From Streptomyces mirabilis (GTDB lineage: Bacteria > Actinomycetota > Actinomycetes > Streptomycetales > Streptomycetaceae), in NCBI RefSeq assembly GCF_018310535.1, contig NZ_CP074102.1, positions 4,402,001-4,466,000 of the forward strand: a stretch of 64,000 nucleotides of DNA. The letters run 5' to 3'. Positions 1-64,000 of this stretch are shown piece by piece (position 1 is the first letter of the stretch; each line of letters starts with the position of its first letter). A program made the translations under genes and the position numbers. The notes below the pieces were generated by a model, which saw only the letters and a program-made list of their open reading frames with translations, did not search any database and was not told the DNA's origin.

Positions 1-354
1 CGTCAGACGACCCTCGCCGTCTACGGCCGCGCCCGTGACATCGCGCGCGAGCGCGGGATCATCCTCGCGGACACCAAGTTCGAGTTCGGCTACGAGGGCG
101 AGACGCTCGTCCTCGCCGACGAGGTGCTGACCCCGGACTCCTCCCGCTTCTGGCCCGCCGACGAGTGGGAGCCGGGCCACGCCCAGCCGTCCTTCGACAA
201 GCAGTTCGTCCGCGACTGGCTGACGTCTCCCGAGTCGGGCTGGGACCGCAAGAGCGAGCAGCCCCCGCCGCCGCTGCCGCAGCACATCGTGGACGCGACC
301 AGCGCCAAGTACATCGAGGCGTACGAGCGCCTGACCGGCATCGGCTGGAGCTGA
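1..354 (+). CDS. purC: SAICAR synthetase (purC), 3' part only
   Basis: C-terminal 117 residues of phosphoribosylaminoimidazole-succinocarboxamide synthase, which joins aspartate to CAIR in de novo purine synthesis using ATP. The reading frame is open from the first base and ends with TGA at 352-354. The segment [10 protein letters not shown] followed by [12 protein letters not shown] is the hallmark of the family's substrate and metal-binding region, and the tail [13 protein letters not shown] is typical of actinobacterial PurC. The start lies outside the window. Other purine genes follow at 5.5 kb (purSQL) and 11.5 kb (purF, purM), so this is the edge of a dispersed purine region. Identification is from recognised family motifs. 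Confidence 0.95.
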
Positions 355-375
355 GGACGCGAAGGAGCACACGAA

Positions 376-410
376 GAAGCCCCCGACCCTGAAGGGCCGG
401 GGGCTTCTTT
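376..410. terminator. Bidirectional terminator between purC and tRNA-Gly
   Basis: Inverted repeat GAAGCCCCCG.. / ..CGGGGGCTTC with a short loop, followed by TTT on the plus strand and preceded by A residues, so it can end both the rightward purC transcript and the leftward tRNA-Gly transcript. Confidence 0.85.
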
Positions 411-415
411 CTCCG

Positions 416-488
416 AGCGGACGACCAGGTTCGAACTGGCGACCTCAACCTTGGCAAGGTTGCGCTCTACCAACTGAGCTACGTCCGC
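416..488 (-). tRNA. tRNA-Gly (anticodon GCC)
   Basis: A 73-nt cloverleaf on the minus strand: acceptor GCGGACG/CGTCCGC, D-stem GCTC/GAGC, anticodon loop TTGCCAA (anticodon GCC) closed by CAACC/GGTTG, T-loop TTCGAAC with stem GCCAG/CTGGT. CCA is not encoded. It is almost identical to the tRNA at 4442-4514; the differences I see are confined to the T-arm. Decodes GGC/GGU glycine codons. Confidence 0.95.
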
Positions 489-510
489 ATGCGCTGTGGT
501 GCGAGACCAA

Positions 511-1167
511 CTATACCCAACCTCGCTCCCGTGCGAGACGCACCGCCGCGTGACGGTTCTCCGCCCCCAGCTTCGAGACGGCCGACGAAAGATAGTTGCG
601 TACCGTCCCCTGGGACAGCGCCGCCCGCTCCGCGATCTCCGCGACGGGCGCCCCGTCGGCGGCGAACTCGAGCACCTCGGCCTCGCGCGCGGTCAGCGGC
701 GAGTCCCCGGCGGAGATCGCGTCCGCGGCCAATTCCGGGTCCACATAACGGTTTCCCGCATGCACGGTACGAATGATCTCCGCGAGCCGCTGTGCGCTGA
801 CCGTCTTCGGGACGAACCCGCGCACACCTGCCGCAAGCGCTCGCTTCAGATGCCCCGGCCGCCCATGACTCGTCACGATCAGCACCTGGCAGCCGGGCAG
901 TTCGGCCCGTAGTGATGTGGCGACCCTCACACCGTCCGCCCCCGGCATCTGCAGATCCAGGACGGCGACATCGGGTTCGTGCGCCAGCGCCATCGCCAGC
1001 GCCTCGGGCCCGGTCGCGGCCTCGGCGACCACCACGATGTCGTCCTCCAGTCCCAGCAGCGCGGCGAGCGCACCCCTGATCAGGTGCTCGTCGTCAGCGA
1101 GCAACAGCCGCACGGGCGGTGCGGACGGGACGGATGAGGTGGATGAGGCGGGTGGGGTGGGCGTCAT
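511..1167 (-). CDS. NarL/DesR-type response regulator
   Basis: 218-residue DNA-binding response regulator. Receiver domain about residues 19-135 with acidic pair D25/D26, phospho-acceptor D71 in the VLDLQMPG segment and the switch region IVTSHG; LuxR-type helix-turn-helix about 155-212 (LTAREAEVL ... GTVRNYLSSAVSKLG). It is the last gene of a leftward operon: its ATG overlaps the kinase stop codon in an ATGA at 1164-1167, implying translational coupling. The kinase just upstream is its probable partner. Likely target, by inference, is the dyad at 4351-4379 in front of the ABC genes. Family assignment is firm; the signal is unknown. Confidence 0.93.
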   Translation of the reverse strand: MTPTPPASSTSSVPSAPPVRLLLADDEHLIRGALAALLGLEDDIVVVAEAATGPEALAMALAHEPDVAVLDLQMPGADGVRVATSLRAELPGCQVLIVTSHGRPGHLKRALAAGVRGFVPKTVSAQRLAEIIRTVHAGNRYVDPELAADAISAGDSPLTAREAEVLEFAADGAPVAEIAERAALSQGTVRNYLSSAVSKLGAENRHAAVRLARERGWV

Positions 1168-2480
1168 GGGGTGACCTCACTCACGGGGTGGGGGACGGGC
1201 GGGGGCGAGCCACCCGGTGCCGGTGCCGGCACCGGCGCCGAGGCAGGGGGCAGCGGCACCTCGGCGGTCAGGCGGAACAGGTCACTCCCGGCAGGCCCGG
1301 CCCGCAGCACCCCGTCCACCTCCCTGAGCCGCTCCCGCAGCCCGGCGAGCCCGGACCCCCTTCCCGGCTCGGCGGCAGCGGGTCCGGTACCGGACCCGCT
1401 GCCGGTACCGGGCGCCCCGTCGTTCTCGACGGTGAGAGTCACCCGGCCCTCCGCCACGCGCAGGGACACCGCGCACCTTCCGGCGTCCCCGTGCCGCAGC
1501 ACGTTCGTCGTCGCCTCCCGTACGACCCAGCCGAGCGCGGACTGGATCTCCGCGGGCAGACCGGTCACCGGGCCGCTGACCTCGCAGTCGATGCCGGCGG
1601 CCGTCAACACGCCCTGGGCGCCCGCGAGTTCGGTCCGGAGGTCGGCCTCGCGGTAGCCGCGTACGACCTCGCGGACCTCCCGTTGCGTCTCCCGCGCTAT
1701 CCGCTGGACCTCGATCATCTGCTCCACGGCCTCAGGCCGCCCGCGCCGCGCCAGTTGCACGGCGAGCTCGCTCTTCAGCGCGACCACCGCCAGGTTGCGG
1801 CCCATCACGTCGTGCAGATCGCGCCCGAAGCGCAGCCGTTCCTCGGCGACCGCGAGCCTGGCCCGGGTCTCGCGGGCCTCGTCGAGTTCGTAGACGGCGT
1901 TCAGCATCCAGACGGAGAAGGCGGAGGTGAAGGTGAAGAAACCGGCGGCGAGGACGACCGCACCGGCGGCGACGGCGGCGCCGGGTGCCGGGACACCCGC
2001 CGGGACGGCCACGGCGCCGGCGCCCAGGGCGGCGGCGAGCACGCCGTACACCATGCGTCGTGTCTCGCGCACCGCGAGCGCCAGGGTGCCGATCCCGAAG
2101 GAGAGGACGCCGACGAACACCGTGCCCGCCGCCGCCCCGTTGTCCGCGCCGCGCGGGCCGTGCAGCGCGACCACCAGGCTCACGACGGCGATCACCACGG
2201 TGGCGGTGCCCAGCGCCCAGAGCAGCCGTACCGGCAGGGGGCGTCGGCCGCGGGTCCAGTCCAGGGTCAGCGAGGCGGTCACCGCGCCGAGCGCGGCGTG
2301 CGCGCTCACCAGCAGGAACAGGAACCAGTTCACCGGGGCGGGCACATATCCGAAGGCCGGCAGCGCGAAGGCGGCGACCTCGACGAACGGGAAGGTGTGG
2401 AACGACCACCGCGTGTACGTCTCGACCTTCGCCGGTGTGCTCTTGCCGCGCCACCAGCCATCGCGCCCGCCCATGCCCAC
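1164..2480 (-). CDS. DesK-like sensor histidine kinase
   Basis: Membrane sensor kinase of the HisKA_3 class. The N-terminal half holds several hydrophobic membrane segments; the dimerisation/phospho-acceptor helix reads FGRDLHDVMGRNLAVVALK with the phosphorylated His about residue 223, followed by an HATPase domain with N-box VVREATTNVLRHG and a glycine-rich G-box near the C-terminus. The start is uncertain: GTG codons at 2522, 2483 and 2480 and an ATG at 2474 are in frame. I chose 2480 because AGGGG lies 7 nt upstream; the 2522 start would overlap the permease gene by 28 bp. Third gene of the ABC/kinase/regulator operon. What it senses is not visible; in this class it is often membrane state or the substrate of the linked transporter. 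Confidence 0.88.
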   Translation of the reverse strand: MGMGGRDGWWRGKSTPAKVETYTRWSFHTFPFVEVAAFALPAFGYVPAPVNWFLFLLVSAHAALGAVTASLTLDWTRGRRPLPVRLLWALGTATVVIAVVSLVVALHGPRGADNGAAAGTVFVGVLSFGIGTLALAVRETRRMVYGVLAAALGAGAVAVPAGVPAPGAAVAAGAVVLAAGFFTFTSAFSVWMLNAVYELDEARETRARLAVAEERLRFGRDLHDVMGRNLAVVALKSELAVQLARRGRPEAVEQMIEVQRIARETQREVREVVRGYREADLRTELAGAQGVLTAAGIDCEVSGPVTGLPAEIQSALGWVVREATTNVLRHGDAGRCAVSLRVAEGRVTLTVENDGAPGTGSGSGTGPAAAEPGRGSGLAGLRERLREVDGVLRAGPAGSDLFRLTAEVPLPPASAPVPAPAPGGSPPPVPHPVSEVTP

Positions 2481-2494
2481 CACCAAGCCCCTGG

Positions 2495-3319
2495 TCAACG
2501 CCGCGGCTCCCAGCGGAACCACCGCCGTACAGCAAACACCGCGAGGACGATCCAGGCCACCGCCGTCCCGAGCGCGCCCAGGGTGTCGTGCGCGGAGAGG
2601 TCACCGGTCCAGCCACCGCGAATCAGCGTGATCACCGGGGTCAGGGGCAGCAGTTCGCAGGCCGAGGCCAGCTGGTCCGGCATGACCTGGAGGGGGAAGA
2701 AGGTGCCGGAACCGAACAGCGACACCAGCATCAAGGGCATGGCGGCGACCTGGGCACCCTCCACGCTCTTGCTGAAGTTCGCCGTGATCGCCGCGAGCGG
2801 GGGCCACATCGCCAGGCCCAGGAGCAGCCCCAGGACGGCGAGATGGGGTGCCCGGGGCGCGCCGACGTCCAGCAGCGCGGCGCACGCGACCGTCAGGACC
2901 AGGCACTGCACCAGGCCGATCGCGACCGAGGGCAGGGCCGCACCCGCGAGGATCTCCGTGTCCCGCAGCTCCCCGGTGCGCAGCCGTTTGAGGACGAGCT
3001 CCTCGCGGCGGGCCGCGTACACGCTCACCAGCGAGCTGTAGACCGCGAAGAGGAGTGAGAAGCCGACGGAGGACGGCAGGACGACCGAGCCGACCGAGAG
3101 CCCGGTGCCCTTCAGGTCCATCTGGTCGACCGTCGAGCGGAGGCTGAACGGCAAGAGCAGCGGCATGAACACGGCGGCGGCGAGGGTCGCCTTCGAGCGG
3201 CCCAGCAGGGTCAGTTCGGCGCGCGCCAGGGCGGCCATCCGCCCCGCGGCCGTCGTCATACCCGCACCCGCACCCTTGTCCGTACCGGGGTTCCCGGTCG
3301 CCGGGACTGTCGCGCTCAT
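2495..3319 (-). CDS. ABC-2 type transporter permease
   Basis: 274-residue integral membrane protein with about six hydrophobic segments, matching ABC-2 exporter permeases: N-terminal cytoplasmic helix and first membrane segment near ATLAAAVFMPLLL, an EELVLKRLRTGELRD loop after the second segment that is typical of the family, and a final membrane segment AVAWIVLAVFAVRRW. Its ATG overlaps the stop of the upstream ATPase gene (ATGA at 3316-3319), so the two are translationally coupled and form one exporter. Substrate unknown; drugs, lipids or antimicrobial peptides are common for this family. The linked two-component pair suggests export-responsive control. Confidence 0.9.
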   Translation of the reverse strand: MSATVPATGNPGTDKGAGAGMTTAAGRMAALARAELTLLGRSKATLAAAVFMPLLLPFSLRSTVDQMDLKGTGLSVGSVVLPSSVGFSLLFAVYSSLVSVYAARREELVLKRLRTGELRDTEILAGAALPSVAIGLVQCLVLTVACAALLDVGAPRAPHLAVLGLLLGLAMWPPLAAITANFSKSVEGAQVAAMPLMLVSLFGSGTFFPLQVMPDQLASACELLPLTPVITLIRGGWTGDLSAHDTLGALGTAVAWIVLAVFAVRRWFRWEPRR

Positions 3320-4308
3320 GCCGCCGTCCCCCTTTCCCGCTCCCGCACACCCGCGCCCCGGCCCGAAGCGTCCCGCGCTATCCGCAGGAACGCCTCCTCC
3401 AGTGAGGCCGACCGCACATCGAGCCCCCGCAGCTCGACCTGCTTCTGGTGGGCCCACACGAGCAGCGCGGTGGCGGTGCGCTGGAGCTCGTCGGTGCGCA
3501 GCCTGACGGCGCGGCCCGCCGTCTCGTGATCGGTCACGCCGAGTCCGGCGAGCGGGGGCAGGTCTCCGAGGAAGTAGCCGTCGGGCAGTTCGAAGGAGAT
3601 CCGGGACGGTGAGGACGCGGTCACCTCGGCAGGGGTGCCGGAGGCCGCGATGTGCCCTTCGTGGAGGACCGCGAGCCGGTCGGCCAGCTCCTCCGCCTCT
3701 TGCAGGTAGTGCGTGGTCAGCACCACGGTCGTGCCGCCGTCGCGCAGCTCGCGCACCAACTCCCAGGTGTCCCGGCGTCCTTCGGCGTCCAGGCCGGTCG
3801 TCGGCTCGTCGAGGAAGAGGACCTCGGGGCGGCCGAGGAGCGCGAGGGCCAGGTCCAGGCGCCGTTTCTCGCCCCCGGACAGCTGCTTCACCCGTACCCC
3901 GGACCGCCGGGTGAGCCCGACCATCTCCAGGGCCTGAGCGGTGGGCCGGGCTCCGCTCGTGCAGCCCGCCCACATCCGTACGGTTTCCGCGACCGTCAGC
4001 TCGGAGGGGAAGCCGCCCTCCTGCAGCATCACGCCGATCCGGGGCCGGACGGCCGCGCGCTCCTCGTACGGATCGTGTCCGAGGACCCGCACCCGGCCGG
4101 CCGCCGGAGGGGCGAGGCCCTCCAGCAGTTCGACGGTGGAGGTCTTGCCCGCGCCGTTGGTCCCCAGCAGCGCGAAGAGCTCACCGCGGCCCACGGAGAA
4201 GGTGATTCCGCGCACGGCTTCGAAATCGCCGCCGGCTCCCCGGTCTCCCCCGTACACGCGCCGCAGATCAGTGACCTCGATCACGTCATCTCGCTCGTTC
4301 GTGTTCAT
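3316..4308 (-). CDS. ABC transporter ATP-binding protein
   Basis: 330-residue nucleotide-binding subunit of an ABC-2 exporter. Walker A LLGTNGAGKTSTVELL, signature LSGGEKRRLDLALAL, Walker B VLFLDEPTTGLD, and the H-loop VVLTTHYLQEAEEL are all intact. A C-terminal extension of about 90 residues is normal for drug-exporter ATPases of this class. First gene of the leftward operon; its ATG at 4306-4308 is about 36 nt downstream of the inferred transcription start at about 4344. No strong ribosome-binding site is visible. Works with the adjacent permease. Confidence 0.93.
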   Translation of the reverse strand: MNTNERDDVIEVTDLRRVYGGDRGAGGDFEAVRGITFSVGRGELFALLGTNGAGKTSTVELLEGLAPPAAGRVRVLGHDPYEERAAVRPRIGVMLQEGGFPSELTVAETVRMWAGCTSGARPTAQALEMVGLTRRSGVRVKQLSGGEKRRLDLALALLGRPEVLFLDEPTTGLDAEGRRDTWELVRELRDGGTTVVLTTHYLQEAEELADRLAVLHEGHIAASGTPAEVTASSPSRISFELPDGYFLGDLPPLAGLGVTDHETAGRAVRLRTDELQRTATALLVWAHQKQVELRGLDVRSASLEEAFLRIARDASGRGAGVRERERGTAA

Positions 4309-4350
4309 GAAATCAGCGTCCCCGCGGACGGGACCCGACAGCAGTGCGCG

Positions 4351-4379
4351 GTGTCATCACTCCGCATGACAAATGTCAG
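4351..4379 (-). promoter_or_regulatory. Promoter/operator of the ABC-kinase-regulator operon
   Basis: On the minus strand CTGACA (4379-4374), a 17-nt spacer and TGACAC (4356-4351) resemble a sigma-70 promoter. The same bases contain a dyad TGACAAATGTCA at 4367-4378 and a second, wider dyad TGTCAT-N8-ATGACA at 4352-4371, giving three half-sites of the same word. The dyad resembles the ATGAC...GTCAT operators bound by DesR-type regulators, so autoregulation by the operon's own response regulator is a reasonable inference. Confidence 0.6.
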
Positions 4380-4403
4380 GGGACGGTCGTGCGCGTACAC
4401 GAG

Positions 4404-4433
4404 AAAGACCCCGGTCGATGACCGGGGTCTTTG
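4404..4433 (-). terminator. Terminator downstream of tRNA-Gly
   Basis: Perfect stem AGACCCCGGTC / GACCGGGGTCT with loop GATG and flanking A/T runs (AAAG.. ..CTTTG). It lies immediately 3' of the leftward tRNA at 4442-4514. Confidence 0.85.
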
Positions 4434-4441
4434 CTTCCTGG

Positions 4442-4514
4442 AGCGGACGACGAGGCTCGAACTCGCGACCTCAACCTTGGCAAGGTTGCGCTCTACCAAC
4501 TGAGCTACGTCCGC
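4442..4514 (-). tRNA. tRNA-Gly (anticodon GCC), second copy
   Basis: A 73-nt cloverleaf identical to the copy at 416-488 in acceptor, D and anticodon arms (loop TTGCCAA) but with a different T-arm (stem GCGAG/CTCGT, loop TTCGAGC). Same orientation as the first copy, so the pair forms direct repeats around the ABC/two-component cassette. CCA is not encoded. Confidence 0.95.
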
Positions 4515-4593
4515 ATTGCCTCCGACCAGCTTTCACCGGTCGGTGCGAGCACCACCCTACCTGATCCACAACAGTGGTCGGTAAGGGCTGCAG

Positions 4594-4665
4594 AGCGGGT
4601 GACAGGAATTGCACACTGCGCCTTCCCCCTGGAAGGGGGATGTTCTGCTACTGAACTACACCCGC
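4594..4665 (-). tRNA. tRNA-Gly (anticodon TCC) with aberrant T-arm
   Basis: A 72-nt tRNA: acceptor GCGGGTG/CACCCGC, D-stem GTTC/GAAC, anticodon arm TCCCC-CTTCCAG-GGGGA (anticodon TCC). The T-arm is abnormal: in the standard register CAGTG faces CCTGT with only one Watson-Crick pair and one G-U pair, and the loop reads TGCAATT instead of TTCRANT, so position 55 is G. The D-loop AGTAGCA has A where G18 is expected. Loss of the G18-psi55 and T-stem features predicts weak EF-Tu binding; see findings. It could still be the cell's UCC glycine decoder. Confidence 0.88.
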
Positions 4666-4762
4666 GTAACTCCTCGGGGTCCGGCTTTTCGGCCTTGCCC
4701 CTCGGCGTGCTCCAGACTCTAGCTGATCAGCGGGGGGTCAGCGCAAGTCGGTTGCGTGCGGG

Positions 4763-4830
4763 GGCGGATGGCCGGCCGGAGCGGGGCCCCGGCGAGCCGG
4801 CCGGAGCGGGAGCCCGGCGAGCCATCCGCC
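4763..4830 (-). terminator. Inverted repeat with internal duplication, 3' of the lsr2-like gene
   Basis: GGCGGATGGC (4763-4772) is complementary to GCCATCCGCC (4821-4830). The loop contains an imperfect tandem duplication of a 25-26 bp GC-rich unit (GGCCGGAGCGGG... CCCGGCGAGCC). The position just past the stop of the leftward lsr2-like gene suggests transcription termination. No U-run follows, which is common in Streptomyces. Confidence 0.55.
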
Positions 4831-4842
4831 GGAGCCTCGGAT

Positions 4843-5160
4843 TCAGTGCGCCTCGGCGAACGCCTCGTAGACCTTCTTGGGGATGCGGCCGCGCGGGGGG
4901 ACGTCCAGCTTGTTGGAGCGGGCCCAGGCGCGGACGGCGGCCGGGTCGGGGGTCAACGCGGTGTGCGTGTACGCCTTCCCGGACTTCGACTGCTTGCGGC
5001 CGGCCTCGAGGTAGGGCGCGAGGGCCTTACGCAGTTTCTTGGCATTGGTTGGATTGAGGTCGATCTCGTACGACTTGCCGTCGAGTCCGAAGGCGATCGT
5101 CTCCGCCGCTTCCGAGCCGTCGATGTCGTCAAAGAGAGTGACCACGACACGCTGCGCCAC
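4843..5160 (-). CDS. lsrL: Lsr2-family nucleoid-associated protein (LsrL type)
   Basis: 105-residue histone-like protein. N-terminal dimerisation domain (MAQRVVVTLFDDIDG, then a two-strand/helix region to about residue 60) and C-terminal DNA-binding domain with the AT-hook-like RGR in PPRGRIPKKV preceded by ARSNKLDV. Lsr2 proteins coat AT-rich, often horizontally acquired DNA and silence it. The position beside purS matches the second Lsr2 paralogue of Streptomyces, called LsrL in S. coelicolor; the symbol is by synteny. The upstream intergenic DNA is AT-richer than its surroundings, which may allow autoregulation (inference). Confidence 0.92.
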   Translation of the reverse strand: MAQRVVVTLFDDIDGSEAAETIAFGLDGKSYEIDLNPTNAKKLRKALAPYLEAGRKQSKSGKAYTHTALTPDPAAVRAWARSNKLDVPPRGRIPKKVYEAFAEAH

Positions 5161-5440
5161 GAATATCGGTCCCTTCGTGCGGCACCTCTGCGATCACACC
5201 CCATGACGTGCGTGGACGTCACGGAGTTGTCGGGGAGATGTCGACTGTCCGGCTGTTATTGGGCAAAGTATCGGCTATTGCCAATTCCTTTGTACAGTGC
5301 CGGGCATTGCATTGTGAAGCCCGACTAAAACCTTCCGCGTGTCCGAAGGTAATGGGGCCCCGCCGCTCTTCTGCGATTTTTCCCAGGATTTTCCGTGCAG
5401 GCCCCCGCGTCGATGCGGGATCGTGATCGGGCTCACGTAG
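5161..5440. other. Intergenic region between lsr2-like gene and purS
   Basis: No gene seen. The stretch 5250-5350 is unusually AT-rich for this window (words such as TATTGGGCAAAG and TTGCATTGTGAAG), which fits both a promoter for the leftward lsr2-like gene and an Lsr2-type binding target. I cannot assign exact promoter hexamers. Confidence 0.5.
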
Positions 5441-5465
5441 GATTCTACGAATCTACGCGAGTAGA
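5441..5465. promoter_or_regulatory. Overlapping dyads upstream of purS
   Basis: Two inverted repeats overlap by two bases: GATTC-TAC-GAATC at 5441-5453 and TCTAC-GCGA-GTAGA at 5452-5465. They lie 57-81 bp upstream of the purS start, in front of the purSQL operon, and look like operator sites. The regulator is not identified. Confidence 0.5.
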
Positions 5466-5521
5466 AATTTTGTGCGGGTAGTCTGAAGCGACCTGCTCAG
5501 CACCACACACCGGGAGTGCCA

Positions 5522-5785
5522 GTGGCACGCGTCGTAGTCGACGTCATGCTCAAGCCGGAGATCCTCGACCCCCAGGGCCAGGCGGTGCAGCGTGCACTGC
5601 CGCGCCTCGGTTTCGAAGGTGTCTCCGACGTACGTCAGGGAAAGCGATTCGAACTGGAAGTGGACGGGCCGGTGGACGACGCCGCGCTCGCCCGCATCCA
5701 TGAACTGGCGGAATCCTTCCTCGCCAACACCGTGATCGAGGACTTCACCGTCAAGGTCGAGGAAGTCGCGGAGGCAGGAAAGTGA
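5522..5785 (+). CDS. purS: FGAM synthase subunit PurS
   Basis: Small subunit (87 residues, normal length) of phosphoribosylformylglycinamidine synthase, bridging PurL and PurQ for ammonia transfer. The sequence [18 protein letters not shown] is diagnostic of PurS. I chose the GTG at 5522, which gives the conserved MARVVVDV start with GGGAG 5 nt upstream; an in-frame GTG at 5516 would add two residues but sits inside that ribosome-binding site. Its stop overlaps the purQ start (GTGA at 5782-5785), first gene of the purSQL operon. Confidence 0.95.
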
Positions 5786-6462
5786 CCGCTCGTATTGGAG
5801 TCGTCACCTTTCCCGGCAGCCTCGACGACCGGGACACGCAGCGTGCGATCAAGCTCGCCGGCGCCGAACCCGTCGCCCTCTGGCACAAGGACAAGGACCT
5901 CAAGCAGGTCGACGCCGTGGTGCTGCCCGGCGGTTTCTCGTACGGCGACTATCTCCGGGCCGGTGCCATCTCGCGCTTCTCGCCCGTGATGGAGACCGTG
6001 ATCGAGCAGGCGAAGTCCGGAATGCCCGTCCTCGGCATCTGCAACGGCTTCCAGGTCCTCACCGAGGCGCACCTTCTCCCCGGCGCGATGCTCGGCAACA
6101 ACCACCTCCACTTCATCTGCCGCGACCAGAAGCTGCGGGTGGAGAACGCGGAGACGTCCTGGACGGCCGACTACGAGTCCGGCCAGGAGATCCACATCCC
6201 GCTGAAGAACATGGACGGGCGGTACGTCGCCGACGAGCACACGCTCGACATGCTGGAGGCGGAGGGCCGGGTCGTCTTCCGGTACGTCGACTTCAACCCC
6301 AACGGCTCCCTCCGGGACATCGCGGGCATCACCAACGAGGCCGGGAACGTGGTCGGTCTCATGCCGCACCCCGAGCACGCCGTCGAGACCCTGGTCGGGT
6401 CCGGCCGTACCGACGGCCTTCCCTTCTTCACCTCGATCCTCAAGAAGCTGGTCAACGCATGA
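5782..6462 (+). CDS. purQ: FGAM synthase glutaminase subunit PurQ
   Basis: 226-residue class I glutamine amidotransferase. It hydrolyses glutamine and delivers ammonia to PurL for conversion of FGAR to FGAM. Catalytic cysteine C87 is in [10 protein letters not shown] and the His/Glu of the triad are in MPHPEH (H196, E198). GTG start overlaps the purS stop; the stop overlaps the purL ATG (ATGA at 6459-6462), so the three subunits are translationally coupled, matching their fixed complex. Confidence 0.97.
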
Positions 6463-8717
6463 GCCGCACGCCTCTGGACACGGTCGAGAACGCGGCCGCG
6501 ACCCCCGACGTCGAGCTGCCCTGGGCCGAACTGGGCCTGAAGAAGGACGAGTACGAGCGCGTCGTCGAGATCCTCGGCCGCCGGCCCACCGGCGCCGAGC
6601 TCGCCATGTACTCCGTCATGTGGTCCGAGCACTGCTCGTACAAGTCCTCGAAGGTCCACCTCCGCCAGTTCGGCGAGAAGGCCCCGCAGTCCGACGCCCT
6701 GCTCGTCGGCATCGGCGAGAACGCCGGTGTCGTCGACGTCGGCCAGGGCTACGCCGTCACCTTCAAGGTCGAGTCGCACAACCACCCGTCGTACGTCGAG
6801 CCCTACCAGGGAGCGGCCACCGGCGTCGGCGGCATCGTGCGCGACATCATCGCGATGGGCGCCCGCCCGGTCGCCGTCGTCGACCCGCTGCGCTTCGGCG
6901 CCGCCGACCACCCCGACACCAAGCGCGTCCTGCCGGGCGTCGTCGCGGGCATCGGCGGCTACGGCAACTGTCTCGGTCTGCCCAACATCGGCGGCGAGGT
7001 CGTCTTCGACGCCTGCTACCAGGGCAACCCCCTCGTCAACGCCGGTGCCATCGGTGTCATGAAGCACGAGGACATCCACCTCGCGAAGGCGTCCGGCACC
7101 GGCAACAAGGTCATCCTCTACGGGGCCCGCACGGGCGGCGACGGCATCGGCGGCGCCTCCATCCTGGCGAGTGAGACCTTCGACGACGCCAAGCCGTCGA
7201 AGCGGCCCGCGGTCCAGGTCGGCGACCCCTTCCAGGAGAAGCTGCTCATCGAGTGCACGCTCGAGGCCTTCGCCGAGAAGCTGGTCGTCGGCATCCAGGA
7301 CCTCGGCGCGGCCGGTCTGTCCTGCGCCACCTCCGAGCTGGCCTCCAACGGCTCCGGCGGCATGCGCGTCACCCTGGACGACGTACCGCTGCGGGACTCG
7401 ACTCTCTCTCCCGAGGAAATCCTCATGAGCGAGTCGCAGGAACGCATGTGCGCGGTCGTCGAGCCGGAGAAGGTCGACCGGTTCCTGGAGATCTGCGACA
7501 AGTGGGACGTCATCGCCACCGTCATCGGTGAGGTCACCGACGGCGACCGTCTGGAGATCTACTGGCACGGCGGCAAGATCGTCGACGTCGACCCGCGCAC
7601 GGTCGCCCACGACGGCCCGGTCTACGAGCGCCCCTACGCCCGCCCCGAGTGGCAGGACGCCCTCCAGGCCGACGACGCGAACAAGCTGCCGCGCCCGGCG
7701 AGCAGCGAGGAGCTCAAGGACCAGGTCCTCAAGCTCGTGAGCTCGCCGAACCAGGCCTCCAAGTCCTGGATCACCTCCCAGTACGACCACTTCGTGCAGG
7801 GCAACACGGTGCTGGCGCAGCCCGAGGACTCGGGCATGATCCGCATCGACGAGGAGACCGGGCTCGGCGTCGCCATCGCCACGGACGGCAACGGCCGCTA
7901 CGCCAAGCTGGACCCGTACGCCGGCGCACAGCTCGCCCTCTCCGAGGCCTACCGCAATGTCGCGACGACCGGCGCCAAGCCGCTCGCCGTCTCCGACTGC
8001 CTGAACTTCGGCTCGCCCGAGGACCCGGCCGTCATGTGGCAGTTCGCCGAGGCCATCCGCGGTCTCGCCGACGCCTGCCAGCAGCTGGGCACCCCGGTGA
8101 CCGGCGGCAACGTCTCGCTCTACAACCAGACGGGCGAGGTCGCCATCCACCCGACCCCGGTCGTGGCCGTGCTGGGCGTCATCGACGACGTCGCCCGCCG
8201 CACGCCGGTCGCCTTCCAGGAAGAGGGCCAGCTCCTCTACCTGCTCGGTGACACCCGTGAGGAGTTCGGCGGTTCGGCCTGGTCGCAGGTCGTCCACGAC
8301 CACCTCGGGGGCCTGCCCCCGAAGGTCGACCTGGAGCGCGAACGCCTCCTCGGCGAGATCCTCATCTCCGCGTCCCGCGACGGCATGATCGACTCGGCGC
8401 ACGACCTGTCCGACGGCGGTCTGATCCAGGCCGTGGTCGAGTCGGCGCTGCTCGGCGGCAAGGGCGCCCGGCTGGTCGTCCCCGACGGTCTCGACGCCTT
8501 CACCTTCCTCTTCTCGGAGTCGGCGGGCCGCGCGGTCGTCGCCGTCCCGCGCTCGGAGGAGCTCCGCTTCAACGACATGTGCGGTGCGCGGGGTCTGCCC
8601 GTCACCCGTATCGGTGTCGTGGACGGAGACGCGGTCGAGGTCCAGGGCGAGTTCGCACTCCCGCTGGACGAGCTCCGCACGGCCCACGAGGGCACGATCC
8701 CGGCGCTCCTCGCCTGA
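6459..8717 (+). CDS. purL: FGAM synthase subunit PurL (small type)
   Basis: 752-residue synthetase subunit of the PurSQL complex, of the short form that needs separate PurS and PurQ. Recognisable segments: [13 protein letters not shown] in the N-terminal part, [21 protein letters not shown], and the second half-domain [13 protein letters not shown], all typical of the family. It uses ATP to amidate FGAR. The operon ends 20 bp downstream at a strong terminator. Confidence 0.97.
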
Positions 8718-8736
8718 CCGTCGCCGGTCGTACGAC

Positions 8737-8782
8737 GAGGAAGGCCCCGCCCGGAGTCACGTTTCCGGGCGGGGCCTTCCTC
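8737..8782. terminator. Terminator between purL and the Uma2 gene
   Basis: Long stem GAGGAAGGCCCCGCCCGGA / TCCGGGCGGGGCCTTCCTC separated by a short loop, between convergent genes; it can serve both strands. It ends 3 bp before the stop codon of the leftward gene. Confidence 0.88.
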
Positions 8783-8785
8783 GAC

Positions 8786-9370
8786 TCATCGGACGTAGTT
8801 CTTGAGGATCTCCGTGTCGAGTTCGATGCCGATCGGGTCAGGGATGAGCACCCTCTCACCGAACTTCGCGGTGTGGATGTCGCGGTAGCCTCCGACCTTC
8901 CGGTCCGGAGTGCTGTGCACCGTGACCGTGCAGGAGTCCCGGTCGATCAGGAGGTACAAGGGAATTCCGGACTGGCCGTATGCGGCGGGCTTCTCGTGCC
9001 GGTCTCGCCGGTCGGTGTCCGAGTCGTACGAGGTGACCTCGACGACCAAGAGCGTCCCGGCAGGGTCGGCCCACTCGCCGTGTCCCGCGAAGTGGGCTTC
9101 GGGCGCGAGCACCGCATCCGGTTTCGCCCTGCCCTCTCGGTACGTCTCCACGCGGAGCCCTTGGCCCTGATACAGGTCCAGGTCAGGCCTGGTCTGCATA
9201 CAGCGTCGGGCCAGCCAGGTCACGATGGTGTTGTGGTCTCCGTCCGTCACCTTCTTGACTCCGATCCGTCCGTTGATGAACTCCAACGTGACGGTCTCGG
9301 GAGCGGCGGAGGCGATCGTTTCGAACTCCTCCACCGACATCTGAGACGTGTGCTCGGCCATAACCGTCAT
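8786..9370 (-). CDS. Uma2-family (DUF820) putative nuclease
   Basis: 194-residue member of the Uma2/DUF820 family, a restriction-endonuclease-like (PD-(D/E)XK) fold that is greatly expanded in Streptomyces and cyanobacteria. Candidate active-site residues are the Asp in AKPDAVLAPEA, the Glu in LLVVEVTSYDS and the Lys in RHEKPAAYG. Start at ATG 9370 is supported by GGAAGGAAG about 7 nt upstream; an ATG at 9361 is also possible. Stands alone, convergent with purL. No cellular role is established for the family. Confidence 0.85.
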   Translation of the reverse strand: MTVMAEHTSQMSVEEFETIASAAPETVTLEFINGRIGVKKVTDGDHNTIVTWLARRCMQTRPDLDLYQGQGLRVETYREGRAKPDAVLAPEAHFAGHGEWADPAGTLLVVEVTSYDSDTDRRDRHEKPAAYGQSGIPLYLLIDRDSCTVTVHSTPDRKVGGYRDIHTAKFGERVLIPDPIGIELDTEILKNYVR

Positions 9371-9530
9371 GTTGCACTTCCTTCCAGGCGAAGGCCAGTG
9401 TTGTCCGGGTCCGGCAGTGCGGGGCGGTTTTGGCCGTCGATCACACTCACGGGTCATTGCCCCTGGTCTTCTGACCCGGCCTTGTGTCCTGGTGGACCGT
9501 GCGCTGGGCCTGAACGAGCACCGTGAGACA

Positions 9531-9543
9531 TAGGCTCACCTCT
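9531..9543 (+). promoter_or_regulatory. Leaderless promoter -10 element
   Basis: TAGGCT at 9531-9536 matches the TANNNT -10 consensus and ends 7 nt before the ATG at 9544, with no ribosome-binding site between. This is the spacing expected when transcription starts at the initiation codon. Confidence 0.5.
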
Positions 9544-10341
9544 ATGCCCCCGGTCAAGAAGCGCATACGGACGTACGATCCCGCCAAGACGCGCGCCGCG
9601 GTTCTCGCACAGTTCGGGCACATACGGGAGGCCGTCCGCGTCCTCACGCCCGAGCGGCTCGCGCTGCCCACCCGGCTGGGGGACTGGACGGTGCGTGAAC
9701 TGGTCGCGCACGTCGGCACGACTCTCGAAGGTGTCACCCGGCTCCTCGACCAGCCGGAGCCCGTAAAGCGGGACGCCACGGTCCTCGACTGGCCGTTCGC
9801 GACCTCCGCCAACTCCGGGGCCATCGCGGACACAGCCCACCGACTGGCCGAGGAGCACCCCGACCTGGTGGCCTTCCTGGCCGACGTGGAGCGGGACTTC
9901 ACGGCCCACCTCGACGCCTACCCCGGCACCCGGCTGCTCGCCACCAGCGCGGGCGCGATGCCGCTGGCCGACTGTGTCGTCACCCGCACCGTAGAACTCG
10001 TCGTCCACACCGACGACCTGAACGCCGCCGTGCCGGGTTTCGACATCCCCCTCGACCGCCAGGCCCTCGCCGCGTGCACCCGGCTGCTCGCCGACGCGCT
10101 CGCCGTGAAGGCGCCCGGCGCGTCGACGGAGGTGCGGATCCCGCCGTACGCCGTCGTGCAGTGCGTGGAGGGCCCCCGGCACACCCGGGGCACACCGCCG
10201 AACGTCGTGGAGACCGACCCGCTGACCTGGATCCGGCTGGCGACGGGACGTACGGAGTGGAAGACCGCGCTGGACGAGGCGAAGGTCAGCGCGAGCGGTG
10301 AGCGGGCCGACCTCGGCGGACTGCTGCCCCTGATGGGCTGA
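9544..10341 (+). CDS. MDMPI-domain (maleylpyruvate isomerase family) protein
   Basis: 265-residue protein of the TIGR03083 / MDMPI N-terminal domain family (DinB-like four-helix fold), common in actinobacteria and often annotated as mycothiol-dependent maleylpyruvate isomerase or sterol-carrier family protein. Putative metal-ligand histidines occur in RELVAHVGTT and ELVVHTDDLN, the usual positions in the fold; the C-terminal part ends with TDPLTWIRLATGR, typical of the SCP2-like tail. Start ATG 9544 is preferred over GTG 9523 because of the leaderless -10 spacing. Substrate unknown; a mycothiol-dependent role is only family inference. Confidence 0.8.
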   Translation: MPPVKKRIRTYDPAKTRAAVLAQFGHIREAVRVLTPERLALPTRLGDWTVRELVAHVGTTLEGVTRLLDQPEPVKRDATVLDWPFATSANSGAIADTAHRLAEEHPDLVAFLADVERDFTAHLDAYPGTRLLATSAGAMPLADCVVTRTVELVVHTDDLNAAVPGFDIPLDRQALAACTRLLADALAVKAPGASTEVRIPPYAVVQCVEGPRHTRGTPPNVVETDPLTWIRLATGRTEWKTALDEAKVSASGERADLGGLLPLMG

Positions 10342-10354
10342 GCCGACCCGCTGA

Positions 10355-10562
10355 CTCCACCGTCGGCTCCACCCGCTGGGCTTCACCGTCGGCTCCACCC
10401 GCTGGGCTTCACCGTCGGCTCCACCCGCTGGGCTTCACCGTCGGCTCCACCCGCTGGGCTTCACCGTCGGCTCCACCCGCTGGGCTTCACCGTCGGCTCC
10501 ACCCGCTGGGCTTCACCGTCGGCTCCACCCGCTGGGCTTCACCGTCGGCTCCACCCGCTGGG
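10355..10562. repeat. 26-bp tandem minisatellite, eight copies
   Basis: Eight head-to-tail copies of a 26-bp unit starting CTTCACCGTCGG and ending CCACCCGCTGGG. Copies at 10381, 10407, 10433, 10459, 10485, 10511 and 10537 are identical; the first (10355) differs by one base. Each unit contains two small dyads, CCGTCGG and CCCGCTGGG. The unit is not a multiple of three and lies between genes, so it is not coding. No spacers separate units, so it is not CRISPR. It fills most of the 304-bp gap between the MDMPI and META genes. Confidence 0.97.
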
Positions 10563-10645
10563 CTCCACCCGCCGACCTCGCCGCTGACTCCACCCGCACC
10601 GCCCCGGAGGGGAACCGGCCACCCCACCCCTCCCGTCACACCGTC

Positions 10646-11437
10646 ATGGACAAGCAGCGACTGACCCTCAGTGTCCTGACCCTGCTTCCGCTCGCCGTGG
10701 CCTGCGGCACCGAGACGGCGGGCGGCGGTTCCGTGGGGAGCGGATCGTCGCCGGTCACCGGCGTTCACTGGAGTGTCGACACCCTCACCACGCACGGCCG
10801 GACCCGGCAGGCGCCGGACAGCGCGTATCTGCGGATCGGCGAAGACGGTCGCGTCAGCGGCAACCTCGGCTGCAACACTTTCGGCTCGACCGTCACCCTG
10901 AAGGGTGACCGAGTCGACTTCGGGAAGATCGAGGCGACCGACATGGGCTGCCAGAAGGACCCCATGAGCTTCGAGCAGAGCCTCAGCCGCGCCTTCGTCG
11001 ACGGCACGTTCACCAGCGAGGTCAAGGGCGACAAGCTGACGCTCACCACCGACGGCGGCGACCGCGTCAATCTGACCAAGGAGCCGGACGCGCCCCTGTA
11101 CGGCACGAAGTGGACGGTCATCTCTCTCGGGGACGGTGCCGTGGCCCAGTCCCTTCCCGAGGGGGCCGACGCCCACTTCACCCTCGACAAGGCGAAAGGC
11201 ACCCTTTCCGGCCGCCTCGGCTGCAACCAGGTCACCGCCAAGGCCACCGTCCGCGACGGACATATCACCCTCGGCACCGCCAGGACCACCCGGATGATGT
11301 GCGACGGCTCACTCATGGACACCGAGAGGACCCTGCTGGGTTTCTTCGACAGCACGGTCGGATACGAGTTGAACCACCGAGCCATCGCGCTGACCAGCAC
11401 AAACGGTAAGACCCTCCAAGCCGTCGCCGACGAGTGA
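10646..11437 (+). CDS. Lipoprotein with two META (HslJ-like) domains
   Basis: 263-residue predicted lipoprotein. The signal sequence ends in lipobox LAVAC (Cys at about residue 20), so the mature protein should be lipid-anchored outside the membrane. Two tandem META domains follow (about 35-140 and 150-258), each with the signature of a glycine-flanked cysteine, GNLGCNTF and GRLGCNQV, and a second cysteine (DMGCQKD, RMMCDGS), consistent with one disulfide per domain. META domains occur in E. coli HslJ, a heat-inducible protein linked to novobiocin tolerance; the function here is unknown. Confidence 0.88.
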   Translation: MDKQRLTLSVLTLLPLAVACGTETAGGGSVGSGSSPVTGVHWSVDTLTTHGRTRQAPDSAYLRIGEDGRVSGNLGCNTFGSTVTLKGDRVDFGKIEATDMGCQKDPMSFEQSLSRAFVDGTFTSEVKGDKLTLTTDGGDRVNLTKEPDAPLYGTKWTVISLGDGAVAQSLPEGADAHFTLDKAKGTLSGRLGCNQVTAKATVRDGHITLGTARTTRMMCDGSLMDTERTLLGFFDSTVGYELNHRAIALTSTNGKTLQAVADE

Positions 11438-11461
11438 TCCGTCAAAGATCCGTATCCCCAA

Positions 11462-11491
11462 TTCGGACCAGTGGTCGATCTCGCCTACACT
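11462..11491 (+). promoter_or_regulatory. Candidate leaderless promoter of purF
   Basis: TACACT (11486-11491) ends 7 nt before the purF GTG at 11499, and TTCGGA (11462-11467) lies 18 nt upstream of it. No Shine-Dalgarno sequence precedes the GTG, so a leaderless transcript is likely. An 11-bp dyad GACCAGTGGTC (11466-11476) overlaps the -35 position and may be an operator. Confidence 0.5.
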
Positions 11492-11498
11492 CGGTGGC

Positions 11499-13025
11499 GT
11501 GCCACGTGGTGACGGTCGACTCAATCATGATCTGCTCCCCGGCGAGAAAGGCCCCCAGGACGCTTGCGGCGTCTTCGGAGTCTGGGCCCCGGGTGAAGAG
11601 GTCGCCAAGCTCACTTACTTCGGGCTCTACGCCCTCCAGCATCGGGGCCAGGAATCCGCGGGGATCGCGGTAAGCAACGGCTCCCAGATTCTCGTCTTCA
11701 AGGACATGGGCCTCGTGTCCCAGGTCTTCGACGAGACCTCGCTCGGTTCGCTCCAGGGTCACATCGCGGTCGGTCACGCCCGCTACTCGACCACTGGCGC
11801 CTCCGTGTGGGAAAACGCCCAGCCGACGTTCCGTGCCACCGCGCACGGCTCCATCGCGCTCGGCCACAACGGCAACCTCGTCAACACGGCGCAGCTCGCC
11901 GAGATGGTCGCCGACCTCCCCAAGCAGGACGGCCGCACCACCCGCGTGGCCGCCACCAACGACACCGACCTGCTCACCGCGCTCCTCGCGGCCCAGGTCG
12001 ACGACGACGGCAAGCCGCTGACCGTCGAAGAGGCCTCCGCGAAGGTCCTCCCGCAGGTCAAGGGTGCCTTCAGCCTCGTCTTCATGAACGAGCACACCCT
12101 GTACGCGGCCCGCGACCCGCAGGGCATCCGCCCGCTGGTCCTCGGCCGCCTGGAGCGCGGCTGGGTCGTCGCCTCCGAGTCCGCCGCCCTCGACATCTGC
12201 GGCGCGGCCTACGTCCGTGAGATCGAGCCGGGCGAGTTCGTCGCCATCGACGAGAACGGCCTGCGTACGTCCCGATTCGCGGAAGCGAAGCCCAAGGGCT
12301 GTGTCTTCGAGTACGTGTACCTGGCCCGTCCGGACACGGACATCGCCGGCCGGAACGTGTACCTCTCGCGTGTCGAGATGGGCCGCAAGCTCGCCAAGGA
12401 AGCCCCTGTCGAGGCTGATCTGGTGATAGCGACCCCGGAGTCCGGGACGCCCGCCGCGATCGGTTACGCGGAGGCCAGCGGCATCCCGTTCGGCGCCGGC
12501 CTGGTCAAGAACGCGTACGTCGGCCGGACCTTCATCCAGCCTTCACAGACCATCCGCCAGCTGGGCATCCGTCTGAAGCTGAACCCCTTGAAGGAAGTCA
12601 TCAAGGGCAAGCGCCTGGTCGTCGTCGACGACTCGATCGTGCGCGGCAACACCCAGCGGGCCCTGGTGCGCATGCTCCGCGAGGCGGGTGCGGCCGAAGT
12701 CCACATCCGGATCTCCTCTCCCCCCGTGAAGTGGCCCTGCTTCTTCGGCATCGACTTCGCGACCCGCGCCGAGCTGATCGCCAACGGCATGACCATCGAG
12801 GAGATCGGCACCTCGCTCGGCGCCGACTCCCTCTCGTACATCTCCATCGACGGCATGATCGAGGCGACCACCATCGCCAAGCCGAACCTGTGCCGCGCCT
12901 GCTTCGACGGCGAGTACCCGATGGAGCTTCCCGACCCCGAGCTGCTCGGCAAGCAGCTTCTGGAGACCGAGCTGGCCGCGGGTCCCGCAGCCACGGCCGC
13001 GGCTGACGCCATCCGTCGCCCGTAA
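11499..13025 (+). CDS. purF: Amidophosphoribosyltransferase
   Basis: 508-residue first committed enzyme of purine synthesis, converting PRPP and glutamine to phosphoribosylamine. An N-terminal propeptide of 22 residues precedes the nucleophile Cys23 in DACGVFG, as in Bacillus-type PurF, where processing exposes the cysteine. The PRPP loop is VVVDDSIVRGNTQRAL. Cysteines in KGCVFEY, PCFFGID and LCRACFDG fit the iron-sulfur cluster ligands of that type. The GTG start gives MPRGDGRLN. purM follows after 43 bp and is probably co-transcribed. Confidence 0.97.
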   Translation: MPRGDGRLNHDLLPGEKGPQDACGVFGVWAPGEEVAKLTYFGLYALQHRGQESAGIAVSNGSQILVFKDMGLVSQVFDETSLGSLQGHIAVGHARYSTTGASVWENAQPTFRATAHGSIALGHNGNLVNTAQLAEMVADLPKQDGRTTRVAATNDTDLLTALLAAQVDDDGKPLTVEEASAKVLPQVKGAFSLVFMNEHTLYAARDPQGIRPLVLGRLERGWVVASESAALDICGAAYVREIEPGEFVAIDENGLRTSRFAEAKPKGCVFEYVYLARPDTDIAGRNVYLSRVEMGRKLAKEAPVEADLVIATPESGTPAAIGYAEASGIPFGAGLVKNAYVGRTFIQPSQTIRQLGIRLKLNPLKEVIKGKRLVVVDDSIVRGNTQRALVRMLREAGAAEVHIRISSPPVKWPCFFGIDFATRAELIANGMTIEEIGTSLGADSLSYISIDGMIEATTIAKPNLCRACFDGEYPMELPDPELLGKQLLETELAAGPAATAAADAIRRP

Positions 13026-13068
13026 GCGCCGCAGAGCCCCGTTTCACCAACCCGAAAGATTCCAGGCA

Positions 13069-14169
13069 ATGTCTTCTGTGTCTGATCAGTCACCTCCGGC
13101 GACGGGCACTGCTTCCGGTGCTTCCTACGCGGCTGCCGGCGTCGACATCGAAGCGGGCGACCGCGCCGTAGAGCTGATGAAGGAGTGGGTGAAGAAGACG
13201 CAGCGCCCCGAGGTCCTCGGCGGCCTCGGCGGCTTCGCCGGCCTCTTCGACGCCTCCGCCCTCAAGCGCTACGAGCGTCCGCTGCTCGCCTCCGCCACGG
13301 ACGGCGTGGGCACCAAGGTCGACCTCGCCCGGCAGCTCGGCGTGTACGACACCATCGGCCACGACCTGGTCGCGATGGTCATGGACGACATCGTGGTGTG
13401 CGGCGCCGAGCCGCTCTTCATGACCGACTACATCTGCGTCGGCAAGGTCCACCCGGAGCGCGTGGCGGCCATCGTGAAGGGCATCGCCGAGGGCTGTGTG
13501 CTCGCGGGCTGCGCCCTGGTGGGCGGCGAGACGGCCGAACACCCGGGCCTGCTCGGTCCGGACGACTTCGACGTCGCGGGGGCCGGTACGGGCGTGGTGG
13601 AGGCCGACCGGCTGCTCGGCCCGGATCGTATCCGTACGGGTGACGCGGTGATCGCCATGGCGGCGTCCGGTCTTCACTCGAACGGGTACTCGCTCGTCCG
13701 GCACGTCCTCTTCGACCGGGCGAACCTCAGCCTGGATCAGCACGTCGAGGAGTTCGGCCGCTCGCTCGGCGAGGAGCTCCTGGAGCCCACCAAGATCTAC
13801 TCGCTGGACTGCCTGGCGCTGACGAAGACCACCGAGGTGCACGCCTTCAGCCACATCACCGGCGGCGGGCTCGCGGCCAACCTGGCCCGGGTGATCCCGG
13901 ACGGGCTGCACGCGATCGTGGACCGCGAGACCTGGACCCCGGCCCCGGTGTTCGACCTCGTCGGCAGGACCGGCAATGTCGAGCGTCTGGAGCTGGAGAA
14001 GACGCTGAACATGGGCGTGGGCATGATCGCGATCGTCCCCGAGGAATCGGCGGACGTGGCGGTGGCCACCCTCGCGGACCGCGGCGTGGACGCCTGGATC
14101 GCCGGTGAGATCACCGAGCGCGGCGAGCACGCGACGGGCGCGGCCCTGATCGGCGACTACGCGAGCTGA
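13069..14169 (+). CDS. purM: Phosphoribosylformylglycinamidine cyclo-ligase (AIR synthetase)
   Basis: 366-residue enzyme that closes FGAM to AIR with ATP, the step after PurSQL. Recognisable segments: the ATP/glycine-rich region LASATDGVGTKVDLA, MVMDDIVVCGAEPLFMTDYI and HITGGGLAANLARV, characteristic of AIR synthetase. ATG at 13069 with AGG upstream. Ends 20 bp before a terminator; probable operon with purF. Confidence 0.97.
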   Translation: MSSVSDQSPPATGTASGASYAAAGVDIEAGDRAVELMKEWVKKTQRPEVLGGLGGFAGLFDASALKRYERPLLASATDGVGTKVDLARQLGVYDTIGHDLVAMVMDDIVVCGAEPLFMTDYICVGKVHPERVAAIVKGIAEGCVLAGCALVGGETAEHPGLLGPDDFDVAGAGTGVVEADRLLGPDRIRTGDAVIAMAASGLHSNGYSLVRHVLFDRANLSLDQHVEEFGRSLGEELLEPTKIYSLDCLALTKTTEVHAFSHITGGGLAANLARVIPDGLHAIVDRETWTPAPVFDLVGRTGNVERLELEKTLNMGVGMIAIVPEESADVAVATLADRGVDAWIAGEITERGEHATGAALIGDYAS

Positions 14170-14189
14170 GGCCCTCGGGGCAGCACAAA

Positions 14190-14221
14190 ACCCGGTCCGG
14201 CGTTGAGGCCCCGGACCGGGT
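14190..14221. terminator. Terminator after purM
   Basis: Stem ACCCGGTCCGG / CCGGACCGGGT with a 10-nt loop, between the convergent purM and DUF3073 genes. Upstream AAAA could serve as U-run for the minus-strand transcript. Confidence 0.82.
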
Positions 14222-14313
14222 GAAGTGCGGTTGCTACGAGAAATCCGCCAACAGAGATCTACTCACGGCTAGTGCTACGAGAGATCGCGGAAACCGCGAG
14301 GGACGCTGGTGCG

Positions 14314-14568
14314 TCAAGCGCCGCGACGTTGAGACTGCGGACCGGACTGGTCGTCCTCATCCTCATCGTCGTCGTTGTAGAGATCCGCGTACTGGGCGTA
14401 CGGGTCGTCTTCCTCGTCGTCGTCCTCGAACGGCTCGCCATTCGGCGGCTGGCTCGAAGTCGAAGCGCCCAGCTCATTGGCCAGACGCGAGAGGTCAGTC
14501 CCGCCGCTGCTGTACTTCAGCTGGCGGGCGACCTTCGTCTGCTTGGCCTTTGCCCGGCCGCGCCCCAT
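14314..14568 (-). CDS. DUF3073 family protein
   Basis: 84-residue small protein of a family restricted to actinobacteria. The N-terminus MGRGRAKAKQTKVARQLKY is basic and conserved; the C-terminal half is strongly acidic (runs of D/E between residues 50 and 75). The start at ATG 14568 is supported by a GGGGG stretch 7 nt upstream; upstream in-frame starts would add non-conserved residues. Conserved next to purM in Streptomyces. The charge segregation resembles nucleic-acid-associated small proteins, but no function is known. Confidence 0.88.
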   Translation of the reverse strand: MGRGRAKAKQTKVARQLKYSSGGTDLSRLANELGASTSSQPPNGEPFEDDDEEDDPYAQYADLYNDDDEDEDDQSGPQSQRRGA

Positions 14569-14890
14569 GGCTCGACCCCCTCGGATACGGGGCTCGGTGG
14601 CCCCAGAGTCTTGACACGCGTTCATGATCTGGAACGGGCTCTCCGTGGAGAGACCGGTCCGTAGGGCTTCCACGGTACCTGAGCCCGCGCCCATACGGTA
14701 CGTCGCCCGCAGGACGCGCCTAGGCCCAGAACCTGCGAGGTGCCCTGTCCCCGCTGGTCAACCGCGATTTTAACCTCTTCTTGGCGGACGACCCGCCGAC
14801 GGGAGTGAGAGTTCTCTCGAAGTGTCCCCTCGGCGGGTCCCTGACAAGCGTCGAGACACGCGCGGAAATGCGACGGAATGGAAGGTTCCG
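14569..14890. other. Intergenic region between DUF3073 and valine dehydrogenase genes
   Basis: No gene seen. Contains a perfect 9-bp inverted repeat ACCCGCCGA (14791-14799) / TCGGCGGGT (14830-14838) enclosing a small dyad GAGAGTTCTCTC (14807-14818), probably the terminator of the leftward dehydrogenase gene, and an AT-rich patch GATTTTAACCTCTTC near 14766 that may belong to the DUF3073 promoter. Confidence 0.5.
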
Positions 14891-15979
14891 CTATCCGCGG
14901 TGGCGCGCCTCCGCCATCCGCTGCTCGGCGATCCGGTCGGCCGCGGCAGCCGGCGGAATCCCGTCCTCCTTCGCACGTGCGAATATGGCCAGCGTGGTGT
15001 CGAAGATCTTTGTGGCCTTCGCCTTGCACCGGTCGAAGTCGAAGCCGTGCAGCTCGTCGGCGACCTGGATGACACCGCCCGCGTTCACCACGTAGTCGGG
15101 CGCGTAGAGGATCCCGCGGTCCGCGAGGTCCTTCTCGACGCCCGGGTGCGCGAGCTGGTTGTTGGCGGCTCCGCACACGATCCGCGCGGTGAGCACCGGC
15201 ACGGACGCGTCGTTCAGCGCCCCGCCCAGCGCGCAGGGGGCGTAGATCTCCAGACCCTCGGTGCGGATCAGCGCCTCGGTGTCCGTGGCGGCCGTGACGC
15301 CCGTCGGGTGCTTGTCCAGGATCTGCCGTACGGACTCGTCGCGTACGTCCGTGATCACGACCTCCGCGCCGTCCTCGCGCAGATGGTCCACCAGGTGGCG
15401 GCCCACCTTGCCGACGCCCGCGATGCCGACCTTGCGGCCGCGCAGTGTCGGGTCGCCCCACAGGTGCTGGGCGCTCGCCCGCATGCCCTGGAAGACCCCG
15501 TAGGCGGTCAGGACCGAGGAGTCGCCGGCGCCGCCGTTCTCGGGCGAGCGGCCCGTCGTCCAGCGGCTCTCGCGCGCCACGACGTCCATGTCGGCGACGT
15601 ACGTACCGACGTCGCACGCGGTGACGTAGCGCCCGCCGAGCGAGGCCACGAACCGGCCGTAGGCGAGGAGCAGGGCCTCGCTCTTGATCTGCTCGGGGTC
15701 CCCGATGATCACGGCCTTGCCGCCGCCGTGGTCGAGACCGGCCATGGCGTTCTTGTACGACATCCCGCGCGAGAGGTTCAGCGCGTCGGCGACGGCCTCC
15801 TCGTCACTCGCGTACGGGTAGAAGCGCGTACCGCCGAGGGCGGGGCCCAGAGCGGTGGAATGGATGGCGATGACGGCCTTGAGGCCGCTGGCCCGGTCCT
15901 GGCAGAGCACGACTTGCTCATGACCCCCCTGGTCCGAGTGGAACAGGGTGTGCAGGACGCCGTCGGTTACGTCGGTCAC
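14891..15979 (-). CDS. vdh: Valine dehydrogenase (Glu/Leu/Phe/Val dehydrogenase family)
   Basis: 362-residue NAD-dependent amino-acid dehydrogenase that oxidatively deaminates branched-chain amino acids; in Streptomyces it feeds acyl-CoA precursors for polyketides. The glycine-rich catalytic segment [11 protein letters not shown] carries the active-site Lys, [10 protein letters not shown] is typical of the family, and the Rossmann loop reads [19 protein letters not shown] start at 15979 with GGGAG upstream. Synteny (DUF3073 on one side, bldC region on the other) matches vdh of other Streptomyces. Confidence 0.93.
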
Positions 15980-16225
15980 TGTGGTGACTCCCAGGTAAGT
16001 AGCGGCGGTTGTGGACGGTGCCCGTGCGGATGGCGGGCTTCCGTGGGCATGAGATTAGAGCCTGTGCCCGGTCGCCATCCGCGCAGTGTTCAGGATCACC
16101 TCCTCCCGGAGTACGTTTCCGCACGGTCGTGGGACGATTTGGAGTGATTTCCCGGTCGCCCGCGCGCCGCTCGCCCGGGATTCCCGCCCGGGTTTCGGGT
16201 CCGGTCCGTTGGGGAGGGAGCAGGG

Positions 16226-17074
16226 GTGCCCAAGGTGTCCTCGGTGATCGTCCCGTACGCGTCCTATCTGCGCGTGTACGAACCGCTGGCCGCCTTCCCG
16301 GAGCCGGAGCGCACCCACTGGGCGCGTTACGCGCGGCGCGCCGAGCGCCCGTCGTACCAGGACGAGTTGCGCCGCTCGCTGGCCGATCTGCTGCCCACCC
16401 CGCCGATCCCCGTGCCGGTGCACGAGAGCGCGGACGCGTTCGTGCTGAGCGCCGACGGAGTGCTCTGCGTCTGTCCCTGGCGCACCCGGCTGCGCGGCTG
16501 GCAGGCGCTGGAGGAACTGGCCGACGAACTGCCCTCGTCCGTTCTGGACGCGGTCCTGCCGCCGCTCGTACGCCGCCAGGCGGCCCTTGACTACGAGCGC
16601 TGGCTCGCCCGCAACCCCGACGCCCGCCCGTGGATCCGCACCTCGACCTGGCAGGTGCCGCTGAACTGGTTCGTGCTCGTCACCGACGAGGAGCGGCGGT
16701 ACGAGAAGGGGGCGGGCGGTGACGGGGCAGCGCCGGTGCTGCGCTACCGGACACCGATGGTGCAGGCGCGGCGGCGGACGGCACGCGCACTGAAGACCCT
16801 GCGGGACACCCTGGACGAGGGGCCCCTCATCGACGGTCTGGTGGACGTGGGGCGCTGGCTGGAGGAGTTCCATCCGCGCTCGCTGGTCGAGCTGGACTAC
16901 GGCGGGCTCGTGCACGCCCTGCCGGCCGGGCACCTCGAGGACGACCACTCGGCGGCCGACGTGGCCGAGGGCATCGAGGCGCTGCGTCACGGGGACGGGG
17001 CGGCGGCGGGCGAGGCGTACGGGCGGCTCGTGGAGCGCTGGCGCTCGGTCCGGGACCGGCGCTCGGCGAACTGA
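16226..17074 (+). CDS. Hypothetical protein upstream of bldC
   Basis: 282-residue soluble protein, no recognised domain. No signal peptide or membrane segment. Notable features are a central tryptophan-rich stretch (SADGVLCVCPWRTRLRGWQALE; WIRTSTWQVPLNWFVLV) and a charged C-terminal helix region. GTG start at 16226 with GGAGGGAG upstream. Conserved in position between vdh and bldC in Streptomyces by my recollection of synteny; function unknown. Confidence 0.8.
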   Translation: MPKVSSVIVPYASYLRVYEPLAAFPEPERTHWARYARRAERPSYQDELRRSLADLLPTPPIPVPVHESADAFVLSADGVLCVCPWRTRLRGWQALEELADELPSSVLDAVLPPLVRRQAALDYERWLARNPDARPWIRTSTWQVPLNWFVLVTDEERRYEKGAGGDGAAPVLRYRTPMVQARRRTARALKTLRDTLDEGPLIDGLVDVGRWLEEFHPRSLVELDYGGLVHALPAGHLEDDHSAADVAEGIEALRHGDGAAAGEAYGRLVERWRSVRDRRSAN

Positions 17075-17149
17075 GGGGACTCCAGGGCCTTTGGGCCTGT
17101 GGGGCGCGTGGGTCCCGTGTGGCACGTGGGTTCTGTGGGACCTGTGGGA

Positions 17150-17187
17150 CCTGTGGGGTGTCTGAGTGCCTGTGGGGTGTCTGAGTG
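17150..17187. repeat. 19-bp perfect tandem duplication
   Basis: CCTGTGGGGTGTCTGAGTG occurs twice in a row (17150-17168 and 17169-17187), inside a longer run of degenerate CCTGTGGGA-type repeats from about 17090. Confidence 0.9.
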
Positions 17188-17733
17188 TCCCGGGCCGGCG
17201 GGGGCGGGCCAGCCGCACGAGAAGTGTGATGTGCTTCTCACTGGTGTTCGCCCGAACTGACGTATGGTCCTCGCACGCTGAAGAACCCTCACTGCGGGAG
17301 AAGATCGCGCAGGGCGGGACCTAGGTCCCGATCCGGTCTTTTGTGTCGACGATGTGTCAAGCGTGACGGATGGCACTTACCTGGCCCTTGCATCGCTTGC
17401 CCCTCCTCGTGCCAAAATAGGACAAGGAGCCCGGGGGAGGGCTCCATCCGTCCATGTTTGGGCGGGAATCTCGGCATTGCGCGCTATGGGGGGTCTGATG
17501 ACTCCTGATCGTCCTGTGACTGATCGTCACAGCGGCGTGACTGTCCGCTATGGCATGGTCCATCGGCTTCCGTCGCTGATGAACACCTGGGAGGGCAATT
17601 CCATCGGTTTGGCCGACGCGGCTGGACGGATGGTGTAGTTGTAGTGCCGAGGACAAGCCGTTCGTCCTATAACCGACTCGACTCGCGTCCGCCATTTCGG
17701 GCAACGCGGGTCAAGGTGCAGAATTTAGAGGAA
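17188..17733. other. Long bldC upstream region
   Basis: About 550 bp with no convincing gene, except a 46-codon reading frame (ATG 17498 to TAG 17638) whose third-position GC is only moderate. Contains an inverted repeat GAGAAG-N9-CTTCTC (17219-17239), a 16-bp perfect palindrome at 17315-17330, and a -10-like TATAAC at 17668-17673. Likely holds the bldC promoter(s) and a long 5' leader. Confidence 0.5.
17315..17330. promoter_or_regulatory. 16-bp perfect palindrome
   Basis: CGGGACCTAGGTCCCG is perfectly self-complementary and is followed by CGGTCTTTTG. It may be the terminator of the upstream hypothetical gene (241 bp away) or an operator for bldC. Confidence 0.5.
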
Positions 17734-17755
17734 AGAACCGAGAAGGTTCGGTTCT
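17734..17755 (+). promoter_or_regulatory. Hairpin just before the bldC ribosome-binding site
   Basis: AGAACCGA (17734-17741) pairs with TCGGTTCT (17748-17755) around a 6-nt loop. It ends about 5 nt before the GAGGAGG ribosome-binding site of bldC, close enough to affect translation initiation or mRNA stability. Confidence 0.5.
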
Positions 17756-17771
17756 CCCGAGGAGGCCGCTC

Positions 17772-17978
17772 ATGACCGCTCGCACCCCTGATGCCGAGCC
17801 GCTGCTGACCCCGGCTGAGGTCGCCACGATGTTCCGCGTCGACCCCAAGACGGTCACGCGGTGGGCGAAGGCCGGCAAGCTCACATCCATCCGCACGCTC
17901 GGCGGGCACCGCCGCTACCGCGAGGCTGAGGTCCGCGCGCTACTCGCGGGTATCCCGCAGCAGCGCAGCGAGGCCTGA
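17772..17978 (+). CDS. bldC: Developmental transcription factor BldC
   Basis: 68-residue MerR-like winged helix-turn-helix protein that lacks an effector domain. The sequence LLTPAEVATMFRVDPKTV, ..RWAKAGKLTSIRTLGGHRR.. is the conserved BldC DNA-binding domain. BldC binds as head-to-tail oligomers on direct repeats and controls entry into development and antibiotic production in Streptomyces. Strong ribosome-binding site GAGGAGG 6 nt before the ATG. Monocistronic: a strong terminator follows at 18115. Confidence 0.98.
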   Translation: MTARTPDAEPLLTPAEVATMFRVDPKTVTRWAKAGKLTSIRTLGGHRRYREAEVRALLAGIPQQRSEA

Positions 17979-18114
17979 ACAACCGCATAACCGGGCAATT
18001 CGGTAGGTCCCCCAACCTGTCAAGACGCCCAACCACAGCTCCAAGCGACGCGGGTCCTGCCCCAACAGGGCTCACGCCCGACCCAGTTACACATGCGACA
18101 AGGGTGCGTCGTCG

Positions 18115-18152
18115 ATCGCGCTGGACTCCGCCGGGTCCAGCGCGATTTTTTT
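18115..18152 (+). terminator. Strong intrinsic terminator downstream of bldC
   Basis: Perfect 11-bp stem ATCGCGCTGGA / TCCAGCGCGAT, 10-nt loop, followed by a run of T (18146-18152). The clearest intrinsic terminator in the window, 137 nt after the bldC stop. Confidence 0.93.
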
Positions 18153-18268
18153 GTGCCCTGCCCAGGCGCCGAAGGGGCGCGGCTGTGGGCCGTGAGGTGG
18201 GCCTGTGAGCGGCCTTGTCGGAGTCTGGGGAGGGGTGTCGGATCTCCTGTGGGAGTCCTCGGAGAGTA

Positions 18269-18316
18269 GTGCAATTGCACATATTAAATTGACAAGTTGT
18301 AGGTGGGGTGTAAGTT
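18269..18316 (+). promoter_or_regulatory. Palindrome plus consensus promoter with no gene downstream
   Basis: Perfect 12-bp palindrome GTGCAATTGCAC at 18269-18280, then TTGACA (18289-18294), 16-nt spacer and TAAGTT (18311-18316). The element points right, toward the 3' end of the leftward small CxxC gene; no plus-strand gene follows. The local AT content is the highest between bldC and hrpA. See findings for a possible small RNA. Confidence 0.6.
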
Positions 18317-18424
18317 CCGCCCTTCTGAAAACTTATGCGGTGACACCCGTCACACACCAGAGTCCTTGTTGCCTGTGGCGCGTCTGCGCTAAAGGAGTTG
18401 GGCGAATGTACCCTCGCGCGAGGG

Positions 18425-18613
18425 TCACGCCTTGGCGGGGGTTTCGTCCTCGGCCGTCGTCTCGTCCTCGTCGCCGTGCGCGGAGGGCTCCATGGCCAGT
18501 CTCAGGAGCTGGTGGCAGATCGGGCAGTGCCGCGTCAGATGGCGGTACTCGGAGGCGGCCGACAGATGGGCGCGGAGCAGCGCGCGCGTCTCGTGCCGAG
18601 CGGACGCCGCCAT
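18425..18613 (-). CDS. Small CxxC protein (DUF6274-like)
   Basis: 62-residue protein with a CPICHQLL zinc-knuckle-like CxxC followed by an acidic tail. A ribosome-binding site GGAGGTGG lies 3 nt before the ATG at 18613. Similar small proteins sit beside bldC in other Streptomyces; the DUF number is from memory. With a single CxxC, the zinc site might need the nearby histidines (H29, H34) or dimerisation. Function unknown. Its stop codon overlaps the 16-bp palindrome ACCCTCGCGCGAGGGT (18410-18425). Confidence 0.8.
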   Translation of the reverse strand: MAASARHETRALLRAHLSAASEYRHLTRHCPICHQLLRLAMEPSAHGDEDETTAEDETPAKA

Positions 18614-18939
18614 GGACCACCTCCACGAGGTCGAGTGCCCTGGATTCCGGGGTACCCGCCGAATGTGACGGCGTCAAGGTGCGGGGGGCTCCGCCGGTCG
18701 GGCGGGGCTGCGTCCGGCGTTCGGTGGGAGGGCCTGGGGGGCGGCCGTGTGGGGGTGGGGGCGCACGGGGCGCGTGAAGGGGCGTACGGCGCCCGGAGTC
18801 CCTGGATACGCGCCTAGGGGACCGAACGTGCGCTGCCGGGGGTTCGCGCCGCGCGGGGTGGTCCGCGCGCGGGTGGTCCGGGAGTCCGGATGCGCGAGGG
18901 GTCCGTGAGTTCGGGTGGCTGCGCGGAGTGCGTACGCAC
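18614..18939. other. Intergenic region between the CxxC gene and tRNA-Asp
   Basis: No gene seen. GC-rich and strand-asymmetric (long G-runs on the plus strand, e.g. near 18735-18770). The promoter of the leftward CxxC gene must lie here, but I cannot pick its hexamers. Confidence 0.45.
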
Positions 18940-18969
18940 GAGAGCCCGGGTCCGAAGACCCGGGCTCTC
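18940..18969 (-). terminator. Terminator downstream of tRNA-Asp
   Basis: Perfect 13-bp stem GAGAGCCCGGGTC / GACCCGGGCTCTC with a CGAA tetraloop, 10 nt past the 3' end of the leftward tRNA. Confidence 0.9.
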
Positions 18970-18979
18970 GTATCTACTG

Positions 18980-19054
18980 CGGTCCTGACGGGATTTGAAC
19001 CCGCGGCCTCCACCTTGACAGGGTGGCGAGCACTCCAAACTGCTCCACAGGACC
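18980..19054 (-). tRNA. tRNA-Asp (anticodon GTC)
   Basis: 75-nt tRNA: acceptor GGTCCTG/CAGGACC, anticodon loop CTGTCAA (GTC) closed by CCACC/GGTGG, T-loop TTCAAAT with stem GCGGG/CCCGT. Identical over its full length to the copy at 25513-25587. Confidence 0.95.
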
Positions 19055-19106
19055 AGGTTTCGCAGTCACTTTCTTGCGCTGTGCTGCGAGAAGAGACTGT
19101 ACAGGA

Positions 19107-19132
19107 GGGTGAGCCCGGGGTCGAACTCACCC
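19107..19132 (-). terminator. Possible terminator of hrpA
   Basis: GGGTGAG (19107-19113) and CTCACCC (19126-19132) form a 7-bp stem 16 nt after the hrpA stop codon. Weak, with no U-run. Confidence 0.4.
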
Positions 19133-19147
19133 ACCGTGCAGGTCCCG

Positions 19148-22100
19148 TTACGGCACCGCCGCGTCGATCGCCTTCACGATGCGCTTGTCGGAGACCGGGT
19201 ACGCCGTGCCGAGCGCGTGGGCGAAATAGCTGACCCGGAGCTCCTCGATCATCCAGCGGATGTCCAGGACCTGCTGCGGGACCGGCCGGCCCTGCGGCAG
19301 CTGCTCCAGGAGCCACGCGTACTCGTCCTGCATCTCGTGGACCTTCTCCATGCGGGTGGTGTCCCGCTGGACGCCGGTCGGCATCTGCTGCAGGCGGCGG
19401 TCGGCGGCGACCAGATAGCGCATCAGATCCGGGAGGCGGCGCAGGCCGGTCGCCGTGACGAAGCCGGGCTTCACCAGGGCGTTCAGCTGCGTCCGTACGT
19501 CCGTGAGGTTTGCCAGCAGGGTGGGGCTGCTGGTGGCCTTCAGGCGGCGCTCACAGGCCTGCCAGGCGGCGAGGACCTGCTGCACCTGGCTCACCGTCCG
19601 GACCGTCGTGTCGACGATCTCGGCGCGCACCTTGTCATACAGCTTCCGGTACGACTCCTCGTCCCACGCCGGGCCCCCGAAGTCGCCGATCAGCCTGTCC
19701 GCCGCCGCCGTCGCACAGTCGTCGAACAGGGCCTGCACGGAGCCGTGCGGGTTGGCGGACAGGGCGAGCTTCTGGGCGTTGGTGAGCTTGTCCGAGGCGA
19801 ACTTGCCCGGGTTCACCGGGATGTTGCGCAGGATCAGCCGCCGGGTGCCCTTCCACATGGCCTGCGCCTGCTCGGCCTCCGTGTCGAAGAGACGTACGGA
19901 GACGGTGTTCGCCGTCGGGCCGTCGTCGACCAGGGCCGGGTACGCCTTCACGGGCTGGCCGGCCCGGCGCGTCTCGAAGACAGGCGTCAGCGTGCCGATC
20001 GTCCAGTCCGTGAGGCCCGTACGTTCCAGGGACTCGCCGCCCTCGCGCTCCGCCGTCGCCGCCGCGGCCTGCGAGATCGCCTTGCGCGCCTTCGGCTTCA
20101 GCTGGAGCTGGAGGGTCTCCAGGTCCTTGTCCTCGGCCAGTTTGCGGCGCCGCTCGTCGACGATCCGGAAGGTGATCTTCAGATGGTCGGGGACGCGGGA
20201 CCAGTCGAAGTCGTCGGCAGTGACCGGCACACCGACCATCCGCTTGAGCTCGCGGGCGAGGGTCGTCGGCAGCGGCTCCTGAAGGGGCACGGCCTGGTCG
20301 AGGAACCGCTTCGCGAAGTTCGGGGCGGGGACGTAGTTGCGGCGGATGGGCTTGGGGAGGGAGCGGATGAGCTCGGTGACCACTTCCTCGCGCAGGCCCG
20401 GGATCTGCCAGTCGAAGCCCTCGTCCGTCACCTGGTTCAGGACCTGGAGCGGGATGTGGACCGTGACGCCGTCGGCGTCCGCGCCCGGCTCGAACTGGTA
20501 GGTCACCCGGAACTTCAGGCGGCCCTGACGCCACGAGTCGGGGTAGTCGTCCTTGCTGACGTCACCGGCTCGCTCGTTGATGAGCATCGAGCGCTCGAAG
20601 TCGAGGAGCTCCGGCTCGTCATGGCGCTTGTGCTTCCACCACGAGTCGAAGTGCGCGCCGGACACGACGTGGGCCGGCACCCGCTGGTCGTAGAAGTCGA
20701 ACAGCGTCTCGTCGTCGACCAGGATGTCCCGGCGGCGGGCACGGTGCTCCAGCTCCTCGACCTCGGTCAGGAGCTTGCGGTTGTCGGCGAAGAACTTGTG
20801 GTGCGTGCGCCAGTCGCCCTCCACGAGGGCGTTGCGGATGAAGAGGTCGCGGCTCGTCTCGGCGTCGATACGACCGTAGTTGACCTTGCGCTGGGCGACG
20901 ATCGGGACGCCGTAGAGGGTGACCTTCTCGTACGCCATCACGGCCGCCTGGTCCTTCTCCCAGTGCGGTTCGCTGTAGGTGCGCTTGAGGAGATGTTCCG
21001 CCAGGGGTTCGACCCACTCGGGCTCGATCCTGGCGTTCACGCGGGCCCAGAGACGGGAGGTCTCCACCAGCTCGGCCGACATCACGAAACGCGGGGGCTT
21101 CTTGAAGAGGGCCGAGCCAGGGAAGATCGCGAACTTGGCGTTGCGGGCACCCAGGTACTCGTTCTTGCCCGTGCTGCGCCCGCCGCTCTCGCCCCCGGTC
21201 TCCTTCACGTCCTTCATGCCGACGTGCGAGAGCAGGCCGGCGAGAAGGGAGACATGGACGCTCTGCTCTGCCGCGTCGTCCTCGTTGAGGTGGATGCCCA
21301 TCTGCTTGGCGACCGTGCGCAGCTGGGTGTAGATGTCCTGCCACTCGCGGATGCGCAGGAAGTTCAGGTACTCCTGCTTGCACATACGGCGGAAGGCCGA
21401 CGAGCCTCGCTCCTTCTGTTGTTCGCGGACGTAACGCCAGAGGTTGAGGAAGGCGAGGAAGTCGCTCGTCTCGTCCCTGAAGCGGGCGTGCTGCTGGTCC
21501 GCCTGCGTCTGCTTGTCGGCGGGGCGCTCGCGCGGGTCCTGGATGGAGAGCGCCGCGGCGATCACCATGACCTCGCGCGCACAGCCGTTCTTGTCGGCCT
21601 CCAGGACCATGCGGGCCAGCCGGGGGTCGACGGGGAGCTGGGCGAGCTTGCGGCCGGTCTCCGTCAGGCGCTTGCGTACGTCCTTTTCGGACGGGTCGAG
21701 TGCGTTCAGTTCCTGGAGGAGCTGGACGCCGTCTCGGATGTTGCGGTGGTCCGGCGGGTCGATGAAGGGGAACTTCTCGATGTCGCCGAGGCCGGCCGCC
21801 GTCATTTGGAGGATGACGCTCGCCAGGTTCGTACGGAGGATCTCCGCGTCCGTGAACTCCGGGCGGGTGTCGAAGTCGTCCTCGGAGTACAGACGGATGC
21901 AGATGCCGTCCGACGTACGGCCGCAGCGGCCCTTGCGCTGGTTGGCGCTGGCCTGCGAGACCGGCTCGATGGGCAGGCGCTGGACCTTGGTGCGGTGGCT
22001 GTATCTGGAGATACGGGCATTGCCCGGGTCGATGACGTACTTGATGCCCGGGACGGTGAGCGAGGTCTCGGCGACGTTGGTCGCCAGAACGATCCTGCGG

Positions 22101-23128
22101 CCGGTGTGGGGCTGGAAGACGCGGTGCTGCTCCGCGTGGGAGAGGCGGGCGTAGAGGGGGAGGACCTCGGTGAAGCGGTACTGCTTCTTGGTGAGTGCGT
22201 CCGCCGTGTCGCGGATCTCGCGTTCGCCGGAGAGGAAGACGAGGATGTCGCCCTTGCCTTCGGCCTGCAGTTCCTCGACCGCGTCCGTGATCGCGGTGAT
22301 CTGGTCGCGGTCGGCGTCGTCGCCGTCCTCTTCGAGGAGCGGGCGGTAGCGGACCTCCACGGGGTACGTACGGCCGCTGACCTCGACGATCGGGGCGTCG
22401 CCGAAGTGACGGGAGAAGCGCTCCGGGTCGATCGTGGCCGAGGTGATGACGACCTTGAGATCCGGGCGCTTGGGGAGCAGCTGGGCGAGGTAGCCGAGCA
22501 GGAAGTCGATGTTGAGGGAGCGCTCGTGGGCCTCGTCGATGATGATCGTGTCGTACGCGCGCAGCTCGCGGTCCGTCTGGATCTCGGCGAGCAGGATGCC
22601 GTCCGTCATGAGCTTGACGAAGGTGCCGTCCGGGTTCACCTGGTCGGTGAAGCGGACCTTCCAGCCGACGGCCTCGCCGAGGGGGGTGTCCAGCTCCTCC
22701 GCCACGCGTTCGGCGACCGTGCGGGCGGCGATGCGGCGGGGCTGGGTGTGGCCGATCATGCCGCGGACGCCGCGGCCCAGTTCGAGACAGATCTTGGGGA
22801 TCTGGGTGGTCTTTCCGGAGCCGGTCTCACCTGCGACGATGACGACCTGGTGGTCGCGTATGGCGTCGGCGATGTCGGCCTTCTTCTGGCTGACCGGGAG
22901 CTGCTCGGGGTAGGTGACGGCGGGCACACGGGTGCGGCGCTCGGCCATGCGGGCCTCGGCCTTGGTGACCTCCGCGTCGATCTCGGCGAGCACGGCGGCG
23001 CGGGCTTCGGGCTTGCGGATCCGGCGCGCGCCCTCGAGCCTGCGGCCGAGCCGGTGCGCGTCGCGCAGGGTCAGCTCGGCCAGGCGGGGGGCGAGGTCGC
23101 CGAGGACGGGGGCAGGATGCGTAGACAT
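19148..23128 (-). CDS. hrpA: ATP-dependent RNA helicase HrpA (DEAH)
   Basis: 1326 residues, close to the usual HrpA length (about 1300). DEAH-box RNA helicase: motif I GETGSGKTTQIPK, motif II DEAHERSLN, motif III TSATID, motif VI around QRKGRCGRTSDGICIRLY. A helicase-associated domain and OB-fold region follow, then the long HrpA-specific C-terminal domain of unknown function. HrpA proteins act on structured RNA and have been linked to fimbrial mRNA processing and, recently, stalled-ribosome rescue in E. coli. ATG start at 23128; the ribosome-binding site is weak. Monocistronic. Confidence 0.95.
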   Translation of the reverse strand: MSTHPAPVLGDLAPRLAELTLRDAHRLGRRLEGARRIRKPEARAAVLAEIDAEVTKAEARMAERRTRVPAVTYPEQLPVSQKKADIADAIRDHQVVIVAGETGSGKTTQIPKICLELGRGVRGMIGHTQPRRIAARTVAERVAEELDTPLGEAVGWKVRFTDQVNPDGTFVKLMTDGILLAEIQTDRELRAYDTIIIDEAHERSLNIDFLLGYLAQLLPKRPDLKVVITSATIDPERFSRHFGDAPIVEVSGRTYPVEVRYRPLLEEDGDDADRDQITAITDAVEELQAEGKGDILVFLSGEREIRDTADALTKKQYRFTEVLPLYARLSHAEQHRVFQPHTGRRIVLATNVAETSLTVPGIKYVIDPGNARISRYSHRTKVQRLPIEPVSQASANQRKGRCGRTSDGICIRLYSEDDFDTRPEFTDAEILRTNLASVILQMTAAGLGDIEKFPFIDPPDHRNIRDGVQLLQELNALDPSEKDVRKRLTETGRKLAQLPVDPRLARMVLEADKNGCAREVMVIAAALSIQDPRERPADKQTQADQQHARFRDETSDFLAFLNLWRYVREQQKERGSSAFRRMCKQEYLNFLRIREWQDIYTQLRTVAKQMGIHLNEDDAAEQSVHVSLLAGLLSHVGMKDVKETGGESGGRSTGKNEYLGARNAKFAIFPGSALFKKPPRFVMSAELVETSRLWARVNARIEPEWVEPLAEHLLKRTYSEPHWEKDQAAVMAYEKVTLYGVPIVAQRKVNYGRIDAETSRDLFIRNALVEGDWRTHHKFFADNRKLLTEVEELEHRARRRDILVDDETLFDFYDQRVPAHVVSGAHFDSWWKHKRHDEPELLDFERSMLINERAGDVSKDDYPDSWRQGRLKFRVTYQFEPGADADGVTVHIPLQVLNQVTDEGFDWQIPGLREEVVTELIRSLPKPIRRNYVPAPNFAKRFLDQAVPLQEPLPTTLARELKRMVGVPVTADDFDWSRVPDHLKITFRIVDERRRKLAEDKDLETLQLQLKPKARKAISQAAAATAEREGGESLERTGLTDWTIGTLTPVFETRRAGQPVKAYPALVDDGPTANTVSVRLFDTEAEQAQAMWKGTRRLILRNIPVNPGKFASDKLTNAQKLALSANPHGSVQALFDDCATAAADRLIGDFGGPAWDEESYRKLYDKVRAEIVDTTVRTVSQVQQVLAAWQACERRLKATSSPTLLANLTDVRTQLNALVKPGFVTATGLRRLPDLMRYLVAADRRLQQMPTGVQRDTTRMEKVHEMQDEYAWLLEQLPQGRPVPQQVLDIRWMIEELRVSYFAHALGTAYPVSDKRIVKAIDAAVP

Positions 23129-23195
23129 ACGCCGTCCAGGATCTCACCTCGCCGAAATTACTGGCGAGCGGTTTTGGGCGGGGCGTGGGGACAGG

Positions 23196-23558
23196 TCAGG
23201 GGGTGCGCTGCGCCGGAGGCTCGGGGGAGGCGGCGGGGGCGGGCTCGGGCGTGGCAGAGGGCGCCGGTGTGGCGGCGGGCGCGGACTCCCGGCGGGGACG
23301 GTCTCCCCGGGCCATGGACTGGGCGGTGTTGGAGACGGCCTTGATGCCCAGGTAGGCGGTGGTCATGCTGCTCACCGCGGTGAACGCGGCGGTGAGCACG
23401 CCGACGATCACGGCCTTGTCGCCGTCGAGCCGCCAGACGCCGAAGATCGCGACGCCCGAGATCGCGAGAATGCTGACGACCACGGCCAACAACCCGTACC
23501 GGGCCCGTTCCTTCTCCAATTCGGTGTCCTGAATCACTCTGGCCACGTTCCGGCTCAT
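23196..23558 (-). CDS. Small two-helix membrane protein
   Basis: 120 residues: a short charged N-terminus, two hydrophobic segments (about 22-43, YGLLAVVVSILAISGVAIFG; about 50-75, AVIVGVLTAAFTAVSSMTT), then a 45-residue low-complexity tail rich in Ala, Pro, Ser and Glu. ATG at 23558 with GGAAG close upstream. Convergent with nothing; lies 5' of hrpA in the same direction, separated by 67 bp. No family recognised; function unknown. Confidence 0.7.
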   Translation of the reverse strand: MSRNVARVIQDTELEKERARYGLLAVVVSILAISGVAIFGVWRLDGDKAVIVGVLTAAFTAVSSMTTAYLGIKAVSNTAQSMARGDRPRRESAPAATPAPSATPEPAPAASPEPPAQRTP

Positions 23559-23669
23559 GTCTTCCCCGCCCCGAAGAAACCTGCTGGACCGGCCAGAACA
23601 TAGCGGCGGCCGAGCGCCGGTGCCAAGCGAGCCGCCGTCACCGGTCGCGCCCGTCCCGGCGCGAAGAAA

Positions 23670-23697
23670 GGGGCGGATCCTTTCGGGTCCGCCCCTC
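23670..23697 (-). terminator. Terminator of the secreted-protein gene
   Basis: Stem GGGGCGGA / TCCGCCCC (23670-23677, 23688-23695); on the minus strand it is followed by TTTCTT. Located 20 bp after the stop of the leftward gene at 23718. Confidence 0.8.
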
Positions 23698-23717
23698 CTC
23701 AGCTGTCCGCGCGGGTG

Positions 23718-25346
23718 TCATCGCACGTCGACGTAGTCCTCCGTGCCGTCGCCCACGAAGTGCTTGCTGTCGGGATACAGGAAGACGGGTACCCAGGTGC
23801 CGTCCTGCTGGGCCTTGAAGCCCTTGCTGAAGGATCCGTTCGATTTCGTGGTGACGGTGGACATCAGGTACCAGGTCTTCTTGCCCTTGGGCCGGAAGAG
23901 GATCTCCACCTTCTTGGCGCCGTACGCCTTCCAGGAGGTGGTGCCGGCCTTGCGCTCCTGGAGCACGCCCTTGACGGTGATCGTCCGGCCCTTGGAGACG
24001 GGCTCGGGGGACGCGTTGGCGTCCTTGATCCGGGTGAGGGCGCGGTTCCTGCGCAGGCTGCCGCTGACGCCGCCCTTGATGTCCTTGGCGGTGGAGCCTG
24101 CGTAGTGCAGCCGCCAGTAGCCGTCCGTGTAGCCCGGCAGCTTCTCGACGATGAACTGCGAGCCGTTGGTGGTCTGCACCGTCTCCTTGGTGCTCCAGCC
24201 GGTCCTGCCGTCGGGCGAGTACTGGATGTCGACGGCGATCCGGTCGTCGGTCTCCCGCCCGACCAGGTCGACGATGCCGGTGATGTCCAGCTGTGCGTAC
24301 TCGTCCAGTCGCGCCGTGAACTCGGTGAACTTCGTCGTGGCGGTGGCCGCGACGGTGACGTCGGCCTTCGTGGTGCGCTGGATGAAGGGGTTGTACGGGT
24401 ACGGCGGGAAGCCGACCTCGTAGACCACCTTGCTGCCGTACGCGTACTTCGAGAAGGAGAAGCGGCCGTTCGCGTCGGTGGTCGACTGGACGGGGCTGCA
24501 GGTGGTGCAGTCCTTGTAGTCCATCTGCAGCGCGATGCCGGCCAGCGGCTTCCACTCCGTGCCGCTCTGGTACTGGAGCGCTCCGGTGACGTTGAACTTG
24601 TCGTTCGCGGTGACGTGGAGGCTGCTCTTGTCCAGGACGATCCGGGTCGGCGCGGTCTTCGGCCTGACCTCTACCCAGGGGCCGGCGGCGAAGCCCAGGT
24701 CGCCGTTGTACTGGGCGAAGGTCCAGCCGCCGTCCACCACCTCGTGGGAGGCGGAGAAGTGGCCGGCGTCGTCCGTGACAGCGGTCGTCTCGTCGTTCCC
24801 GTCGAACGTGAGGTCCACGGTGGCGCCGGGCAGTGGCACCGTCTCGCGGGTGCTGGGGTCGCGGACGGCCATGTCACCGATGGCCGTGACCGTCTTGTGC
24901 TCGATGTCCGGTTCGGTCGGCGTGACCGAGTAACCGGTGATGACGGGCTGCTTCTGGTAGTGCAGAGTGCCGGCGTTCTGCTGGACGGTGGTCTCGCCCG
25001 AGGAGTCCGTGGCCTCGATGTCGATCTTGTAGTCGCCCAGAGTGTCCAGGTGGATGGGCTGGGAGGCCCAGGTGCTGTCCCAGGAGCTGTAGTCGTACTT
25101 GCGCGTGAAGTCGGTGATCGTGGCCACCGGTGCGTCCGACTCGGCGCTGCCGGCCGGGCGGAGCTCGGCCGTGATCTTGTCGACCGAGCCGCTGTAGTTG
25201 AGGCGGACGTCGAGGACCGACCAGTCGGCCTGGTCGCTGTACGCGTTCTCGACGTTCGGCCCCGCGGCGTGGGCCGTGCCGGGTATCGCGAAGGTGCCTA
25301 CCAGGACGGCGCCGGCCGTCACCAGTCCTCTGGCGATATGTCTCAA
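23718..25346 (-). CDS. Secreted beta-sandwich protein, function unknown
   Basis: 542 residues with a Sec-type signal peptide (MRHIARGLVTAGAVLVGTFA ending in AHA-AG). The rest is predicted all-beta: repeated Ig-like segments with motifs such as GRFSFSKYA, GHFSASHEV and NGSFSKGFKA, which are typical of carboxypeptidase-regulatory/bacterial Ig-like modules. One CTTC pair (YKDCTTCSP) could form a disulfide or bind metal. It stands alone between two terminators. Likely an extracellular surface or matrix protein; no enzymatic motif seen. Confidence 0.75.
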   Translation of the reverse strand: MRHIARGLVTAGAVLVGTFAIPGTAHAAGPNVENAYSDQADWSVLDVRLNYSGSVDKITAELRPAGSAESDAPVATITDFTRKYDYSSWDSTWASQPIHLDTLGDYKIDIEATDSSGETTVQQNAGTLHYQKQPVITGYSVTPTEPDIEHKTVTAIGDMAVRDPSTRETVPLPGATVDLTFDGNDETTAVTDDAGHFSASHEVVDGGWTFAQYNGDLGFAAGPWVEVRPKTAPTRIVLDKSSLHVTANDKFNVTGALQYQSGTEWKPLAGIALQMDYKDCTTCSPVQSTTDANGRFSFSKYAYGSKVVYEVGFPPYPYNPFIQRTTKADVTVAATATTKFTEFTARLDEYAQLDITGIVDLVGRETDDRIAVDIQYSPDGRTGWSTKETVQTTNGSQFIVEKLPGYTDGYWRLHYAGSTAKDIKGGVSGSLRRNRALTRIKDANASPEPVSKGRTITVKGVLQERKAGTTSWKAYGAKKVEILFRPKGKKTWYLMSTVTTKSNGSFSKGFKAQQDGTWVPVFLYPDSKHFVGDGTEDYVDVR

Positions 25347-25373
25347 GAACCCCCCAAGGCTCCGCGAGCGACG

Positions 25374-25406
25374 AAAACCCCCTCCAGTTGACCCGGAGGG
25401 GGTTTT
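25374..25406 (-). terminator. Terminator of the tRNA Glu-Asp-Phe array
   Basis: Perfect stem AAAACCCCCTCC / GGAGGGGGTTTT with a 9-nt loop. It lies 3' of tRNA-Phe on the minus strand, where the AAAA becomes a U-run. Confidence 0.9.
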
Positions 25407-25414
25407 CGTTCCTG

Positions 25415-25488
25415 TGGCTGGGGCCGGGGTCGAACCGGCGACCTATCGCTTTTCAGGCGATCGCTCGTACCAACTGAGCTACCCAGCC
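25415..25488 (-). tRNA. tRNA-Phe (anticodon GAA)
   Basis: 74 nt; acceptor GGCTGGG/CCCAGCC, anticodon loop CTGAAAA (GAA) closed by ATCGC/GCGAT, T-loop TTCGACC. Last of three tRNA genes transcribed leftward. Confidence 0.95.
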
Positions 25489-25512
25489 ACGAGGTTTCAT
25501 GTGAAACCTCAG

Positions 25513-25587
25513 CGGTCCTGACGGGATTTGAACCCGCGGCCTCCACCTTGACAGGGTGGCGAGCACTCCAAACTGCTCCACAGGACC
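25513..25587 (-). tRNA. tRNA-Asp (anticodon GTC), second copy
   Basis: 75 nt and identical to the copy at 18980-19054 (anticodon loop CTGTCAA). Middle gene of the Glu-Asp-Phe array; 24 bp separate it from tRNA-Phe. Confidence 0.95.
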
Positions 25588-25634
25588 AAGCTGTTGCGTG
25601 CGACGCGTAAAACAGTGTCGCACACGGTGTTGCG

Positions 25635-25707
25635 TGCCCCCAACGGGATTCGAACCCGTGCTACCGCCTTGAAAGGGCGGCGTCCTAGGCCGCTAGACGA
25701 TGAGGGC
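25635..25707 (-). tRNA. tRNA-Glu (anticodon TTC)
   Basis: 73 nt; acceptor GCCCTCA/TGGGGGC, anticodon loop CTTTCAA (TTC) closed by CCGCC/GGCGG, T-loop TTCGAAT. First gene of the leftward array. Confidence 0.95.
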
Positions 25708-25787
25708 TATCGGCCCGCCTGGGCGCTTCTCAGCGCGTCGGGGACGTGAGAAGCATATGGGATGGCGGGAGGTATCGCCAAAACGGT

Positions 25788-27380
25788 TTACGGGGTGGTC
25801 GTGGGGGTGGTCGGCGAGGGGGAGGAGGACTGGGGCGCGCCCGGTTGGTTCTCCTTCGGGAGGTGGCGGCTGACCTCGGCCGTCGTCAGGCCCAGGCCGC
25901 CCAGTTTGATCTCGTCCCAGGCCTGGAGACGGCGGGTGTCGCGGTTGACGTAGAGGATCGAGGCCTCGATGGGGTCCGGGTACTTGCCCTCGATCGCGCG
26001 CAGGCCGCTGCCGCCCGTCGAGCCCTCGACGCGCAGGCGGGTTCCGTACTTCATGACCTCCATCTGCTCGTGGTGGAGGTGACCGGCCAGGACGAGGGGC
26101 ACCTCGCCGTCCGTCCCGCGGGCCGCCGACGGCTCGTGGGCGATGGCGATGTCGACGGGGGTGCCTGCCGAGCGCTGGTCGCGGAGGGCGGAGGCCAGGC
26201 GGGCGCCGGCCAGATCCTCCGCCGCGTCGCCGCCCGGGGCGACCGAGCGGTCGGGGGTGAACTGGGGGTCGCCGATACCGGCGAAGCGCAGGCCCGCGAC
26301 CGTGATCGCGCGGCCGTCGTCCAGGACGTGCACGTTCTTCAGGCGTTCCAGGTAGCGCTGGGTGACGAGGCTGTCGTGGTTGCCGCGCACCCAGATGTAG
26401 GGCGCGCCCAGGTCGGGGATGGGGTCCAGGAAGCCGTTCTCGGCCGACGTTCCGTGGTCCATGGTGTCGCCGGAGTCGACGATCACATTGATCGAGTACT
26501 GCTTCACCAGCGACGCGATGATCTTCCAGCTCGCGGGGTTGAGGTGGATGTCGGAGACGTGCAGGACCCGGATCGTGGACGGGTCCGGCTCGTACGTCGG
26601 GAGCGTGGACGTGACGTCGTAGAGCTTCGTCACGTTCGTCACCAGGCGTGCCAACTCCTCCTGGTAGACGTTGAATTCGCTGACGATGTTGCGGGCGTTG
26701 CCGACGAGGGAGGGGGCGGAGGAGAGCAGTCCGGAGAACCTCGGTTCCAGCACCGAATTCGGGTTCCAGGTGGCGAAGGCCGTCGCACCCGAGGCGGTGA
26801 GCAGGGTGAGGGCAAGGCCGCCGGCGGCCAGGGCGCGGCGCGGGCGGCGGTAGACCGCGAGGCCGAGGGCCGTGGCGCCCGACACGACCGCGACGCAGGA
26901 CCGTACGGCCAGGTCGAGCGTGCCGTGCTCGACGTCGTGCGCGACCTCGTCCTGCAGGCCCGAGAGCCGCTCGGGGTGGTCGACCAGGGCTTGCGCACGG
27001 ACCGGGTCGAGCTGGTCGACGTTCACGTCGAGGCGGACCGGGGCGATGTGGCTGTTCAGCTCCAGGGCGCCGAGCGGGGAGACGTTGATCTTGGTGCCGC
27101 CGGTGACCGAGGGGCGCAGGGTCATCGTGGTGTTCATGGGGCCGACCGGGACGCGCACATTGCCCACGATCAGCAGGCCCAGCCAGGCGCCGAGGAGGAC
27201 GACCGCCAGTAGGCCGAGCGCCCGGGTGTACGGGTTCGGCTGCTGGACGAGTTCCTCGGTGACGGGGCGGAAGCGGCGGGTGCGGCGGAGGTGGCGGGAG
27301 CGGAGGGTGTGGTGCTTGCGGGTCAGGGTGGTGGTGACGGCGGATATGACGGTGGTGACGGCAGCGGGGACGCGGGCCAT
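25788..27380 (-). CDS. Membrane-anchored metallophosphoesterase
   Basis: 530 residues. Two hydrophobic segments (about 40-60, LGLLAVVLLGAWLGLLIVG; about 180-200 before ATFATWNPNS) place the C-terminal calcineurin-like domain outside the membrane if the N-terminus is cytoplasmic. The metal-binding motifs are complete: VSDIHLN, DSGDTMDHG, VRGNHDS and GHLHHEQ. A Ser/Thr/Pro tail ends the protein. ATG 27380 gives the start MARVPAAV; longer in-frame starts would run into the divergent peptidase promoter. Such proteins hydrolyse phosphomono- or diesters; the substrate is unknown. Confidence 0.87.
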   Translation of the reverse strand: MARVPAAVTTVISAVTTTLTRKHHTLRSRHLRRTRRFRPVTEELVQQPNPYTRALGLLAVVLLGAWLGLLIVGNVRVPVGPMNTTMTLRPSVTGGTKINVSPLGALELNSHIAPVRLDVNVDQLDPVRAQALVDHPERLSGLQDEVAHDVEHGTLDLAVRSCVAVVSGATALGLAVYRRPRRALAAGGLALTLLTASGATAFATWNPNSVLEPRFSGLLSSAPSLVGNARNIVSEFNVYQEELARLVTNVTKLYDVTSTLPTYEPDPSTIRVLHVSDIHLNPASWKIIASLVKQYSINVIVDSGDTMDHGTSAENGFLDPIPDLGAPYIWVRGNHDSLVTQRYLERLKNVHVLDDGRAITVAGLRFAGIGDPQFTPDRSVAPGGDAAEDLAGARLASALRDQRSAGTPVDIAIAHEPSAARGTDGEVPLVLAGHLHHEQMEVMKYGTRLRVEGSTGGSGLRAIEGKYPDPIEASILYVNRDTRRLQAWDEIKLGGLGLTTAEVSRHLPKENQPGAPQSSSPSPTTPTTTP

Positions 27381-27474
27381 TGGTCCCGTATGCCCAAGTG
27401 CGGGGGTGGGTATGCGGGGCGTACGGGGTTGTCGTCGACTCTCCTGCGCGGCGGTCGTACCGGACAATGGCCGT

Positions 27475-27825
27475 GTGCTGGAGATGACGCGCGAGGAGTT
27501 CGAGGAACTGGTCGCCGAGGCGCTGGACCGGATTCCGCCGGAGCTGACGCGGTTGATGGACAACGTGGCGGTGTTCGTCGAGGACGAGCCCGACCCCGCC
27601 GATCCCGAGCTGCTCGGGCTCTACGAGGGAACTCCCCTGACCGATCGCGGGGAGTGGTACGCGGGGGTGCTGCCGGATCGGATCACGATCTACCGGGGGC
27701 CGACCCTGCGGATGTGCGAGACGCGGGAGGACGTGGTCGCGGAGACCGAGGTCACCGTGGTGCACGAGATCGCGCATCACTTCGGGATCGATGACGAACG
27801 GCTGCACGCGCTCGGCTACGGGTGA
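27475..27825 (+). CDS. Zincin-type metallopeptidase family protein (PF06262-like)
   Basis: 116-residue minimal zincin with the motif HEIAHHFGIDDERLHALGYG (HExxHxxGxDxxxxxxxG), the zinc-binding signature of the small metallopeptidase family found across actinobacteria. N-terminal helix MTREEFEELVAEALDRIP is conserved. Two starts are possible: GTG 27475 (VLEMTREEF) or ATG 27484 (MTREEF). No Shine-Dalgarno sequence is seen and GACAAT at 27464-27469 may serve as a -10, so the mRNA may be leaderless. Divergent from the metallophosphoesterase gene. Substrate unknown. Confidence 0.88.
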   Translation: MLEMTREEFEELVAEALDRIPPELTRLMDNVAVFVEDEPDPADPELLGLYEGTPLTDRGEWYAGVLPDRITIYRGPTLRMCETREDVVAETEVTVVHEIAHHFGIDDERLHALGYG

Positions 27826-27995
27826 GCGAGCGGAGAGTGGGTGACGGGGGCTGACGCGCCCGGGGCTCGGGACGTGTGTCATGTTCCCGCGTGTCCTCTT
27901 GTGGGCGGCGGGAGTTGGGCAGGGGGACTCCCCGATCCATCCCCAGGCTCTCGGCCTCGCCGAGCAGGGGAGACCCCCTCCGGAGGTGGCTGCCC

Positions 27996-28517
27996 GTGCG
28001 CGCCTTGTACGTACCCGTCCGTCTGGCCGCCACGGTCATCTTCGTCGCGTCCGCCGCCGGCTGTATGAGCGTGGGTGACGACGCGGGCCGGCCCGGGCCC
28101 GCGCACTCGGCGGGGCGCCACGGCGGCCAGGCTCCCGACGGGGGGTCCGCGGGGGGCGGGGGCGGTGGCGGGTTCCACGGGGGGACGGGTGCGAAGGGCG
28201 GTGCCTCCGCCAAGCCCGGTGAGTCGGCCTCCGGGTCGGCGTCCGCGTCCGCGTCGGCCTCCGGCGGCGCGAAGCCGTCCGCCAGGGCGACGGGCAAGGG
28301 GGACGGCAAGGGGCAGCCGGAGCAGCCCCCGCCGTCGAACGGGGTGTCGAGTCCCACGCACGCCACGTCCGACCCGACTCCGCCGCCCCCTCCCCCGCCA
28401 CCGCCCGTGACGTCGACGCCCGATCCGACCACGGCGGAGCCCTCGTCCTCGGCGCATGAGCAGACCACGCAGCTGGTGGATCGGGAGCCGGCACCGCGGG
28501 CGGGCCAACCGGCGTGA
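27996..28517 (+). CDS. Low-complexity lipoprotein
   Basis: 173 residues starting at GTG 27996, with GGAGG 9 nt upstream. Signal sequence ending in lipobox SAAGC (Cys about residue 23). The mature part is low-complexity: Gly-rich (about 50-65), alternating Ser-Ala (75-90), then polyproline (about 130-140), suggesting an unfolded cell-wall-spanning stalk without a globular domain. No motif for a partner. 170 bp after the peptidase gene. Function unknown. Confidence 0.7.
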   Translation: MRALYVPVRLAATVIFVASAAGCMSVGDDAGRPGPAHSAGRHGGQAPDGGSAGGGGGGGFHGGTGAKGGASAKPGESASGSASASASASGGAKPSARATGKGDGKGQPEQPPPSNGVSSPTHATSDPTPPPPPPPPPVTSTPDPTTAEPSSSAHEQTTQLVDREPAPRAGQPA

Positions 28518-28550
28518 GCGGGGCGGTGGGGCGTGAGCGGGGCGGTGGGG
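28513..28550. repeat. 19-bp tandem duplication
   Basis: CGTGAGCGGGGCGGTGGGG occurs twice in direct succession at the 3' end of the lipoprotein gene, covering its stop codon. Confidence 0.85.
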
Positions 28551-28883
28551 AGGGGCGGAGGGCCGACGAGTGGAGAGGCGGTGGGAAAGTCGGCGGAGGG
28601 GGCGGGAATACGCTCGACCACCGCTGGTGTTGGAACCCTTGCCAGCAGACGTAAGACCTCCCCTACGTGCCTGACCTGCCCCTTTGGGGGTCAGTTTGCC
28701 TTCAGGGGTTGGGGGTGCGTATGGTGGTAGATCGTTTGATCCCATTTGCCCGGCGCCATTGCAGAGAGCGCCGCGTGTGGCGCGTACTCTCCCTTGCCGT
28801 GGCCGGACCGCATAGAGGCGGTCGATTGCGACTTCACGGAGTTTGGGCGCGTGCCGAAGAACTCCGGAAGGTTCGCATTTCGC
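28551..28883 (+). promoter_or_regulatory. Promoter and long 5' leader of the DEAD-box helicase gene
   Basis: No gene. TTGCCT (28696-28701), 18-nt spacer and TATGGT (28720-28725) form a candidate promoter, giving a 5' leader of about 150 nt. Leader contains G/C-rich inverted segments (GGCGCC..GGCGC, 28753-28782) that could fold. An upstream hairpin CTGAC..GTCAG around 28671-28694 overlaps the promoter edge. DEAD-box helicase mRNAs with long structured leaders are often cold-induced; that is inference here. Confidence 0.5.
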
Positions 28884-30929
28884 ATGTCTGTTTCCAGTAC
28901 TGATCACGTCGTCGTGCCCGAGAACAACGAGAACGACAACAACGAGGGCATCCAGGCCGCCGTCGAGACCGTGGAGACGGTCGAGACCGTCGAGGCCGCC
29001 CCCGAGATCACCTTCGACTCCCTCGGCCTCCCCGAGGGCGTCGTCCGCAAGCTCGCCCAGAACGGTGTGACCACCCCGTTCCCGATCCAGGCCGCGACCA
29101 TCCCGGACGCCCTGGCCGGCAAGGACATCCTCGGCCGTGGCCGCACCGGCTCCGGCAAGACCCTCTCCTTCGGTCTGCCGACCCTGGCGCGACTCGCCGG
29201 CGGTCACACCGAGAAGAAGAAGCCGCGCGCCGTCATCCTCACGCCGACCCGTGAGCTGGCCATGCAGGTCGCCGACGCGCTGCAGCCCTACGGCGACGTC
29301 CTCGGCCTGAAGATGAAGGTCGTCTGCGGCGGTACGTCGATGGGCAACCAGATCTACGCCCTGGAGCGCGGCGTCGACGTCCTCGTCGCCACCCCGGGCC
29401 GTCTGCGCGACATCATCAACCGTGGCGCCTGCTCGCTGGAGAACGTCCAGGTGGCCGTTCTCGACGAGGCCGACCAGATGTCCGACCTGGGCTTCCTGCC
29501 CGAGGTCACCGAGCTGTTCGACCAGATCCCGGCCGGCGGCCAGCGGATGCTGTTCTCGGCCACGATGGAGAACGAGATCTCCACGCTGGTCAAGCGCTAC
29601 CTGACCAACCCGGTCACGCACGAGGTCGACAGCGCCCAGGGCAACGTCACGACGATGTCCCACCACATCCTCATCGTGAAGCCCAAGGACAAGGCGCCGG
29701 TCACCGCCGCGATCGCCTCCCGCAAGGGCCGCACGATCATCTTCGTCCGCACTCAGCTGGGCGCCGACCGTATCGCCGAGCAGCTGCGCGACGCCGGTGT
29801 GAAGGCCGACGCGCTGCACGGCGGCATGACCCAGGGCGCGCGGACCCGGACGCTGGCCGACTTCAAGGACGGTTACGTCAACGCGCTCGTCGCGACCGAC
29901 GTCGCCGCCCGCGGTATCCACGTCGACGGCATCGACCTGGTCCTGAACGTGGACCCGGCCGGTGACCACAAGGACTACCTGCACCGCTCCGGCCGTACGG
30001 CCCGCGCGGGCCGCAGCGGCACCGTGGTGTCCCTCTCCCTGCCGCACCAGCGCCGTCAGATCTTCCGGCTGATGGAGGACGCGGGCGTCGACGCCGCGCG
30101 TCACATCATCAACTCCGGTACGGCCTTCGAGCCCGAGGTCGCCGAGATCACCGGCGCCCGGTCGATGACCGAGGTCCAGGCCCAGTCGGCCGGCGACGCC
30201 GCGCAGCAGGCCGAGCGTGAGGTCTCGCAGCTCACCAAGGAGCTGGAGCGCGCGCAGCGTCGTGCGGTCGAGCTGCGTGGGGAGGCCGACCGTCTGGTGG
30301 CCCGTGCCGCGCGCGAGCGGGGCGAGGACCCGGAGGCGGCGGTCGTCGCAGCCGCGGAGGCCCTGGCGGAGCAGGCGGTGGCCGAGGCCCCGGCCGAGAC
30401 GCCGGCCGTGTCCGAGCAGCCCGTCGCCGAGCGTTCGTCCTACGAGCCGCGTCAGCGCCGCGACGAGCGGGGCAACTACGAGCGTCGCGACAACGACCGC
30501 GGTGACCGCGGTGGTTCCGGCTTCCGTCGGGACAACGACCGTCGGGACGACCGTGGTGGTCGTTCGTTCGAGCGTCGTGACGACCGCGGTGGCTCTGGCT
30601 TCCGTCGGGACAACGACCGTCGGGACGACCGTGGTGGTCGTTCGTTCGAGCGTCGTGACGACCGCGGTGGTTCCGGCTTCCGTCGGGACAACGACCGTGG
30701 TGCCGCCGGCCGTACCTTCGAGCGTCGCGACGACCGTGGCGGCCACCGTGGCAGCGACCGTCCCTTCAACCGCGACCGCCAGGACAACCGTCCCTCCAGC
30801 GGTTTCCGCGCCGGCAGCCACGACCGCCCGTACGGCCGTCGCGACGACCACCGCGGCACCGGCACGGGTACCGGCACCGGTTCCTTCGGCCGCCGCGACG
30901 AGAAGCCCCGCTGGAAGCGCAACGGCTGA
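28884..30929 (+). CDS. DEAD-box RNA helicase with RGG-repeat tail
   Basis: 681 residues from ATG 28884. Complete DEAD-box core: Q-motif region TTPFPIQAATIP, motif I GRTGSGKT, motif Ia PTRELA, motif II DEAD (VLDEADQMSD), motif III SAT, motif VI HRSGRTARAG. After the core there is a coiled-coil-like Ala/Glu segment (about 435-510), then an Arg/Asp/Gly-rich tail with tandem 26-residue repeats, expected to bind RNA non-specifically. Likely roles are mRNA turnover and ribosome assembly. An in-frame GTG at 28851 is an alternative start; the Shine-Dalgarno for ATG 28884 is distant (GGAAGG 13 nt upstream). Confidence 0.92.
   Translation: MSVSSTDHVVVPENNENDNNEGIQAAVETVETVETVEAAPEITFDSLGLPEGVVRKLAQNGVTTPFPIQAATIPDALAGKDILGRGRTGSGKTLSFGLPTLARLAGGHTEKKKPRAVILTPTRELAMQVADALQPYGDVLGLKMKVVCGGTSMGNQIYALERGVDVLVATPGRLRDIINRGACSLENVQVAVLDEADQMSDLGFLPEVTELFDQIPAGGQRMLFSATMENEISTLVKRYLTNPVTHEVDSAQGNVTTMSHHILIVKPKDKAPVTAAIASRKGRTIIFVRTQLGADRIAEQLRDAGVKADALHGGMTQGARTRTLADFKDGYVNALVATDVAARGIHVDGIDLVLNVDPAGDHKDYLHRSGRTARAGRSGTVVSLSLPHQRRQIFRLMEDAGVDAARHIINSGTAFEPEVAEITGARSMTEVQAQSAGDAAQQAEREVSQLTKELERAQRRAVELRGEADRLVARAARERGEDPEAAVVAAAEALAEQAVAEAPAETPAVSEQPVAERSSYEPRQRRDERGNYERRDNDRGDRGGSGFRRDNDRRDDRGGRSFERRDDRGGSGFRRDNDRRDDRGGRSFERRDDRGGSGFRRDNDRGAAGRTFERRDDRGGHRGSDRPFNRDRQDNRPSSGFRAGSHDRPYGRRDDHRGTGTGTGTGSFGRRDEKPRWKRNG
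30513..30716 (+). repeat. 78-bp in-frame tandem repeats in the helicase tail
   Basis: Three units starting at 30513, 30591 and 30669 (third partial) are nearly identical in DNA sequence as well as in protein (unit begins GSGFRRDNDRRDDRGG). The low synonymous divergence indicates recent duplication or ongoing homogenisation. Confidence 0.93.
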
Positions 30930-30960
30930 TGTCCGCTGACGTCCGCGACTGCTGACTGAA

Positions 30961-31001
30961 CGCCGTGGCCCCCACCGATCCGGTGGGGGCCACGGCGTTT
31001 T
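30961..31001 (+). terminator. Strong terminator after the DEAD-box helicase gene
   Basis: Perfect 17-bp stem CGCCGTGGCCCCCACCG / CGGTGGGGGCCACGGCG with a 3-nt loop, followed by TTTT. Confidence 0.93.
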
Positions 31002-31162
31002 CCGTGCCCGTGCCCGCGCCCCCGCACCATTCGAAAAGACTTTCCCGAGACTTTGAACTCGCTGTACGATCAGCCGACTTCTGAGACGGATGCGACGGCC
31101 GGGGGGCCGGGGGGCATCGAGAAGCGGTGCGCGTCCCGTCTCGTTTTTCGGGGAGGGTCTTC

Positions 31163-34100
31163 TTGACTCGTCATGCCTTCGTGCGCCTGCGTCTCGTCGC
31201 CGCCTCCGCGGTGCTGGCGGCCGGCCTGAGCCCGTTGCTGCCGTCGCCGACGGCGGTCGCGGACGCGCCGCAGGAGACGGTGGTGCCGGCGACACTGCGC
31301 AGCACCTACACCTCGGCCGAGCTCTACAGCGGGTCGACGGCCGGCGGCCACGACGGCGCGGGACAGCAGGGCGTCTTCCACACGCTGGAGGGGTCCGGGC
31401 TGGTCTGGACGCGGTACGCGGACGGAACGTCGGTGCCCGTGACGCGGCCGGCAGGGATCACCGGTACCTGGGGGACCGGCGGCGACGTCCTCGCGTACCG
31501 CTACGCGGGGGGCCGGGTCGACCTGTGGAACGCGGTCGACGGGACCACCCACACCCTCCAGACACCCTCGGGCCTGACGCTGCTCACCGCGTACAGCGAC
31601 CTGGCGGTCGCCTACCGAGGCGTGAAGGACGAGAACGGCAGGGCCTGGCGGGAGATGCACCTGCTGTTCCCGGAGGCCGACGGCAGCACGCGTGACGTGC
31701 CGGTCGGCGGAGTGCCCGCGGGCGTGGAGCTCGGAGCGCCCGTGGGCGGTGACGCCGACGGGCTGCTGTTCCAGGCCTCGAAGGACGGGCAGTACCTGTC
31801 GGTCATGGTCGACCGGCGGACGGGGCAGGTGCGGGACTGGACCCCGCCGCGCTCCAAGGTCTACCTCAGGGCCCAGGTCACCGCCGAGCACGTGGTCCTG
31901 TTCAACGTCAACGAGACCGCCGTGCAGGTGTTCTCCCGCTCCGACCTGTCGGCGGCCCCGACCGAGGTCACGCTGTCGGGCAGCGGCAGCGTGAACCCCG
32001 CGCAGGACCTCGCCGTCGTCGGCGACTGGCTGGTCCACCGGCCCAGCGGCGGTACGGCGGTGATCGCCAAACCGATCGCGGGTGGCCCCGCGGTCACCTT
32101 GATGCCCTCGTCGGGTGTCTACTCCTCCGCCGTCTCCGACGGCACCGCCGTCCTGATCGGCCGCACCACCGCCGACGACTGGGGCGTCCAGCGCATCCAG
32201 CCGGGCCCGGGCGGCAGTCCGGTCGTCACCCAGGTCAGGGCTCTGCCCAAGCCGCCGATCAAGATCCAGGGACTGTCCCTGGAACAGGGGCGGCTGCTCG
32301 TCGCCGACACCGGCGGCCCGGGCGGACACCGCGACGACTACGTACGGACCGTCGCCGTGACCGGCACCCCCGAGTTCGGCGCACGCTCGTCGTTCGACGG
32401 CACCGACCTGAACCTCGGCACCTGCCCGGCGACGGAGGTCGGCTGCTCCCAGCTCCATGGCACGGCCGACGGTCGCGCCGCCTGGGTGACGAAGGACAGC
32501 GCGACCAGCGACCGTATTCGCGTCAACGGGCCGGCCCCGTACACCTTCTGGGAGCGCAGTGTCCCCGCCGGTGGCCGGATCACCGACGTGTCAGGCCAGT
32601 ACCTGATCCACACGACGGACACCGCGCAGAGCGTCTACAAGATCGGCAACGACGGCGCCCCGGCGCTCACCCGCACGCCCGGCGCCGCCGCCCTCTCCGG
32701 CGACACCCTGTGGACCCGGGGCACCACCCCCGGCACCGTCACGGCGTACGACCTCACCACGAAGAAGACCACCGAGACCCTCACCACCGACGCCGGCTGC
32801 GCACCCACCGAACTGCGGGCCAACGGCCGTTGGCTGTACTGGAGTTGCGCCGACGGAACAGCCGGCGTCTACGACCGTACGGCGAAGAAGTCCGTGCCCG
32901 TCCCGGCCGGCGAGGCGGAACTCGGCGACGGATTCGTCGTCACGCACGACAGACAGGCCGGACAACTGGTCCTCACGACGGTCGCGGACGGCACACCCGT
33001 GAGCCGCGTGATCGGCGCACTGCCCGACACCGGAATCTCCCAGCGCGACGTGCGCTGGACGGTCGACGAGTCGACCGGAAACGTGGCCTACGTCGACGAC
33101 CAGGAGCGCGTGCACCTCGTGCCGACCGGCGTCACCCAGCAGCCGCTGCGCCTGCTGGCCCCGGTCGACTCGGCGTCCATCCTCGTCGCGCATGAGATCG
33201 ACACGACGCCGTCCACGCTGACCACCGTGCTGCTGTCGAAGCCGGCCGCGGGCTGGCGGCTGACCGTGCGCAGCCGCGCCACCGGCAAGGTCGTGGACAC
33301 GCGGGACGGCGGTGCGACACGGGGCGAGGTGAAGGTCGGCTGGTTCGGGACGGACGCCAAGGGGGCGTTCCTGACGAACGGGTCGTACGACTGGACGCTG
33401 TCCGTCACACCGGCCGACGGCGTCGGTGCCCCGGTGACGGCGAGCGGCACGGTCGCCCTGTTCGACGCCGCGCCGGCTCGCCACGACTACATCGGCGGCG
33501 GCGACTCCGTCGGCGACCTGCTCACCCTCAGCTCCTCGGGCACGCTGGGCTTCCGGCAGGGCTCGGGCAAGGGCACGTTCTCCGTGAACCTCGGCACCAG
33601 CAGCGGCTGGACGACGACCAACAAGGTGGTGCCGTTCGGCGACCTGAGCGGCGACCGCTGCAACGACGTCCTGGTCCGGCTGACCAGCGGGGCACTGCGC
33701 GCGTACAAGCCGGACTGCTACGGCAGGCTGAAGCCGTCGACGGCGTACACCTCGCTCGGCACCAGCGGCTGGAACCAGTACGACGTCCTCACCGCGCCCG
33801 GCGACATCAGCGGCGACGGCCGCCCGGATCTGATCGCGCGCAACACGGCGACCGGCACGGTGTACCTCTACAAGGGCACGAGCACGGGCAAGCTGTCCGC
33901 GCGCGTGAAGCTGTACGCCAACTGGAAGACGTACAAGAAGGTCGTCGGCGTCGGTGACCTGAACGGCGACGGCATCGGTGACCTGCTCGCCCAGGACAAG
34001 ACCAACACCCTGTACCGCTACTACGGCACCGGCAAGGGGTCGTTCGGCGGGCGGACGAAGGTGTTCGCGGGCTGGGGCGGGTCGTACGACGTCGTCGTCG

Positions 34101-34252
34101 GCGCCGGGGACATCACGGGCGACGGCAGGGCGGATCTGGTCGCGCGGGACACCGCGGGCAATCTGTACCGTCAGAACGGCACCGGCAAGGGGTCGTTCGC
34201 GGCGCGGGTCAAGATCGGGAGCGGCTGGCAGGGCTACAAGGGCCTTTTCTAG
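31163..34252 (+). CDS. Secreted FG-GAP/VCBS-repeat protein
   Basis: 1029 residues. TTG start at 31163 chosen because GGGGAGGG lies about 6 nt upstream and it opens a proper signal peptide (LTRHAFVRLRLVAASAVLAA...AVADA). The N-terminal 600 residues are predicted beta-propeller; a FlgD-like Ig segment (about 690-760, WRLTVRSRATGK..) follows; the C-terminus has four FG-GAP repeats with calcium-binding loops (DLSGDRCND, DISGDGRPD, DLNGDGIGD, DITGDGRAD). Extracellular, probably calcium-stabilised surface protein; many Streptomyces encode several of these. No catalytic motif seen. Confidence 0.87.
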   Translation: MTRHAFVRLRLVAASAVLAAGLSPLLPSPTAVADAPQETVVPATLRSTYTSAELYSGSTAGGHDGAGQQGVFHTLEGSGLVWTRYADGTSVPVTRPAGITGTWGTGGDVLAYRYAGGRVDLWNAVDGTTHTLQTPSGLTLLTAYSDLAVAYRGVKDENGRAWREMHLLFPEADGSTRDVPVGGVPAGVELGAPVGGDADGLLFQASKDGQYLSVMVDRRTGQVRDWTPPRSKVYLRAQVTAEHVVLFNVNETAVQVFSRSDLSAAPTEVTLSGSGSVNPAQDLAVVGDWLVHRPSGGTAVIAKPIAGGPAVTLMPSSGVYSSAVSDGTAVLIGRTTADDWGVQRIQPGPGGSPVVTQVRALPKPPIKIQGLSLEQGRLLVADTGGPGGHRDDYVRTVAVTGTPEFGARSSFDGTDLNLGTCPATEVGCSQLHGTADGRAAWVTKDSATSDRIRVNGPAPYTFWERSVPAGGRITDVSGQYLIHTTDTAQSVYKIGNDGAPALTRTPGAAALSGDTLWTRGTTPGTVTAYDLTTKKTTETLTTDAGCAPTELRANGRWLYWSCADGTAGVYDRTAKKSVPVPAGEAELGDGFVVTHDRQAGQLVLTTVADGTPVSRVIGALPDTGISQRDVRWTVDESTGNVAYVDDQERVHLVPTGVTQQPLRLLAPVDSASILVAHEIDTTPSTLTTVLLSKPAAGWRLTVRSRATGKVVDTRDGGATRGEVKVGWFGTDAKGAFLTNGSYDWTLSVTPADGVGAPVTASGTVALFDAAPARHDYIGGGDSVGDLLTLSSSGTLGFRQGSGKGTFSVNLGTSSGWTTTNKVVPFGDLSGDRCNDVLVRLTSGALRAYKPDCYGRLKPSTAYTSLGTSGWNQYDVLTAPGDISGDGRPDLIARNTATGTVYLYKGTSTGKLSARVKLYANWKTYKKVVGVGDLNGDGIGDLLAQDKTNTLYRYYGTGKGSFGGRTKVFAGWGGSYDVVVGAGDITGDGRADLVARDTAGNLYRQNGTGKGSFAARVKIGSGWQGYKGLF

Positions 34253-34285
34253 CCAACCCGACGACTTGATCGGTGCATGTCGATC

Positions 34286-34308
34286 CCCCAGCGAGGGAAT
34301 CGCTGGGG
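34286..34308 (+). promoter_or_regulatory. Hairpin directly before the permease start codon
   Basis: CCCCAGCGA (34286-34294) and TCGCTGGGG (34300-34308) form a perfect 9-bp stem with the loop GGGAA; the ATG follows at 34310. The only ribosome-binding-like sequence (GAGGGA) straddles the stem and loop. It could be a translational switch or the terminator of the upstream gene. Confidence 0.55.
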
Positions 34309-34309
34309 C

Positions 34310-35845
34310 ATGACAGATGACGCCATGGCGAGTGGGCTGTCGGACGAAGAACGGCTTGCCCAGCTCGGCTACACGCAGGTTCTCGCCCGCCGTATGTCGG
34401 CGTTCTCCAACTACGCGGTCTCGTTCACGATCATCTCGGTTCTCTCGGGGTGCCTGACGCTGTATCTGTTCGGCATGAACACCGGCGGCCCCGCCGTGAT
34501 CACGTGGGGGTGGGTCGCGGTCGGACTGATGACGCTGTTCGTCGGGCTGTCGATGGCCGAGATCTGTTCGGCCTATCCGACCTCGGCGGGGCTGTACTTC
34601 TGGGCCCACCGGCTGGCGCCCGCGAGGTCGGCCGCCGCCTGGGCCTGGTTCACGGGGTGGTTCAACGTCCTCGGGCAGGTCGCGGTGACTGCCGGGATCG
34701 ACTTCGGCGCGGCGTCCTTCCTGGGCGCGTATCTGAACCTGCAGTTCGACTTCACGATCACGCCGGGCCGTACGATCCTGCTCTTCGCCGGGATCCTCGT
34801 CCTGCACGGGCTGCTGAACACCTTCGGGGTCCGGATCGTCGCCCTCCTCAACGACATCAGCGTGTGGTGGCACGTGCTGGGTGTCGGGGTGATCGTGGGC
34901 GCGCTGGCCTTCGTACCGGACCACCATCAGTCGGCGTCCTTCGTGTTCACGCACTTCGTGAACAACACGGGCTGGGGCAGCGGCGTGTACGTCGTCCTCA
35001 TCGGCCTGCTGATGGCGCAGTACACCTTCACCGGGTACGACGCCTCCGCCCATATGACCGAGGAGACGCACGACGCGTCGACGGCGGGCCCGAAGGGCAT
35101 CGTGCAGTCGATCTGGACCTCGTGGATAGCCGGGTTCGTGCTGCTGCTGGGCTTCACCTTCGCCATCCAGTCGTACGACAAGGAGCTGGGCTCGGCGACG
35201 GGCGCGCCGCCGGCGCAGATCCTGCTCGACGCGCTGGGGGCGACGGCGGGCAAGCTCCTGCTCCTGGTCGTGATCGGCGCGCAGCTCTTCTGCGGGATGG
35301 CGTCCGTCACCGCCAACAGCCGCATGATCTACGCGTTTTCGCGGGACGGCGCGCTGCCGTTCTCACACGTCTGGCACACCGTGAGCCCGCGCACCCGCAC
35401 GCCGGTCGCGGCGGTGTGGCTGGCGGCACTGGGCGCGCTCGTGCTGGGGCTGCCGTACCTGATCAATGTGACGGCGTACGCGGCCGTGACGTCGATCGCT
35501 GTGATCGGGCTCTACATCGCGTACGTCATCCCGACGCTGCTGCGGCTGCGCAAGGGGGAGGCGTTCGAGCGGGGGCCGTGGCACCTGGGCCGCTGGTCGC
35601 GCGCGATCGGCGTGGTCTCGGTCGCCTGGGTCGTCGTGATCACGGTCCTGTTCATGCTGCCGCAGGTCTCGCCGGTCACCTGGGAGACCTTCAACTACGC
35701 CCCGGTCGCGGTCCTCGTCGTCCTCGGCTTCGCCGCGACCTGGTGGCTGGCCTCGGCCCGCCACTGGTTCCTCAACCCCGACCACGCCCGCACGGTCGCC
35801 CGCGTGGCGGCGCGCAAGGAAGCGCCCGAACCGGTTGATCCATAG
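34310..35845 (+). CDS. APC-family amino-acid permease
   Basis: 511 residues, about 12 membrane segments, of the amino-acid/polyamine/organocation superfamily (AmAT or GABA-permease-like group). Typical features: N-terminal LGYTQVLARRMSAFSNYAVSF, the first helix break SVLSGCLTLY..., and MAEICSAYPTSAGLYFW in helix 2. ATG 34310 (MTDDAM) is preferred; ATG 34277 would place the hairpin inside the coding sequence, and ATG 34325 is also possible. Imports amino acids or amines by cation symport or exchange; substrate not predictable. It follows the FG-GAP gene by 57 bp, but they look functionally unrelated. Confidence 0.9.
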   Translation: MTDDAMASGLSDEERLAQLGYTQVLARRMSAFSNYAVSFTIISVLSGCLTLYLFGMNTGGPAVITWGWVAVGLMTLFVGLSMAEICSAYPTSAGLYFWAHRLAPARSAAAWAWFTGWFNVLGQVAVTAGIDFGAASFLGAYLNLQFDFTITPGRTILLFAGILVLHGLLNTFGVRIVALLNDISVWWHVLGVGVIVGALAFVPDHHQSASFVFTHFVNNTGWGSGVYVVLIGLLMAQYTFTGYDASAHMTEETHDASTAGPKGIVQSIWTSWIAGFVLLLGFTFAIQSYDKELGSATGAPPAQILLDALGATAGKLLLLVVIGAQLFCGMASVTANSRMIYAFSRDGALPFSHVWHTVSPRTRTPVAAVWLAALGALVLGLPYLINVTAYAAVTSIAVIGLYIAYVIPTLLRLRKGEAFERGPWHLGRWSRAIGVVSVAWVVVITVLFMLPQVSPVTWETFNYAPVAVLVVLGFAATWWLASARHWFLNPDHARTVARVAARKEAPEPVDP

Positions 35846-35954
35846 GGCTGTTCGCTGTTGGCGTGGCCGGGACGCCGATACCCGATCGGAGTCCTGGCCT
35901 CGTCCGGCTATGCTCGGGGATGCATCGGCACGGGATCGATCCGGGCCGGCGTGT

Positions 35955-36027
35955 GGACCCTTAGCTCAATTGGCAGAGCAGTGGACTTTTAATCCATTGG
36001 TTGTGGGTTCGAGTCCCACAGGGTCTA
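35955..36027 (+). tRNA. tRNA-Lys (anticodon TTT)
   Basis: 73 nt; acceptor GGACCCT/AGGGTCT (first pair G-U), anticodon loop CTTTTAA (TTT) closed by GTGGA/TCCAT, T-loop TTCGAGT with stem GTGGG/CCCAC. CCA is not encoded. Confidence 0.94.
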
Positions 36028-36030
36028 CCG

Positions 36031-36068
36031 AAAAGCCCCAGGTCAGAGGGAATCTGACCTGGGGCTTC
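36031..36068. terminator. Bidirectional terminator between tRNA-Lys and ribA
   Basis: Stem AGCCCCAGGTCAGA / TCTGACCTGGGGCT with GGGAA loop, flanked by AAA on the left and T on the right; serves the rightward tRNA and the leftward ribA gene. Confidence 0.9.
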
Positions 36069-36099
36069 GGTGTGCTTGGGGAGTGTGGGGCCCGATGGC

Positions 36100-36726
36100 T
36101 CAGCCCGCCGTGAGTTCCGGCAGGGGGAGCGTGTGCTGGGTCTGGAGGACCTTGGCGCGCAGGTAGCGCACGTTGTGGGCGGTGGTGAAGACGCCCGTCG
36201 GGACACGGTGGGAGACCGTGACGCCGAGGTCGCGCAGCTGCTCGGCCTTGTCCGGGTTGTTGGAGAGCAGGTCCAGGTCGTCGATGCCGAGGGCCTGGAG
36301 CATCTGGGCCGCCGCCGTGTAGTCGCGGCCGTCCTCGGGCAGACCGAGCGCGGCGTTTGCGGCGTATGTGTCGAGGCCCTGGTCCTGGAGGGCGTACGCG
36401 TCGAGCTTGTTGTAGAGGCCGATGCCGCGGCCCTCCTGACGGAGGTACAGGAGCACTCCGCCGCGCTCCGCGATCTGCTCCACCGCCTCGCGCAGCTGCG
36501 GGCCGCAGTCGCAGCGGGCCGAGCCGAAGACGTCACCGGTCAGGCATTCGGAGTGGAGCCGCACCAGCGGGGTCGCGCCGGGCTTGCCGAGCACGACGGC
36601 GAGGTGCTCCTTGTCGTCGGCGAGGCCGTGGAAGGTGACCAACTCCGCGTCGACCGAGTAGCCGTCGCCGAAACGCAGGGGCACAGTGACGCGGGTGCGC
36701 ACCGTGGCGGTGGGGAAATCGCGCAT
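36100..36726 (-). CDS. ribA: GTP cyclohydrolase II
   Basis: 208-residue stand-alone GTP cyclohydrolase II, first step of riboflavin-type pathways (GTP to 2,5-diamino-6-ribosylaminopyrimidinone phosphate). Zinc ligands are in [18 protein letters not shown], and the catalytic/arginine segment is [14 protein letters not shown]; both complete. ATG 36726 is supported by GGAGA 6 nt upstream. Two 20-bp operator-like dyads lie directly upstream (36771-36834), matching one beside the marR gene, so it is probably controlled by that MarR. It lacks the fused RibB domain present in many primary RibBA enzymes and may be an accessory copy. Confidence 0.93.
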
Positions 36727-36770
36727 GTTGTCTCTCCGGTCCAGCGGGTGTGGTGCGAGTTGTGCCGGTG

Positions 36771-36834
36771 GTGCTTCAGTTTTGAAGCACTGCCTCGGAG
36801 GCAGACAGTACACGGTGCTTTAAAGTTCAAGCAA
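36771..36834. promoter_or_regulatory. Two MarR-type operators upstream of ribA
   Basis: Site 1, GTGCTTCAGTTTTGAAGCAC (36771-36790), is a perfect 8-bp inverted repeat with a 4-bp centre. Site 2, GTGCTTTAAAGTTCAAGCAA (36815-36834), shares the same half-site TTGCTT/AAGCA. The ribA promoter must lie within or next to them, so binding should repress ribA. Confidence 0.65.
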
Positions 36835-36847
36835 CGGCTTTGCTCGA

Positions 36848-36952
36848 TTCCGTGTCGTACGGCTCACGAAGAGTGCTGTCGTACGGCTCGCGAGGAATGT
36901 CGTCGCCGACTACGAGGAACGCCGTCGCCGACTCACGAAGAACGCCGTCGCC
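36848..36952. repeat. Degenerate 22-24 bp tandem repeats at the marR 3' end
   Basis: Four imperfect units, two of type GTCGTACGGCTC-CGAAG/GG and two of type CGTCGCCGACT-ACGAAG/GG, extend from the intergenic DNA into the last codons of the leftward marR gene, where they encode the Arg/Ser-rich tail. Confidence 0.7.
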
Positions 36953-37436
36953 ATGGCAGATCTTCCCCGCAGGCCCCGGGATTCTCCCCCTGGATGCCGC
37001 GGGTGATGGCCCCGCAGATCTCCTCCAGTTGTCCCACCTGCTCCGGGGTCAGCCGGTCGAAGACCGCCCTCATGACCTGCTCCGCGTGACCCGGCGCCGC
37101 CCGCTCCAGAACGTCCATGCCCTCGTCCGTGAGGACCGCGACCTGGGTGCGCTTGTCGCTGTGGCAGCCCTCCCGGCGCACCAGGCCGTCGTTCGCCAGC
37201 CGGGTGACGCCGTACGTCAGCCGACTGCGGGTGATCTTCAGGATCTCGGCGAGGTCGGTCATCCGCAGCCGCCGGTCCGGTGCCTCGGACAGCATGGCCA
37301 GGATGGAGTAGTAAAGGTGGGGCATGCCGGTCTCGGCCTGGAGTTGCCGGTCGATCGTGTCCTCCAGGAGCGAGGTGGCGGCGTTGTACGCGCGCCAGGC
37401 GCGCTGCTCGGCGGGGGAGAGCCAGCGGGTCGTCAT
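36933..37436 (-). CDS. MarR-family transcriptional regulator
   Basis: 167-residue winged helix-turn-helix regulator: dimerisation helices at both ends and the wHTH core RMTDLAEILKITRSRLTYGVTRLANDGLVRR about residues 58-90, followed by the wing CHSDKRTQVAVLTDEG. ATG region at 37436. Divergent from the ribD-like gene and flanked on the other side by ribA; the shared 20-bp element at 37452-37471 and 36771-36834 suggests it represses both neighbours and itself. Ligand not known; a flavin or pyrimidine intermediate, or a phenolic compound as in other MarRs, is possible. Confidence 0.9.
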   Translation of the reverse strand: MTTRWLSPAEQRAWRAYNAATSLLEDTIDRQLQAETGMPHLYYSILAMLSEAPDRRLRMTDLAEILKITRSRLTYGVTRLANDGLVRREGCHSDKRTQVAVLTDEGMDVLERAAPGHAEQVMRAVFDRLTPEQVGQLEEICGAITRGIQGENPGACGEDLPWRRRSS

Positions 37437-37451
37437 GCCGCCAGTCTAGGT

Positions 37452-37471
37452 ATTGTTTAAAACTTGAACCA
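37452..37471. promoter_or_regulatory. MarR-type operator between marR and the ribD-like gene
   Basis: ATTGTTTAAAACTTGAACCA aligns with the two sites before ribA (about 12 of 20 positions equal to site 2). It lies 16 bp from the marR start and 38 bp from the ribD-like start, an ideal place to control both divergent genes. Confidence 0.6.
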
Positions 37472-37508
37472 CTAGGAGCCCTGCGCTCGGAGCTGGAGAG
37501 TGCGCCCC

Positions 37509-38651
37509 ATGCCCCACCCCTATGTCCTGTTGTCCGCCGCCGTCTCCCTCGACGGCTTCCTGGACGACACCGGCCCCGACCGCCTGCTGCTCTCGGGCCC
37601 GGCCGACTTCGACCGGGTCGACGAGGTGCGGGCGTCCAGCGACGCGATCCTGATCGGCGCCGGCACCATCCGCGCGGACAACCCCCGGCTGCTGGTCAAC
37701 TCCGCCGAGCGCCGGGCGGCGCGGATCGCCGCAGGACGCCCGGAGTACCCGCTGAAGGTCACCGTCAGCGGCTCCGGCGACCTCGACCCGGACGCCCAGT
37801 TCTGGCACACGGGCGGCGAGAAGGTCGTCTACACGACGGACAAGGGTGCCGGACGCGCCACCGACGCCCTGCGCGGACTGGACGTCGCCGTGGTCCCGAC
37901 CGGCGCCGAATTGGACTGGCGCGTCGTGCTCGAACACCTCCACGACGTACGCGGGGTGCGGCGGCTCATGGTCGAGGGCGGGGGGCGCGTGCACACCCAG
38001 CTGATGGCGCAGGGGCTGGCGGACGAGCTGCAGCTCGCCGTCGCGCCGCTCTTCGTGGGGGAGCCGGACGCGCCACGGCTGTTCGGACCCGGGGGATATC
38101 CGCCGGGCCGGATGCTGCTGGTGGAGACACGGCCGGTCGGGGACGTCGTCCTCGTCCGCTACGTCCCCACCGCACCCGGGGCGGGCGCTCTCGCCTCCGC
38201 CGCGGACCGGCACTGGCTGGGCGTCGCCTGCGAGCTGGCGGCGCTGTGCCCGCCCTCGGAGACGGCGTTCAGTGTGGGGGCGGTGGTGGTGGCGGCCGAC
38301 GGCACCGAGCTGGCGCGCGGGCACTCGCGGGAGGGCGACGACCCCGTCGTGCACGCCGAGGAGGCGGCGCTCGCGAAGATCGATGCCGCGGATCCGCGGC
38401 TGCGCTCCGCCACCGTGTACAGCAGCCTGGAACCCTGCGCGCGGAGGGCGTCCCGGCCCGCGCCCTGTGCGCGGCTGATCCTCGACGCGGGTGTACGGCG
38501 GGTGGTCACCGCGTGGCGCGAGCCCGACACGTTCGTGACGGGGGCCGACGGGAACGGTCTGCTCGTGGCCGCGGGGGCGGATGTCGTCGTACTGCCGGAG
38601 TTCGAGGAGCAGGCCGTGGCGCCCAATCGGCACCTTCTCGCGGCCGGGTAG
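37509..38651 (+). CDS. Bifunctional RibD-like protein with reversed domain order
   Basis: 380 residues. The N-terminal half is a RibD-C/dihydrofolate-reductase-like domain (YVLLSAAVSLDGFLDD, DAILIGAGTIRADNPRLLV, RRLMVEGGGRVHTQLM), the reductase that acts on pyrimidine intermediates of riboflavin synthesis. The C-terminal half is a cytidine-deaminase-like domain with zinc motifs HAEEAAL and SSLEPCARRASRPAPC. Canonical RibD has the deaminase first, so the order is inverted. ATG 37509 with GGAGAG upstream. With ribA and marR it forms a small, separately regulated pyrimidine/flavin module distinct from the main rib operon. Confidence 0.88.
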   Translation: MPHPYVLLSAAVSLDGFLDDTGPDRLLLSGPADFDRVDEVRASSDAILIGAGTIRADNPRLLVNSAERRAARIAAGRPEYPLKVTVSGSGDLDPDAQFWHTGGEKVVYTTDKGAGRATDALRGLDVAVVPTGAELDWRVVLEHLHDVRGVRRLMVEGGGRVHTQLMAQGLADELQLAVAPLFVGEPDAPRLFGPGGYPPGRMLLVETRPVGDVVLVRYVPTAPGAGALASAADRHWLGVACELAALCPPSETAFSVGAVVVAADGTELARGHSREGDDPVVHAEEAALAKIDAADPRLRSATVYSSLEPCARRASRPAPCARLILDAGVRRVVTAWREPDTFVTGADGNGLLVAAGADVVVLPEFEEQAVAPNRHLLAAG

Positions 38652-38724
38652 GGGCGGCCTCGCGGGCGTCCGCGAAAAGCCTGGTGAATCGGGCCCCGCG
38701 GATGGCGTACACTAATTTCAACGA

Positions 38725-38798
38725 CGCGGGGTGGAGCAGCTCGGTAGCTCGCTGGGCTCATAACCCAGAGGTCGCAGGTTCAAATCCTGTCCCCGCTA
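38725..38798 (+). tRNA. Initiator tRNA-fMet (anticodon CAT)
   Basis: 74 nt; anticodon loop CTCATAA (CAT), anticodon stem CTGGG/CCCAG with the three consecutive G-C pairs of initiators, and a mismatched first acceptor pair (C1 with T72), both hallmarks of initiator tRNA. T-loop TTCAAAT. Confidence 0.95.
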
Positions 38799-38805
38799 CT
38801 GAAGG

Positions 38806-38848
38806 CCAAGGGCCGGAACTCGGAAACGAGTTCCGGCCCTTGGTTTTT
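38806..38848 (+). terminator. Terminator after tRNA-fMet
   Basis: Perfect 17-bp stem CCAAGGGCCGGAACTCG / CGAGTTCCGGCCCTTGG with a GAAA tetraloop, followed by TTTTT. Confidence 0.95.
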
Positions 38849-38964
38849 CCCGTCTGCCGTCCCAGATTTCTTGCCGTCCGGGTTTCCTCCCGCCCGGCTT
38901 TCCCGTTTGCCGTCCCGCCCCGGTTTTCCCTGCCGACCCGACTTTCTGTAGTCTTCCGCTCACT

Positions 38965-39156
38965 ATGAGTCGTCCTCGGTGGCTGGTCCGGTGCGCGCCG
39001 GCGTTCGCGCTGCTGCTCGCCGCGTGCGCGCTGTTCTTCGGGGTCTGCCACGGCGGTCATGGCTTCGTGCCGGACGGCGGGACCGTCGTCGCCCCGGCCG
39101 GGCACCACCACGGGCACGGCGGAGCGGGCGGCGTCCGGTGGTCGGGCTCGGACTGA
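38965..39156 (+). CDS. Small His-rich membrane peptide
   Basis: 63 residues: basic N-terminus, one hydrophobic segment (about 10-28, CAPAFALLLAACALFFGVC), then a short tail with HGGHGF and GHHHGHGG. Either a single-pass membrane peptide or a secreted/lipidated one (LAAC resembles a lipobox). A -10-like TAGTCT lies 10 nt upstream of the ATG. It precedes the phosphatase gene by 62 bp and may be co-transcribed. The His cluster suggests metal binding (inference). Could be spurious. Confidence 0.45.
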   Translation: MSRPRWLVRCAPAFALLLAACALFFGVCHGGHGFVPDGGTVVAPAGHHHGHGGAGGVRWSGSD

Positions 39157-39218
39157 CGCATCCCCCGGTCGGCCCCTCACCACTCGCCCCCCGCCCCCGC
39201 GCCGGGAAGCCTGGACGG

Positions 39219-40448
39219 GTGGGGCAGCAGCAAGGAGGCGTGCAGCGGGCCGAGGAGCCGAACGACGAGCCGAACGACTGGCCGTACGACCGGTCCGGTG
39301 GGCGATTGCCCGGGGACCCCGTGCCTGATCCGGGGCTGGGGGACGAGCCGATGCCCCGCCCGGCCGAGGCGGACCTGAGCCGGATCTCCTGCGCGCGAAA
39401 CCTCGTCCGGGTGCTGCCCGCGCTGCTCATCCTGGTCGGCGCGTTCTACGACTACTTCACCCCGATGGCCTTCACCGCGGGCCCCCTCTTCACGGCCGCG
39501 CCGCTCGTGGCCGCCCCGCTCTTCTCGCTGCGCGGCACCGTGCTCACCGGCATCGCGGCGCTCGTCTCGGTGCTCACGATCCACATCCGGCTCGGCATCG
39601 TCTCCAAGGTGGACGCGCTCACGGAGGTCGCCACCGTGGCGACCGTCGGCGTGCTGGCCGTGCTCATCAACATCCTCGTCCGTCGCACCGACGAACGACT
39701 CGCCTCGGCCCACCGGATCGCCGAGGCGGCCCAGCGTGCCGTCCTGCCGGAACCCGACCGGCGGATCGGCGGCCTCGACGTCGCGGCGCGCTACGAGGCC
39801 GCGCAGGCGGGCGCGTTCATCGGCGGCGACCTGTACGCGGTGCAGGACTCCCCGCACGGCGTACGGCTGGCGGTGGGCGACGTACGCGGGAAGGGCATGG
39901 AAGCGGTGGCCGCCGTCGCGGTGCTCATCGGGGCGTTCCGGGAGGCGGCCGAGCAGGAGGCCACGCCGGAGGCGGTCGCGCAGCGGCTGGAGCGGGCGCT
40001 GGCCCGCGAGGGCATCCGGCGCAAGGGCCTCGACGCCTTCGAGGGGTTCACCACCGCCGTCCTCGCGGAGATCACGCACGAGGGCGGCCTCGTACGGTTC
40101 GTCAACCGCGGCCACCCGCCGCCGCTGCTCCTGCACGCGGACGGAACGCTGGTCACGCTCGCAGCCGCGCACCCCGCACTGCCGCTCGGCATGGGTGAGT
40201 TGGGCAGCTGGCCGGACCGTGCGCAGGAGGCGGAGTTCCCGCACGGGGCCACGCTCCTCTTCCACACGGACGGACTGTCCGAGGCCCGCGACGCGCAGGG
40301 GCGCTTCTACGATCCGGCCGCGCGCCTGGCCGGACGGACCTTCCCCGGCCCCGACGTCCTGCTGGCCACCCTTTCGGAGGAGGTCCGGCGGCACACGGGC
40401 GGAGCACTGACCGACGACATGGCACTGCTCGCCGTACGGCGGCCGTAG
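39219..40448 (+). CDS. Membrane PP2C/SpoIIE-type phosphatase
   Basis: 409 residues from the chosen GTG 39219; GTG 39240 and ATG 39351 are in frame and also possible. A cytoplasmic N-terminus is followed by three or four hydrophobic segments (starting LPALLILVGAFYDYF, then AAPLVAAPLFSL, LTGIAALVSVLTIHI, VATVGVLAVLINILV) and a C-terminal SpoIIE serine-phosphatase domain with metal motifs FIGGDLYAV, VGDVRGKGMEAVA and the terminal GALTDDMALLAVRR. Streptomyces has dozens of these, generally acting on anti-sigma-factor antagonists. No partner is encoded nearby, so the target is unknown. Confidence 0.85.
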   Translation: MGQQQGGVQRAEEPNDEPNDWPYDRSGGRLPGDPVPDPGLGDEPMPRPAEADLSRISCARNLVRVLPALLILVGAFYDYFTPMAFTAGPLFTAAPLVAAPLFSLRGTVLTGIAALVSVLTIHIRLGIVSKVDALTEVATVATVGVLAVLINILVRRTDERLASAHRIAEAAQRAVLPEPDRRIGGLDVAARYEAAQAGAFIGGDLYAVQDSPHGVRLAVGDVRGKGMEAVAAVAVLIGAFREAAEQEATPEAVAQRLERALAREGIRRKGLDAFEGFTTAVLAEITHEGGLVRFVNRGHPPPLLLHADGTLVTLAAAHPALPLGMGELGSWPDRAQEAEFPHGATLLFHTDGLSEARDAQGRFYDPAARLAGRTFPGPDVLLATLSEEVRRHTGGALTDDMALLAVRRP

Positions 40449-40699
40449 TCACGGGAAGGGGCGTTCTTGATCGTTGTCACGAGGGGTGATCGGCCGATGC
40501 CCCTCCGCATAACAACTGACGCACTGTCACATAACCGCCGGGTAGAAGGGTGCGGCCAACTCGCCCGATTTCCGCCGCTCATGGTCGGTAAGTCCTGGCC
40601 AAAAGTGGTTAATGATCAGTACGAACAGCTTGGAATCCGGTACCCGTGTCTATTAACGTTCGATAACGCAGCGCGGTCGTCCCAGCCGTCACAAGAGTC
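40449..40699. other. Upstream region of the riboswitch-controlled peptidase gene
   Basis: No gene seen. AT-richer than the surroundings, with AGTGGTTAATGATCAGTACG and TCTATTAACGTTCGATAACG near 40608-40670, probably holding the promoter of the riboswitch transcript; exact hexamers not assignable. Confidence 0.45.
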
Positions 40700-40850
40700 G
40701 GCTCCGTGCGCACGCGCCGAATCCCGCAAGGGAACCGGGGAACCACCAACTTGGGGTGAATCGAGCGTCTTTCACGGTGGAGACACCGTGGGTTGACGCG
40801 CGTAGGAGACCTTCCTGCTCCGAACCCGTCAGCTAACCCGGTAGGCGAGA
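40700..40850 (+). promoter_or_regulatory. Cyclic-di-AMP (ydaO-type) riboswitch
   Basis: The leader of the M23 peptidase gene contains the conserved blocks of actinobacterial ydaO riboswitches in order: GCCGAATCCCG.. (from about 40716), ACCGGGGAACCACC (40735-40748), TTGGGGTGAATCGAG (40751-40765), a P-stem GTGG..CCGTGGG, then CCGAACCCGTCAGCTAACC and CGGTAGGCG (40820-40846). It ends about 25 nt before the start codon. c-di-AMP binding to this class switches off expression of cell-wall hydrolases in Streptomyces, as established for rpfA. Bounds approximate. Confidence 0.88.
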
Positions 40851-40873
40851 AGGAAGGAAAGGAGCACGCCCAC

Positions 40874-41911
40874 GTGGCGTCCAACCGGCCCGCCCAGCCC
40901 ACTTCGTTCCCGCCGAACGAGACCCAGACTTTTGGCTACGCCTACGGCAAGGACGAGGGCCCCTGGGAGGAGTGGAACCCGACCGAGGATTCGCTCCGTC
41001 CCCTCCGCGGCCGGCACCGCGTCTCCAAGCAGCGCGGCGGGGGACTCGCCCGCAGCTCCACGGTCCTGGGCGTCGGCGTCATCGCCGCCGTCGGCGCGGG
41101 CGGCATGGCCACCGCGGCGCCCGGCAAGCCGCCGGTGTCCATCTCGCTGCCCGATCTCTCCTCGGTCACCCAGTCCGCCAAGGCGCTGATATCCGACGGC
41201 GGTTCCAGCACGCCGAAGGGCTCCGCCACCCCGCTCACCAGCGCCGGTGTGACCAGCGCCGACGCCGCGCAGGGCAACAAGGACGCGGGCGAGGCACTGC
41301 GCGCCCGCATCATCCTGCAGGCCGAGTCGCAGCAGGACCAGGTCGACAAGGCGGCCCAGGCCGCAGCCGAGTCCGCCGCGGCGAAGAAGGCGGTCGCGCT
41401 GGCCGCCAAGCAGAAGGACGACGCCGAGGCCAAGGTCGCCGCCGCCAAGAAGAAGGCGGACGAGGACGCCAAGCAGAAGGCCGAGGCCGCGCGCCTCGCC
41501 GAGCTCGCCAAGAGCTACTCGCTGCCCACCTCCTCGTACACCCTGACCTCCCGCTTCGGTGACGCCGGTTCCATGTGGTCCTCCGGGTACCACACCGGCC
41601 TCGACTTCGCGGCCCCCACCGGCACGCTGATCAAGGCCATCCACAGCGGCACGATCACGGAGGCGGGCTGGGCCGGCTCGTACGGCTACCGCACCATCCT
41701 CACCCTCGACGACGGCACGGAGCTGTGGTTCTGCCACCAGTCGTCCATCAGCGTCAGCGTGGGGCAGAAGGTGGCCACCGGCGACGTCATCGGGCGCGTG
41801 GGCGCGACCGGCAACGTGACCGGGCCGCATCTGCACCTGGAGGTTCACCCGGGCGGCGGCAGCGCGATCGACCCGATGGCGTGGCTGCAGAGCAAGGGCA
41901 TCAACCCCTGA
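40874..41911 (+). CDS. M23-family peptidoglycan endopeptidase
   Basis: 345 residues. GTG 40874 (MASNRPAQP) preceded by GGAG 10 nt upstream. A basic stretch (RGRHRVSKQRGGG) precedes a hydrophobic segment (about 60-80, STVLGVGVIAAVGAGGMA) for export. The middle is an Ala/Lys-rich coiled coil (about 145-215), typical of cell-wall hydrolases. The C-terminal lysostaphin-type domain has the zinc ligands HTGLDF (H, D) and HLHLEVHP. Probably cleaves peptidoglycan cross-bridges during growth or spore germination. The c-di-AMP riboswitch in its leader ties it to cell-wall and osmotic signalling. Confidence 0.93.
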   Translation: MASNRPAQPTSFPPNETQTFGYAYGKDEGPWEEWNPTEDSLRPLRGRHRVSKQRGGGLARSSTVLGVGVIAAVGAGGMATAAPGKPPVSISLPDLSSVTQSAKALISDGGSSTPKGSATPLTSAGVTSADAAQGNKDAGEALRARIILQAESQQDQVDKAAQAAAESAAAKKAVALAAKQKDDAEAKVAAAKKKADEDAKQKAEAARLAELAKSYSLPTSSYTLTSRFGDAGSMWSSGYHTGLDFAAPTGTLIKAIHSGTITEAGWAGSYGYRTILTLDDGTELWFCHQSSISVSVGQKVATGDVIGRVGATGNVTGPHLHLEVHPGGGSAIDPMAWLQSKGINP

Positions 41912-41969
41912 TCGTTCCCGGGGGCCGTGTGCGGAATACGGCAGTCCGGTACGGCTGCTGAAATAAAGC

Positions 41970-42914
41970 ATGACTTCTCTCCGCAAGCTCGGCTCCTCCG
42001 ACCTCGAGGTCTTCCCGCTCTCCCTCGGCGGCAACGTCTTCGGCTGGACAGCCGACGAGGCGCAGTCCTTCGCCGTGCTCGACGCGTACACGGCCGGGGG
42101 CGGCAACTTCGTCGACACCGCCGACGGCTACTCCGCGTGGATCGCCGGCCACACGGGCGGTGAGTCGGAGACGATCATCGGCAAGTGGTTCGCCGCGCGC
42201 GGCAACCGCTCCGACGTGGTCCTCGCCACCAAGGTCAGCACCCACCCCGAGTACAAGGGCCTGTCCGCGACGAACATCAGGGCCGCCGCCGACGCCTCGC
42301 TGCGCCGCCTCGGCACGGACTACATCGACCTCTACTACACCCACTTCGACGACACCTCGGTGCCGGTCGAGGAGATCATCGGCGCGCTGGACGAACTGGT
42401 GCGGGCCGGCAAGGTCCGGGAGATCGCCGCCTCCAACATCTCCGCCGAGCGGCTCGCGGAGTCCGTGGAGTTCTCCGACCGCGAGGGCCTCGCGCGATAC
42501 GTCGCCCTCCAGCCCCACTACAACCTCGTCTCGCGCGACACCTACGAGGGCCCGCTCCAGGAGGTCGCCTCCCGGACCGGCCTGGCCGCCGTCCCGTACT
42601 TCGCGCTCGCGTCCGGCTTCCTCACCGGCAAGTACCGCCCGGGTACGACCGTCGACTCCGCGCGGGCCGAGGGCGCAGGCAAGCACCTCGACACCGAGCG
42701 CGGCATCCGCGTCCTGGCCGCTCTCGACGAGGTCGCCGGGGCCCATGACGCCGAGGTCGCCACGGTCGCCCTCGCCTGGCTCGCCGCCCGGCCGACGGTC
42801 GCGGCGCCCATCGCCTCCGCCCGGACGGTCGAGCAGTTGCCGGCCCTGCTGGCGGTCGCCGACCTGACCCTGACGGACGCGGAGGTGGCCAGGCTGACGG
42901 AAGCGTCCGCCTGA
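41970..42914 (+). CDS. Aldo/keto reductase
   Basis: 314-residue NADP-dependent (beta/alpha)8 barrel reductase. Tetrad residues visible: Asp and Tyr in NFVDTADGYSAW, Lys in VVLATKVST and His in DLYYTHFDD. N-terminal RKLGSSDLEVFPLSLGGNVFGW is typical of the AKR11/AKR12-like group. ATG 41970 follows the peptidase gene by 58 bp and may be in the same transcript. Physiological substrate unknown; convergent with the PrsW-like gene, with only 3 bp between stops. Confidence 0.92.
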   Translation: MTSLRKLGSSDLEVFPLSLGGNVFGWTADEAQSFAVLDAYTAGGGNFVDTADGYSAWIAGHTGGESETIIGKWFAARGNRSDVVLATKVSTHPEYKGLSATNIRAAADASLRRLGTDYIDLYYTHFDDTSVPVEEIIGALDELVRAGKVREIAASNISAERLAESVEFSDREGLARYVALQPHYNLVSRDTYEGPLQEVASRTGLAAVPYFALASGFLTGKYRPGTTVDSARAEGAGKHLDTERGIRVLAALDEVAGAHDAEVATVALAWLAARPTVAAPIASARTVEQLPALLAVADLTLTDAEVARLTEASA

Positions 42915-42917
42915 GGT

Positions 42918-44315
42918 CTACGACTGGTAGGGGTTGTACGCGGGGTACGGCGTCGCCGGGGCGGGATACGGCGTCGTCGCACCGGTGGGGTACGGGGGCG
43001 CGCCGGCGGGGTTCGCCTGGCCGGGCACCGGCGCGTAGCCGTACCCGGGCCACGGCGGCGGTACCTGAGGCGGCACGGGTAGGGCCGGGGCCGCCGTGTG
43101 GGCCGCGTACGCGAGGGAGGGGCGGGCGACCTCCCGGCGGCGCCACAGCTCGTGCAGCAACTCCCGCTCCCGTACGACGAAGTCGGCGTTGGCGCGGCCA
43201 CTGCGCCCCCGGTGCCGCAGAAACGCCAGCGAGGTCGCGTAGGCCTCGTACTGCGCGACCGAGCGCGCCGCCGCCTTGCCGAAGTGGTGGGCGGCGTACT
43301 CGCGGGCCAGCCGCCGCGCCCGCATCGAGCCGAGCACGTACGGCTCGGGCGGGGTGAGCCACCCGGCCGCCGCGTACGCCGGAAGTTCGGTCCGTACGGT
43401 CTTCAGCTCCCGCTGCCGCGTCCAGATGACGAGGAAGGTGAGCAGGCCGAACGCGGGCACCATGAACGCCCCGTACACCGCGTAGAAGCCGTACTCCCCG
43501 AAGTTCGACGAGCCGTTCCACGTGGAGTGCATGCCCATCGCGAGCAGCAGTCCGGTCAGGGGCAGCAGGACGCGGCGCACGTGCTGGCGCTCGGCGGACA
43601 GGGCCGCGATGCCGAAGCCGATGCCGGTGAGCACGGTGAACAGGGGGTGCGCGAAGGGCGACATCACGACGCGGACGAAGAAGGTGGCGGCGGTGACGGA
43701 GGCCAGGCCGCGGTCACCGTTGAGCTGGTCCGTGCCGAAGGCGGTGCCGAGATAGAGGATGTTCTCGGTGAAGGCGAAGCCGGTGGCGGTGACTCCGGCT
43801 ATGACGACCCCGTCGACGATCCCCGTGAAGTCCCGGCGGCGGAAGAGGAACACCAGGAGCACGGCGGCGGCTTTCGCGGACTCCTCCACGATCGGCGCTA
43901 TGACGGTCGCGCCGAGGGTGTCGGCGCTGGTCGGGTCGGCGGTGGCGGTCGCTATCCATTTGGTCGCGAAACTGTTGGCGACGATCGCTATCAGCGCCGC
44001 CGCGCAGGCGCCCCACGCGAAGGCGAAGAGCAGGTTGCGCCAGGGGCCGGGCTCCACCCGGTCCAGCCAGCGGAACGCGGCGACGAGGAGCGGCACGGGC
44101 AGCACGGCGAGGCCGAGCCCGACCAGGAAACCCTCGGTGCCGGTCTGTTGGCGGACCAGGGCCAGGATGACGAGGCCGGAGAGCGCGAGCAGGGTGATCA
44201 GCGCGCCGTAGCGCACCCACTTCCGCTGCCACCAGTGCGCGTGCCGCAGCGCACCGTCGGCCGGCCCACCGGTGGGACCGCCGGGAGACGTCGGGTACGG
44301 GGGGAAGGTGGCCAC
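42918..44315 (-). CDS. PrsW-family intramembrane metalloprotease-like protein
   Basis: 465 residues. Multiple membrane segments (about eight, residues 35-320) with the family's conserved polar residues in order: APIVEESAKAAAV (Glu-Glu), GFAFTENILY (Glu), SPFAHPLFT (His) and MGMHSTWNG (His). The C-terminal 150 residues are cytoplasmic with a Pro/Tyr-rich tail (repeats of PYP, PAYNPYQS). PrsW proteases cleave anti-sigma factors at site 1 in Bacillus; here no adjacent anti-sigma gene is seen. GTG start at 44315. Confidence 0.88.
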   Translation of the reverse strand: MATFPPYPTSPGGPTGGPADGALRHAHWWQRKWVRYGALITLLALSGLVILALVRQQTGTEGFLVGLGLAVLPVPLLVAAFRWLDRVEPGPWRNLLFAFAWGACAAALIAIVANSFATKWIATATADPTSADTLGATVIAPIVEESAKAAAVLLVFLFRRRDFTGIVDGVVIAGVTATGFAFTENILYLGTAFGTDQLNGDRGLASVTAATFFVRVVMSPFAHPLFTVLTGIGFGIAALSAERQHVRRVLLPLTGLLLAMGMHSTWNGSSNFGEYGFYAVYGAFMVPAFGLLTFLVIWTRQRELKTVRTELPAYAAAGWLTPPEPYVLGSMRARRLAREYAAHHFGKAAARSVAQYEAYATSLAFLRHRGRSGRANADFVVRERELLHELWRRREVARPSLAYAAHTAAPALPVPPQVPPPWPGYGYAPVPGQANPAGAPPYPTGATTPYPAPATPYPAYNPYQS

Positions 44316-44382
44316 GGCATTGACCCTAACGAGGGAGGGGCGCTGCCCGCGACGGCGCCTGGTGGTGTTCGTCCGCGGGTCT

Positions 44383-45222
44383 TCAGTCGCCGGATGTGTC
44401 CTGGTCTCGGTGCTGTACGCGCCGGAACAGGAGGTCGTTCACCACATGACCCTTCTCCAGTCCCTGACCCTCGAAACGGGTCAGCGGCCGGAAGTCCGGA
44501 CGAGGCGCGTAACCGCCGTCCGGCTGGGTGTTCTCGAAGTCCGGGTGTGCGCTCAGCACTTCCAGCATCTGCTCGGCATACGGCTCCCAGTCGGTCGCGC
44601 AGTGCACGAGGGCGCCGGGCCTGAGGCGGGTCGCGGCGAGGCTGAGGAACTCCGGCTGGATCAGCCGCCGCTTGTGGTGCCGCTTCTTGGGCCATGGATC
44701 GGGAAAGAACACGCGCAGCCCGCTCAGGGAATCCGGCGTGAGCATCTCCCTGAGCAGAATGATCGCGTCGCCGTTGCCGACGCGGACATTGGTGAGCCCG
44801 TTCTGGTCCGCGAGATTGAGCAGGTTGCCCTGCCCCGGCGTGTGCACGTCGACGGCAAGGATCCCCGTCTTCGGGTCCTCCGCCGCCATCCGCGCGGTGG
44901 CCTCGCCCATCCCGAACCCGATCTCCAGCACGACGGGCCGCTCGCCCCCGAACAACTCGGAGAGATCGATCACCCGCTGCCCGTCGATGTCGAGCCCCCA
45001 CTTGGGCCACAGCCGCTGCAGCGCGTCCGCCTGGCCCGTGGTGACCCGGCTGCGCCGCGGCTGGAAACTCCGGATGCGCCGCTCGAAGTGCGATCCGGCG
45101 GGGTCGGCCTTCGGACCATCGGGGAACCGGGGCTCCCCCTTGGCCCGGGCACGCCGATAGGGCTCACCTCCGGCGACGGAGCTGGACCGGGGCTCTTCGG
45201 GGGAGTCAATGGAGTCAGACAC
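44383..45222 (-). CDS. trmB: tRNA (guanine-N7-)-methyltransferase
   Basis: 279 residues. Makes m7G46 in tRNA using S-adenosylmethionine. SAM-binding motif VVLEIGFGMGEATARMA, VRVGNGDAIILL, and the family signature VFFPDPWPKKRHHKRRLIQ are present. The N-terminal 50 residues are low-complexity and variable in actinobacteria. GTG start at 45222. Leftward, ahead of the PrsW-like gene by 67 bp, as in other Streptomyces. Confidence 0.95.
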   Translation of the reverse strand: MSDSIDSPEEPRSSSVAGGEPYRRARAKGEPRFPDGPKADPAGSHFERRIRSFQPRRSRVTTGQADALQRLWPKWGLDIDGQRVIDLSELFGGERPVVLEIGFGMGEATARMAAEDPKTGILAVDVHTPGQGNLLNLADQNGLTNVRVGNGDAIILLREMLTPDSLSGLRVFFPDPWPKKRHHKRRLIQPEFLSLAATRLRPGALVHCATDWEPYAEQMLEVLSAHPDFENTQPDGGYAPRPDFRPLTRFEGQGLEKGHVVNDLLFRRVQHRDQDTSGD

Positions 45223-45308
45223 AGTGAAGCGATTTTACGGCGCCCCGGGAGCAGCCTCCTGCCCCCTCACCCCCGCCAAGGGCGCGAGCTCTGTTACACC
45301 GGCCGACC

Positions 45309-45355
45309 GGGGCTTTCAGGGGCGCGGGGAACTGCGCGACCAGCCCCCACCGGCC
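45309..45355. repeat. Streptomyces dispersed repeat, copy 1
   Basis: Contains GCGCGGGGAACTGCGCGA followed by CCAGCCCCCACCGGCCCGCGG; the ends GGGGCT..AGCCCC are complementary. This sequence is a very common intergenic repeat in Streptomyces genomes. It sits between the trmB and lhgO genes. Confidence 0.85.
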
Positions 45356-45394
45356 CGCGGACGAAGAACCCACCGGGCCCGGCCCGTCACCCCG

Positions 45395-46600
45395 TCACGT
45401 CCCCGCCAGCACCCCCAGCGCCCTGCGCGCGATCTCACGCCCGATAGGGAGCGACGCCGTGGCGGCGGGCGACGGCGCGTTCAGGACGTGTACGGTCCGC
45501 GGGCCCTCCTCGATGAGGAAGTCGTCCACCAGGGTGCCGTCCCTCAGGACGGCCTGGGCCCGGACACCCGCCGAGGCCGGGATCAGGTCGTCCGGCGTCA
45601 CCGCCGGCAGCAGCCGCCGCACCGCGCCGGTGAACGCCGCCTTGGACACCGACCGCCGCAGCTCACCCGCCCCGTACCGCCAGTGCCGCCGCGCCATCCG
45701 CCAGGAACCGGGCCACGCCACGGCCGCACCCACCTCACGGGGCCGGACGACCCCCCACCCGTACCCCTCCCGGGCGAGCGCGGGCACCGCGTTGGGCCCG
45801 ATGTGGACGTCTCCGTCGACCCCCCGGGTGAGATGCACACCGAGGAAGGGGAAGGCGGGGTCGGGGACCGGGTAGACCAGGCCGTGGACCAGCTCGGGGC
45901 GCGCCAGGGAGTAGTACTCGCCGCGGAAGGGGATGATCCGCATGCCGGGTTCGTCCCCGGCCAGGCGTGCGATCTCGTCGCAGTGCAGCCCGGCGCAGTT
46001 GACCAGCACCCGTCCCCGCACGATCGCCCCGTCCGCCGTACGGACGGCGACACCGAGTGCGGGCCGGCGGTCGATGCGGACGACCTGCGCCCCGTACCGG
46101 ATCTCCGCCCCGGAGGACTCGGCGAGCTGCCGGGCCACGGCGACGAAGTCGCACACCCCCGTCGTGCCGACGTGGATCGCGGCGAGCCCGCGCACCTGCG
46201 GCTCGTACTCCGCTATCTGGGCGGGGCCCAGCTCCCGCACCGGAATCCCGTTCTCCCGGCCGCGCTGCACGAGCCCGTGCAGACGGGGCAGCTCCGCCTT
46301 CTCCGTGGCGACGATCAGCTTTCCGGTGACCGCGTGCGCGATGTCGTACTCCGCGCAGAACTTCACCATCTCGGCGGCGCCCCGCACGGCGTACCGCGCC
46401 TTCAGCGAGCCGGGCCGGTAGTAGATCCCGCTGTGGATCACCCCGCTGTTGCGCCCCGTCTGATGACGGGCGGGGCCCCGCTCCTTCTCCAGCACCGTCA
46501 CCCGCGTGCCCGGCGCGGCGCGCGTGATCGCGTACGCCGTCGCCAGGCCGACGATCCCGCCGCCGATCACCAGCACATCGCAGTCATAAGCGACCCGCAC
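45395..46600 (-). CDS. lhgO: L-2-hydroxyglutarate oxidase (FAD-dependent)
   Basis: 401 residues, DAO-type flavoprotein that oxidises L-2-hydroxyglutarate to 2-oxoglutarate. Dinucleotide-binding loop DVLVIGGGIVGLATA, then RHQTGRNSGVIHSGIYY and FRGEYYSL, the signatures of LhgO/YgaF. I chose GTG 46600 because GGGAGG lies 8 nt upstream; GTG 46609 would overlap that site. Convergent context none; the next gene upstream is in the same direction, 173 bp away, with a dispersed repeat between. Confidence 0.9.
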   Translation of the reverse strand: MRVAYDCDVLVIGGGIVGLATAYAITRAAPGTRVTVLEKERGPARHQTGRNSGVIHSGIYYRPGSLKARYAVRGAAEMVKFCAEYDIAHAVTGKLIVATEKAELPRLHGLVQRGRENGIPVRELGPAQIAEYEPQVRGLAAIHVGTTGVCDFVAVARQLAESSGAEIRYGAQVVRIDRRPALGVAVRTADGAIVRGRVLVNCAGLHCDEIARLAGDEPGMRIIPFRGEYYSLARPELVHGLVYPVPDPAFPFLGVHLTRGVDGDVHIGPNAVPALAREGYGWGVVRPREVGAAVAWPGSWRMARRHWRYGAGELRRSVSKAAFTGAVRRLLPAVTPDDLIPASAGVRAQAVLRDGTLVDDFLIEEGPRTVHVLNAPSPAATASLPIGREIARRALGVLAGT

Positions 46601-46679
46601 CTGTTCCACCTCCCGGCTTCAAGAGTGCACTGCGCCACTGACAACGCCCTCAAACCCGCGAAGCGCCGGAAGCAGTTCC

Positions 46680-46735
46680 CCGAGCCCCGCAGGGGCGCGA
46701 GGAACTGCGCGACCAGCCACAAACGACCCGCGGCC
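46680..46735. repeat. Streptomyces dispersed repeat, copy 2
   Basis: GCGCGAGGAACTGCGCGA followed by CCAGCCACAAACGACCCGCGG, matching the copy at 45309-45355 in the core with a few changes. The two copies bracket the lhgO gene in the same orientation. Confidence 0.8.
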
Positions 46736-46773
46736 GAACCACCCGCGGTCGTACCGGTCCTCCAGCGGAGCGA

Positions 46774-48198
46774 CTACGCCGGGGCCATCAGCAGCGGCCG
46801 CGCCCGCTCCCTCAGCTCCACCACACGCGGTTCGTCGCCGTAGGGCTCCAGACGGTGCAGAAGGTCCTTCACGTACTCCGTCGTGCGCGCGGAGGAAATC
46901 CGCCCGGCGACCTCCACCGCCCGTACGCCCTGCTCGCATGCCGCGTCGAGATTGCCCGACTCGAGCTCGGCGACCGCCGACACCACCAGTCGCAGGCCGT
47001 GGGAGCGTACGAACTCCTCCGTCGGCTTCGACAGCGCCTGCTCGGTGAAGCGGCGCACCTGGCGCGGCGCCTTCAGGTCGCGGTAGCACTCGGCCGCGTC
47101 GGCCGCGAAACGGTCGTACGAGTAGAAGCCGAGCCAGCTCGGGTCGTGGTCGCCGTCCCGGGCCCGCTCCAGCCAGCCCTCGGCGGCCTTCAGGGCCCCG
47201 CCGGCCGCCTGGGCGTCACCCGCGCGCGCATGGGCGCGTGCCTCGACGAGGCGGAAGAAGCTCATGGTGCGGGCGGTGGCGAGCCCCCGGTTGCGCTCCA
47301 GGGCGGCCTGGGCGAGGTCGACGCCCTCGTCGCCGAAGCCGCGGTAGGTCGCCTGGAGGGACATGGAGGCCAGTACGTAGCCTCCCAGGGGGACGTCGGC
47401 GGCGGCTCGGGCCAGGCGCAGGGCCTGGATGTAGTAGCGCTGGGCGGCCTCCTGCTGGCCCGTGTCGAAGGCCATCCAGCCCGCCAGGCGGGTCAGCTCG
47501 GCACTCGCCCCGAAGAGAGCTCTGCCCACTTCGTCGGAGTAGGCGCCGAGCAGCAGCGGTGCCGCCTCGACCCGCAGACATTCCGGCACCATCGACGAAC
47601 GCCAGTCGCCACCTCCGTACTTGGAGTCCCAGCGCCTGGCGTCCTCTGCTGCCTCGCGGAGCTTCTGCACATCGCTGTGGCCGACTTTCAGTGGTGCCCC
47701 GGAGCCCTCGGAAGGGTTCACGTCCCGCGCCACCGAACTGTCGGCCGGGGTTATCAGCCACCGTGAGGCGGGAGTCGCGTAAGCGCTCACTGCGAAGGAT
47801 CCCGCCAGGGACTGCCAGATGCCGCCGCTGCCGGCCCGGCGGCCGGCGAGGTCGAGGCGGTACAGCTCGGTGGCCGACCGCACCGCCTGCCCGACGTCAC
47901 GGGGGAAGGCGAGGCCCACTTCGGGCGCGGGATCCGCGTCCGCCAGGCCGATCTCGTGGAGCGGCACCGGGCGGCCGAGCTTCTGACCGATGGCGGCCGC
48001 GATGAGATGCGGCGCCGCACCCTGCGGCACCATTCCCTTCGACACCCAGCGCGCCACCGACGTCTTGTCGTAGCGAAGAGTCAACCCGCGTTGGGCGCCA
48101 AGATCGTTGACGCGCCGCGCGAGTCCTGCGTTGCTGATTCCCGCGAGGGCGAGAACGGCGCCGAGTTTTTCGTTCGGCCCGCGTTGCTCCCTGGACAT
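46774..48198 (-). CDS. TPR-containing regulator (sporulation-associated, NsdA-like)
   Basis: 474 residues from ATG 48198; a longer start at ATG 48249 (MPHGYAS..) is possible. N-terminal helical DNA-binding-like region ([16 protein letters not shown], then [14 protein letters not shown]), followed by several TPR-like helical pairs to the end ([40 protein letters not shown]). This matches Streptomyces 'sporulation-associated' / NsdA-type regulators, which affect development and antibiotic production. The assignment is by family resemblance and synteny. Its upstream region carries a perfect 20-bp inverted repeat. Confidence 0.8.
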
Positions 48199-48920
48199 GC
48201 GCCACCCCTCGACACAGACGGCTGCCGCGCTGGCATAACCATGCGGCATTCGTAAACCCAGCGTAGTTCGCCGCATCCCAAGCGTTAAGGGGCGTTGTTC
48301 CGGATGGCGGGATTGTGGTCCGTACGGAAGTACGGACGGTTGCATCGTGCTCCCGCTGTGTGGCTGTGCGCCCGTCCGTGCGCTCTTCTCCGGCCACCGG
48401 GGGAGCGCTTCCATGGATCACGCGTGGGTCGGCCCGCTGTACTGGATCCAGTGGGCTGGGGGACACCGCCGCCTACATCCCCGCGGGCGGCGGACCGGTC
48501 CGGGAGGCGAACTCCGCCTCCCGGACTGTGCGTTGTCGGAGCGGTGTGCAGGTCCTGTACGGAGCGTGTGCGCGCCTGTCCGCCCGCAGCCGATTTGGCC
48601 GAAAATCGACGGTGGCCTTTGCGGGCAAATAGCGCTCCTACCACGCCACTTGAGGGCGCATGAGGTGCTTTCGGGGAGCGTATCGGGGGCGCATTCGCGT
48701 CGCCGATCCACCCCCTCCCACTCGCCGTTCCCGGTGAATCTCTCGTGATCGCCTTGCTTCGGGCGGGTGTTCGCATCTGCTTCGGATCGGCTTTGCAGCG
48801 GCCTCCCAACGGCGCGAACGTATTCGCGGGGGCGCATTCCAGGGGGCGCAAGCCGCCGCAGGGGCCCTCCCGTTCGCGGTCTTCGTGGCAGCATGGAGCC
48901 GAGTTCGTACGGTGCACTGG
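48199..48920. other. Long intergenic region in the regulator cluster
   Basis: About 720 bp with no credible gene on either strand. Contains the 20-bp inverted repeat at 48318-48337, a 12-bp palindrome ACTGGATCCAGT (48441-48452), and two copies of CGGGGGCGCATTC (48684-48696 and 48827-48839). It separates the divergently transcribed TPR regulator and asparagine-synthetase-like genes. Confidence 0.6.
48318..48337. promoter_or_regulatory. Perfect 20-bp inverted repeat
   Basis: GTCCGTACGGAAGTACGGAC: arms of 8 bp around GGAA. Located about 120 bp upstream of the TPR-regulator ATG; likely an operator. Confidence 0.55.
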
Positions 48921-48938
48921 TTGTCCACAGCCTGTGGA
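48921..48938 (+). promoter_or_regulatory. DnaA box overlapping a dyad and ribosome-binding site
   Basis: TTGTCCACA (48921-48929) is the exact Streptomyces DnaA-box consensus. It overlaps the dyad TCCACAG-C-CTGTGGA (48924-48938), whose right arm includes the first bases of the GGAGG ribosome-binding site at 48936-48940 of the next gene. Confidence 0.65.
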
Positions 48939-48945
48939 GGCGTCG

Positions 48946-51045
48946 ATGCGGTGGTTGGTGGGGTGGAGCAGTACCGCCGCCAGAGCGCCCGAGATCGGCT
49001 TGGCGGGCGCCACCGGAAGCGACGGCGAGACCGTGCACCCGGTGGGCTCCCAACTCCTGTGGGGCGACCCCGATCCGCTCTGGGCGGTCGGCGACTGGCG
49101 CCCCGACGAGGTCCGCGTCATCAAGGCCGACGCGCAGAACCGGATCGCCGTCCTCGGCACCTGCGGGGCGAGCGACGAAGAACTCAAGGTCGGCCTCTTC
49201 GCCGCGCGCGGCGGCGCACTGCGCCACCTCACCGCCTGGTCCGGCAGCTACACCGCCGTCGTCCAGGTCGGCCGCCGCACCACCGTCGCGGGCGACCTCG
49301 CGGGCGCGCGGCCCGTCTTCCACACCCCCTGGGCGGGCGGTACGGCCTACGCGACCGCCGCCCTGCCACTGGCCGACCTCATCGAGGCCAACCTCGACTT
49401 CGGGCACCTGGCGGCCCTGCTCGCCGCCCCCGACGTACCGGCCGCGGTCCACGACTCGACCCCGTACGACGGCGTACGACGCATTCCGCCGGGGCACGCG
49501 CTGATCCTGCGCGCGGGTGCCCGAGAGGTCGCCGGCTACGAGCCCGTCGCCTCCCTCGCCGTCGCCGCGCCCACCGCGGACCCCGACAGCGCGGTGGACG
49601 GCGTCCGGGACGCCCTCGTGGAGGCGGTACGCGCGCGCCTCGCCGCTCCCCGGCACGTACCCGGGACCGACATCGACCCCGGGCCCGTACCCGGGATGGG
49701 GCCCGCGGAGCGGCGCGCGGCGCGCGGGATGCCCGTACCGGGAATCGGGGCCGACCTCTCCGGAGGGCCCGCCTCCGGGACGCTGGCCCTGCTCGCGGCG
49801 GGGCTGCCGGGGGCGCCCGGCACGGTCCTTGGGCACGGCACGGGCGCCGGTGAGCGGCTCCTCGCCGTCACCTTCAACGACCTCGCCGTCCGCGGACGGG
49901 AGGCCGAGGTGGAGCGGGCCGGGACGCTCGCCGCGAACCCCCGGCTGCACCATGTGGTCGTCGCCGGGGGCGAGGAGACGCTTCCGTACGCCGACCTGGA
50001 GGGCCCGCTGACGGACGAGCCGGGGCCGTCGCTGGTGACGGCGGCGCGGCACCGTGCGCGGCTGTCCTCCGGCAGCGCGGACCACTTCACGGGATACGGG
50101 GCCCGGCAGGTCCTGGACGCGCACCCCGCGCGGCTGGCCGACCTGCTGATGGACCGCAAGAGACGCCATCTGGTCCGGCCCGTCGCCGCGTTGGCGAAGG
50201 CGGACGGTTCCGTCATGGTTCCCGCGCGCGTGTACGGCGCCGCGCGCAAACTCGCCCGTACGCCGTACCGGACCGGCGTCGACGTCCTCGCCGACCGGCT
50301 GCTGCACCGTCGCTTCGACGAACCGGGAGGCGCGGTGGGTGCGTCACTCGCTGCGCTCACCTGGGCCAGGCCTGGTCCCGCGGCGCGTTGGCTGACCGGT
50401 GAGGCGCTGGCTGAAGTATCGGTTCGCCTACAAGGAGCCGCAGGTCGGACGGGGGCGGTCGGTCCCGGGCAGCGGCCCGGTGACTTCCGCGCCCGGGCGG
50501 CGCTCGCGCGCCACGCCGCCGATCTTCGCGTCCTGGAGCAGGCCGCCGAGATTCGCTTCCAGCGGCTGCACGCGCCGTTCCTGGACAACCAGGTCGTCCG
50601 CGCGTGCCGTGAGTTGCCGGAGGCGCTGCGGGTCCAGCCCGGGGCGCGCGCGGCGATCCTGCGGACCGTCCTGGAGGGCGCAGGGGTGGCCGATCTGCCG
50701 CCCGGCTGGGGCGCGCCGTCGCACGCGTCCTCGGCGGCGGCAGCGCGGACGGGGTTGCGGGTGGCCGCGGATTCCCTGATCGCCTTGTTCGACACTCCTC
50801 TGCTGGCGCAGGCGGGGCTCGTCGAGGCACGGGTCGTCCGCAAGGCCCTGCGGGCGGCCGCGGCGGGGGAGCCGCTGCCGCTGGACGGGCTGGCGGATCT
50901 GGTCTCCCTGGAACTGTGGCTGCGCCGCCTGCTGGCCCGCCGCGGCACCTGCTGGACTGGCACACCCGCCCGCCAACGGGCCGTACCCGCGGGGATCGTG
51001 CCGCAGGGGCGGGCGTTGGGGGCGGGGGCCGGGGGACGGGGCTAG
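48946..51045 (+). CDS. Asparagine-synthetase-like protein without glutaminase cysteine
   Basis: 699 residues, related to asparagine synthetase B / lasso-peptide cyclases. ATG 48946 with GGAGG 5 nt upstream. The N-terminal Ntn-like domain begins MRWLVGWSS; the catalytic Cys2 of true glutaminases is absent. In the C-terminal synthetase domain the ATP loop reads DLSGGPASGTLALL, where the usual SGGxDS Asp is replaced by Ala; a downstream LTDEPGPSLV also differs from the canonical motif. It may activate a carboxylate for amide bond formation, or be a non-catalytic relative. No precursor peptide is visible beside it. Starts a rightward block with the AfsR-like gene. Confidence 0.8.
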   Translation: MRWLVGWSSTAARAPEIGLAGATGSDGETVHPVGSQLLWGDPDPLWAVGDWRPDEVRVIKADAQNRIAVLGTCGASDEELKVGLFAARGGALRHLTAWSGSYTAVVQVGRRTTVAGDLAGARPVFHTPWAGGTAYATAALPLADLIEANLDFGHLAALLAAPDVPAAVHDSTPYDGVRRIPPGHALILRAGAREVAGYEPVASLAVAAPTADPDSAVDGVRDALVEAVRARLAAPRHVPGTDIDPGPVPGMGPAERRAARGMPVPGIGADLSGGPASGTLALLAAGLPGAPGTVLGHGTGAGERLLAVTFNDLAVRGREAEVERAGTLAANPRLHHVVVAGGEETLPYADLEGPLTDEPGPSLVTAARHRARLSSGSADHFTGYGARQVLDAHPARLADLLMDRKRRHLVRPVAALAKADGSVMVPARVYGAARKLARTPYRTGVDVLADRLLHRRFDEPGGAVGASLAALTWARPGPAARWLTGEALAEVSVRLQGAAGRTGAVGPGQRPGDFRARAALARHAADLRVLEQAAEIRFQRLHAPFLDNQVVRACRELPEALRVQPGARAAILRTVLEGAGVADLPPGWGAPSHASSAAAARTGLRVAADSLIALFDTPLLAQAGLVEARVVRKALRAAAAGEPLPLDGLADLVSLELWLRRLLARRGTCWTGTPARQRAVPAGIVPQGRALGAGAGGRG

Positions 51046-51143
51046 CGGTCGGGTCGCCCCTGGCTCGTGTCTGGGCGAACCTGGGCGTAGGCCCGCCGGG
51101 GAAAGCCTCGGCCCTACGCACCGGGCGAGGTGAGAATAGGCGG

Positions 51144-54100
51144 GTGCGGTACAGAATCCTGGGGGTCGCCCAGGCGGAGGATGATCAGGGGGCCCCGGTC
51201 GCGCTGGGCGGCCCCCGGGTACGCGCCTTGCTCACGGCGCTCGCCCGACGAGCGGACCGCACGACCGCCCCCCAGACCCTGATCGACGAGGTATGGGCGG
51301 ACGACCCCCCACTGGACGCCCCGGCGGCGTTGCAGGCCCTGGTCGGCCGCCTGCGCCGGGCGATCGGCAAGGACGCGGTCGCCTCGGAGACGGGCGGCTA
51401 CCGGTTGCGGGCGACCAAGGACGACGTGGACCTGTTCGTCTTCGAGCGGCAGGTACGAGAGGGCAAGGCCGCCCTCGACCGCGGCGACGCGTCCACCGCC
51501 GCCCACACCCTGCGCGACGCCGTCGCCCTGTGGCACGGCCCGGCCCTCGCGGACCTCCCCGACCGGGAGGCCGCCACCCGCCCGGACGCGCTCCGCCTGG
51601 AGGCGACGCGCACCCGCATCGGCGCGGACCTGCGACTGGGCCGCGCCCCCGACGTCGTACCGGAGTTGAAGGAGCTGACAACCGCCCACCCGTACGACGA
51701 GGCCCTGCACGTCCTGCTCATCCGCGCACTGCGCGACGCGGGCCGCGGCGCGGACGCGCTGGCCGCGTACGAAGGGGTGCGCCGCGCCCTCCAGGAGGGC
51801 CTGGGTGCGGATCCCGGCGGGGAACTGCGGAGACTGCACGCGGAGTTGCTCACCCCGGCGGGAGCGGGCGGGCCGGGGCCCATACCCGTACGTGCCGACC
51901 ATCGCGTACGGCGGGAAGGGGACGGGGCGGAGGCGGCCGCCTCCGGCGGTCGGCGCGTCGACACCGCCTCCTCCGACTCCTCCGAAGAGCGACCGACCCC
52001 GCACCCGACCGAGGACGGACACCTCCACCCACGCCTCGACCCCGAACGCACCGGCAACCTCCGCCCCCGCCTGAACTCCTTCGTCGGCCGGGAACCCGAA
52101 CTCGACGCGATCCGTTCGGATGTGCAGAGGGCACGCCTGGTCACGCTGACCGGACCGGGCGGTTCGGGAAAGACCCGCCTCGCCGAGGAAGCCGCCGCCG
52201 GGCTCCCGCAGGCCTGGCTGGTCGAGCTGGCCCCGCTCGACCGGCCCGAGGCGGTCCCGGGCGCGGTGGTCAGCGCCCTCGGTCTGCGCGAGACCGTGTT
52301 GATGACCCACGAGATGGCGATGGTCGGCCAGGACGACCCGCTCGGCCTGCTCGTCGAGTACTGCGCCCCGCGCAGCCAGCTCCTGATCCTTGACAACTGC
52401 GAGCACGTCATCGGCGCGGCCGCCGAACTCGCCGAGACCCTGCTCACCCGCTGCCCGGGGCTCACCATCCTCGCCACCAGCCGTGAACCCCTCGGCGTCC
52501 CCGGCGAGCTGGTGCGCCCGGTCGAGCCCCTGCCGCCCGACCCCGCGCGCCGGCTGTTCATGGAGCGCGCGGCGGCCGTACGTCCCGACGCCGACGCCGC
52601 GCTCCACGACTCCGAGGCGGTGGACGAGATCTGCCGACGGCTCGACGGCCTGCCCCTGGCCATCGAGCTGGCCGCCGCGCGCCTGCGACTGCTGACACCC
52701 CGCCAGATCGCCGACCGGCTCGACGACCGCTTCCGGCTGCTCACCTCCGGAAGCCGCACGGTGCTGCCCCGCCAGCAGACCCTGCGCGCCGTCGTCGACT
52801 GGTCCTGGGACCTGCTCGACGAACGGGAGCGGGCCGTGCTGTGCGAGGCGTCCGTCTTCGCGGGCGGCTGGGACCTCACGGCCGCCGAAGCCGTCTGCAC
52901 CGGTGCGATCACCGGTCCGGTCGCCGGTGGCGTGGCCGAACTCGTCGGGGCGCTCGTCGACAAGTCATTGATCGTCGCGACCCCGTCCGCCGCCCCTTGC
53001 GACGAGGACGGCGTCGGCGGCGGCATGCGGTACCGCATGTTGGAGACGATCCACGAGTACGCCACCGAGCGCGCCGCCGAAGTCCCCGAGCTGCGCGCCG
53101 CCGCCGAGCGGCACCACCGCGCGTGGGCGCGTGACCTCGTCGAGGAGGCCGAGCCGCTGCTGCGCTCCGCCGCGCAGCTGCCCTGGATCCACCGCCTGGA
53201 GACAGAGCTCGACAACATCCGGGCGGCCCTGCACCGCGCGATCGTCGCCGGTGCGGAGGAGGACGCCGGCGCGATCGTCCTCGCCATGGGCTGGTTCTGG
53301 TGGCTGCGCAACTTCCGCCGCGAAGGCGGGGAATGGACGGACCGCCTGCTGCGGCTGGGCGCGACGCTCGACGCGAGGGGCGTCGTGTCCGAGGCGAACC
53401 GGTCGTACGGCGGGGAGGGTGGCGACGGTGGCGACGGGTGCGAGGGCCGTGACGGTGGCGGCGGTGGTGTCCTCTTCGCCGACCTGGACCGTTTCGATCC
53501 GCTGGCAGCCTTCCTCGCCACCCCGGACCACGAGGAGTCCCATCCGCTGCACGGAATGCGGATGCGGGCGCGCATGCTGCACCTGTTCATGCTGGTGGAG
53601 ACCGATCCGTTGGACGCAGGGGCGTATCCGTGGATTCCGGAGTACATCGTGCGGGTGCGGGACTTCTTCGAGAAGGGCGGTCCGGACGCGGCGACCATGC
53701 CGGGCATCGTCTGGCCGTTGACCGCCTTCTTCCTGAGCGGTTGGCACGACGTGCGTCCGTCGATGGACGCGGCGCTCGCCAACTGCCGAGCGTACGGCGG
53801 GGAGTGGGAGATCGGCGTCACCCTGATGTTCCGTACGCACATGGTCGTCGACGCCCCGGGCGGCATGCAGGGCGTGGACGACGACCTCGCGGAGCTGCGG
53901 GTGCTCAGCCGGCGCGTGGGCGACCGCTGGGTGCGCGCCCAGGTGTGCAGCGCCGCGGGGGAGGCGGCCATGGCGCGCGGTCTCTACGACGAGGCCAAGG
54001 GCGAGTACGAGGAGGCATTGCGGCTGGCCTTCGAGGTCGGCGCGTACGCCGAGACGCCCTTCCTCATGGCGCGGCTGGCCGAGCTCGCCTACCGCGCGGG

Positions 54101-54686
54101 CGAGCGCTCGCAGGCGCTGACCGCTCTGGACGAGGCGAACGCCGCGGCCGAGCGGTACAGCATCACGGACTCCGGCGCCTTCGTCCGTCTGCTCCGCGCC
54201 CAGCTGGCCCTGGACGACGGAGAGGTCGCCTTCGCGCGCGAACAGTGGGAGCAGGCGTGCGAGATGACCGCCCGCGGCACCCCGCCGCCGCAGTTCATGG
54301 CGGCGCTGAACTGGGTCGAGGCGCTCGTGACGGCCGCCGAGTCCGGTCCGGAGCCCGGCCTGCGCAAGATGGTCGACGCGTTGGCCACGGCGGTGACGGG
54401 GCGGTGCGCCGACGTGGTGACGGCGAGCTTCGTCGAGAGTGCGGCGGGCCTGCTGTCCGAGCTCGGCGACCATCCCCGAGCGGCCCGTCTGCTCGCCGCC
54501 GGTACTTCCTGGCGCGGCGGTCTTCCCCGTCCCATCCAGGAGCGCACCGGCGCCGAGCGCACGGAGACCGCCGCGCGTGCCGCTCTCGGTCCCGTCCGCC
54601 ATGAGTCCGAGCGGACGACGGGGGCGGGCTTCACCCAGGCCGACGCCCTGCGGGAGCTCGCGGAGGCGCTGAAGGAATACGAGTAA
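51144..54686 (+). CDS. AfsR/SARP-family regulator (BTAD, NTPase, TPR)
   Basis: 1180 residues from GTG 51144. N-terminal OmpR-like winged helix (about 1-90, RYRILGVAQAEDDQGAPVAL), bacterial transcriptional activation domain (about 95-245), an NTPase module with Walker A LTGPGGSGKTRLAEE (about 333) and Walker B LLILDNCEHV (about 412), then TPR-like helices to the end. A Gly/Asp-rich low-complexity insert lies near 755-775. No clear ribosome-binding site; GAGAAT 6 nt upstream may give a leaderless mRNA. Such proteins integrate signals to switch on antibiotic or developmental genes. Confidence 0.88.
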   Translation: MRYRILGVAQAEDDQGAPVALGGPRVRALLTALARRADRTTAPQTLIDEVWADDPPLDAPAALQALVGRLRRAIGKDAVASETGGYRLRATKDDVDLFVFERQVREGKAALDRGDASTAAHTLRDAVALWHGPALADLPDREAATRPDALRLEATRTRIGADLRLGRAPDVVPELKELTTAHPYDEALHVLLIRALRDAGRGADALAAYEGVRRALQEGLGADPGGELRRLHAELLTPAGAGGPGPIPVRADHRVRREGDGAEAAASGGRRVDTASSDSSEERPTPHPTEDGHLHPRLDPERTGNLRPRLNSFVGREPELDAIRSDVQRARLVTLTGPGGSGKTRLAEEAAAGLPQAWLVELAPLDRPEAVPGAVVSALGLRETVLMTHEMAMVGQDDPLGLLVEYCAPRSQLLILDNCEHVIGAAAELAETLLTRCPGLTILATSREPLGVPGELVRPVEPLPPDPARRLFMERAAAVRPDADAALHDSEAVDEICRRLDGLPLAIELAAARLRLLTPRQIADRLDDRFRLLTSGSRTVLPRQQTLRAVVDWSWDLLDERERAVLCEASVFAGGWDLTAAEAVCTGAITGPVAGGVAELVGALVDKSLIVATPSAAPCDEDGVGGGMRYRMLETIHEYATERAAEVPELRAAAERHHRAWARDLVEEAEPLLRSAAQLPWIHRLETELDNIRAALHRAIVAGAEEDAGAIVLAMGWFWWLRNFRREGGEWTDRLLRLGATLDARGVVSEANRSYGGEGGDGGDGCEGRDGGGGGVLFADLDRFDPLAAFLATPDHEESHPLHGMRMRARMLHLFMLVETDPLDAGAYPWIPEYIVRVRDFFEKGGPDAATMPGIVWPLTAFFLSGWHDVRPSMDAALANCRAYGGEWEIGVTLMFRTHMVVDAPGGMQGVDDDLAELRVLSRRVGDRWVRAQVCSAAGEAAMARGLYDEAKGEYEEALRLAFEVGAYAETPFLMARLAELAYRAGERSQALTALDEANAAAERYSITDSGAFVRLLRAQLALDDGEVAFAREQWEQACEMTARGTPPPQFMAALNWVEALVTAAESGPEPGLRKMVDALATAVTGRCADVVTASFVESAAGLLSELGDHPRAARLLAAGTSWRGGLPRPIQERTGAERTETAARAALGPVRHESERTTGAGFTQADALRELAEALKEYE

Positions 54687-54748
54687 GGGTTACGAGTAAG
54701 GAGTACGAGTAGGCGGCGAGGGAGTGCCGCACCTCACTTCGACGCGCC

Positions 54749-56725
54749 TCACCGGCACTGGAACGTGGACTCCGCCCAGTCCGCCAGGGCCACCGCGTCG
54801 AATCTCGTGTGCGGTTCGACGGCCAGCCGAATCGTTTTGCGGCCGTTGAGGCTCACATGCACGGGGATCGCGGGGTCGCCGCCCTTGACCAGTGGCGACT
54901 GCCACAGGCGAGCTCCGTCGGCGTACACGGAGAAGCTCACCTGGCCGAGGCCCAGCGTCAGGTCGTCCACGCCGACCAGCGCGTCGTACGCCGAGCAACT
55001 GCGGTTGAGGTCGATGGTGACCGAGGACTCGCCGTGCACGGTCACGCCGTGGGTGTACCGCTGACCCGCGATCGACACCCCCCACCGCTGCCACACCCAA
55101 CTGCTCTCGCCGAGCCGCATCTCGGGCTTGGTGTGGTCACCGGTGACGCCGTACTTCAACTCGTTCCACTGGTAGACGACCGGTGCGGGAGGCGGCGGCG
55201 GGGTGGGCGTCGGAGTGGGAGTCGGAGTAGGGGTGGGCTTCGGATTCGCCCGCGTCGGGGTGGGGGACGGCGTGGGCGTGGGCGTGGGCTTCAGGGTGGG
55301 CCGGGGAGTGGGAGTCGGGGTCGGGCTGGGCGTCGGTGCGGGGGCCATCACCGGGGACTGTGGCGCGGGCTTCTTCGACGGAGTCGGCGTCGGCTGCGGC
55401 TGTGGCGCTTCGACCACCGGCGAGGTCGCCGGCGGCTTGGCCTCGGGCTTCTTGACCGGGCTGCCGTTGCCGACGAGGGCGAGTGCCACCGCCGCCGCGG
55501 CCACCGCGACGACTCCCGCCGCGATACCGGCCTTGACCGGCGCGCCGAGCCCCTGGGAGGCGGCCGCGCCGCCCCCGGCGCTCGCCCCGCCCGAGCCGCC
55601 GCTCGCCGCCGCGGCCCCCACCGCTCCGGCCGCGCCCGCTCCGGCGCCACCGGCGATGAGCGCGACGGCCTTCGCGTACCCGGCGGCACCGAACCAACCG
55701 ATGACCGCGACCGGCACGACCGCGGGGATCCCGCTGGCGACTTCCTTGATCTGGCCCGCGGCCAGCCGGCACTTGGCGCACTCCTCCAGGTGCTTGCGCA
55801 GTCCGCGCTCGGCCCGGGTGCGCAGGCCGCCCCGGGCGTAGGCGCCGAGCCGGTCGGCGTAGCGCGCGCACTCGTCGTCCATGGTGAGCGTGATGCTGAC
55901 GTGTGCCTGGAGGTAGGCCTGCTTGAGGCCCTCGCGGGCGCGGCTGGCCAGGACGCGGGTGCCGTTGGCGTCGAGCCCGAAGAGCGTGGCGACCTCGCTC
56001 GGGGACTCGTCCTCGACCTCCGTGTGCCACAGCACGGCCTGCCAGCGCTCCGGCAGCGACCGGAACGCTTGCATGGCCATGGACTGCTCGGCCTCGTGCA
56101 TCGCCCGTACGTCGGCGCCCAGGTCCAGCGTGTCGTCGTCGGACACCTCGGAGGTGCGGGAGGACTGCGCGGCGAACACCGCGAAGTCGTCGACCAGTTG
56201 CTCTCGCTTCGCGGACTTCGTCCAGCTCGCGGCGACGCGGCGGACCGTGGTGAGCAGATACGCGCGTACGGCGTGCTCGGGGCCGTGGCCGCGCCGGACC
56301 GCCTGGAGCATGCGGGCGAACACCTCGGCGGTGAGGTCGTCCGCGGTGTACGCGTCCCGGCAGCAGGTGCGGGCATAGCGACGGACGGCTTCGGCGTGAC
56401 GGCGGTACAACTCCTCGTACGCCGTGTCGTCGCCCGCGCGCATCCGCCCGATCAGATCGGCGTCGGAGGGCGGCAGCTCGATCGGGGGCGGCAGGACGTT
56501 CCCGCCGTCCCGCCGGTCGAACCGGTCGCGCTGCGCCGGAACACTGGGGTCCCTTGGAGCGCCCGAAGCGCCTGAACCACCCGATGCGCCTGAAACACCC
56601 GGCGTACCCGAGGGTTCCGAGGTGATGCCCGACGGGCCGCCCTGGCTCGGTACCTGCCGCGAGGGCGACCCGCCGGCCTCCGCGCCACCGTCACCGAGTG
56701 ACTCGTCCCGCCCGTCAACGCTCAT
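54749..56725 (-). CDS. ECF sigma factor fused to zinc finger, membrane segment and NPCBM domain
   Basis: 658 residues. Sigma region 2 about 88-160 ([20 protein letters not shown]), region 4 about 215-272 ([20 protein letters not shown]). Then an anti-sigma-like zinc motif (H312, C316, C319 in KHLEECAKC), hydrophobic segments (about 335-372 and 398-418), a long Pro/Thr linker (about 430-520, mostly PTP repeats) and a C-terminal NPCBM-type carbohydrate-binding domain (about 525-658). ATG 56725. Sigma, anti-sigma element and outside sensor are thus in one chain. Known as a rare ECF architecture in actinobacteria; the signal, presumably a cell-wall glycan, is inference. Confidence 0.9.
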
Positions 56726-56966
56726 CGCGGAAAGCCCCCGCCTGCACACTCGGACCCGAATACCGGGACAGAGTGTCACACGCTTCAGGGGCGGAACCCC
56801 ACCGCACGGACCAACCACTCGTCCGTGGGGACTTGCCACACGACAGCACTAGTGGTCACTCGTTTGGGGAATAGTCAATAAACGCCCCCCATAAGGCAGT
56901 TGCGTTATGGCCGGAATGTGCGGACCCCGAGCTCCGTCCCCTCGGACTCCGTCACCCCGGCCACCG

Positions 56967-57746
56967 TCACGCCGGCCGCGAGCGCAGCCCCTCCAGCAGG
57001 ATGTCCAGCAGTCGGGCCGAGGCCGCGGCCTGCTGGGCGGCATCCGGCAGCGAGGGCGCCGCCGTGGCTATGACCAGCAGTACGTCCGCCACGGTCACGT
57101 CCGCCCGCAGCTCGCCCGCCGCGCGGGCCCGATCCACCAGCCGGCCCACCACGTCGAGCAGCGCGGCCGCACCGGCGTCGTCGGCCACCGCGGCCATGGC
57201 CTCCTCCTCGGGCGACGACCGCTGCCCGACGAGCCGGAGCTCGGGGGCGAGCTGGGACCGCTGCTGCGGCACCCGCGCCTCGTCCGCCGAGGGCCCCTCC
57301 TCCGCGACGCCGACCCGCAGCACCTGCGGCGGCAGCAGCCGCCCGGCACCCGAGGCCACCGACGTACGCAGGAAGCGCGAGAGTGCCGACCACGGCTCGT
57401 CCTCCTGACCGAGCGCCGCGCGCGCCTGGTCGGTCAGCCGGGAGGTCTCCTCCTCGGCTATCCGACGGACCAGGACGTCCTTGCTCGGGAAGCGCCGGTA
57501 CACCGTGCCGACGCCGACCCGGGCGCGCCGCGCCACGTCCTCCATCGGCGCGCCGTACCCCAGCTCGCCGAAGACCTCGCGCGCCGCGCGCAGTACGTGC
57601 TCCAGATTGCGCTGTGCGTCCACCCGTAGCGGCGTCGTCCGCGATCCGTCGACCGGACCGCGGCCATTGCCGCCCGTTGCCGCGCCGACCGTGCCACCGG
57701 ACGCGATGGCAGACGCGGAAGACCAATGAGCATCCTGAATGTGCAT
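56967..57746 (-). CDS. atrA: TetR-family regulator, AtrA-type
   Basis: 259 residues. TetR N-terminal domain about 50-95 with helix-turn-helix MEDVARRARVGVGTVYRRF; variable C-terminal ligand domain. ATG 57746 is supported by GGGGGAA 7 nt upstream. Position between the sigma-factor gene and the type II NADH dehydrogenase gene matches AtrA of S. coelicolor, an activator of the actinorhodin regulator gene and of sugar-uptake genes. The symbol is by synteny and family; sequence identity was not tested. Confidence 0.85.
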   Translation of the reverse strand: MHIQDAHWSSASAIASGGTVGAATGGNGRGPVDGSRTTPLRVDAQRNLEHVLRAAREVFGELGYGAPMEDVARRARVGVGTVYRRFPSKDVLVRRIAEEETSRLTDQARAALGQEDEPWSALSRFLRTSVASGAGRLLPPQVLRVGVAEEGPSADEARVPQQRSQLAPELRLVGQRSSPEEEAMAAVADDAGAAALLDVVGRLVDRARAAGELRADVTVADVLLVIATAAPSLPDAAQQAAASARLLDILLEGLRSRPA

Positions 57747-58086
57747 AAGCGTTCCCCCGGTAATGACGTCTCCCCCCGGAGACTCTCCCCGCCATTGGAA
57801 GCCGGAGCGTGCGGAACAAGCTTGATTCACGAACCCGTCGTGCGGACTCGTCGAGCGCATCCCCCTACACCCCGTCGACACACGAACATAGTTGAGTGGG
57901 GGTCAATTCAGAAGGGGCAGGTTCCGCACGGAGCGCCCCCCGATCGGAGTACGGGTCGGTTACCTCCCGATTACGCCCCCTCCGAACCCCTCGAGCACCC
58001 CCGCTGACCTGCGCACTCTTCCCACACTCCGGCAAACCGGCCAACCCCTCGGGCCCCCGGCCGTCGGTCACACAAATTGTCGAGCC
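57747..58086. other. Divergent promoter region of atrA and ndh
   Basis: No gene seen. AT-richer patches CAAGCTTGATTCACG (57817-57831) and GAACATAGTTGAGTGG (57884-57899) are candidate promoter parts. I cannot assign an AtrA or Rex operator with confidence. Confidence 0.4.
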
Positions 58087-58095
58087 TGTGGACAA
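58087..58095 (-). promoter_or_regulatory. DnaA box upstream of ndh
   Basis: TGTGGACAA is the reverse complement of the DnaA-box consensus TTGTCCACA. It lies 26 bp before the chosen ndh ATG; an in-frame GTG start falls within it. Confidence 0.6.
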
Positions 58096-58120
58096 ACTCA
58101 AGAGCGGGGTGCGTCATGGG

Positions 58121-59500
58121 ATGGTGAAGGAACCTGTGCGCATTCTCATCGTCGGCGGCGGCTACGTCGGGATGTACACCGCCCTGCGCCTCCAGCGAAG
58201 GTTGAAGCCGGAACTGAATCGGGGCGAGGTCGAGATCACCGTCGTCTCCCCCGACCCCTATATGACTTATCAGCCGTTCCTTCCCGAGGCCGCCGCGGGC
58301 CTGATCTCGCCGCGCCACGTGGTGGTCCCGCTGCGCAGGGTCCTCGACGGGTGCCGGATCCTGGTCGGCGAGGCCCACAGCATCGACCACGCCAAGCGCA
58401 CCGCGACGCTCAGCACGCTCGCCACCGCCGAGGAGGGCGCGGGCACGGAACAGATCACGTACGACGAACTCGTCCTCGCCCCCGGCTCGGTCTCACGTGC
58501 CCTCCCGATCCCCGGACTCGCCGACTACGCCATCGGCTTCAAGACCATCGAGGAAGCCATCGGGCTGCGCAACCACGTCATCGAGCAGATGGACATCGCC
58601 TCCTCCACCCGGGACCCCGCGATCCGTGACGCCGCCCTGACCTTCGTCTTCGTGGGAGGCGGTTACGCGGGCGTGGAGGCGCTCGGCGAACTCGAGGACA
58701 TGGCCCGCTACGCCGCCCGCTACTACCACAACGTCAACGCCGACGACATGAAGTGGATCCTCGTCGAGGCCTCGAACCGCATCCTTCCCGAGGTCGGCGA
58801 GGAGATGGGCAAGTACACGGTCACCCAGCTGCGCCGCCGCAACATCGACGTACGCCTCGAGACCCGCCTCGACTCCTGCGCGGACCGGATCGCCGTCCTC
58901 AGCGACGGCGCCCGCTTCCCCACGCGCACGATCGTGTGGACCGCCGGCGTGAAACCGCACCCGATCCTGGCCGCCAGCGACCTCCCCCTCAACGAGCGCG
59001 GCCGCCTCAAGTGCACCCCCGAGCTGACCGTCGACGGCGCCCCACACGCCTGGGCCGCGGGAGACGCCGCCGCCGTCCCCGACGTCACCGCCGAGGAGCC
59101 CGGCAAGGAGACCGCGCCCAACGCCCAGCACGCGGTGCGCCAGGCCGGGGTCCTCGGCGACAACATCGCGCACTCCCTGCGCGACGAGCCCCTGGAGACG
59201 TACTCCCACAAGTACGTCGGCTCGGTCGCGTCCCTCGGGCTGCACAAGGGTGTCGCACACGTCTATGGGCGCAAGCTGAAGGGCTATCCTGCCTGGTTCA
59301 TGCACCGCGTCTACCACCTGAGCAGGGTCCCGACCTTCAACCGCAAGGCCCGCGTGCTCGCCGAATGGACCTTGGCGGGGCTCTTCAAGAGGGAGATCGT
59401 GTCCCTCGGATCGCTCGAACATCCTCGAGCGGAGTTCGAACTCGCGGCCGGTGGAAAGCATCCCATCGACCCGAAGCTCGACCCGAAGGGGTCGTCCTGA
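58121..59500 (+). CDS. ndh: Type II NADH dehydrogenase
   Basis: 459 residues. Single-subunit, non-proton-pumping NADH:quinone oxidoreductase of the inner membrane face. FAD-binding loop ILIVGGGYVGMYTALRL near the N-terminus, NAD-binding loop FVFVGGGYAGVEALGEL at about 180, and second FAD segment PHAWAAGDAAAVPDVT. The C-terminal amphipathic segment aids membrane attachment. ATG 58121 is chosen for the MVKEPVRILIVGGG start; GTG 58088 and 58109 are in frame. Divergent from the AtrA-type gene. Confidence 0.93.
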   Translation: MVKEPVRILIVGGGYVGMYTALRLQRRLKPELNRGEVEITVVSPDPYMTYQPFLPEAAAGLISPRHVVVPLRRVLDGCRILVGEAHSIDHAKRTATLSTLATAEEGAGTEQITYDELVLAPGSVSRALPIPGLADYAIGFKTIEEAIGLRNHVIEQMDIASSTRDPAIRDAALTFVFVGGGYAGVEALGELEDMARYAARYYHNVNADDMKWILVEASNRILPEVGEEMGKYTVTQLRRRNIDVRLETRLDSCADRIAVLSDGARFPTRTIVWTAGVKPHPILAASDLPLNERGRLKCTPELTVDGAPHAWAAGDAAAVPDVTAEEPGKETAPNAQHAVRQAGVLGDNIAHSLRDEPLETYSHKYVGSVASLGLHKGVAHVYGRKLKGYPAWFMHRVYHLSRVPTFNRKARVLAEWTLAGLFKREIVSLGSLEHPRAEFELAAGGKHPIDPKLDPKGSS

Positions 59501-59740
59501 CCGGACCCAGGAACTCCACCGATCAGGCAGGCGTCTGACGGATGTCGGTCCGGTCGGCCAGACTGGTCCCGACCTTGGGCGGGCCGACGGTTCGCTCATC
59601 GCACCCACAGGCTTCTTCCCCAGCGCCGCATTTCCCGGGTTCCGATCAGGGAGGCAGCGCTCCAGTGGCTCCGGCCGCGGGCCGGACCCCCGGCCGGATC
59701 CGGAGCCGACCGGAGACGACAATCACGAGGCAAGGATTCG

Positions 59741-61396
59741 GTGAACTTCACCCGCTGGAGCGCCCGGCTCCCCGGAACGCAGCGCCGCGCCGCGGCGCGA
59801 ACCGAACACACGGCCTCCCCGGACCGTCGAGGCGAGGGCTCCGTGCCCGCGGCCCGCGCCGAGCAGCTGACCGACGACGCGCCACCCGTCCCCGCCGTCG
59901 ACGACCTGCCCGTGCGCGAGGTCCTCGACCGCGTCCCGGCCCTCGTCGCCCTCGTGCACGGCCACGACCACCGCGTGGCGTACGTCAACGACGCCTATGT
60001 GGCGGCCTTCGGCGCCCGACCCGTCGGCGAACCCGCACGCGAGGCGCTGCCCGAGCTCGCGGAGATCGGCCTGCTCCCGCTCCTCGACCAGGTGCTGCGC
60101 AGCGCCAAGCCGCGCACGGTCAAGTCCCGCAAAGCACCCGGCGGCCGCTCGTACACCTTCACCTGCACGCCTGTCGACGCCACCCCGGACGGCCAGGACG
60201 GCGGCGTACTCGTCTTCGCCACCGACGTCACCGACCACGCCGAGGCCGCCGAGCGACTGCGCGCCAGCGAGCGCCGTCAGCGCGAGACCGCCGTCACCCT
60301 CCAGCGCTCCCTGCTCCCCCAGGAGCTGGAAGAACCCGACGACCTGCGCGTCGCCGCCACCTACCAGCCCGGCGGCACCGAGGCCGCGGTCGGCGGCGAC
60401 TGGTACGACGTGATCACCCTCGGCGGCGGACGCACCGCACTCGTCATCGGCGACGTGATGGGCCGCGGAGTGCGGGCCGCGGCCGTCATGGGGCAACTGC
60501 GCACCGCCGTACGCGCGTACGCCCGCCTCGACCTGCCCCCGCACGAGGTCCTGCAACTCCTCGACGGACTCGCCACGGAGATCGACGCCAACCAGATCGC
60601 CACCTGTGCGTACGCCGTCCACGACCCCAATGAGGGGCGGCTCGTCTACGCCTCCGCGGGCCACCTCCCGATCCTCGTCCGCGACGAGCACGGCACCGTG
60701 GTCCGCGCCGACGAACCCACCGGGCCGCCGCTCGGCACCGGCGGCTGGATGCATGCCTCCGGCTCGGTCCCGCTGGGACCCGGCTCCACGGCCGTCCTCT
60801 ACACCGACGGCCTGGTCGAGCGCCGCGACGAGGACCTCGACGAGGGGATCGCGTCCCTGGAGCGCGCCCTCGCGGGGGCGACGGGCACTCCCCAGGTCGT
60901 CTGCGACCGCCTCGTGCGCTCCGCGGGCGTCACTGCCGACCACGACGACGACGTAGCCGTCCTTGTCCTCCAGCACCCCGCCCGTACGGGCCCCGACGGC
61001 GAGCTCTTCCGCAACGCGGCCCTGGAGCTGCTGGGCGGGGTGGAAGCGGCTCCCCGCGCGCGTGCCTTCGCCTCCGGCGTGCTGACGAGTTGGCGTTTCC
61101 CGTCCGACCTCCATGACCTCGGCGTCCTCGCCACCAGCGAACTGGTCGCCAACTCCCTCCAGCACGGCACCCCGCCGATGCGCCTCCGGCTGCGCCGTAC
61201 CGACCGCCGCCTCATCATCGAGGTCACCGACGGCGACGACCATCTGCCGCGGCGGCGTCGCGCCGAGCCCGCCGACGAGGCCGGGCGCGGTATCGCGATC
61301 GTCGCGACGATCGCTTCCGGTTGGGGGTCGCGGCGTACACCCGGGGGAGGGAAGGCGGTCTGGTGCGAGTTCGCCCTCCCACGCACCGTCGGCTGA
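59741..61396 (+). CDS. PAS-SpoIIE-HATPase phosphatase
   Basis: 551 residues. PAS-like domain about 60-170 (VPALVALVHGHDHRVAYVNDAY), SpoIIE PP2C phosphatase domain about 190-410 with metal motifs AVGGDWYDVI, IGDVMGRGVRAA and DHDDDVAVLVL, and a C-terminal HATPase (RsbW-like) domain about 430-550 (ATSELVANSLQHG). GTG 59741 with AAGGA upstream. This three-domain layout combines switch phosphatase and anti-sigma kinase modules in one protein, usual for actinobacterial partner-switching. Partners unknown. Convergent with the MFS gene. Confidence 0.9.
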   Translation: MNFTRWSARLPGTQRRAAARTEHTASPDRRGEGSVPAARAEQLTDDAPPVPAVDDLPVREVLDRVPALVALVHGHDHRVAYVNDAYVAAFGARPVGEPAREALPELAEIGLLPLLDQVLRSAKPRTVKSRKAPGGRSYTFTCTPVDATPDGQDGGVLVFATDVTDHAEAAERLRASERRQRETAVTLQRSLLPQELEEPDDLRVAATYQPGGTEAAVGGDWYDVITLGGGRTALVIGDVMGRGVRAAAVMGQLRTAVRAYARLDLPPHEVLQLLDGLATEIDANQIATCAYAVHDPNEGRLVYASAGHLPILVRDEHGTVVRADEPTGPPLGTGGWMHASGSVPLGPGSTAVLYTDGLVERRDEDLDEGIASLERALAGATGTPQVVCDRLVRSAGVTADHDDDVAVLVLQHPARTGPDGELFRNAALELLGGVEAAPRARAFASGVLTSWRFPSDLHDLGVLATSELVANSLQHGTPPMRLRLRRTDRRLIIEVTDGDDHLPRRRRAEPADEAGRGIAIVATIASGWGSRRTPGGGKAVWCEFALPRTVG

Positions 61397-61432
61397 CCCC
61401 TGCCCCCAGGTGTGTTCCTCGAGAAACAGGAA

Positions 61433-61468
61433 ACGGCTGCCACCACGGTGAAACGTGGTGGCAGCCGT
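61433..61468. terminator. Bidirectional terminator
   Basis: Perfect 15-bp stem ACGGCTGCCACCACG / CGTGGTGGCAGCCGT with a GTGAAA loop, between the convergent phosphatase and MFS genes. AAA precedes the stem on the left. Confidence 0.9.
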
Positions 61469-61493
61469 CGTGCGAACGTCGAACAGACCACAG

Positions 61494-62783
61494 TCAGGCG
61501 CTTGCCCGTACCGGCTCCGCAGGAGCCGCCCCGCCCTGAGCCACCACCCGGCTCTTCGCCAGCCACGGCTGGTTCTGTACGGGGCTGAGCTGCCGCCCGA
61601 GCCGCAGCGCCAGGAACGTGATGCCGAGGGAGAAGAGCAGGAACGTCACGACGTACGGACCGTGCAGCGAGGCCCCCATCGGACCGCCCACCGCCGGACC
61701 GACGGCCAGCGCGAGCTGCTTCACCAGGGCGAAGGCGGAGTTGTACTGGCCGGCCAGTCCCGTCGGCGCGAGATCCGCGACCAGCGGGGCGACCGTCGGC
61801 GACAGCATCGCCTCGCCGAGTCCGAACAGCGCGTAGGTCGAGACGAACGCCGCCGTGGCCATCGTCCGGCTGCCGTGTCCGAGCCCCGCGTACCCGGCGG
61901 TCAGCCACGCCACGGCCCAGATGAGGCCCACCGCCGCGATCACCCGCGACCGCTTCCGGCGTTCGACGAACTTCAGCACCGCGAACTGCGCCACCACGAT
62001 CATCGCCGTGTTCGCCGCCATCGCCGTACCGAGCGCGGAGGTCGAGATCCCGGCCGCCTCGACGCCGTACGCGGACAGCCCCGACTCGAACTGCCCGTAG
62101 CAGGCGAAGAACAGCACGAAGCCCAGCACGGACAGCTGCACCATGGCCCGGTTGCCCAGCAGCTGCTTCCAGCTGCCACCCTCGGCCTGCGGCGTGTCTC
62201 CCTTGATCCGCGGCGCGTGCGGCACCCGTACGGTCGCCATGATCACGACCAGCACCAGGAACATCGCCGCTTCGATCGCGAACAGCAGCGTGAACGAACT
62301 CGCGCGGGTCGTGTCGACGATGTGGCCGCCGATCAGGCCACCCACGCCGAGCCCGAGATTCTGCAGGAAGAACTGCGTCGCGAAGGCGCGCGACCGCGTG
62401 TCCGCCGTCGAGCAGTCCACGATCATCGTCGCCAGCGCCGGCTGCATGACCGCTTGTCCCGCACCGAGCGCCGCCGCCGACAGCAGTACGGCCGTGGCGT
62501 TGCTCGCGAGCCCCAGGCTCAGCGCCCCGAAGGCGGCGGTGACCAGGGCGGTGAGCAGGACCGGCAGTGGGCCGCGCAGGACGATGGCCCGCCCGGCGAA
62601 CGGCAGCACCACGAGAGCGGCCACGGCGAAGACGGCAAGCACGAGGCCCGCCGTCATGGAGCCGAGTCCCCGTACCTGCGCCACATAGACATAGAGGAAG
62701 GGGACGGTAAAGCCGAGCCCGAACGCTCCGAGTGCGTTGCCCACGTGGATCCGGCGCATCGCTGCGCCCATCGCCCTGGTCAC
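61494..62783 (-). CDS. MFS transporter (drug exporter-like)
   Basis: 429 residues, about 12 membrane segments, major facilitator superfamily. Family features: GLVLAVFAVAALVVLPFAGR in the second helix region and GLGVGGLIGGHIVD later. GTG 62783 is chosen for spacing to GGCAGG upstream; GTG 62789 and ATG 62771 are in frame. Divergent from a MarR gene, the usual layout for a regulated exporter. Substrate unknown. Confidence 0.88.
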   Translation of the reverse strand: MTRAMGAAMRRIHVGNALGAFGLGFTVPFLYVYVAQVRGLGSMTAGLVLAVFAVAALVVLPFAGRAIVLRGPLPVLLTALVTAAFGALSLGLASNATAVLLSAAALGAGQAVMQPALATMIVDCSTADTRSRAFATQFFLQNLGLGVGGLIGGHIVDTTRASSFTLLFAIEAAMFLVLVVIMATVRVPHAPRIKGDTPQAEGGSWKQLLGNRAMVQLSVLGFVLFFACYGQFESGLSAYGVEAAGISTSALGTAMAANTAMIVVAQFAVLKFVERRKRSRVIAAVGLIWAVAWLTAGYAGLGHGSRTMATAAFVSTYALFGLGEAMLSPTVAPLVADLAPTGLAGQYNSAFALVKQLALAVGPAVGGPMGASLHGPYVVTFLLFSLGITFLALRLGRQLSPVQNQPWLAKSRVVAQGGAAPAEPVRASA

Positions 62784-62842
62784 TTTCACCTGCCTTGGTA
62801 GTGAAGCTTCGGCGTGCATGGATGCAGACCTGAAGACTTCGA

Positions 62843-62885
62843 AGCTAAAGTTAGATGTTGAACTGTACAGCTTGAAGGACTTCAA
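62843..62885. promoter_or_regulatory. MarR operator region between MFS and marR genes
   Basis: Contains repeated GAAG/CTTC words: GAAGACTTCGAAG (62842-62854) and the dyad TTGAAG-GA-CTTCAA (62872-62885), between the divergent genes. Likely binding sites of the adjacent MarR protein. Confidence 0.5.
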
Positions 62886-62915
62886 CGCCAAGCGAGCCCG
62901 TGCGATACTTCGGAC

Positions 62916-63476
62916 ATGGGCGACACCCCCGGCCTCACTGCGCCGACAACCGAGCCGACACTCGACGAACAGATCGCCGCCTACCAGCGCGAGTTCCGGG
63001 ACCTCGACCCCCAGGTCGAGAAGATCGTGGCGGCCCTCGGCCGCCTCAACCGCCGTATGAACGTCGCCTACGGCCGTCAGACCGCCACCCTCGGCATCAG
63101 CAACGCCGAGTGGGAGGTCCTCAAGGCCCTCGTCCTTTCGGGGGAGCCCTACCGGATGGGACCCAGCGACCTCGCCAAGCGGCTCGGCCTGACCCCGGCC
63201 GCGATGACCCACCGCATCGACCGGATGGTCGCGGAGGGTCTGGTCACCCGGGAGCGCGACGAGTCGAACCGTGTCCGCGTGATCGTGGAGCTCACGGACG
63301 AGGGGCGCGAGAAGTGGCTGGAGGCCATGCGCCTCGCCACGGTCTTCGAGGAGGACCTCCTCCAGGACCTGTCCGCCGACGAGCGTGGTGTCCTCGGCGA
63401 AGTTCTGACGCGTCTTCTACGACGCGTGGAGCACGCCCAGCCCGACGCGGGCGGCCGGCTCAGCGACCTCGAATAA
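62916..63476 (+). CDS. MarR-family transcriptional regulator
   Basis: 186 residues. Winged helix-turn-helix core about 80-140 (MGPSDLAKRLGLTPAAMTHRIDRMVAEGL, then TRERDESNRVRVIVELTDEG). A 35-residue N-terminal extension precedes the fold. ATG 62916 follows GATACT (62904-62909) by 6 nt with no ribosome-binding site, suggesting a leaderless transcript. Divergent from the MFS exporter, which it probably represses until a ligand releases it. Confidence 0.9.
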   Translation: MGDTPGLTAPTTEPTLDEQIAAYQREFRDLDPQVEKIVAALGRLNRRMNVAYGRQTATLGISNAEWEVLKALVLSGEPYRMGPSDLAKRLGLTPAAMTHRIDRMVAEGLVTRERDESNRVRVIVELTDEGREKWLEAMRLATVFEEDLLQDLSADERGVLGEVLTRLLRRVEHAQPDAGGRLSDLE

Positions 63477-64000
63477 AAGATCTTGACAGGGATGGTTGAC
63501 ATCACCCTGCTGGATCCGTAAGGTTCTTCGAGTTGCCACGGGGCCGTAACGGTTCTGCGGTAACACCTCCGCCGCGGTAGCGGCACCCAAACCACCAGCA
63601 CGATCTCCCAGACGGGTGAATTCGGTGTGCCCGAATTCAATTCGATTGGGGCGCGGCGGTCCGATTAGGAACTGCCGAGAGGATCCGCTAAAGTTTGGGA
63701 CGTCGGAACGGCCCAACAGCCGGGAAGGCAAGCCCCACTGACTGGGAATCAGGCCCGAAAGGATCTGATAGAGTCGGAACCGCCGGAAAGGGAAACGCGA
63801 GAGCGGGAACCTGGAAAGCACCGAGGAAATCGGATCGGGAAACGGTCTGATAGAGTCGGAAACGCAAGAACAAAGCAAGACCGAAGGGAAGCGCCCGGAG
63901 GAAAGCCCGAGAGGGTGAGTACAAAGGAAGCGTCCGTTCCTTGAGAACTCAACAGCGTGCCAAAAATCAACGCCAGATATGTTGATACCCCGTCTCCGGC
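63477..64000 (+). promoter_or_regulatory. rRNA operon promoter cluster and 16S leader
   Basis: No protein gene. Typical upstream region of a Streptomyces rrn operon: promoter TTGACA (63496-63501), 17-nt spacer, TAAGGT (63519-63524); then three related boxes spaced about 80 bp (TAAAGT 63689, TAGAGT 63769, TAGAGT 63851), the last two in the identical context CTGATAGAGTCGGAA. Near the end TTGAGAACTCAACAGCGTGCC-type sequence and GTCAACGCC/AGATATGTTGA-like bases form the pre-16S leader and RNase III processing stem. The 16S gene should begin shortly after the window end. Confidence 0.85.

Follow-up and report, generated by a model that had tools for sequence, protein, structure and literature searches.

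A second tRNA-Gly(UCC) gene with an irregular T-arm

The reverse strand of the window (the whole stretch of 64,000 nucleotides of Streptomyces mirabilis DNA that was analysed) contains a second tRNA-Gly(UCC) gene, located between an lsr2-like gene and an ordinary tRNA-Gly(GCC) gene (Table 1). The Rfam tRNA model detects it with an E-value of 1.9e-9; the adjoining tRNA-Gly(GCC) scores 70.2 bits. ARAGORN makes no call at this gene in the window, but does call its counterparts in several relatives.

Table 1. Features of the irregular tRNA-Gly(UCC) locus (positions in the window; R1 is a covariance model built from 14 sequences)
Feature	Position	Strand	Basis and remarks
Second tRNA-Gly(UCC) gene	4594-4665	-	72 nt, CCA not encoded; Rfam RF00005 51.1 bits; R1 model 101.1 bits (this sequence is itself part of R1)
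Anticodon UCC in loop CUUCCAG	4631-4633	-	Read from the sequence
T-stem 5' strand GCAGUG, six bases instead of five	4614-4619	-	Paired to 4602-4606 with one U unpaired; five pairs in 14/14 alignment rows
T-stem 3' strand CCUGU	4602-4606	-	Sequence and alignment
U bulged out of the T-stem (between 52 and 53)	4615	-	C in L137; shifted by one position in L119
T-loop UGCAAUU	4607-4613	-	G55 at 4612
A18 in the D-loop	4649	-	G18 in the ordinary tRNA-Gly of the genome; G19 kept; A18 goes with G55
-10-like hexamer TAGAGT upstream of the irregular tRNA	4716-4721	-	TAnnnT motif
Ordinary tRNA-Gly(GCC), neighbour	4439-4514	-	ARAGORN
lsr2-like gene, upstream	4843-5160	-	Pfam Lsr2, 98.5 bits

The gene is preceded by a promoter-like signal. 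Of 87 distinct upstream sequences, 80 have a TAnnnT hexamer at a distance of 40-80 nt, compared with 12% of shuffled sequences, and in the remaining seven it was seen by eye just outside this range. The -10 motif of S. lividans is described as TAnnnT, and transcript evidence for 65 tRNAs is reported from the same species (PMC8079986). The neighbours are also recurrent: a GCC tRNA gene starts at most 260 nt downstream in 83/87 distinct contexts, and a closely similar lsr2-like frame was recognized by eye upstream in one genome with the irregular tRNA (L114) and one without it (L198, genus g27), where the frame is directly followed by two GCC tRNAs.

Arm by arm, the gene reads GCGGGTG TA GTTC AGTAGCA GAAC A TCCCC CTTCCAG GGGGA AGGC GCAGTG TGCAATT CCTGT CACCCGC T. 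The T-arm departs from the regular form that the acceptor, D and anticodon arms show; its stem pairs as G49.U65, C50-G64, A51-U63, G52-C62, a bulged U, and G53-C61. Ordinary elongator tRNAs have an unbroken five-pair T-stem and UUC at positions 54-56; here the stem has the one-base bulge and positions 54-56 are UGC. The other cloverleaf stems, the discriminator U73, C35 and C36 conform to an ordinary elongator, and U33, A37, G19 and C56 are retained as well. UUC is found at 54-56 in 60 of the 62 distinct tRNAs called by ARAGORN in this genome, a set that does not contain the irregular tRNA; the two exceptions are a further UCC gene, L093, and one tRNA parsed badly by our script.

The sequence-only reading had noted a T-stem out of the usual register, a T-loop TGCAATT with G at position 55, and the replacement of G18 by A. 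All three hold, the first in the sense that pairing needs a one-base bulge. The same reading had the contact between the D- and T-loops removed; alteration is borne out but removal is not, as G19 and C56 are still present. Because these two bases are kept, and because positions 18 and 55 change in concert from genus to genus (see below), the elbow appears altered rather than simply lost. Few tRNAs of the genome are in this altered state, and most genera of the family have it unchanged; it is therefore not a matter of chance.

The genome (G000) has 74 matches to RF00005. ARAGORN, run on the stretches covering these matches, identified an ordinary tRNA-Gly(UCC) gene at G000:C1:5726070-5726140, one tRNA-Gly(CCC), several tRNA-Gly(GCC) and, at C1:527219, another odd UCC gene distinct from that of the window. 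The irregular tRNA thus exists besides ordinary UCC, CCC and GCC isoacceptors and is not the only UCC tRNA of the genome, a point on which the sequence-only reading had made its proposal depend. It shares much of the acceptor and D-arm with the ordinary UCC and CCC tRNAs, which lack its T-stem insertion, A51-U63, A18 and G55. Pair 51-63 is G-C in the CCC tRNA, the ordinary UCC tRNA and one GCC tRNA, and C-G in another GCC tRNA. An origin from tRNA-Gly(CCC) was considered but not adopted, as the copies disagree: the window copy is closer to CCC (52/71 identical positions) than to ordinary UCC (45/71), but a copy from genus g18 is closer to UCC (53/71) than to CCC (47/71).

Several other unusual tRNA genes were observed in this genome. 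The third UCC tRNA-Gly-like gene (L093, G000:C1:527219-527288, 37.3 bits), 0.53 Mb from a contig end, has a T-loop UGCAAGG, also with G55, and U37; unlike the irregular tRNA of the window it has a regular T-stem. Close to a chromosome end, three atypical genes, for tRNA-Ala(GGC), tRNA-Glu(CTC) and tRNA-Trp(CCA), form a small cluster (L081, G000:C1:263940-266760) that perhaps belongs to a mobile element. The second contig, of 518 kb, carries a tRNA-Met(CAT) whose first 50 bases equal the chromosomal copies (L076, C2:464524-464597) and a tRNA-Trp unlike the chromosomal ones (L078, C2:505890-505964).

Distribution and conservation in the Streptomycetaceae

The irregular tRNA was found by BLAST in its own genome and in all 36 relatives of the same genus. 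With the R1 model and stricter filters it was found in 132 of 200 genomes of the family, representing 15 of 17 genera; the carriers listed include 63 genomes of the same genus, and the 20 listed out of 68 non-carriers include none. The anomaly of the T-arm, which might have been peculiar to this genome, is thus not confined to it. R1 scores separate the irregular tRNA (lowest 86.3 bits) from ordinary tRNA-Gly (up to 76.0 bits, in L139). The gene is usually single-copy, with two or three tandem copies in some genomes, and ten of the 30 loci found by BLAST, including that of S. mirabilis, share the same sequence (100% identity).

Among 394 genomes of the class searched at E 1e-18, 40 matches belong to the same genus and four to other families; the latter have the length and score of ordinary tRNA-Gly (75.8-76 bits over 71 nt), and no match of comparable score to the irregular tRNA was found by R1 in the 354 genomes of other genera. 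R1 also found none in 14/14 genomes of family f3, some of whose assemblies are 77-81% complete. For other families of the order, the idea of a homologue was not retained. G037 (family f2) has a second UCC tRNA of a different kind (L202:3001-3072), with C37 and a T-stem whose 3' side is one base longer, which may be another solution of this type. The other 59 genomes searched contain nothing closely similar to it; the best match, at 79%, is the irregular tRNA of Streptomycetaceae itself.

In the alignment of 14 sequences, 99.7% of stem cells pair, with 98.6-100% for the acceptor, D and anticodon stems. Changes on both sides were seen at eight stem pairs, as high a count being reached in 0/500 shuffles, although such counts are inflated by the relatedness of the 14 sequences; further pair types, one of five covariation measures, were no higher than in shuffles. 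Covariation within the T-stem is almost nil and amounts to one pair, G.U to A-U. Judged from this alignment, the fold is under selection.

The T-arm was then compared in 57 loci from 57 genomes (30 + 20 + 7), read by coordinates or by a pattern free of the T-arm; all were found by likeness to the whole tRNA, by BLAST or, for 7/57, by R1, which contains the bulge. The one-base excess in the T-stem and A51-U63 are kept in all 57 loci, and CCUGU is identical in all of them. L137 has C as the bulged base, and L119 has the bulge displaced outwards by one step (ACA-U-GG). Statements on invariance rest on these 57 loci and the 14-row alignment only, because the patterns behind the sets of 41 sequences and 87 contexts prescribe A51, CCUGU and much else in the T-arm. 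The combination at positions 18 and 55 is A/G in 50 loci and G/U in seven, with no mixed case; the seven belong to genera g15 and g18, and one change in the tree may account for the exchange.

R1 found no irregular tRNA in 9/9 genomes of genus g27, 3/3 of g24, and G087, and the non-carriers listed in the 200-genome scan include at least 16 genomes of g27. This genus is Kitasatospora, because the identical coordinates of G104, G095 and G120 match records of the Kitasatospora group (Kitasatospora sp. DSM 101779, Kitasatospora sp. GP82 and S. rubellomurinus ATCC 31215). A 40-base pattern from the ordinary UCC tRNA of this genus matched 57 stretches, namely 25 Kitasatospora, 14 Streptomyces, 14 metagenome-assembled genomes of Verrucomicrobia and kin, and four others. 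The irregular tRNA is absent from the 17 of these stretches that were searched (12 Kitasatospora, four Streptomyces and one Saccharothrix by label; best score 69.9 bits); the Streptomyces labels are probably old names, as was seen for one of the four. In K. mediocidica two tandem 72-nt matches proved to be GCC tRNAs. As a separate observation, the pattern is exact in the 14 Verrucomicrobia-or-kin stretches (L216, L217, L226 and others).

Possible functions of the irregular tRNA

The irregular tRNA is real and conserved and very probably functional, and likely a non-translational donor of glycine, with FemX as the first candidate for its user. Glycyl-tRNA synthetase reads C2-G71, U73, C35 and C36; all are kept, and therefore the tRNA should be charged. 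The extra base in the face of the T-stem gripped by EF-Tu, together with A51-U63 instead of G51-C63, would weaken EF-Tu binding, and the 18/55 exchange would alter the elbow. Once charged, the tRNA could then bypass the ribosome and make up a separate, reserved Gly-tRNA pool. The likeliest consumer would be FemX, adding the single glycine branch to the Streptomyces peptidoglycan precursor, since we know of no other non-ribosomal enzyme using Gly-tRNA that is as widespread as this tRNA. This account as a whole, a stable, glycine-accepting donor that avoids EF-Tu and probably serves FemX, has in our judgement an even chance of being correct.

A FemAB-family gene (PF02388, a count that lumps FemX with other Fem-like proteins) is present in 51/51 genomes tested, 31 carriers and 20 non-carriers of the irregular tRNA, the latter being 13 Streptomycetaceae, six genomes of f3, and G037. 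The presence of the enzyme therefore does not track the tRNA, nor does the enzyme family need it, and FemX was not retained as a phyletic match. The FemAB-family protein of S. mirabilis resembles PDB 6snr, a lipid II:glycine glycyltransferase (E 1.3e-29), and also 4ii9, and scores well under the two NCBIfam cut-offs (91.4 of 500 and 22.4 of 260 bits). In S. coelicolor, FemX is reported to add one glycine, and precursors without the side chain could not be cross-linked (PMC4790382). The dedication to cell-wall glycine suggested by the sequence-only reading is thus favoured by the extra gene and its conserved anomaly but not by tracking of the FemAB family, which allows the link to the cell wall without proving it. 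Retention of G49.U65, G19 and C56, the FemAB family in all non-carriers tested, and the near lack of T-stem covariation count against the donor role.

The tRNA might instead give glycine to another aminoacyl-tRNA ligase, or act as a regulatory RNA (for instance as the ligand of a T-box, or as a decoy that occupies a tRNA-binding protein); its being missing in Kitasatospora despite the FemAB-family gene would agree with a partner distinct from FemX. Streptomyces have further enzymes using Gly-tRNA, DhpK and Orf11, but each is described for single pathways (PMC12945691) and the tRNA is found in 15/17 genera. As to T-boxes, a search of the genome gave a sole match below the cut-off (40.6 of 93 bits), before an ileS-like frame, and this candidate role was rejected. 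We regard such alternative partners as doubtful.

A second alternative is a translating but slow reader of GGA that enters the ribosome poorly and provides minor capacity or tuning of GGA-rich genes. The anticodon UCC, U33 and A37 would suit it, and GGA is in use, accounting for 25 of the 210 glycine codons in five genes of the window. An ordinary UCC tRNA is, however, present in this genome and in 13/13 non-carriers of the family that were read, and therefore decoding of GGA does not need the irregular tRNA, without which Kitasatospora manage. Moreover, the T-arm anomaly is kept rather than repaired in 57/57 loci, and we consider a decoding role unlikely.

The RNA could also be bistable or lack a T-arm, with a hairpin GCGC-AGU-GUGC in its place. 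This hairpin appears in the minimum-energy fold of the tRNA sequence from the window and, for 35 of the 41 distinct 72-nt sequences, is predicted to exceed the bulged T-arm in stability by 1.4-2.9 kcal/mol; the T-arm is predicted to be more stable in the five sequences with U55 and in L130 (the 71-nt L129 was left out). Thus, on paper, the change from U55 to G would also shift the local fold. Against the hairpin, L130 lacks one of the four pairs, and the CCUGU strand, the same in all 57 loci, would be left free. The same program gives no cloverleaf for the ordinary UCC tRNA, and therefore the predicted energies decide little; we find this structure improbable. Finally, a decaying pseudogene or mere integration site, for which one could cite the missing ARAGORN call in the window and the frequent use of tRNA genes as integration sites, is hardly credible given the 100% identity in ten of 30 loci, the compensatory changes and the presence in 15/17 genera.

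Returning to the donor of wall glycine, we tentatively propose that Streptomycetaceae evolved such a tRNA independently of staphylococci and by another route, with a bulge in the EF-Tu-facing T-stem first and the coupled 18/55 exchange later, and that Kitasatospora lost it as their vegetative wall moved towards DL-diaminopimelate. The bulge-only state would be that of g15 and g18, if these genera branch early. Hydrolysates of Kitasatospora are reported to contain DL- besides LL-diaminopimelate, and Streptacidiphilus likewise (PMC6113628). Absence of the tRNA in Kitasatospora fits a lower demand for wall glycine, but Kitasatospora is a single lineage, and Streptacidiphilus is reported with the same two forms of diaminopimelate.

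The diversion of aminoacyl-tRNAs from the ribosome to wall synthesis is described as unclear in most instances (PMC4052509). A conserved and usually single-copy candidate gene in Streptomyces, which are easily handled in the laboratory, makes this question directly testable, and the lineages provide a natural series for comparison: no irregular tRNA, bulge only, and bulge with the 18/55 exchange. It also cautions that such a gene, though annotated as a tRNA for GGA, may take no part in decoding.

Comparison with known non-translational tRNAs

No report of this tRNA was found in the openly licensed literature; a prior description is possible, for example in a 1994 paper that reportedly covered the tRNA genes of S. 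lividans. The non-proteinogenic tRNA-Gly of S. aureus carry the anticodon UCC and supply glycine for the cell wall to FemX, FemA and FemB. Like the irregular tRNA, they are described as extra to the ordinary set, keep U73, have a changed G18 and occur with a FemAB-family gene (PMC4052509, PMC6097841). T-stem pairs 49-65 and 51-63 are reported to matter for EF-Tu (PMC4052509, PMC9976931), and the S. aureus tRNAs are described with A51-U63 for G51-C63, with 49-65 also replaced, and without G18-G19 (PMC4052509). The exchange at 51-63 is shared, with A-U in 14/14 rows of our alignment. In contrast to the A-U described for S. aureus, pair 49-65 is G-U in 12 rows, including the window sequence, and A-U in two; and, where S. 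aureus is described with UU or CU for G18-G19, here A18-G19 is found and only G18 is changed. The comparison was made with the published descriptions of S. aureus consulted here, in which the bulged T-stem and G55 do not appear. The staphylococcal parallel drawn in the sequence-only reading is thus strengthened by A51-U63, besides the change of G18, but G49.U65 is mostly kept, and the elbow contact is altered and not removed. As no comparable match was found in the 354 class genomes of other genera, the likeness would be convergent. By description, the irregular tRNA can also be likened to the pseudo-tRNA of Bacillus cereus, tRNA-Other, which is said not to work in translation and whose deletion is reported to change the morphology of the cell wall (PMC3399842).
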